Shown here in pieces: positions 1 to 29,866 of a stretch of 29,866 nt of DNA; the first letter of the stretch is position 1, and every line of letters begins with the position of its first letter. The translations under genes and the position numbers were made by a program. Under the pieces are notes generated by a model. That model made no database searches. It had not been told where the DNA came from and saw only the letters and a program-made list of their open reading frames with translations. Source of the DNA: Priapulus caudatus (Eukaryota > Priapulida > Priapulimorpha > Priapulimorphida > Priapulidae); contig NW_014577763.1 of the NCBI RefSeq assembly GCF_000485595.1, positions 124,159-154,024 of the forward strand, in the 5' to 3' direction.

Positions 1-425
1 CGCATGCTGCGCGCTACAATGACACGTTCGTTACAATGTCCTGCAACGAGTGACAGATGTAGACACGGGACGGTGACTGCTGCTAACGCGTGCTGCGCGC
101 TACAATGACACGTTCGTTACAATGTCCTGCAACGAGTGACAGATGTAGACACGGGACGGTGACTGCTGCTGCTAACGCGTGCTGCGCGCTACAATGACAC
201 GTTCGTTACGATGTCCTGCAACGAGCGACAGATGTAGACACGGGACGGTGACTGCTGCTGCTAACGCGTGCTGCGCGCTACAATGACACGTTCGTTACGA
301 TGTCCTGCAACGAGCGACAGATGTAGACACGGGACGGTGACTGCTGCTGCTGACGCATGCTGCGCGCTACAATGACACGTTCGTCACGATGTCCTGCAAC
401 CAGTGACAGATGTAGACACGGGACT
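1..425 (-). repeat. 89-bp minisatellite (~4.8 copies) containing the next DPYD exon's 3' splice site
   Basis: Units start at 1, 87, 176, 265 and 354; the first is 86 bp and the next three 89 bp, with a partial fifth. On the minus strand each unit contains ctcgttgcag|GACAT(C/T)GTAACG and then bases encoding DIVTNVS, or a close variant. These are the residues that follow the DK of the exon at 705-920 in the family. Each unit then runs into a stop (Leu-stop), so the true exon start must lie further left. Candidate acceptors fall before 40, 126, 215, 304 and 393. Confidence 0.9.
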
Positions 426-704
426 ATAGGTTACTCCGATTGGGTAAAATGGCTAGCTATAATTTTATCATGATTAAATTATTACTACCGTGATTAAAAT
501 AATTTATCCACGGTTAAATAATGTGTAACAAGGCCTCAGATCGAGTAAAAGGGCTATAATTTTACCGCGGTAAAAATAATTAAAACCCACAATAGAAATA
601 ATTATTTTGACTGATGGCCAACCACAGACGCCGCGGTGACCGCGCGCCGGCGGGGGTGACCTCGCGACGGCCGGGGTGACCTCGCGACCTCGCGGTGACC
701 TCAC

Positions 705-920
705 CTTATCGAGCGCGAACGTCTTTGTGACGGCGAATCCCCAGCCGAGCTCGAATCCCCGGCGGATCATCGTCGCAGCCGTCGTCGGGGGCGCGCTGGC
801 GAGGCCAAACGGGTTCTCAAACCTCAGTCCGCACATCTCGACGCTTAGATCGACCCGGTCGATCGGTGTGTACATGTTCGGCAGGCTGGGTTCTCCCGGC
901 ACGGGCAGGCCGTGCAGCGA
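705..920 (-). CDS. DPYD: DPYD exon: entry into the FMN-binding barrel
   Basis: This 216-nt exon of 72 codons, phase 0 at both ends, contains [20 protein letters not shown], then [20 protein letters not shown], then [16 protein letters not shown]. It matches family [27 protein letters not shown]...[22 protein letters not shown]. The Lys of TKTF contacts FMN in the family. The acceptor is atatcacag|TCG and the donor is GATAAG|gtgagg. The acceptor with about 20 flanking bases is duplicated at 993-1015. Intact. Confidence 0.97.
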
Positions 921-1015
921 CTGTGATATAGATATAGATATAGACATAGACATAGATATAGATATAAAAATAGACGCGCTATTAGATACACAGGCAGGCC
1001 GTGCAGCGACTGTGA
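904..1015 (-). repeat. Duplicated 3' splice site of the 705-920 exon, with GATATA microsatellite
   Basis: The 23-bp sequence at 904-926, which contains the real acceptor and the exon's first codons, recurs at 993-1015, 89 bp upstream in transcript direction. Between the copies is a GATATA/GACATA microsatellite (about 926-972). The second copy gives a pyrimidine-rich decoy, tccctcacag|TCGCTGCACGG. Confidence 0.85.
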
Positions 1016-1047
1016 GGGAGACGAAGATATAGATACAGATATAGATA

Positions 1048-1368
1048 CAGAGACTCCCCGACTTATGAACAGGTTCAGTTCCGAGCGGTCGTTCGTAAGT
1101 CGATTTCTTCGTAAGTAGAACATATGTACAGACGTATACAGTATTGTACAGTAGTGTAGTATATGTGGAGCACGTGCACACGTGTGATCGATGCCACTAG
1201 AGTAACATGCTATTGTTTACATCTCGACGCTTCCCGCGCTACATTGCTGCCATCACGCAGCGGATCTGCGAACTAAACCTTACGCATACATTTTTTTCGA
1301 CTTCAGGGCAAATTGTTCGTGTCATCGAAAGTTCGTAACTCGAATGTTTGTAAGTCGGGGAGTCTCTG
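1048..1368. mobile_element. MITE with mariner-like ends, TA target duplication
   Basis: Terminal inverted repeats of about 22 bp (cagagactccccgactta...) are flanked by TA on both sides. The element is 321 bp with no coding capacity. The ends and TA duplication fit a Tc1/mariner-derived MITE. It sits in the microsatellite of the intron between the exons at 1625-1809 and 705-920. Confidence 0.8.
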
Positions 1369-1419
1369 TATAGAAATAGATATAGACATAGACATATATA
1401 TATATATATAGCCGACATC

Positions 1420-1638
1420 CACCCACCCCCGCATGTACCTGCAGGTACTTGTCACCCACCCGCACGTACCTGCAGGTACTTGTCACCCACCGGCACATAC
1501 CTCCAGGTACTTGTCACCCAACGGCACATACCTCCAGGTACTTGTCACCCACCCGCACGTACCTACAGGTGCTTGTCACCCACCGGCACTTACCTGCAGG
1601 TACTTGTCACCCACCGGCACGTACCTGCAGATACTTGT
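1420..1638 (-). repeat. 31-bp minisatellite, 7 copies, unit spans a DPYD 5' splice site
   Basis: Seven 31-bp units run from 1420 to the exon itself. On the minus strand each reads acaag(t/c)acctgcag|gtacgtg with small changes, copying the last ~14 nt of the 1625-1809 exon and the start of its intron. The copy next to the real donor reads CAG|gtaagt (after 1594), a better consensus than the real CAG|gtacgt. Use of any decoy adds a multiple of 31 nt and meets an early TGA. Confidence 0.93.
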
Positions 1639-1809
1639 GCATGTTCCACGCAGCCGTCTTGCCGTCGTTGACCGACTCGACGGTTGTCTGGGCGACGCCT
1701 GCGATGTCGCCGCCGCAGTACACGTCCGCCTCGCTCGTCTGCATCGTCGTCTGCTCCACGGCCGGCAGTCCCCAGCGATCAAACTTCAGCGGACTCATCG
1801 CCCGTTTCA
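1625..1809 (-). CDS. DPYD: DPYD exon: FAD-binding [13 protein letters not shown] segment
   Basis: This 185-nt exon encodes [20 protein letters not shown], then [20 protein letters not shown], then [21 protein letters not shown]. The GGD and TVESVNDGK motifs contribute to FAD binding in the family and are nearly invariant. The acceptor is tctcggcag|TG, completing a Val codon. The donor is CTGCAG|gtacgtg (phase 0). The last exon bases plus the donor are the unit of the 31-bp array at 1420-1638. Intact. Confidence 0.97.
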
Positions 1810-1967
1810 CTGCCGAGAAAAGACGATCGCGTGATTTTGTATGAAAGATGCGTGATTTCGCAGGAAAGAGGCGTGATTTCGTAGGAGAAATCTCTAGAAA
1901 AGAGAATTTAGAAAGAGAAATCTCTATCGCAAATGTGTGCGTGGAGCGAGACGCCACAACCGTTATA

Positions 1968-2169
1968 TACTGTAAAGTGACTTATTTTCGTGGGTTCCAA
2001 TTTTCGTGGTTTCAATAAAAAATACATGTTCTTAAATTCGTGGCCTCCACTCCGGAACCGGCAATTGACATACGTACATAATATTTCATTGGGAACATAA
2101 ATTCGTGGATTGATGGACCCACGAAATCCACGAAAATTAGAACGCCACAAAAAAAAGGATTTTACAGTA
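1968..2169. mobile_element. Short TIR element (TACTGTAAA ends)
   Basis: The ends read tactgtaaa and tttacagta, with internal repeats of ttcgtgg / ccacgaa in inverted order. Elements of this look are common in marine invertebrate genomes. About 202 bp, no coding capacity. It lies in the intron between the exons at 2209-2362 and 1625-1809. That intron also has a ~20-bp x3 repeat at about 1838-1893. Confidence 0.6.
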
Positions 2170-2208
2170 TGCGTGAGGTCGGGCGAGATGCCAGGAAGAT
2201 TCTCTTAC

Positions 2209-2362
2209 CGTTGTCGTCGGAGAGACCGGAGCCGAAAGCAGAGATGATGTAGTTGGCCTTGAGACGGATCGACTGCTCAGGGTCGGGCGACCAGCTGCCG
2301 TCGTCTGCCTGCTCGTTCCTCAGGAACTCCATGCCACTGATCTTCTCTCCATTCTTCAGCAC
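2209..2362 (-). CDS. DPYD: DPYD exon (VLKNGEKISGMEFLRNEQAD)
   Basis: This 154-nt exon encodes VLKNGEKISGMEFLRNEQAD, then DGSWSPDPEQSIRLKANYII, then SAFGSGLSDDN. It matches family [20 protein letters not shown]...LKADVVISAFGSVLSD. The acceptor is gttcttctcag|GTG and the donor is AACG|gtaaga. The acceptor is copied about 475 bp upstream, beyond the 18-bp array at 2376-2835. Intact. Confidence 0.96.
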
Positions 2363-2375
2363 CTGAGAAGAACAC

Positions 2376-2835
2376 ACAGCATGTTCACGGCACACGGATG
2401 TTCACGACACGCGGCATGTTCACGGCACACGGCATGTTCACATCACGCGGCATGTTCACGGCACGCGACATGTTCGCGGCGCGCGGCATGTTCACATCAC
2501 GCGGCATGTTCACGGCACGCGACATGTTCACGGCACGCGGCATGTTCGCGGCACGCGGCATGTTCGCGGCACGCGGCATGTTCGCGGCACGCGACATGTT
2601 CGCGGCACGCGACATGTTCGCGGCACGCGGCATGTTCGCGGCACGCGGCATGTTCGCGGCACGCGGCATGTTCGCGGCACGCGACATGTTCGCGACACGC
2701 AGCATGTTCGCGGCACGCGGCATGTTCACGGCACGCAGCATGTTTGCGGCACGCGGCATGTTCACGGCACGCGACATGCTCGCGGCACGCGGCATGTTCG
2801 TGGCGCGCGGCATGTTCACGGCAAGCTGCACGTTC
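2376..2835. repeat. 18-bp minisatellite (~25 copies) bracketed by copies of a DPYD acceptor
   Basis: The unit is gcatgttcgcggcacgcg with A/G and C/T variants. Because 18 is a multiple of three and the unit lacks stops in most frames, several overlapping frames stay open on both strands. These are not genes. The array starts ~14 nt upstream of the acceptor at 2363 and ends at a second copy of that acceptor (gttcttctcag|gtg, before 2837). Confidence 0.9.
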
Positions 2836-3312
2836 ACCTGAGAAGAACCCGCGGCCATGTTTGTCTTTCATTTCGCCTTCCATCACTTCTATTTATTTCT
2901 TCTTATATCTTCTCTTTCTTTTATTTATTTATTCTTATTTAAATTCATTTGCTTTAATTTTATTAGCACTGTCTATTTACTAATACGTTACCTCCAAAAT
3001 GCAATTCATAAGTGTAAATAAAAGTAAATTGAATTGCTTGTACAGAACGCGGAATGTTCCGCCGACGCAGACACTCGCACGTAAAGACCAGCCGCGATCT
3101 AATGATGACGGCAAATGTGTTTTACGACGAATGCATTTATTTACCCTGTCAGCGGCGACGGTTATTGAAGTGGTAAATAAATGGATTCACAACGAAATGT
3201 ACGAATGTAGAGGACAGGAAAAATACGGACAAGGAAAAACACACATGACAAAAAGGGAAAAACAAAAACATAGCAATAAACAAATGCCTTTAAAATATAA
3301 TAACTGTTTTAC

Positions 3313-3369
3313 CTTGTTTGGGCACATGAATGGTAGGAACTCACACATCTCCTCTCTTGCCAACTCCAT
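3313..3369 (-). CDS. DPYD: DPYD micro-exon ([19 protein letters not shown])
   Basis: This 57-nt phase-0 exon of 19 codons reads [19 protein letters not shown] and matches family MELAKEEKCEFLPFLSPRK. The acceptor is tttatccag|ATG and the donor is AAG|gtaaaac. The Met follows directly on RAVPEE of the previous exon, as in the family. It is internal and not a start codon. Intact. Confidence 0.95.
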
Positions 3370-3471
3370 CTGGATAAAACAGCACACCGTTAGCAACGTA
3401 CGTGACACTCTGGACGCATTACATGTAAAAAATAAGGGGTGTATAAACGGGCAGAAAATGTATATACTTCT

Positions 3472-3540
3472 CGTAATTCTCTTTGGAATACGATAGTAAT
3501 TCTCTTTGGAATACGATAGTAATTCTCTTTGGAATACGAC
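3472..3540 (-). repeat. 23-bp tandem repeat x3 just inside a DPYD intron
   Basis: The minus-strand unit is gtattccaaagagaattacta, three near-identical copies starting about 25 nt after the donor of the 3562-3734 exon. The bases ctacgtcgtattcc before the array resemble exon bases gtacgtcgtgttcc (YVVF), so a local exon-derived origin is possible. The donor itself is not repeated. Confidence 0.75.
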
Positions 3541-3561
3541 GTAGATCGCAGCGCCACCTAC

Positions 3562-3734
3562 CTCCTCGGGCACAGCGCGTATGTTGGTGAATCCGCGGCG
3601 GAACACGACGTACACGCGGCGGGCGCCGCATCGCAGCGCGGAGGTCGCGCAGTCGAACGCTGTGTCGCCGGCCCCCAGCACGATCACGACGCCCCCACAC
3701 ATGTCCGGCAGACGCGACTTGCACGCGCACATGC
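3562..3734 (-). CDS. DPYD: DPYD exon: NADPH-binding dinucleotide fold
   Basis: This 173-nt exon encodes [20 protein letters not shown], then [20 protein letters not shown], then [17 protein letters not shown]. The [10 protein letters not shown] glycine motif starts the NADPH-binding Rossmann fold, and this is the best conserved visible segment. The acceptor is catccgcag|GC and the donor is GAGGAG|gtaggt (phase 0). Just inside the downstream intron is a 23-bp x3 tandem repeat (about 3472-3540). A decayed copy of this exon's first bases and acceptor lies at about 4593-4640. Confidence 0.97.
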
Positions 3735-4147
3735 CTGCGGATGACACGTGTGAGGCGATCGATACATGTTAAAGTGATTACGTCACCGTAAATAGTAAAA
3801 GTAAAAAAAAACTATGTCCACTTTTTCACAAAATGTAAGTGATTCTGTTCACTTTTTATGGTTAAATTGCTGCATTATACTTCCTATTTTGCTATTCCGT
3901 TCAATGTGAATAAAACACTCGTGACTCATACATAGCCCAAAGCAAGCATGTAATGTCATAATAAATATATCAAATCGTCCAGGGTTTTTGGATTTTTAAC
4001 TAGGTGAGAAACAATCTTATCAGGGTAAGAATTCGAGGATACATTTAGTCCCGTAAGTACTCACTTTTCATGTAAAAAAATTGCAACAACATTTTTTACA
4101 AATATACACCATAGAAAATTCGCGACATAGTCAATTTACACGAAGGC

Positions 4148-4830
4148 TGGGACCGCTCAAAGTGGCTCAGAACCACTACCCCATTCAGATTTTACAATTA
4201 AATTAGAAGCAATTAAACATTTCAGATTCAATTCCAATTCTGAGTGGCTCGGAACCACTACCACATTCAGATTTTACAATTAAATTAGAAGCAATTAAAC
4301 ATTTCAGATTCAATTTCACGGGGTAGTGGTTCTGAGCCCCTCAAAAATTCAGATTTTATAATTAAATTGGAAACAATTAAACATTTTACCTGTTTAGATT
4401 TAACCGGTTTATTATTCGATATCGGCAAAGTTAGTGATAAACTACTAGTTTTGTCTAGAGCGCTCCAAGTAGCTCAGAGTCTCACTATATTACCCCATTT
4501 ACATTCAACCGGTTTATTATTCGAGGTCAGTATATAGTATACAGTCAAGTTGTCAAATATTCAACAAAGCGATAAACTATACTAGTTATGAGGCAGCCGG
4601 CACTTGCGCGCGCACATGACTGCAGGAGACATGTCTGGGGATGGATACCGGTCTACTACGAGAGCTAGAGCCGCTTCAAGGGGTACATGCAGTGCCACTA
4701 TATGCTCACTGAGATTGACCTGGTTTATTATTCGACGTCATTAAAATTATAAATGCGTTTCGCTAAAGCGATAAACTACTAGTTTCATCTAGACTGATCC
4801 AGGGGGCTCCAAGTGATAAACTACTAAATT
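4148..4830. repeat. Diverged tandem repeats in the intron between the 5165-5272 and 3562-3734 exons
   Basis: A ~90-bp unit (attcagattttacaattaaa...) occurs three times at about 4190-4385, with the flank gctcagaaccactacccc also present inverted. A second family (ccggtttattattcg ... gcgataaactactagttt) occurs about three times at 4400-4790. One of its intervals contains the decayed exon copy at about 4593-4640. The remaining ~380 bp on the 3' side (3770-4147) show nothing recognisable. Confidence 0.65.
4593..4640 (-). pseudogene. Decayed duplicate of a DPYD exon start with its acceptor
   Basis: The minus strand reads gtctcctgcag|TCATGTGCGCGCG and on to CAAGTGCCGGCTGCC. This resembles the real acceptor and first ~28 nt of the 3562-3734 exon (catccgcag|GCATGTGCGCGTG...CAAGTCGCGTCTGCC). 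Similarity continues ~30 nt into the intron. It is too diverged and too short to be an alternative exon, and lies ~870 bp upstream of the genuine one. Confidence 0.7.
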
Positions 4831-5164
4831 CATATAACTGTACCCTTCATTAGGCACTACTTTTAATGCTGTAAAGCTGAAAAGTAGCTTATATTTGACA
4901 GTTCCCCTCTCTCTTACTTATATATGTTTCCAGGCAGCTAGCCAAGGATCGCTGAAACACGTGGGCACCTCATGCGCCGAATACCAACACAAAACTTCAG
5001 TAGACTCCAACGCCGCTTGTACTTGAAATGTAAAGTCCTCCTATTTTTCCTAGTTCCCTATATAGTTAACTTAGTTCCTAAGTTCCCTAGATTTCCTATT
5101 AGAGCCGCCTAAATAAGGATGCGACCAGCGAGGATTTGATGCGACCAGGGAGATGCCATGATAC

Positions 5165-5272
5165 CTGGCTTGCTCGCTGCCGCAACCCTGGGTAGAAAGC
5201 TCTTAGACGTCCAGAATCCTCGTTCCTCCGTGAGTCCGTCAAACAGTGGAATGGTCTTCGACTCAGGTAGAC
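5165..5272 (-). CDS. DPYD: DPYD exon (LPESKTIPLFDGLTEERGFW)
   Basis: This 108-nt exon encodes LPESKTIPLFDGLTEERGFW then TSKSFLPRVAAASKP. It matches family sequence [37 protein letters not shown]. The acceptor is cacgcag|GT and the donor is CCAG|gtatca. The final G completes a Gly codon with GC of the next exon (PG-MCACK). Intact. The ~385 bases upstream hold a MITE (5350-5571). Confidence 0.95.
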
Positions 5273-5349
5273 CTGCGTGAAACGCGGCGCGCCGTCGGTG
5301 ATCAGATACGGTCGTGTACGTAAACGAACCGCTCGTTAGCACTGATTAA

Positions 5350-5571
5350 AGCTGGGTTTACAATTACACTATATCAACTTTTCAACTAATCGAACGAAAG
5401 TCCGGAGTGTAAACATAGAAACAAACGTAGAACCTCTGATAGAAAGATTGATAGAACATTGAAAAGTATAAATTAATACTTTTTAAAATAAAAAAGTAAT
5501 TAAAAAAAGTAATAAAAGTAATTAAAAGCATTAAAAAAATACGTGAACTTTTCGATAGTGTAAACCCAGCA
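5350..5571. mobile_element. Short TIR element (GCTGGGTTTACA ends)
   Basis: Inverted ends gctgggtttaca / tgtaaacccagc, with further matching bases inside (acactat / atagtgt), enclose an AT-rich interior. About 222 bp, non-coding. No clear target duplication. It occupies most of the intron between the exons at 5658-5742 and 5165-5272. Confidence 0.65.
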
Positions 5572-5657
5572 CAACTGTTATTCCTGTATTATTTTGTTTG
5601 AGAGCGAGCAATGTGTAAGGACATCTATGTACCCGCAGACACGTCGAGCTTAATTAC

Positions 5658-5742
5658 CTATCCCAATATAGATCGCTTCATTTCCTGCTTTTCTCAGGGA
5701 CTCTATGCTTAAGCCATTGCCCAGTGCCTTCCCAAACTCAAC
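5658..5742 (-). CDS. DPYD: DPYD exon (VEFGKALGNGLSIESLRKAG)
   Basis: This 85-nt exon, 28 codons plus one base, reads VEFGKALGNGLSIESLRKAG then NEAIYIGI. It corresponds to family sequence [32 protein letters not shown]. The acceptor is attgcag|GTTGAG and the donor is ATAG|gtaatt. The split Gly codon joins in phase to GTCTACCTGAG of the next exon. Intact. Confidence 0.94.
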
Positions 5743-5913
5743 CTGCAATTAAAAAAGATTGTTCCGATCTCGTCCATGCTAGTGCATGCAAAACCCACCC
5801 CTCTGTTTAGGGCGAGTCACCGATTTTCTGATAAGGAAGGATACAACGACTACCATCATGCATTTATGATTGTGAGAAGGGATAGAACACGCAGCATATG
5901 ATACGTTACTAAT

Positions 5914-6134
5914 GCTGAAGGAGTCGTTGTCGTATCAGGTACTACATATATGTACCCGAGGACCCCGAGGTACATATATGTACTCACGAAGTGTACCAGA
6001 CTTGTACTACAGAAGTGTACCCTAACCCTAACCCTAAACATACCTCATATAAAAATATAAACATAATACTAAACAACATAAAACTACCTCGGGTACATAT
6101 ATTTAGTACCTGATACGACAACGACCCTTCGTGC
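5914..6134. mobile_element. TIR element with internal (CCCTAA)3, 9-10-bp target duplication
   Basis: Inverted ends of about 45 bp share gtcgttgtcgtatcaggtac and then atatatgtacccgagg. The flanks repeat gttactaat (5905-5913 and 6135-6143; a matching c extends it to 10 bp if the right end is 6133). A ~9-bp duplication is typical of Mutator-like elements. The centre holds ccctaaccctaaccctaa at 6020-6037. It lies in the intron between the exons at 6292-6373 and 5658-5742. Confidence 0.8.
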
Positions 6135-6291
6135 GTTACTAATCCATCATCTGGTTTTCATATTTTGCTGAAGAAATAGTTTATAATGGTTTCAACCTCG
6201 TCTCACGGACATTCCGGTGCAGGGCACCCACCCTGAATTCGTCTTTACTCTACGTAACCTTGTGTTAGTTCTGTGAAGTTTCTTGTTTTAC

Positions 6292-6373
6292 CTTGACTCC
6301 TAGGTCTCTCATCATGTCCACCTCAAACTCCACCACATCATACGGAAGTCTGTATGATGGAATCTCTGAAGAG
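6292..6373 (-). CDS. DPYD: DPYD exon ([20 protein letters not shown])
   Basis: This 82-nt exon starts one base before TCT TCA GAG and contains [20 protein letters not shown] followed by MRDLGVK. It matches the family segment [28 protein letters not shown]. The acceptor is ccttcag|C; an alternative AG lies 7 nt further in. The donor is AAG|gtaaaac, phase 0. The segment belongs to the FAD-binding domain. It is intact, with no array at either junction. Confidence 0.94.
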
Positions 6374-6679
6374 CTGAAGGACACATTGTATTCGATGTCA
6401 GTTTTATTACAAAGCAAGATCGTGTAAAGGCATTTAGTTTTTTAATTATCTAATTTGGCCAATAATGAATCTCGATAGAATTACATTCACTTTACTTAAT
6501 GCCGTGTTACAGAAACTAGAATAGTAAAAGTCATAAGTTAGGTTGCCGAACATCCAATTTCACTTCACAACTGTGTACGCTAAGACACCCATGCACTTAT
6601 TCGAAAAGACTGCCCTGCACCTGATCTACATGCAAGAGTCACATAGCCATAGCCATGCCCTCTTTAAATAGCATTGCTA

Positions 6680-6960
6680 GATCACTTCAACCTCTCTACA
6701 CGCACGCACACCTAAACGTCGACTTTTCGGCACTTTGTTACTATAAACATAGAGTTTAGAACATCCTGTGGAGACGCTGATTGGCTAGAACTGCCTATCA
6801 ATCTCACTGGCTGGCCAATTCAACCTCTCTACACGCACGCACACTAAAACGTCTACTTTTCAGCACTTCATTACTAAGCATCAACTTTAGAACATCCTGT
6901 GGAGACGCTGATTGGCTATAGCTGCATATCAATCACGCTTGGTGATCCGATTCGACACCT
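6680..6960. repeat. 133-bp direct duplication in a DPYD intron
   Basis: Two copies begin at about 6687 and 6820 (tcaacctctctacacgcacg) and run through agaacatcctgtggagacgc. They differ by scattered substitutions. No gene content. They lie next to the 20-bp array in the same intron (6374-7470). Confidence 0.8.
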
Positions 6961-7490
6961 CTCGATGTAACAACGTACCTGAGACCGTAACAACGTACCT
7001 GAGACCGTAACAACATACCTGAGACCGTAACAACGTACCTGAGACCGTAACAACGTACCTGAGACCGTAACAACGTACCTGAGACCGTAACAACGTACCT
7101 GAGACCGTAACAACGTACCTGGTACGTTGTTACGGTCTCAGGTACGTTGTTACGGTCTCAGGTACGTTGTTACGGTCTCAGGTACGTTGTTACGGTCTCA
7201 TACCTGCACGTGAGACCGTAACAACGTACCTGAGACCGTAACAACGTACCTGAGACCGTAACAACGTATTTGAGCCCTTAACAACGTACCCGAGACCGTA
7301 ACAACATACCTGAAACCGTAACAACGTACCTGAGACCGCCCACGTACCCGAGACCCGTAACAACTACCTGAGACCTTAACAATTAACGTAACCCAGAACC
7401 GAACAACGTACCTAGACCGTAACAACGTACTGAGACCTAACAACAGCTACCTGAAACCGGTAACCACGACCTGAGACCCCGCCCAACGTA
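6961..7490 (-). repeat. 20-bp minisatellite (>20 copies) of a DPYD 5' splice site, with an inverted block
   Basis: The minus-strand unit is ggtctcag|gtacgttgttac, that is, the last bases of the 7471-7649 exon plus the intron start. Eight clean copies fill 6967-7120, four inverted copies 7121-7200, and about a dozen copies with many indels 7211-7490 next to the exon. Copies at 7040-7119 and 7121-7200 form a perfect palindrome with 80-bp arms and one central base. Most copies keep a good donor, CAG|gtacgt. Confidence 0.92.
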
Positions 7491-7649
7491 CTCTGTTCTC
7501 GTACACGTCCAATCTTGTAGCCGACGAGCGAGAATGTCGCACAGCTGATGCGGCTGTCCCGCACCGATAAGGCACACTCTTGCCGAAGTAGCTCTCTCGG
7601 AGATCCGCGGCAATTCGGGATTCGCTAATCTGTGGCACCTTCATCGCCC
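7471..7649 (-). CDS. DPYD: DPYD exon: start of FAD-binding domain, frame broken by indels
   Basis: After acceptor gtttcag|GGGCG the exon opens with AMKVPQISESR and LRESYFGKS, matching the family segment AMxxPQI...ESYxAKI. The following GAGPAxISCATFLARLGY-like FAD dinucleotide motif is recognisable only by switching frames several times; then comes DVYE- and EYVGG-like sequence. The exon is about 11 nt shorter than the human equivalent. It ends in GGTCTCAG|gt, whose last two bases join in phase with the next exon (Ser codon). Neighbouring exons are intact, so consensus error is more likely than gene decay. The GGTCTCAG|gtacgt junction is the unit of the array at 6967-7490. Confidence 0.8.
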
Positions 7650-7765
7650 CTGAAACATCATTGGTTGAATTAAAGCGAGCGAGATAGAATCTAAGGTAGT
7701 AGGCAGCATCTTTTGCACATCTGAGTATAAAAAGTGCGTGGATACAAACCCAAGATATTCAGCAG

Positions 7766-7915
7766 CAGTTTGCCTGCCCATCACCTGCCATAATCAGTTT
7801 GCTGCCCATACTGCCATAATGGTCAGTTTGCTGCCCATACTGCCATAATGGTCAGTTTGCTACCCATACTGCCATAATGGTTCCCTTTCGCTGCATAATG
7901 GTCCAGTTATGCTGC
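7766..7915. repeat. 29-bp tandem repeat (~4 copies) in a DPYD intron
   Basis: The unit is ctgcccatactgccataatggtcagtttg. The middle copies are exact and the outer ones have indels. It does not contain either splice site of its intron (7650-9075). Confidence 0.8.
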
Positions 7916-9060
7916 TTGCTCTAGCCGTCCGCGCTTACTTCTGCCTACCCAACTCACCCTAATAAACCATAGATCATCGCTAAAAGTTACACGCGATTCT
8001 GCTAACAAGTGCCGCAGAGCGAAACAGGCTTCAATCTGACGTGTACTGTAGCCGCGTATTCTCTGATAAACTCATTGGCCAACAGAATCAATGCCCCTCA
8101 AACGCACCGCGTCGCCTCAGAGCATATATCTAAGATACTACTAAACAGATCTAAAATCTATATAGGCTTATGCAGTATCTTAGTAATCTTGTAACTTTAA
8201 TGACTCGCTATACTACCATGTTATCAAGAATATGCGTCGAGCGCGAGTGTATGGTTGGTGGGGGAGTGCATGAGGTCTCCCACAGCAAAACAGTTCAGTC
8301 ATTTGTTAACAGCAACAAAATCCATAGTAAACCATCCTCTTGAGGTAAAAAGTGTTATCAAGACACTTACTCTTTCGCATGCCAGTTCGAAGAACATTCA
8401 TATTCCTTCAAATAAAGTGATAAAAATGGTAGTCAGCGCGAAACAAAGTTTTTGCACCCGGTCAGCTTAGACCCATGTCCGCAGAAAAGTCTGATATCTG
8501 ACCTCCCCACTGCCCTTGACCCTGTACCATCCAATTCCGCAGCTGGTGAATGTCCTTAAGTTAAGGGGAAAATTTCCTCTCAAATTGACACCTCTTGCAT
8601 TTGGCCCCCAAATTCGCCATGCGATCCTTTTCGCGATCCCCCAACGTCCCGAATACCAAACCATTACGATCACTTAAAGATTGCCATAAGACTGTTGACG
8701 ACGCCACGCTTACTCAGCCACGCACTGCACGGATGCACTGACGGACATTCAATAGCTATTCTACAATCTAATCTGACATCGTCAGCTGAGCTAAAAACAA
8801 CGGCGCAGTTGGTTCAGGGTGTGGTTAAAAAGAATCAATTGACTTATTAACTGTTGGACCGGCACATTCGAGTCGAAACGTGGGTTAAGTATCATTGACA
8901 AATAGAATTAACCGAATAGGGAAACAGTTAGGGCTAACGAACCAACTCCAGCTCTGAATCTGAACCACCCTAATGTCTCTACTATCCATCACTAGCACGA
9001 GGAGATCAGTGATGAGGTAACCGCTGAATCCTACCAGCCTCAGATAACAAGGCATGTATA
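7916..9060. other. DPYD intron, no recognised feature
   Basis: About 1.15 kb between the 29-bp array and the exon at 9076-9234. Short open frames occur on both strands (61-113 codons), but none has recognisable protein sequence or exon-like ends. No DPYD residues appear to be missing between the flanking exons. Confidence 0.6.
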
Positions 9061-9075
9061 GTGAACGGAACTCAC

Positions 9076-9234
9076 GCTCGGTACAAATGCTGCAGGCCCC
9101 GATTGATTGCCCTTCTCGATGCAAATACATTCAGCCTCCGACGCAAGGTCACTTTGTAGGACACACCATTCCGCAGGTGAGACCCGTGCGTGTTGTCCGA
9201 GAAGATCGTCTTCTGCGACCCAATAGTAAGTTTT
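9076..9234 (-). CDS. DPYD: DPYD exon: Fe-S region, frame broken by indels
   Basis: The exon begins after acceptor ttctcag|AAAACTTACTATT. Fragments of the expected protein appear in alternating frames: TYY near the start, TCGMVCPTSDL, then the region expected to read CVGGCN, then GLQHL. No single frame is open across it. The indels fall largely in short homopolymers, as in uncorrected long reads. The 3' end is uncertain: a consensus donor (gtgagt) lies after 9076, but a few more codons may belong to the exon. The segment supplies further Fe-S ligands in the family. It is flanked on the upstream side by a noisy array that also contains this acceptor. Confidence 0.8.
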
Positions 9235-9600
9235 CTGAGAAGTCAGACGATGTATGTCAAGGAGGGTAACGGATAATAGTTCTGAGAAGATCGGCGATTG
9301 TAATGCAAAGGAGGGTAACGATAAGTACGGTGTCAAGTCAGACGATGTCAAGTCAGGAGGGTACGGATAAGTAGCTGTCAAGGTCAGATAATGTATTCAA
9401 GGAGGACGATAATAGCGGTGTAAATGTCAGACGATTAGCAAGGAGGTACGGGATAAGTAGGTGTCAAGTCAGACGATGTAATGTCAAGCATGGTACGGAT
9501 AATAGCTTGTCAAAGTCAGAATAATTATGTCCAAGATGGGGTAACGGATAAGTAGCGTGTCAAGGTCAGATAATTATGTCAAGGAGGTTACGAAATAGTA
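9235..9600 (-). repeat. Noisy ~46-bp minisatellite upstream of, and including, a DPYD acceptor
   Basis: The plus-strand unit resembles ggtaacggataagtag...gtcaagtcagacgatgtatgtcaaggag, about 7-8 copies with frequent small indels. On the minus strand the two copies nearest the exon both carry cttctcag|AA..ACT(TA)TATT, the acceptor of the 9076-9234 exon. More distant copies keep gacag|ctacttatcc. The high indel rate matches that of the adjacent exon. Confidence 0.8.
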
Positions 9601-9659
9601 GGCATGTGCGCGAGCGACCACCCGCGCGCACGACGCTGATACGTCTGAATATCAATGTT

Positions 9660-9765
9660 CACTCACCTTTTTGGTTTAGATCCCTTGTTGGTCAGATTTA
9701 CCTTGTTGGACGTAATTACCTGTGGGGTAGATTTACCTTGTTGGGGTAGATTTACCTTGTTGGTA
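9660..9765 (-). repeat. ~19-bp minisatellite (4-5 copies) of a DPYD 5' splice site
   Basis: On the minus strand, starting from the end of the 9756-9843 exon, the sequence (c)caacaag|gtaaatctacc recurs four times, plus a degenerate acag|gtaatta copy. Each repeats the last bases of the exon and its donor. With the array at 9235-9600 it fills most of this 521-bp intron. Confidence 0.85.
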
Positions 9766-9843
9766 ATCTGTTGTATGAACATCTTTATATCCAGCTGGGT
9801 TGGGCAACTCTTCTGGCAGGGGGCATCTGCACACTTCAGGCAT
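9756..9843 (-). CDS. DPYD: DPYD exon: N-terminal Fe-S cysteine motif
   Basis: This 88-nt exon reads [20 protein letters not shown] then MFIQQITNK (29 codons plus one leading base). The cysteines of [14 protein letters not shown] are ligands of the two N-terminal [4Fe-4S] clusters in the family (about residues 79-91). The acceptor is ttcgttag|A, which completes an Arg codon. The donor is AACAAG|gtaaat, and that donor is repeated downstream in an array. The exon is intact, with no indels. Homology ends just upstream of the acceptor, which supports this boundary. Confidence 0.93.
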
Positions 9844-9849
9844 CTAACG

Positions 9850-10739
9850 AACGAACGTGGTAACATTGAATATCAAACATAAACACAGCGCAGCACTGTG
9901 GTCACATTCCATCCACACATGACAGCTATAACAAGTACAAATTTACCGTGCACACAGCCCCAATTGTATTTGCATATATATGTTCACACACGCAAACACG
10001 CACGCACGCATGCACCACCCTGCACGCAGCAATGCATCGCCACAGCACATTCGTACGCGCGTTCGTACGCACATGCACACATTATCCTTGCTGCTTCTTC
10101 AATGCTCCTCTCTCGCTTAAAGTTGTGTGCTGATATCATCAAAGTTCTTGTACTTTGCTCGCAGGTCTGTACAAAGAAGACGCATTAACAATGTGTTTTT
10201 ACTATTCACTGTTCCTAAACAACATTCACTACCATTATTGCGCTACATGCCAGTATCTGTAGTTACAAAAACACCACCACGTCTTTTTTTGGCTTTCAGA
10301 GATGGCAGTTGCTGTGTGTATATGTTACAAGATAATTTCCCCCTATTTTTGATGATAAATTAAGTCTTAATACACTACAATGTTATACAACACTTATTAC
10401 TTAACCTCTTTCTGTTATCTTGGCATTCTCTATTATTTTTTTGATAGTTTCTATAATTATCCTATGCTTTCCCTATTAAACCGAGATTGCCTACACCTTC
10501 CTTTATTCTTTTAACCTTTTCTAAAACATCTCTCCAGTAGCAACTGCGTTTTCTTTATATTGACTTGCCCACATTCGCATGTTTCCCGACCTCTTCACTG
10601 GCCGCCTATTTGCTTTTCGTTTGGCACGGTCGGTCCAAGATCGGCTGCGAACTGTTGATTCAATGCAAAATGCTCTGCAAACCAAAAATATAACATAGAT
10701 GGCTGAGGTTACAATGTAAATATATCATATTTTATTACC
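9850..10739. other. No gene seen; CA/CG-rich tract
   Basis: The missing 5' DPYD exon(s) were looked for here on the minus strand and not found. A purine/pyrimidine-alternating tract (cacacacgcaaacacgcacg) lies near 9985-10030. Nothing else is recognised. Confidence 0.5.
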
Positions 10740-11209
10740 TAGGGGTTTTAACGATTCACCGATACATCGGTGAATCGCGATACAGCAGCCCATGATACGA
10801 TAATCGATACGAAGCATCCGTATTGCGATACAAACGATACGGATGTTAAATAGTCAATACAGCAAGCAAAACTATTTTTTTAAAAGCACATGCAATTCCT
10901 TTTAAATTGAATTCTATCTTTTATTTAAGAACTCCCTCTCGGTATCACGTAAATATTCTCGGCTGTCATAGAAATCTGGGTAAATATATGTGGAGCGCTT
11001 GTATTAATTGCTGCCAAGATTGTTACCACAAAACCCATCAAGAGTGCTGATTGACTGGTGCGTGTCGTTACTGCGCACGTACTGTAGCACTGCGTATAGC
11101 GCGCATGTGAGCGGAGCTGTCAATTACAGGTCATAGTCCAGCTGTAGAACACCCAACGTGGTTTTAGCGTCCCCACAGTTTTTTGCTGATTTTATACCTT
11201 TGAGGGGTG

Positions 11210-11610
11210 CTGATTGAGAATCCGGATGATGCCGGTCTGGTACCCTTGGGCATTTTGCGTAATATGCAAATCAAGGCGGCCATTACTGAAATTTCATTAT
11301 TTGGCCATAACTCGCTTATTTGAAAAGATAAACGTATGATTTTGGTGTCTACCCCTAGGTTTTCAGGGTCTCTGATTTAGATTAGGCCAAAGACAAAATG
11401 ATTTGCTTATTTGCATATCCATAATATGTAAATTAGGGCGGCCATTACCAAAATTTCATTTTTGGCCCGCAACACGCTTATTATATAGGATGACAAAGCA
11501 AATGTGGTGTCTACTTCAAGGTTTTTAGGGTATCTGATTCTGATTAGACCAATCAAAACTGATTTGGCCATTTGCATATGCATAATTATGCTAATTAGGG
11601 ATCATATCAC
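11210..11610. repeat. ~165-bp tandem repeat with ATGCAAAT-like motifs
   Basis: Two-plus diverged units contain ggcggccattac(t/c)(g/a)aaatttcatt, then aacacgcttatt/aactcgcttatt, ggtgtctac, ggttttcagggt and ttgcatatgcataattatg. The arrangement is like sequences that accompany the adjacent pseudogene family in other aquatic animal genomes, as far as I recall. Confidence 0.7.
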
Positions 11611-11859
11611 CCAATAACCTTGTACACCGGTATTATGAATGATATTCCATGCAAAAGGTATGATGCAATATGGACCCATCTTGGAAGTTTATGCCGGGAT
11701 AAGTCATCAAGGATTCTTGCTGCAATTCACACCATTCTCTCGCATACAGCTGCTACTAATCTGTCTATCTGCAACAAACTCCCTGTATTCACTCCATCAG
11801 CAAGTCAATTTCTATTTCATCATAAGAAACCTCTTCATTTTCGTCATCTGCCCCACCTT

Positions 11860-13290
11860 CTATGTCCTTTTTGTAGGGATTTGACAGTGTGATTCTGCAT
11901 GACAGGCACAAAAGAAAGTACGCGGCAAGTGTCCTGTATGACAACCACACCTCTGAGTACTACATGGTTCATCGGTTGAACATCCACATCGAAGCAACTC
12001 TAACACCTCAGGTGGCGCAAGAGCCACATCTGGCGGGAGAGTTTTAGTGGATTCATCGCGAGACCATCCATAGTCGGTAGCGTCAAAGAATGGGGGATCT
12101 GGCTCAGGGGCAGACTTCCATACTGCAATTTGAACATGTGCTCGTAAGACATTTTCCCTGAACGCCTCACTCGTTGGTGGTATCGATTTCAGATGTGGGG
12201 CAGCAGTGATGTTTTTCTTCCCCATTTTCCTTGACCAGAGATCAACTCGAATTTGAGACTTCTTTCTTTGCTGCCATAGCAAGCGCCGATGAACTTTGTG
12301 GCTTCAGCAATAACATCATTCAATGATGAGTGAAGATCCCCCAAATGTTGAAATGTGAGCCCTTCTTTCAGCTTGTTGATGACGGTGCCTTTTCCAATTC
12401 CATGCAGCTTGGCAACCGAGTCACGACTCACAGCCAGTAAGTCCATGAACAGCCACAAGATGTGGCACAATGTCTTTACTCTTTTTCACTGAGGCCTGTA
12501 TATCAACTGAGACCCTCTCGGAGCTGGTGGCTTCCATTATCAGGGAACATTTCACATTCTGTTGGTTGCAAAAATGCATTAACAGAACGAAGACATCAGT
12601 ATCATCGCAAATGACTTTGATGCCGTGCACGCCTTCCTGGTTGTGGGCAACGTGCAGTATCTGGTGTACCATTGTAACGTCAGCTTCCTCGTGGGTTGTC
12701 CGTAGGTCAGCACGATTACTCTGATGTCCACAGAACAGTTCGATTGGAATCGGTTCACGGCCAGATACAACAAGCTTGTGTCGAACTGGTTCTCCACTGG
12801 CTAAACACTTCTCTACCAGATAATCTCATATTATATCTATCAGCTGTATCTTGTATTCGTTGACAGTGAGCACAACCTTTTGGGGTGGCAAGGGGCTCGA
12901 TAGATTTAGATGATGCCGACGGGTTGCATGCTTGCCAGCCCTAGCTCCACGTGCCACGCTCTTAATTGAATAGTCGTAGTATCTGTCAAAAGTTAGGTAA
13001 ACATCCGAGTGAGCAGCTTTTCTCATGACATATCCAAAGAAATTGTCTACATAATCCTTGGCTGTACCTTTCTCTGGCCAATGCACAGACCACAGGAGTG
13101 CACACCCGTCAATAACTGTCGCATCCACCTTGTCAACCACGCGAGACGAGATACCCACTTGTAGCTTTTTCTTTAGATCCGACTAAGTTGTTGCTATCCT
13201 CATATCGCCATTGGGGACGCAGAAACCACGTTCACCCAAAAAAAAGCTTTTCACAACTGGACTATCAGTCTAGAACACACTCAGGACATC
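11860..13290 (-). pseudogene. Broken copy of a repeated metazoan family (VDATVIDG...DDTDVFVLL...CxC)
   Basis: From 13290 down, the minus strand shows FCVPNGDMRIATT, a TAG stop (about 13183), VDATVIDGCALLWSVHWP, SDVYLTFDRYYDYS and PLPPQKVVLTVNE. A TGA (about 12829) follows in the same frame, then HEEADVTMVHQILHVA, ICDDTDVFVLL and VHGLTGCE. An apparent 7-nt insertion near 12425 breaks the frame; then come VAKLHGIGKGTVINKL, another frameshift near 12235, PPTSEAFRENVLRAHVQIAV, and a C-terminal Cys-rich CxC-type region ending at 11860. The family is repeated in many aquatic animal genomes. The acidic DDTDVFVLL motif suggests a PIN-like nuclease fold, which is my inference. No start was identified and the gene is certainly not functional here. 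Confidence 0.8.
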
Positions 13291-13755
13291 TCAGTGTGTT
13301 TCAGCCACAGAAATATATATCTATAGTAACTGATTGTTTACTATATATATCTGTATGGCTTTGACATACTCATAACACGTTTTTGTTATGAAAGAATTGG
13401 AATACATATTTTTATAACAGTAAAAAACATTAGAATTCAACCATTCATGTGAACTTTAAGTTAGAATTTGAAAGAATTCAAAAGATTTTGAACTCCATGT
13501 TGTTTTATGACAAATTTAAATGCGTACTAATAGAAATTTGTAGGCATATACTATTATTTATGCACTCACTATCATAATCTAATATAAAATTCTCAAAGGG
13601 TATCCCTTTAATTATAAATTTACAAATAAACATTAATAATAAAAAACATGATAAATTTCAAATTTATCATAGCATGCAATTTACAATATTTCTCTTCCTG
13701 TCTGTGTAATGCGATAGGTATCATATCATGACCCTACTGTATCGATACACCTCTA

Positions 13756-14387
13756 ATAATATTATGGGATCTTCGGGACGTGAAACGTACTTTCATTAAT
13801 TAATCACCTTATTTGAATAAGAATTCTACACGGAAAAAAAAGGTTACAACCACGTGTCATTGCACTTTCTAATCTTCTACCATAAATTATGGCAAGGTCC
13901 ATTGAGTTTCTGATGTGTTATCATACAGCTCCTGTAAACTGCTGTGTATAGCCTTCACTCAAGCTTTAACTTGTGCTCAACGATTACATAACACTACATA
14001 CAAATATACGACCCTTCATAAACAGCAAGGGCCGGTCATATCCCTTTGGTCATATAACCATGCAGACACTTTGAACTTTTAAATTTAAAACAGAAACCAG
14101 ATTCAGACAGGCAGTGCCTAAAAATGCCCTAAATGTAACCATAAAAGGATATATGGATTTGTGCACTGATTCCAATTTCCACAACAATAACTTACATGAA
14201 CTCTTACATTTGTCATTTTATAATAATTTTTACCCTTAACGCTGCACACGCAAAAATTGGTTTATATTTGTATTTCTCAATGTTTGTTCATGTGTTCAAG
14301 TACATCGAACAATCAATCTCATCACCTGATCAATTGACCTGACAACAAGACTGTAAATTTACAGCTATCAGTATCACTGTGGCTGAG
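13756..14387. other. AT-rich sequence, nothing recognised
   Basis: Roughly 630 bp without gene-like frames, inverted ends or tandem structure that I can support. Confidence 0.5.
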
Positions 14388-14676
14388 AGGGTCTATGTCC
14401 CCCCGGGTACTGCCGGAACGTACCCTGGGTACGGTCCGGTATACCGAAACGTACCCTGGTACTATCTAATATGCCAGACCGTACCTCGCCTACTCCACTA
14501 ACGAGTCTAGGGAGTTGCCTAAGCCTACTCTCTAACCCTAACCCTAACCCTAACTCTAACCCTAACCCAAACCCTAATCCTAACCCTAACCATATCAAAT
14601 AGTTACCAGGGTACGTTCCGGTATACCGGACCGTACCCAGGGTACGTTCCGGCAGTACCCTGGGGGACATAGACCC
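14388..14676. mobile_element. TIR element with internal (CCCTAA)n, copy 1
   Basis: The ends read gggtctatgtcccc / ggggacatagaccc, followed inside by gtactgccggaacgtaccctgg and its inverse. The centre (about 14531-14592) is ccctaa-type repeat with a few variants. It lies in the opposite orientation to the copies at 22595-22804 and 29631-29823. Confidence 0.85.
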
Positions 14677-14679
14677 TAT

Positions 14680-15073
14680 AGCCGGTCGTAGAATACCGTA
14701 TAGACCAATCCGCGGCAGCAGCCTGGTCGGGCTAAGTGTGGGGAGCAAATCCGGGTTTTAAATCTCGGGATGCTAAGGCTTAGGATTAGGATTAGGTTTC
14801 CAAACTAGCAATAGCTTAGAGTTGTGCCCCTGAATCAGTTGTTCTGTCGCGCAGAAACTGTGGCCAGCACACGGCTCCGGATCTACAAGTTGTAAATTTG
14901 TCGAGAGTGTGTGTTTGATAGTTCATAAGGCTGTGAATCGTGCTGTGTATGTGTGACATCCTATGACATGCGTGTGACATTATGTGTGACATAATTTACT
15001 AAGTGTGTGAATGTGTGTTGTCATGCTGTGACCATATCATAATGTTGACCATATAGCTGTATGACATATTATA
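14680..15073. other. Repeat fragment and TG-rich sequence before the gap
   Basis: Bases 14690-14735 (gaataccgtatagaccaatc ... gcctggtcgggcta) match a second locus near 26785-26827. The rest is rich in tgtgtgacat-type motifs (about 14900-15010). No gene. Confidence 0.5.
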
Positions 15074-15098
15074 NNNNNNNNNNNNNNNNNNNNNNNNN
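15074..15098. other. Assembly gap (25 N)
   Basis: A run of exactly 25 N. The real distance is unknown. Confidence 0.99.
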
Positions 15099-15167
15099 AG
15101 GCACGTGATTTGTATCAACCAATGGGATTTGGGAGGTATGCAGGCCCTAGCTGCGAGTCACCAAACG

Positions 15168-15361
15168 TGGTAACATTTCTACACCATTACATTGTAACGT
15201 AACAATGTTTTCACAACGTTATTCTACAGTAAAACGTTGTTGCGGGAACCTCAAAAGAACACCACCTAGTTACATTCCCAGAACGTTACAAAAAACTTTT
15301 CGGAACGTTAGCTTAACATTCTGTGAACGGTTCCAGAACGTGATTGGGCCAGCTGTGTAGT
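15168..15361. mobile_element. Dispersed repeat X, uninterrupted copy
   Basis: About 194 bp rich in aacgtt motifs (gttattctacagtaaaacgtt, gaacgttacaaaaaac). It matches, nearly base for base, the three pieces 22919-23020, 25991-26026 and 26504-26554. That makes it the empty-site reference for the two insertions there. Confidence 0.85.
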
Positions 15362-15494
15362 AGCTCTAGTACTATAGCCCGCTTACATTAACTGCAGCTG
15401 GAACGCCAAACGCCGACTATCTGAGCGGAGCGCCACCATCGGTTGGCGCGGAGCGTACAAGAAAATTTTTGGTTTTACAAACCCCCCAGATGGC

Positions 15495-15765
15495 CGGAAA
15501 AGGCCGCGGCGTTGGCAGAAAGATGCGATATGATATGACTACTAGGCACTTTAATTTAATTTAATTTTTTTTTTTTTAGGGTTAGGATTAGCCTTAGGGT
15601 TAGGGTTAGGGTTAGGGTTAGGATTTTTTTTTTTTTAAGTGCCTAGTAGTCATATCCTAAGTGCCTAGTAGTCATATCCTAAGTGCCTAGTAGTCATATC
15701 CTAAGTGCCTAGTAGTCATATCATATCGCATCTATCTGCCGTGTGCGAAACGGCCCTTCCCGAGT
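15495..15765. mobile_element. TIR element with internal (TTAGGG)n and repeated subterminal unit
   Basis: Long inverted ends share ggcaga(a/t)agatgcgatatg and then atatgactactaggcactt. The right end has four tandem copies of aagtgcctagtagtcatatc. The centre (about 15578-15622) is ttaggg repeat between T-rich tracts. Sequence unrelated to the gtctatgtcccc family. Confidence 0.8.
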
Positions 15766-15829
15766 GTTCATTCTGGTTCCCTGGCCTCGTGCTAACTTGA
15801 GACACCTCATTCAATATCACTTTTAAACC

Positions 15830-15884
15830 TAGCTCTAGTACTATAGCCCGCGGATTGCTGCCGCGGGCTATAGTACTAGAGCTA
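15830..15884. repeat. Perfect hairpin, 24-bp arms, 7-nt loop
   Basis: The arms are tagctctagtactatagccc + gcgg and its exact inverse, with loop attgctg. A half copy starts at 15361 and a third, imperfect copy is at 16101-16144. Confidence 0.9.
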
Positions 15885-16143
15885 TTTTAAACCCAAAAAC
15901 ACAAACGAGTTAAAATAGTGTTACGAAAGAGTTAAAATGTTAAAAAACTGACAAGATCAGATCCTAGTCTTTTTCGGCGGGTAGAGTGTTGAATGAAACG
16001 GCACGCGATAGAAATGACAGCCTAGATGACAGTCAGACAGAAGAATAAGTAACCTAATTTAGCCATATTCTTGCTACGTTCATACTATAGACTAGTGCTC
16101 TAGCTCTAGTACTATAGGCCCGCGGATTGCTGCCGCAGGCTAT

Positions 16144-16462
16144 AACATAGCGGGAAAATATTACCTCAATGTCAGGAACATCTTTGCTTACTGAATACAT
16201 GGCGAGAACTTGACGTTGCCAACAAAACTAAAAAAAAGCAGAAGTGTGTCACTGCATAGGTCAATGTGATACATGTAGTGACTAGTGAGTAGCGAGTTGG
16301 CATTGGAGTGGTAGCGAAGTGTGCGCCGATGTGCGCATGTCCGTGGCGCACTACGAATCGTACGGTGCAGTTGCAGCCTTCAACCAATAAGTAATCCTTA
16401 ATTTAAATAGCCGCACAATGCGCATCCAAACGCTAATTTCTCCAGTACTATAGACTAGCAAA
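16144..16462. repeat. ~315-bp dispersed repeat M, copy 1
   Basis: Closely matches 26905-27219 from tataacatagcgggaaaat to ccagtactatagactagcaa, apart from small indels near 16220-16290. A short minus-strand frame starting MVEGCNCTVRFVVRHG is shared by both copies, but only because the DNA is nearly identical; no protein family is recognised. Copy 1 interrupts a copy of the hairpin at tata. Confidence 0.85.
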
Positions 16463-16463
16463 T

Positions 16464-16680
16464 ATGGGATGGGATGGGATGGCATGGCATGGGATGGCAT
16501 GGGATGGGAGGGGATGCGGTGCGATGGGATGGGATGGAATGGGATGGCATGGCATGGCATGGCATGGCACTGAGTGTGATGAGATGGGATGGGATGGGAT
16601 GGGATATGGGATGGGATGCGGTGCGATGGGATGGGATGGCATGGGATGGATGGATGGATGCATGCATGGATAGATAGATA
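16464..16680. repeat. (ATGGG/ATGGC)n pentanucleotide satellite
   Basis: About 200 bp of atggg and atggc pentamers with a few interruptions, ending in atgg/gata repeats. The lack of stops gives open frames on both strands that are not genes. Confidence 0.95.
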
Positions 16681-17924
16681 GTTAGATTTTTTGGGGTATT
16701 TTCCTTTCAACCAAGCGGTCACCAGCTGAGTAACGCCACTGATTTCCCCGGGCAACGCCGGGTATCCCGCTAGTACGAAAATATAGCTCTAGAACTATAT
16801 AGCTCTCCGCTCCGCCGCAGGGGGTGGGTTCGCGCGAAGCACGGAAGCTCTAGCACTAATTAAAACGGGAGATTCAGTGCTCTCCTCACTCTCTCTCTCT
16901 CATTTAATTTTATGTGGCGTCAAAAAAGTGGGGGTGCATGAGCCCCCTTAGACCACCGTTCCGCGGGCCCTGTATAGTACGTACCAAGTGCGTACCGCAG
17001 CAGCTGATTCGCGCTATTGTTTTCATCGCGCTAGGGTCATCAGACGGGTTGCTAAGGGGAAGTGACGTCACTCCGCCCCACCTATAATAATATGGCCTGC
17101 AGGCCGCAGATTTAAAATATATATATATATACATGGCCCGCAAGAATGTAAAGTACAGTAGTAACACACAGTCACAGTGTAGCGATGTTATGCAGATCAT
17201 CACTCTCTCCCTGTATTATACTCAGTGTGGATCATGTTTTCAGTGATATATTTTTCAGTAGTCCATTCCTGTAGATTGTTTTCTGTCTCTTCTCTTGTCC
17301 ACGTTGCTCCCCAAATTTTTCCAGACTGTTTTGTTGCAATGCCAATACTGGCAATAGTTTTATTCATGTAGTGCATGCTAGCACTGTTTACAATCACGTA
17401 TATGCTTCCGAGTATAGTTTTCAACATACTTTATCTAACTACCACTGTGCGCTGATATTTTGTTTAAATTGTTTTACCCGTACATTGCGCTCAGTGAATT
17501 CATTTATTGAGCTCTGCTGCGGAACTGTGTGGAAAATACCCTGTGCTACCCTTACTACCCCAGATGAAGGATCTTCTGTACAAATGTATACAAATAATTT
17601 CATATGGTTTGTAAAAATATCCAGTTTTTGTGACTTTCTTTTAGTGAGTTATGCCATTATGCTCGTCGCTGCAACCGCATGTGATCGCTCGCATGCTTCA
17701 CCATGTGTGTGCATGCAAGCGATTGCTGTTCACAGCAGTCGCTTCTTTCCATTGTCTTTTTGTGTTTCCATTGTCTTTCCATGACCTATATTACCCGCAC
17801 ACATGCATTTTTCGAAGCAATTGCGAGCGACGAGTTGCTGAAACTCAAACCTGTTTGATTTCTTGCAACTCATTGCAAGTGACCAGAATCGCTACGAGTT
17901 GCAGTTGCATGTTCCCGCAGACTA
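16681..17924. other. Unannotated TE-like DNA
   Basis: At about 16914-16972 the minus strand reads cagggcccgcggaacggtgg followed by the run ...acccccacttttttgacgcc. This resembles the end of a hAT-type element. The rest has AT tracts (17115-17132) and short open frames with no recognised protein. Confidence 0.4.
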
Positions 17925-17988
17925 GCGACTTTTTCATGCAACTTGGCTGGGATTCTAGAATTGCAGCCAAGTTGCATAAAAAAGTCGC
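17925..17988. repeat. Imperfect hairpin, 25-bp arms
   Basis: gcgactttttcatgcaactt + ggctg pairs with cagccaagttgcataaaaaa + gtcgc, with one mismatch and a 14-nt loop. It may be the core of a fold-back element. Confidence 0.75.
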
Positions 17989-18149
17989 CAGGATTCTGTC
18001 AGATAGCACGTGGTGTTCGATTGTCTAGACAGCGGAGTGTTGTCTCGTACTCTGCTTTCTAGACAGCCCCCGACCATGCCTGATTTTGTACGTGCCTAAG
18101 ATTACCCCAAGCGTGTTGGATAACGATGTCCTGCTGTGCCTTATGCCAC

Positions 18150-19015
18150 CTCCTTTCTGTGTCTTACGTTCTTATTGTGCTACGAATCTACCTCTCGTGT
18201 GGTATCTGTGTCTAAACTGGTGGTAATGACCGAAGGGGTTTACGCAGCTATTGGGGAGGTTTACGCAGGTATACGCGAGTATCGAGGTATATTCTTGTTG
18301 TATATTCCTCTTTATGTACAAACTGAAAAATAACTTGTATTTGTGGTGAACCAGCCTATCTTCCAGGGTAAGGCATGTCACTCGGGGACATAGCCACTGT
18401 GTTGAGCAGGGTATTGTTTAGGCACGAAATTATGCAACATGTGCAACGGAATTATTGTCGTGCCAATATATAGCCTCCAATCAGAATGGCTAATCGCGCT
18501 TTGTTCTAGTCAATCCACCGTTTGACCAATCAGGCCTAAAAAAGATGTTTGTTTCCGCTAACCTGACCGAGTACATTTTAACCCCCCCTTGTCGAATCTT
18601 TTTATTGTGATCGGCCAAAAAAGTGTAAAAAAAATGTTTTTTTAATATTTTTTTAAAATAAAAAAATGCCAACGTGATATCGATCGGTGAATGCATTGAT
18701 TTGACTTTTAAGTCATTATATGGGCTGTTATAAGTATAAAACAAGTATTGTTAGAATACAAAAAAAAATAAAAAATTGATAAAAAAAGGTTTTGCTTGCC
18801 TACCGTGTCCATTTTTTTTCAGCTCGTTAGCGGAAACAAACATATTTTTCTTAGGCTTCAGCAGTAACTGAGCCGTGATCGATAAGGGACCTTCGCAATT
18901 TCTCTCCCTCTCTTGGCTCTCTCTCTTTGTGGTACTCATCCCTGCCGTGATTTAACCCGGCTCTTTACTGTGTCACATACTTATTGTGTTACGAATCTAC
19001 CTATCGTATAGAGCC
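18150..19015. repeat. Two related segments, possible LTR remnants
   Basis: About 18158-18200 (tcttattgtgctacgaatctacctctcg) and 18970-19012 (acttattgtgttacgaatctacctatcg) are clearly related and lie in the same direction. The first is followed by ctaaactggtggtaatgacc, which could be a primer-binding region. They might be LTR pieces of the Gypsy element further right. Weakly supported. Confidence 0.35.
18532..18858. mobile_element. TIR element (GGCCTAAAAAAG ends)
   Basis: Left 18533-18562 (ggcctaaaaaagatgtttgt then ttccgctaac) pairs with right 18826-18857 (gttagcggaaacaaacatat then ttttcttaggct). About 327 bp, A/T-rich inside, with no coding frame. It lies between the two LTR-like segments. 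Confidence 0.7.
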
Positions 19016-19199
19016 GATCCGCGTATATATGTAAGTGTATTAGTCTGACGTTATTCTTTGATTAAACACGTTGGTTGAATGGGCGATGCATGAAGTAATA
19101 CATCTCCGTTGTTGATCTATGTCTTCCTCGTTCGCACCACACAGTTAATCAGAAACAGATAGCATCAGTCAAGATAGAAAAGGCATCTCAACATACAGG

Positions 19200-20930
19200 T
19201 GCACACTATGGGACAAGAAATAAACAGAAAGGAAATTTATCAACGCCTACTCTAACCAAGGCCAACCTAGATCACGTACCAGTACATCAGCGTGGAGCTC
19301 TAGAGGAGCTATTAATGCAAAATAGTGACTTGTTTGCTGAAAGCAACGTGACCTAGGACGTACCAACCTGGTAAATATGACAATAGACACCGAATGACAC
19401 CCACCTATACGACAAAAGCCATATCGAACACCGATTAATTATCGACCTATGATTGATCATCATGTGAATCAGCTATTAGAAGCCAAGATAATAGAACCTA
19501 GCAATAGCCCGTGGGCAAGTCCAGCCTTCATCGTTCTCAAGAAAGATGAACCTGAAGGACGAATGGTCATAGACTACAGGAAGCTTAACAAGGTCACAAG
19601 GAAGGACACATATCCATTACCCTGTATACAAGATATCCTTGGATCGTTAGGAAACTCACGTTTCTATTCAACTCTTGACCTAAAGGCGGGCTACTTCCAA
19701 ATAGCAATGGCAGAGGAGGACAAAGCCAAGACTTGTTTTATCACCTACAGAGGTGCATTCCAGCCGAATGTCCTTTCGTTCGGCTTGTCGAGTGCACCTA
19801 GCATTTATCAAAGATTATTAGATACCGTATTAAATGGATTACATCACAAGTGTGCCATTCCATACATAGATGACATAATCATTTTCAGCCAAACCTTCGA
19901 ACAACACCTATTAGACATCGAAGTGGTTTTTGACAGGTTACGCGATGCAGGGCTCAAGCTTAAAGCTTCAAAGTGTGAATTCCTCAAAGACAAGGTTAAT
20001 TATTTAGGACACATTGTCTCACCCCAGGGCATAGCCCCTGACCCAAAGAAAATCGAGGTAGTCAAACAGCTTAAAGACCCTAAAAACGGTCAAAGAAGTA
20101 CGACCATTCTTGGGCATGGCAACCTATTACCGGGCACACACTAAGTCATTTGCAAACATTGCAAAACCACTAACAGCATTAACACACAAATACGCCAAAT
20201 TCGAATAGAACAATGACGCAGAACACGCGTTTCAGACCCTAAAGCAGAAACTCACCAAAGCCCCAATCTTAGCATATCCGGACCCTACCAAGAGCTACCG
20301 TCTATTCACAGACGCCTCATCATACGCAGTAGGAGCCGCTCTTACACAAATAAACGACGAAGGAAACGAGGTCGTTATATCATACATCAGTCATCAGTTA
20401 AACGAAGGACAAATGCGTTGGCCAGTCATAGAAAGAGCAGCATATGCCATCGTCTATGGTCTACAGAAGTTGCGTCATTAGCTGGCCGGGGCGAAGTTTG
20501 TCATCGTTAGCGATCATAAACCACTACAATATCTGCTAACGAGCCCAAATCTTAAGAATGCTCGACTTCAGCGATGGGCATTAGTCATTTCGGAACACAA
20601 TGCGACAGTTGAGTATCGCTGTGGCCTAGCCCACAGAAATGCAGACGCATTATAATTTGTCACGAATCAAAACTAAAAGTGATCCCACACCAGAGGTAGA
20701 AATCCAACAAATCACCGATGAGCCAGGACCTAATACAAGTGCAAACGAGGACACACAGGTCAAACAGCCTGATACTACAGAGGTAGTTATTCAAGAGGTG
20801 CCGGAGGAGCACACAGAGCGACAAGAAGAACGGTCTTCAATTAATCATTCAGTATTAAATCTAACAGGAGTCAAAAAGGAGCAACGAGTAGACACCCAAC
20901 TGCAGAACATTATACGGGCCCTTGTGCCAA
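19200..20930 (+). pseudogene. Gypsy/Ty3 pol fragment: reverse transcriptase and RNase H, broken
   Basis: The frame at 19449-20144 has the RT order expected for Gypsy: IIEPSNSPWASPAFIVLKK, MVIDYRKLNKVTRKDTYPLP, FYSTLDLKAGYFQI, FGLSSAP, then PYIDDIIIFS (the catalytic YxDD box), and NYLGHIVSPQGI. A frameshift near 20090 leads to the tether and RNase H region (YPDPTKSYRLFTDASSYAVG, VSDHKPLQYLL), which has at least two in-frame stops. Past the RNase H end another frame gives a charged linker to 20930, where the element is cut before the integrase. Upstream (19200-19448) the pol N-terminal region is also interrupted. Not functional. Confidence 0.9.
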
Positions 20931-21351
20931 CTCACTTTGCCTGGGCACGAAGACGTGACACAAATTTATCCACAGTCTCCCCAGAATCCTAGGACAATCC
21001 ACGGAAAACATGTCTTTCATAGGGCTCATTCACCTTAGTGATGAAGTATGCATCCAATGTACGTACAGCATGTATATACACACATGGTGCCTCCGGGATT
21101 TCCCTCCCGTCCGCATCTACTCTGGTTGGGCCTGGACCAGGGTCTGGCAAAGTGTCAAACAGTTCTTGTACTTCTGGCCCCGCCGTGTGCAGCAACAATG
21201 CCCGTTGTTGTGGCGCATTTACCACCGCTTTTGCGTCAAGAAAGTACTGGAACGATTTCTTCCATTTGGCCCAGCGTGGTCCCAACTTGGAAGCATGGCC
21301 TGTCATATCGAACGGCCTTACGGCTCCAATTTCCAAACTTATGGCTGCCAT
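20930..21351 (-). pseudogene. Gypsy gag fragment, opposite strand
   Basis: The frame starts MAAISLEIGAVRPFDMTGHA and contains LGPRWAKWKKSFQYFL, QQRALLLHTAGPEVQELFDT, TLDAYFITKVNEPYERHVFR. This is the usual N-terminal gag pattern of many invertebrate Gypsy elements. A TAG at 20989 interrupts it, and gag-like residues (DSGETVDKFVSRLRAQAK) continue to about 20936. The fragment then abuts the plus-strand pol fragment at about 20930. The start codon is placed by the family's MA... start and by the LTR and primer site just upstream. Confidence 0.85.
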
Positions 21352-21397
21352 TATGCATCAAACGACTCACCAAGACTTTAACTACCTCGTCGCCACT

Positions 21398-21526
21398 GTT
21401 ATGTCCTCGCACCTCGGCTCTATGCCCGGCTCACAGCCTTAGTAAAAGACTAATATTCAAAAGCTTGTCGTATAATCATCCATCTTTTATTTCTCGTCTA
21501 GAACCGGGTGGCGGCGCCACCATACA
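21398..21526 (-). mobile_element. Short Gypsy LTR and primer-binding site
   Basis: Read on the minus strand the segment runs tgtatggtgg...ggacataaca, with TGT/ACA ends, 129 bp. It is followed at once by gtggcgacgaggtag, a typical Gypsy primer-binding sequence, and then the gag start at 21351. Only one LTR is present in the window. The outer limit is an estimate. Confidence 0.6.
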
Positions 21527-21551
21527 GCGGTAACTATTACTCTATTGAAAA

Positions 21552-21705
21552 CCTATTATTGCCGACAATTTCCTGTAAATGCCGTCCAAATGCTCATATA
21601 TATATTTATGTTTCAGTGTGCAGCAGCTTGCGTGCGGCAGCCAGCGTGTGTTGCAGATGAGCATTTGGACGGCATTTACAGTAAATTGTCGGCAATAATA
21701 CTAGG
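21552..21705. repeat. Long hairpin, 43-bp arms with one mismatch
   Basis: The left arm (attattgccgacaattt... to ...ccaaatgctcat, ending 21597) pairs with the right arm from 21657. The loop is about 59 nt. It sits immediately beyond the Gypsy LTR. It could be a fold-back MITE or a hairpin transcript. Confidence 0.8.
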
Positions 21706-22594
21706 TGAAGAGAGTAGAGGAACATTAGGACTTTGGTAGTAAATACATTTCGTATTTATTTAGCATTATATTTTATTGAAACGCTCCAAGTGCCTGTGAT
21801 CCAGAGAGACGGGATACCAGAGAAGTGTTGCCGAAAAGAGGTGTTGATCCTAAGCGCTGAGCGCAGATCTTGCGCGCAGTTCCGCGGCAAGGCGCACGCG
21901 ACCGCGGGAACGTCCTACGACAGTATGCAGCGCTGGCAGCTATAAGCCACACATCCACTCTTCGTACGGAAACCGCCACCGATACGGTAGGCTGCACAGT
22001 AAAACCACCTTGACAGCCACAAAGAAACTGAACTTAGGATGCCCTTTAAGCCGGGGGAGAGGTCACAAAAATCTTTTTTGGATGGGGTGCGAAATGAAAG
22101 TGTCAATGACACTATAGCTCACATTGGGTGTGATAGATGAGGAAGATGATATTTAAAATTTGGTAAGTGTTTCATTTATGACGGACCGAAATGTGATCAA
22201 ATGTCCATAATCCCTGTTTTATACTAATAGAAATTTCAGTTTTGTTTCAGGGTTAGATAGGCCATATATATTGTCAAAATATACCTAATTTGCATAATTA
22301 AAAAAAAAAATCAAAATCACTTGACGGTGTCAAGGTGAGCTCAAAATGCCTGCGCCCTGAAATCCAACGTGCTAAATCTGCAAGACGAGATGCATATATA
22401 TAGCAACAGCCCTGTATGATATATTTGTAATATGTGATTCCTGGTGCTTGTAAATAAAGCTCACTTGAAAAAGCATTTACTTTGTATACTGTGTCTAATT
22501 CTCATCGATTCCTTGCCTGAAATTTGAACTTAAATACATTTTAAGTTCCGAAAACATTTCTGTGTAATGTTTTGGGAAGGTTACTTTGGCTCAT
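21706..22594. other. No recognised gene
   Basis: Open frames here are short and lack family resemblance. An A-rich run (22301-22311) near taatttgcataatt and a gtaaataaagctcac motif (about 22450) look like repeat debris. Confidence 0.45.
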
Positions 22595-22804
22595 AGTGTC
22601 TATGTCCCCCAGAGTACTGCCGGAACGTACCCTGGTAACTATTTGATATGGTTAGGGTTAGGGTTAGGGTACGGGTTAGGGTTAGGGTTAGGGAGTAGGC
22701 GTAGGCAACTACTTAGACTCGTTAGTGGAGTAGGCGAGGTACGGTCCGGCATATTAGATAGTACCAGGGTACGTTCCGGCAGTACCCTGGGGGACATAGA
22801 CCCT
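22595..22804. mobile_element. TIR element with internal (TTAGGG)n, copy 2
   Basis: Ends tgtctatgtcccc / ggggacatagacc with the gccggaacgtaccctgg inner arms. A (ttaggg)n block lies at about 22651-22692. The translated repeat gives a meaningless Gly-Leu run. Confidence 0.85.
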
Positions 22805-23020
22805 CTCAGCCTAACTTTGTGCTGTATTCTCCATGTTCACATAACATTGCAAAATCATGCAAAAAACATTACCACATTGTTGCCACAATATAGAAAATGG
22901 TGTTTTGGCACCATTGTGGTAACATTTCTACACCATTACATTGTAACGTAACAATGTTTTCACAACGTTATTCTACAGTAAAACGTTGTTGCGGGAACCT
23001 CAAAAGAACACCACCTAGTT

Positions 23021-25985
23021 CAGTGCTCGAAATAAGAAAAAAAATGTGGTTGTCCAATCGGGTTGTCCGCAACAATTTCTGGTTGTCTCAAAAAAATTCC
23101 CCCAAATCTCCTATTTTCAATCACATAATAATATGGTCAGAAAACACCCAAAAACAGTGATGTAGCCAGGATTTTTTAACAAGGGTGGCCAAAAACAGCA
23201 AACTGCGCAAAATAGTGGATGACTTAATACTTTAATGGCTCCTCCGTCTCCCTCTCCACATCCTTAGTAACGGCTCCTCTACCTTCTCTGCAATCTTTGT
23301 TTTGGGTGCCATGCGAAAAGGCGACATTTTTGTTCATTGTTCTCTGCTCCCAAGATATGTAATTGTTCAGTGGCGGAAGTAGGCTATTGACGAGGTCTGG
23401 CCCACTGAGCAGAACGTTGTTAAGCGAGACTCCTCTGAACTGACAACTAGAGTCAAACACTACTCGGATTTTGTTTGGTTTCTTTGGGTGATACACCCCA
23501 AAGTGTGCCAAGTACCAGAATTCCTCTTCACGTTCGGGTCTGGTGGCTATCTCCGCATGTCCTTTGACAAAAAGATCCTGCATGAAGGTGACGTAGTGAT
23601 TTTTCTTCACTGGGTTCTGATTCAGAGAGCGCTTCAAACTCATCAGTCGTCTGTAAGCCGCCTCCCTGTTGTCGGGTAACGCCTGCCTCGGCACCTTGAA
23701 AGGCAGTGGGGCTGTCCAGCTGTTTGAACCATCCACGTACATCTCCTTATCCATAATAGCGAGAAACTTTCTATCATCTACGGAGAACCCCGCTCTGTTG
23801 TCGCTTTTGGTTTGTTTGAATACAGACTGTCCAATACCGTCCTCAAACCTACCATTTGCAAAGAATCCCTTCCTGACCTGGGAATCTGATTTCTCATGGC
23901 TTAGTGATAAGTTTGTGCCGTCGCCATCATCTAGTTCGACTGAATCAAGCCCGTCCACATATCTCACATCTCTGGGGTTGACTTCCCTTAGCAAAAACTT
24001 ATTCGGACAGGGCTGGAAGCACGATGTCCTCCCGTTGGCGTGTACAAACGTTTTGTATGTGCCCACCTGGTCAGGTATGTGTACTCCGTTGAGACACACA
24101 TCACCAATAATAACCCAACCCAGGTCTAGTCTTTGGGCAAATGGTAAATTCCCGGGTCCATTTCGCTGCTCCCGGACCTTGTGCACCTGCAGAACATCTC
24201 GGCCAAGTAACATCAAGATCTGAGCCTGCTTGTCAACATCAGGAACGTAGTCGGCAATTGATCGCAAATGAGCGTAGTGTCTTGCCACATCTGATGTCGG
24301 GATTTCAGAGCGATTGTTGGGAATGTCACTACACTCGATCAAGGTCGGTAGCGGAATTTTCACTTTCCCATCTAAGCTCTCGATAGTCAGATCTTTAGCT
24401 CTTCTTCCCTGAGTCTGTACTAGACCAGAGCATGTTCTGAGAGAGTAGGGACTGGAATTGCCCTTCAAATGTAACTCCTCAAAGATTTCGGGTCTGACTA
24501 GGGACCTGTTGCTTTGGTCGTCCAGCAGTGCGTACACTCTCTTCGCTAACTGTGGCTTTCCCAAAGGATATACGTTCACAAGAACGATCTTGGTACAGGA
24601 CTTCCCTAAACTTTTACTGTCTCCGCAGATTTCAGTGCATGTAGTCGATACACTGCTACTGGGCATATTCGAAGGTCTGTCTTCCCTGACATGCTTGCCT
24701 TCAGTTTGCTCCCCGCCATGCTGCGCAGGGGCATGGGATTTCCCTCGATCGACATGGAGGGCTGTAGCATGACGATCACTGCCACATTCGAGGCACCTTG
24801 CTTTCAACGTACAGTTTTTGGATACGTGTTTGGTGGACGCGAGGCATCTGAAGCACAGTTTCAAGTCTTTGAGAATGTTCAACCGTTCATCTAAGGGCTT
24901 CTCCCGGAATGATCGACATTTATGAAGAGGGTGAGGACTTTTGTGAATCGGACATTCTCCCACCTGGTCATGCGAGTTCTTACTATTGTCGACTTCAGTC
25001 TTTCTCGCGACTACCTTGTCGTTGGTTCTCCTGGTTCTAGATTCGGTCGTTAACGGAAAACTTGGATCGTTCCACTCGTCCGCCATCTTGCGGACGAACG
25101 TCGAAAAGAATTCGAACGGAGGGAATGCGACATCGTACTTGTCCTTGTACTCTCTTCCTCTTGTTCTCCACTTGGTTTGGAGACCGAATGGGAGTTTCTG
25201 AACAAAGTCATTGATCCCTAGATGCGTGTCTAGATAGCATAGACCAGGGAGTTCGCCCTTTGCAGCTTTCAGCATGTACAGAAGATCACTGAATTCCCTT
25301 AGCTGGCAATTTTCTTGGTTACCGATCTTCGGGAAGGCCTTAACCTTGCCCAACAGTGCGTCGGTGACCACTTCTGGCCTCCCATAGCTTTCATCCAATC
25401 GCTCCCATGCCTCTTGCAAACCGAGCGCTGGATCATGAACATTCACGGAACGAATCTTTGTTACGATTTCATGTGATCTCCTGTTTGTCCATTTTACGAG
25501 TAGATCTAGCTCCTCTGCGGGGGTAACATGTGTGTGTTTAATTGTGTTCTGAAAACTTAGCTTCCACGCTCTGTAATTCTCAGGACGCTCATCAAATTGT
25601 GTTAAACCCTGCACGACAAGATCCTTACGCGTGAAATACTCAAATAGACCTTTGACACCTGCCGTATCTGATGACATCTCGCTGCGTTGCTGCAGAGTAG
25701 CTTGTTGGGGCGGGTCAAGGTGCCACCTCTCATAAATCAGAAAACCTGACATATACCAGTGTTGGAAATAGCAGCTGGTATGCGTCGCTTTCCCACACCA
25801 TAGATTAATGGCGGGCTGCCAGGCTATAAGTGCTCTTGGAGAACCCAAGAAAATCATAAATAAAGTGCGTTTTTTCGTCAATTTTTTTCTTGGTTGTCCA
25901 CCGGACAATGTCTCAGACTGGTTAGGTTGTCCGGCACAAATTCTGGTTGTCTCGGACAACCGGACAACGCTTATTTTGAGCACTG
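23021..25985. mobile_element. CAGTG-ended DNA transposon (hAT-like) carrying a BEL/Pao fragment
   Basis: Inverted ends are cagtgctc(g/a)aaataag, 16 bp, flanked by tagtt at 23016-23020 and 25986-25990. The empty site at 15270 confirms the limits. Both subterminal regions carry several ggttgtcc / ggacaacc motifs in both directions, which look like transposase-binding repeats. No transposase is seen; nearly the whole interior is a BEL/Pao frame. A 5-bp duplication is known for some hAT groups, so the superfamily is inferred. Confidence 0.85.
23224..25677 (-). CDS. BEL/Pao retrotransposon gag-protease-partial RT, open reading frame
   Basis: This 817-codon open frame starts MSSDTAGVKGLFEYF. It shows, in order: a DUF1759-type gag (FDERPENYRAWKLSFQNTIK near residue 30 to about 190); Cys-His knuckles (CPIHKSPHPLHKC, CFRCLASTKHVSKNC, CLECGSDRH, about 250-330); a DUF1758 aspartyl protease core (ALLDDQSNRSLV); and the first part of a reverse transcriptase (KPNKIRVVFDSSCQFRG). 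The frame then leaves the family and stops at 23224, before the RT catalytic box. RNase H and integrase are absent and no LTR was found. The frame also extends 102 codons upstream to 25983, but that part translates transposon end sequence, so I chose the internal Met. That it is intact suggests recent origin or selection. Confidence 0.88.
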   Translation of the reverse strand: MSSDTAGVKGLFEYFTRKDLVVQGLTQFDERPENYRAWKLSFQNTIKHTHVTPAEELDLLVKWTNRRSHEIVTKIRSVNVHDPALGLQEAWERLDESYGRPEVVTDALLGKVKAFPKIGNQENCQLREFSDLLYMLKAAKGELPGLCYLDTHLGINDFVQKLPFGLQTKWRTRGREYKDKYDVAFPPFEFFSTFVRKMADEWNDPSFPLTTESRTRRTNDKVVARKTEVDNSKNSHDQVGECPIHKSPHPLHKCRSFREKPLDERLNILKDLKLCFRCLASTKHVSKNCTLKARCLECGSDRHATALHVDRGKSHAPAQHGGEQTEGKHVREDRPSNMPSSSVSTTCTEICGDSKSLGKSCTKIVLVNVYPLGKPQLAKRVYALLDDQSNRSLVRPEIFEELHLKGNSSPYSLRTCSGLVQTQGRRAKDLTIESLDGKVKIPLPTLIECSDIPNNRSEIPTSDVARHYAHLRSIADYVPDVDKQAQILMLLGRDVLQVHKVREQRNGPGNLPFAQRLDLGWVIIGDVCLNGVHIPDQVGTYKTFVHANGRTSCFQPCPNKFLLREVNPRDVRYVDGLDSVELDDGDGTNLSLSHEKSDSQVRKGFFANGRFEDGIGQSVFKQTKSDNRAGFSVDDRKFLAIMDKEMYVDGSNSWTAPLPFKVPRQALPDNREAAYRRLMSLKRSLNQNPVKKNHYVTFMQDLFVKGHAEIATRPEREEEFWYLAHFGVYHPKKPNKIRVVFDSSCQFRGVSLNNVLLSGPDLVNSLLPPLNNYISWEQRTMNKNVAFSHGTQNKDCREGRGAVTKDVERETEEPLKY

Positions 25986-26029
25986 TAGTTACATCCCCAG
26001 AACGTTACAAAAAACTTTTCGGAACGTTA

Positions 26030-26500
26030 TGCTAGCCGCACACTATACGATTTTGCACTGTGCACAGCACTAAGCCCCCGCACACTATATGACGCACACT
26101 CCCGATCGATCGGGAGGCCACCGCACACTGTCCGACTCAAAGTTGACGCAAACCATGGCACTCTCATGGCGTTCCAAGCGGATTTAGCGTGTACTAAGGG
26201 TCGGGAGTGTTTCCCATGGTTCGAATTCCATTCCATTCGAATGCGGTTCCCATGGCGCTGCTCTGTAATTGGTCAATTCTCTTCAGCGCTCGCCGATCGG
26301 GTCGGATGGCCACGCACAGTATCCGAGTCGCATCGTAAGCCCCCGCACACTATACGACCCGATCCGCTCCCGATTCAAAATTCGAATCGGGTCAAAATGA
26401 CCTCCCGAGCCAAACTTAAGCCTCTCGAGCCAAACTTGAGCCTCCCGGTTCAATCGTAAGCCTCCTGATCGCGCTCGGGTCGGATAGTGTGCGGCTAGCA
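26030..26500. mobile_element. Harbinger-like MITE, TTA target duplication
   Basis: Inverted ends tgctagccgcacacta / tagtgtgcggctagca, 471 bp, flanked by tta at 26027-26029 and 26501-26503. The empty site in the copy at 15168-15361 (gttagcttaac) confirms the insertion. A 3-bp TTA/TWA duplication is typical of PIF/Harbinger. The interior repeats the gcacactat-type motif. Confidence 0.88.
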
Positions 26501-26689
26501 TTAGTTTAACATTCTGTGAACGGTTCCAGAACGTGATTGGGCTAGCTGTGTAGCAACCATGCAATTCACATCTCAGGAGTTTAGACCTAGGATTAATGAC
26601 CGCTCTCAATGTCAGAAAAGCACTGAATGGTGGTAAAGAGGTCAGAAGGACACCCACATCCACGACTCATGCTTCATATAATCTTAGCT

Positions 26690-26827
26690 CCAAGAAACGA
26701 CAATACGGTATTACAATAGGGTTACAATAGGGTTACAGTAGGGTTACAATAGGGTTACAATAGGGTTACAATAGGGTTACAATACGGTATTGTATAGACA
26801 ATCCGTCGCACAGCCTGGTCGGGCTAC
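26690..26827. repeat. 11-bp telomere-like tandem repeat between inverted caatacggtatt
   Basis: Six to seven units of aatagggttac lie between caatacggtatt and aatacggtattg. The right flank (agacaatccgtcgcacagcctggtcgggcta) recurs near 14700. The left flank (agctccaagaaacg) recurs inverted near 27985. Confidence 0.75.
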
Positions 26828-26852
26828 ATATAATCTGATTATAGGCCGTTAT

Positions 26853-27219
26853 TTTTCATTGCGCTAACAATGGATTACGATACGTATTTATCTATAAACT
26901 AATAGTATAACATAGCGGGAAAATACTACCTCAATGTCAGGAACATCTTTGCTTACTGAATACATGGCGAGAACTTGACGTTGATAACACAAGTTAAAAA
27001 CATCAGAAGTGTGTCACTGTCCATACATGTAGTGAGTAGCGAGTGGCATATTGGCATTGGAGTGGTAGCGAAGTGTGCGCCGATGTGCGCATGTCCGTGG
27101 CGCACTACGAATCGTACGGTGCAGTTGCAGCCTTCAACCAATAAGTAATCCTTAATTTAAATAGCCGCACAATGCGCATCCAAACGCTAATTTCTCCAGT
27201 ACTATAGACTAGCAAATAC
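26853..27219. repeat. Dispersed repeat M, copy 2, with preceding 57-bp repeat
   Basis: 26905-27219 matches 16144-16462. The preceding 26853-26908 (ggccgttatttttcattg...aaactaatagtata) matches 29571-29624 near the right end. Confidence 0.85.
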
Positions 27220-27474
27220 TTCGTGTCATGCATAATCACACTACCTTATGACAAAAAAACTCTAGTTACTCCCATTTCACTGCGCGTTGTCTTATAAAAG
27301 GTATTTGGAGGTTGGTAAACGATAAAAGGAGAATGTTATATATGTACACTTATGTTATACTCTAGCAAACGGTTTCGAGCGTTGCCCGAACATTTGATTG
27401 ATGGTAAATTTCTATACTAAGTATCGGCATAGACTTGTATCGCCATAGTATATGGTATCGCTCAGTCATCTCTC

Positions 27475-27531
<57 letters not shown>

Positions 27532-29565
27532 TTTTTTGCTGTGCGTGAGATATTGTAAGATCAGCGTGAGAGCGTGAGAGTTGGCAGCCCTGGTATTTTG
27601 ATTTTCGATTTTCGATGACAGCAGGCGAAAGTGCAGCATTTGAATACAGCTTACTTCATTAGGATTATATATAGTATCTAACGATTTCCTGACAGCTTCT
27701 TTTTTTATATATAAACAATTAATACATTATCTCGCATCTCTATCATGTATGTGACCTTGCCTTATATCATATGCACCCCTAGTAGGCAAATGCAGACGTT
27801 ATAACTCCGCTTTGCTAATGTGAGGGTGCGGGTTTATCATCACCCCATTACTGGGGTCTGCGTCGGCTCGGACTAATGCACTTGCCCACTGCCATTGTCA
27901 TTGTCAGTATCAGGAACTAGCTAGAGTAAATTGCTTGCTATATAAGCAGGGGTTGTCTAGTATAGGGGTATTCTAACCCTAGCAAAGACCGTTTCTTGGA
28001 GCTAGCAGTAGTACTATACTATATAGTATTAGTACTAGTAGTAGTAGCTGTAGTACTGTAGTAGTAGCTGTAGTACTATAGTAGTAACTAGTAGTAGTAG
28101 TACTAGTAGTCTAGTAGTACTAGTAGTAGTACTAGTAGTAGTAACTAGTACTAGTACTAGTACTAGTAGCTAGTACTAGTACTAGTAGTAGTAGTGCTAG
28201 TTGTACTGTGACTACTCCCGCAGCGCTCTAAAAACACCGCGCAGAATCTCACAACAGCATAACCTAACACCTCCATGGCCACTTGTCAGGTAACTCATGT
28301 TTAATCGGTGTAAATGCGGTAAACTGTAACACAAAAATGAGGAGTGGTAAGTATGCATTCGCTACTACACGGTGATTACAGTCTCATAATCATCAATATA
28401 CAATGCCTGCCTCAGTTATCAAAAAACAGTAGTGAGCTTGGAAAATATTCAAAGCATTCAACAGAACACACCCCGGTATGCTAAATAACCAGTAAAATAT
28501 AGTGTGGCACGCACTAGCACTGTTATACACACTAATTGCAAGCTCCGCCAGTCTTTACAAACTAAATTAAAGATTTACAAATGTCGTGGGTTGTAATAAC
28601 ACGACGAAGATGAGTCTAATGATTGAACCTGTACGAGTCTCACAGAACAAGTGTCCGTTACATTTTGGTGAGACCCACCACAACGCGGCAATGTAAATCT
28701 GCTTAAATTAACGATGACAGTTTCTGATTCGCACATAAACGTGTTCTGCAGACATTTATCTGAATACTTGCACCAAATATTTATCGAACTTACAGACTGT
28801 GCGCTGTCAGGGCTAGATGTACGACGAACGTAAATTGGCAACAAAGCCAAACTAAAAATGGCAGCTTCCTACTAAGTCACGCTGCAACAAGCCAGTGTAA
28901 CATACGGTCGTAGTCACGACTCCTACCGCCATAGATCTATCGGTGAGACAGAACACTAGTACTTAGTAGTAGTAGTAGTAGTAGTAGTAGTACTAGTAGT
29001 ACTTACTAGTAATTATTGTAACATGTACTTGTAGTAATAGAAGTATTCGTAGGTGTGGATACAATTGTATCACCCTCAGTGAAGACCTGTGTAAACACAA
29101 TTTGTTGTGTAGTCGAGTAGTTAGTTGTGTGCAAAGTCGTAGGCAAATGCTATGCATATAGCCTCATTGCGCCATCTATCGCACACCATATGTACTACAC
29201 TCATGTACACTGATGTACCGTGATGTCAACAAAAAATCAAACTCGGTTTTTTACAGGAAACAAAGCGCGCCGAGTAGCCAAAAATGTTGTACGAGCACTT
29301 CGAGGAAATATCTAGCTACCTGGGTAGTGAAACCCGTCGTGCAATGGGCAGAACTGCTCAATGCAATGGACCGATTATACGGGTTTGGCGTATATAGTGG
29401 ACCTGTTCAAGGTGTTGGAAAGAGTGCAGCAAAGTTGTGTTAGTGTGCCGCTACGCGGCGTTTTTCGCGCTTCGCGCGGATATCTGGGCTGCCAATCGTC
29501 AAGAGTACATAATGGGAGATTATGTTAATATTATTATAATTTATATCCTTGGGCCGTTATTTTTC
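27220..29565. other. Low-complexity and unrecognised sequence
   Basis: Contains (CT)n at about 27469-27527 and two gta/cta-rich tracts (about 28003-28205 and 28965-29010). Two short open frames (minus 28575-28850, plus 29213-29443) show no family resemblance. No RNA gene was recognised. Confidence 0.5.
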
Positions 29566-29630
29566 TTTGTGCTAACAATGGATTACGATACGTACCGGTA
29601 TTTATCTATAAACTAATAGTATAGCTCATA

Positions 29631-29823
29631 GGGTCTATGTCCCCCAGGGTACTGCCGAAACGTACCCTGGGTACGATCCGGTATACCGGAACGTACCCTG
29701 GTAACTATTTGATATGGTTAGGGTTAGGGTTAGGCTTAGGGTTAGGGTTAGGGAGTAGGCGTAGGCGACTCCCTAGACTCGTTAGTGGAGTAGGCGAGGT
29801 ACGGTCCGGCATATTAGATAGTA
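29631..29823. mobile_element. TIR element with internal (TTAGGG)n, copy 3, right end missing
   Basis: Left end gggtctatgtcccc and a (ttaggg)n block at about 29716-29751, then the same aggcgaggtacggtccggca sequence as copy 2. It departs from the family at about 29823, just where the right inverted arm should begin. Confidence 0.85.
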
Positions 29824-29866
29824 GACCAAATAATTCTCTCCCATATAACCTTTTTTATATTTTGGC

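Follow-up and report, generated by a model that had tools for sequence, protein, structure and literature searches.

Repeats across exon-intron borders of DPYD in Priapulus caudatus, most likely mirage minisatellites outside lancelets

How do splice sites of a single gene come to be repeated inside its own introns? The question is raised by the DPYD gene of Priapulus caudatus, in which short units made of exon and intron bases recur beside several junctions. The window, i.e., the whole analysed stretch of 29,866 nucleotides (G000:C703:124159-154024), forms the final 30 kb of a contig of 154 kb; the assembly has 385 Mb. The part of DPYD lying in it occupies 705-9843 of the minus strand and holds exons K to A. 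The gene was identified from nine exons joined in translation and extended by seven residues from the start of the next exon; this sequence matched pig DPYD (1h7x) at E 1.4e-165. The best protein match was 69% (Glandiceps), Branchiostoma was named in 0 among the 120 matches listed, and the query was placed weakly in the tree. Exon borders were set by reading frame, DPYD homology, and GT/AG sites, as follows.

9843-9756, minus strand, exon A
about 9233-9075, minus strand, exon B, noisy sequence
7649-7471, minus strand, exon C, noisy sequence
6365-6292, minus strand, exon D
5742-5658, minus strand, exon E
5272-5165, minus strand, exon F
3734-3562, minus strand, exon G
3369-3313, minus strand, exon H
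2362-2209, minus strand, exon I
1809-1625, minus strand, exon J
920-705, minus strand, exon K

A run of 15,718 N adjoins window base 1 on the left, and beyond it lie exons L, M, N, and O, of which exon L (DIVTNVSPRIV) begins at -15766. The exon search beyond the left edge of the window found no exon between M and N and none after O.

A sequence-only reading had reported that three donors and five acceptors of this gene are copied into the adjacent introns. All three donors (9756, 7471, and 1625) were confirmed by alignment or TRF. The arrays across them are listed below, where a slash marks the exon-intron border.

9683..9763, minus strand, 18-19-bp unit in 4.5 copies (AACAAG/GTAAATCTACC) across donor A at 9756, from TRF and copy alignment
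6967..7478, minus strand, 20-bp unit in 25 copies by TRF (GGTCTCAG/GTACGTTGTTAC) across donor C at 7471, partly noisy and with an inverted block
1424..1638, minus strand, 31-bp unit in 7 copies across donor J, true border 1625, from TRF and copy alignment

The unit at donor J holds ACAAGTACCTGCAG/GTACGTGC, and five more copies follow the true site at a spacing of 31 bp, from 1594 to 1470. These copies differ from it by 4-6 mismatches per 32 bases. Further copies of donor A were located at 9737 and 9702. Outside the window, donor O has a single copy 1087 bp downstream.

The acceptors gave a more graded picture. The following features were found ahead of the exons.

1..424, minus strand, 89-bp unit in 4.8 copies with the acceptor and the initial ~20 bases of exon L, which itself lies at -15766 past the N gap
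994..1024, minus strand, extra exon K acceptor with its boundary at 1010, found 89 bp upstream from the true one
2379..2846, minus strand, 18-bp array of 25.4 copies (2379-2835) between the true exon I acceptor and its copy (boundary 2837), from TRF and alignment
4601..4640, minus strand, one diverged copy of the exon G acceptor (true site 3734), boundary 4620, 7/32 mismatches
9233..9588, minus strand, degenerate array of 46-49 bp ahead of exon B, from TRF, the acceptor copy itself unconfirmed

Two of the five reported acceptors are clear, i.e., that of the first exon beyond the left edge (L) and that at 920 (K). Five 89-bp units in 1-424 hold TTGCAG/GACAT, and exon L itself, past the N gap, is preceded by the same unit. 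Acceptor K has one extra copy, in which 16/16 compared exon bases are identical. The acceptor at 3734 has its one diverged copy, and that at 2362 a copy past the 18-bp array that shares GTTCTTCTCAG and only the GTG of the exon. The fifth, at 9233/9234, failed to be confirmed: no copy with ≤4 edits in 20 nt was found there, in sequence rich in frame errors, and TRF reports a 49-bp unit in 1.9 copies. Acceptor O, which lies outside the window, has four more copies at a spacing of ~51 bp.

L005 holds exon I a second time, with 93% identity over 305 bp. The 18-bp array adjoining this copy has 5.6 copies compared with 25.4 in the window, and the two may not be allelic. The second exon I copy with its own array, and further repeats of window 2398-2966, some inverted and some direct, lie at L005 974-3242 and 8610-8805. 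The region may have been duplicated locally, or it may be a second haplotype put in the wrong place.

Arrays of this kind could also be assembly artefacts, made when short-read contigs were joined and gaps were filled with raw long reads. Indels are indeed frequent in exons B and C and in the arrays nearby (about 7.2-9.7 kb), an inverted block lies within the 20-bp array, and the N gaps are large. However, the J, K, L, and O arrays are in clean sequence, and 6/24 junctions remain copied when the noisy exons A-C are left out. The divergence of the J copies from the true site, the presence of the 89-bp unit on either side of the N gap, and the recurrence of the 18-bp array next to the second exon I copy also speak against an artefact, which we consider quite improbable. 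As an observation on its own, the stretch at 7200-9700 looks like unpolished long-read gap filling when set beside the clean exons D to K.

To measure the frequency of junction copies, a 20-nt sequence with the junction in its middle was taken for all 30 DPYD junctions, a copy being a match with ≤3 edits within 1.5 kb. Close copies were found at 8/30 junctions, i.e., donors A, C, J, and O and acceptors G, K, L, and O, and at 9/30 with ≤4 edits. By the ≤3-edit rule, a copy was present for 19.8% of the 3131 intron sites and for 1.4% of the 361 exon sites of DPYD, and shuffled sites had one in 0.9% of 334 cases at ≤4 edits. The junction copies thus exceed chance when compared with exon and shuffled sites.

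Whether junctions exceed the introns around them depends on the null model. The first null was the raw per-site repeat density near each junction. By this measure, repeat density within 600 bp was flat with distance from the junction, junctions were repeated no more than intron sites, and DPYD with the chaperonin genes showed no excess (13/82 junctions against 12.2 expected). This null was abandoned as too lenient, because an array that expands locally adds one count with every copy. In the second null, distinct intron sites were counted, each repeated site being weighted by one over its copies. The switch turned the lack of excess in DPYD into an excess, i.e., 8/30 against 1.4 expected (p about 0.0001), which is to be weighed knowing that DPYD was picked for study because it looked extreme. 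With chaperonin added, the count was 13/82 against 3.4 (p < 0.0001). The distinct-site count can serve as a null model for genome-wide testing of a junction-linked mechanism.

Other genes were surveyed in the same assembly. The chaperonin set used 40 of 47 PF00118 matches and the myosin sets 51 of 88 PF00063 matches, junctions under score limits being excluded. Under the distinct-site null, chaperonin had copies at 5/52 junctions against 2.0 expected, which is borderline (p 0.05). The first myosin set had 0/39 against 0.5 and the second 1/22 against 1.2. Chaperonin and the first myosin set together gave 5/91 against 2.5 (p 0.11), compared with which the 8/30 of DPYD is unusual (Fisher p 0.003), as the sequence-only reading had held for so many copies in one gene. 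All genes not chosen for the trait gave 6/113 against 3.7 (Poisson p about 0.16, computed by hand), a sample still compatible with a two- to threefold junction preference and in which two of the six positive junctions (C497 and C91) are doubtful.

Some individual cases were clear. On contig C1279, an acceptor in noisy sequence has seven near copies within 1.5 kb, of which three were displayed in ungapped form. Donor copies lie 773 to 1219 bp into an intron of C185, and a CCT4 acceptor of C552 has one copy 120 bp away. The CCT4 protein joined from four exons of C552 showed no difference over 475 residues from 'T-complex protein 1 subunit delta-like [Priapulus caudatus]', which confirms three intron calls, one of them with the copied acceptor. 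By this identity and the DPYD matches listed above, amphioxus was rejected as the source. On C198, a myosin donor recurs once, at a distance of 197 bp, together with roughly 65 nt of exon. This downstream copy (L049, reverse strand) shows a few differences from the exon end, all synonymous by eye. Junction copies thus occur at scattered places in the genome, with DPYD as a hotspot.

The same reading had suggested a mechanism tied to splice junctions. Junctions might be preferred starting points of duplication, e.g., through AGGT microhomology or breaks tied to transcription or splicing, and the distinct-site excesses in DPYD, in chaperonin, and in both together point this way. However, DPYD was selected as an extreme case, the chaperonin and first myosin sets together and the second myosin set show no significant excess, and raw density shows no excess, so we regard such a preference as unlikely. 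The suggestion gains no support from the genes not chosen for the trait, while DPYD by itself exceeds the distinct-site null; a strong general preference is unsupported, and a modest one is possible. That junctions in some Priapulus genes are true hotspots of tandem duplication, through transcription, splicing, or proto-splice motifs, is unlikely; if it were true, such hotspots would form a standing supply of spare splice sites for new introns or exons.

Most of the junction copies are probably explained, with a probability of about two in three, by neutral and ordinary tandem duplication in a gene prone to minisatellites, such events being tolerated at exon-intron borders too. Minisatellites would arise in such a repeat-prone gene by replication slippage or unequal exchange. 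A duplicated piece that straddles a border would leave one complete exon with an intact junction, and because one intact junction is always left, the duplication may be tolerated like one inside an intron. The array would then extend into the intron and take copies of the splice site along, and we infer that splicing takes place at the exon-adjacent copy. Consistent with ordinary duplication, donors and acceptors are both affected, the units are unrelated and measure 18 to 89 bp, the DPYD introns are rich in local repeats whose raw density is flat with distance from the junction, the genes not chosen for the trait lack a significant excess, and junction copies occur in other genes too. The distinct-site excess in DPYD, and in DPYD with chaperonin, stands against it, as does the borderline value of chaperonin by itself.

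The strength of the copies was compared by a generic splice-site score, which is silent on which site is used. By this score the true donor J had 5.5 and its nearest copy 8.6, and the true acceptor K had 1.1 and the copy 89 bp upstream 4.8. The true acceptor L had 4.1 and its copies 2.3-4.1; for acceptor O the values were 4.2 and 3.0-4.2. At window 907-1024, the true exon K acceptor has a (GATATA)n microsatellite instead of a pyrimidine tract. Copies scoring like true sites could feed the gain of introns and can mislead gene prediction.

Copies that equal or surpass the true site, as at J and K, might be expected if selection maintained them as decoy or spare splice sites regulating DPYD. Against this, translation that continues from the L copy, or that runs past exon J into the J array, ends at a stop within 9 codons. 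In the O array each of the three frames is interrupted by stops, and nothing indicates conservation or use of the copies. Selection for decoys therefore seems highly improbable, and neutral duplication remains the preferred reading.

Tandem repeats of exon-intron boundaries, named 'mirages', are described for amphioxus in passages of two papers (PMC3087553; PMC3902484), where they occur in Adh3, troponin C, the globins BflGb6 and BflGb9, and PGBD5. The unit length is given as 10 to about 160 bp in a passage of the globin paper, which also proposes that mirages may seed new introns (PMC3087553). The sequence-only reading had placed the DPYD repeats in this class, and the placement agrees with those passages, in which units span exon-intron borders. 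In DPYD, units span the boundary in tandem at donors A, C, and J and acceptors L and O, and as single copies at acceptors K and G and donor O; 5' and 3' boundaries are thus both involved, and the unit lengths lie within the reported range. As far as the passages go, the two systems have in common short units of exon and intron bases, 5' and 3' boundaries, and splice signals kept in many copies. They differ in phylum, Priapulus being a priapulid and amphioxus the only source of mirages to date in those passages, and in extent, with 8/30 junctions of one gene in DPYD compared with one or two per gene named for amphioxus. When the host is taken as the place where mirages were found and not as part of their definition, the DPYD arrays, judged from their sequence, are most likely mirage minisatellites outside lancelets. 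A literature search found no report of such minisatellites outside lancelets and no paper combining Priapulus with minisatellite, and the phrase 'mirage minisatellite' was not found in it. The DPYD arrays suggest that mirage minisatellites are no oddity of lancelets and can also arise in distant phyla, in genomes rich in minisatellites.

In Cryptococcus, introns were gained by repeat expansion (PMC2395259). There, as in DPYD, tandem duplication multiplies splice-site sequence inside a gene; Cryptococcus gains whole introns, whereas the DPYD arrays come without an evident gained intron. The 31-bp VNTR of human CBS lies across an exon-intron border as well; it is one locus in one gene. Earthworm metallothionein (PMC12783039) and C. 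elegans minisatellites with splicing (PMC4039745) were set aside as comparisons.

The remainder of the window, a long region upstream of exon A, holds other elements. A Pfam search of eight window translations gave matches for one only, the reverse-transcriptase ORF at 19398-20141 on the plus strand (RVT_1, E 1.2e-33, and a weak Peptidase_M16_C). An ORF of 926 aa without Pfam match lies at 23227-26004 on the minus strand. A dispersed element of ~200 bp with an internal telomere-like CCCTAA/TTAGGG array was found at window 14380-14682, 22674-22770, and 29616-29822, and at L005 8298-8555.
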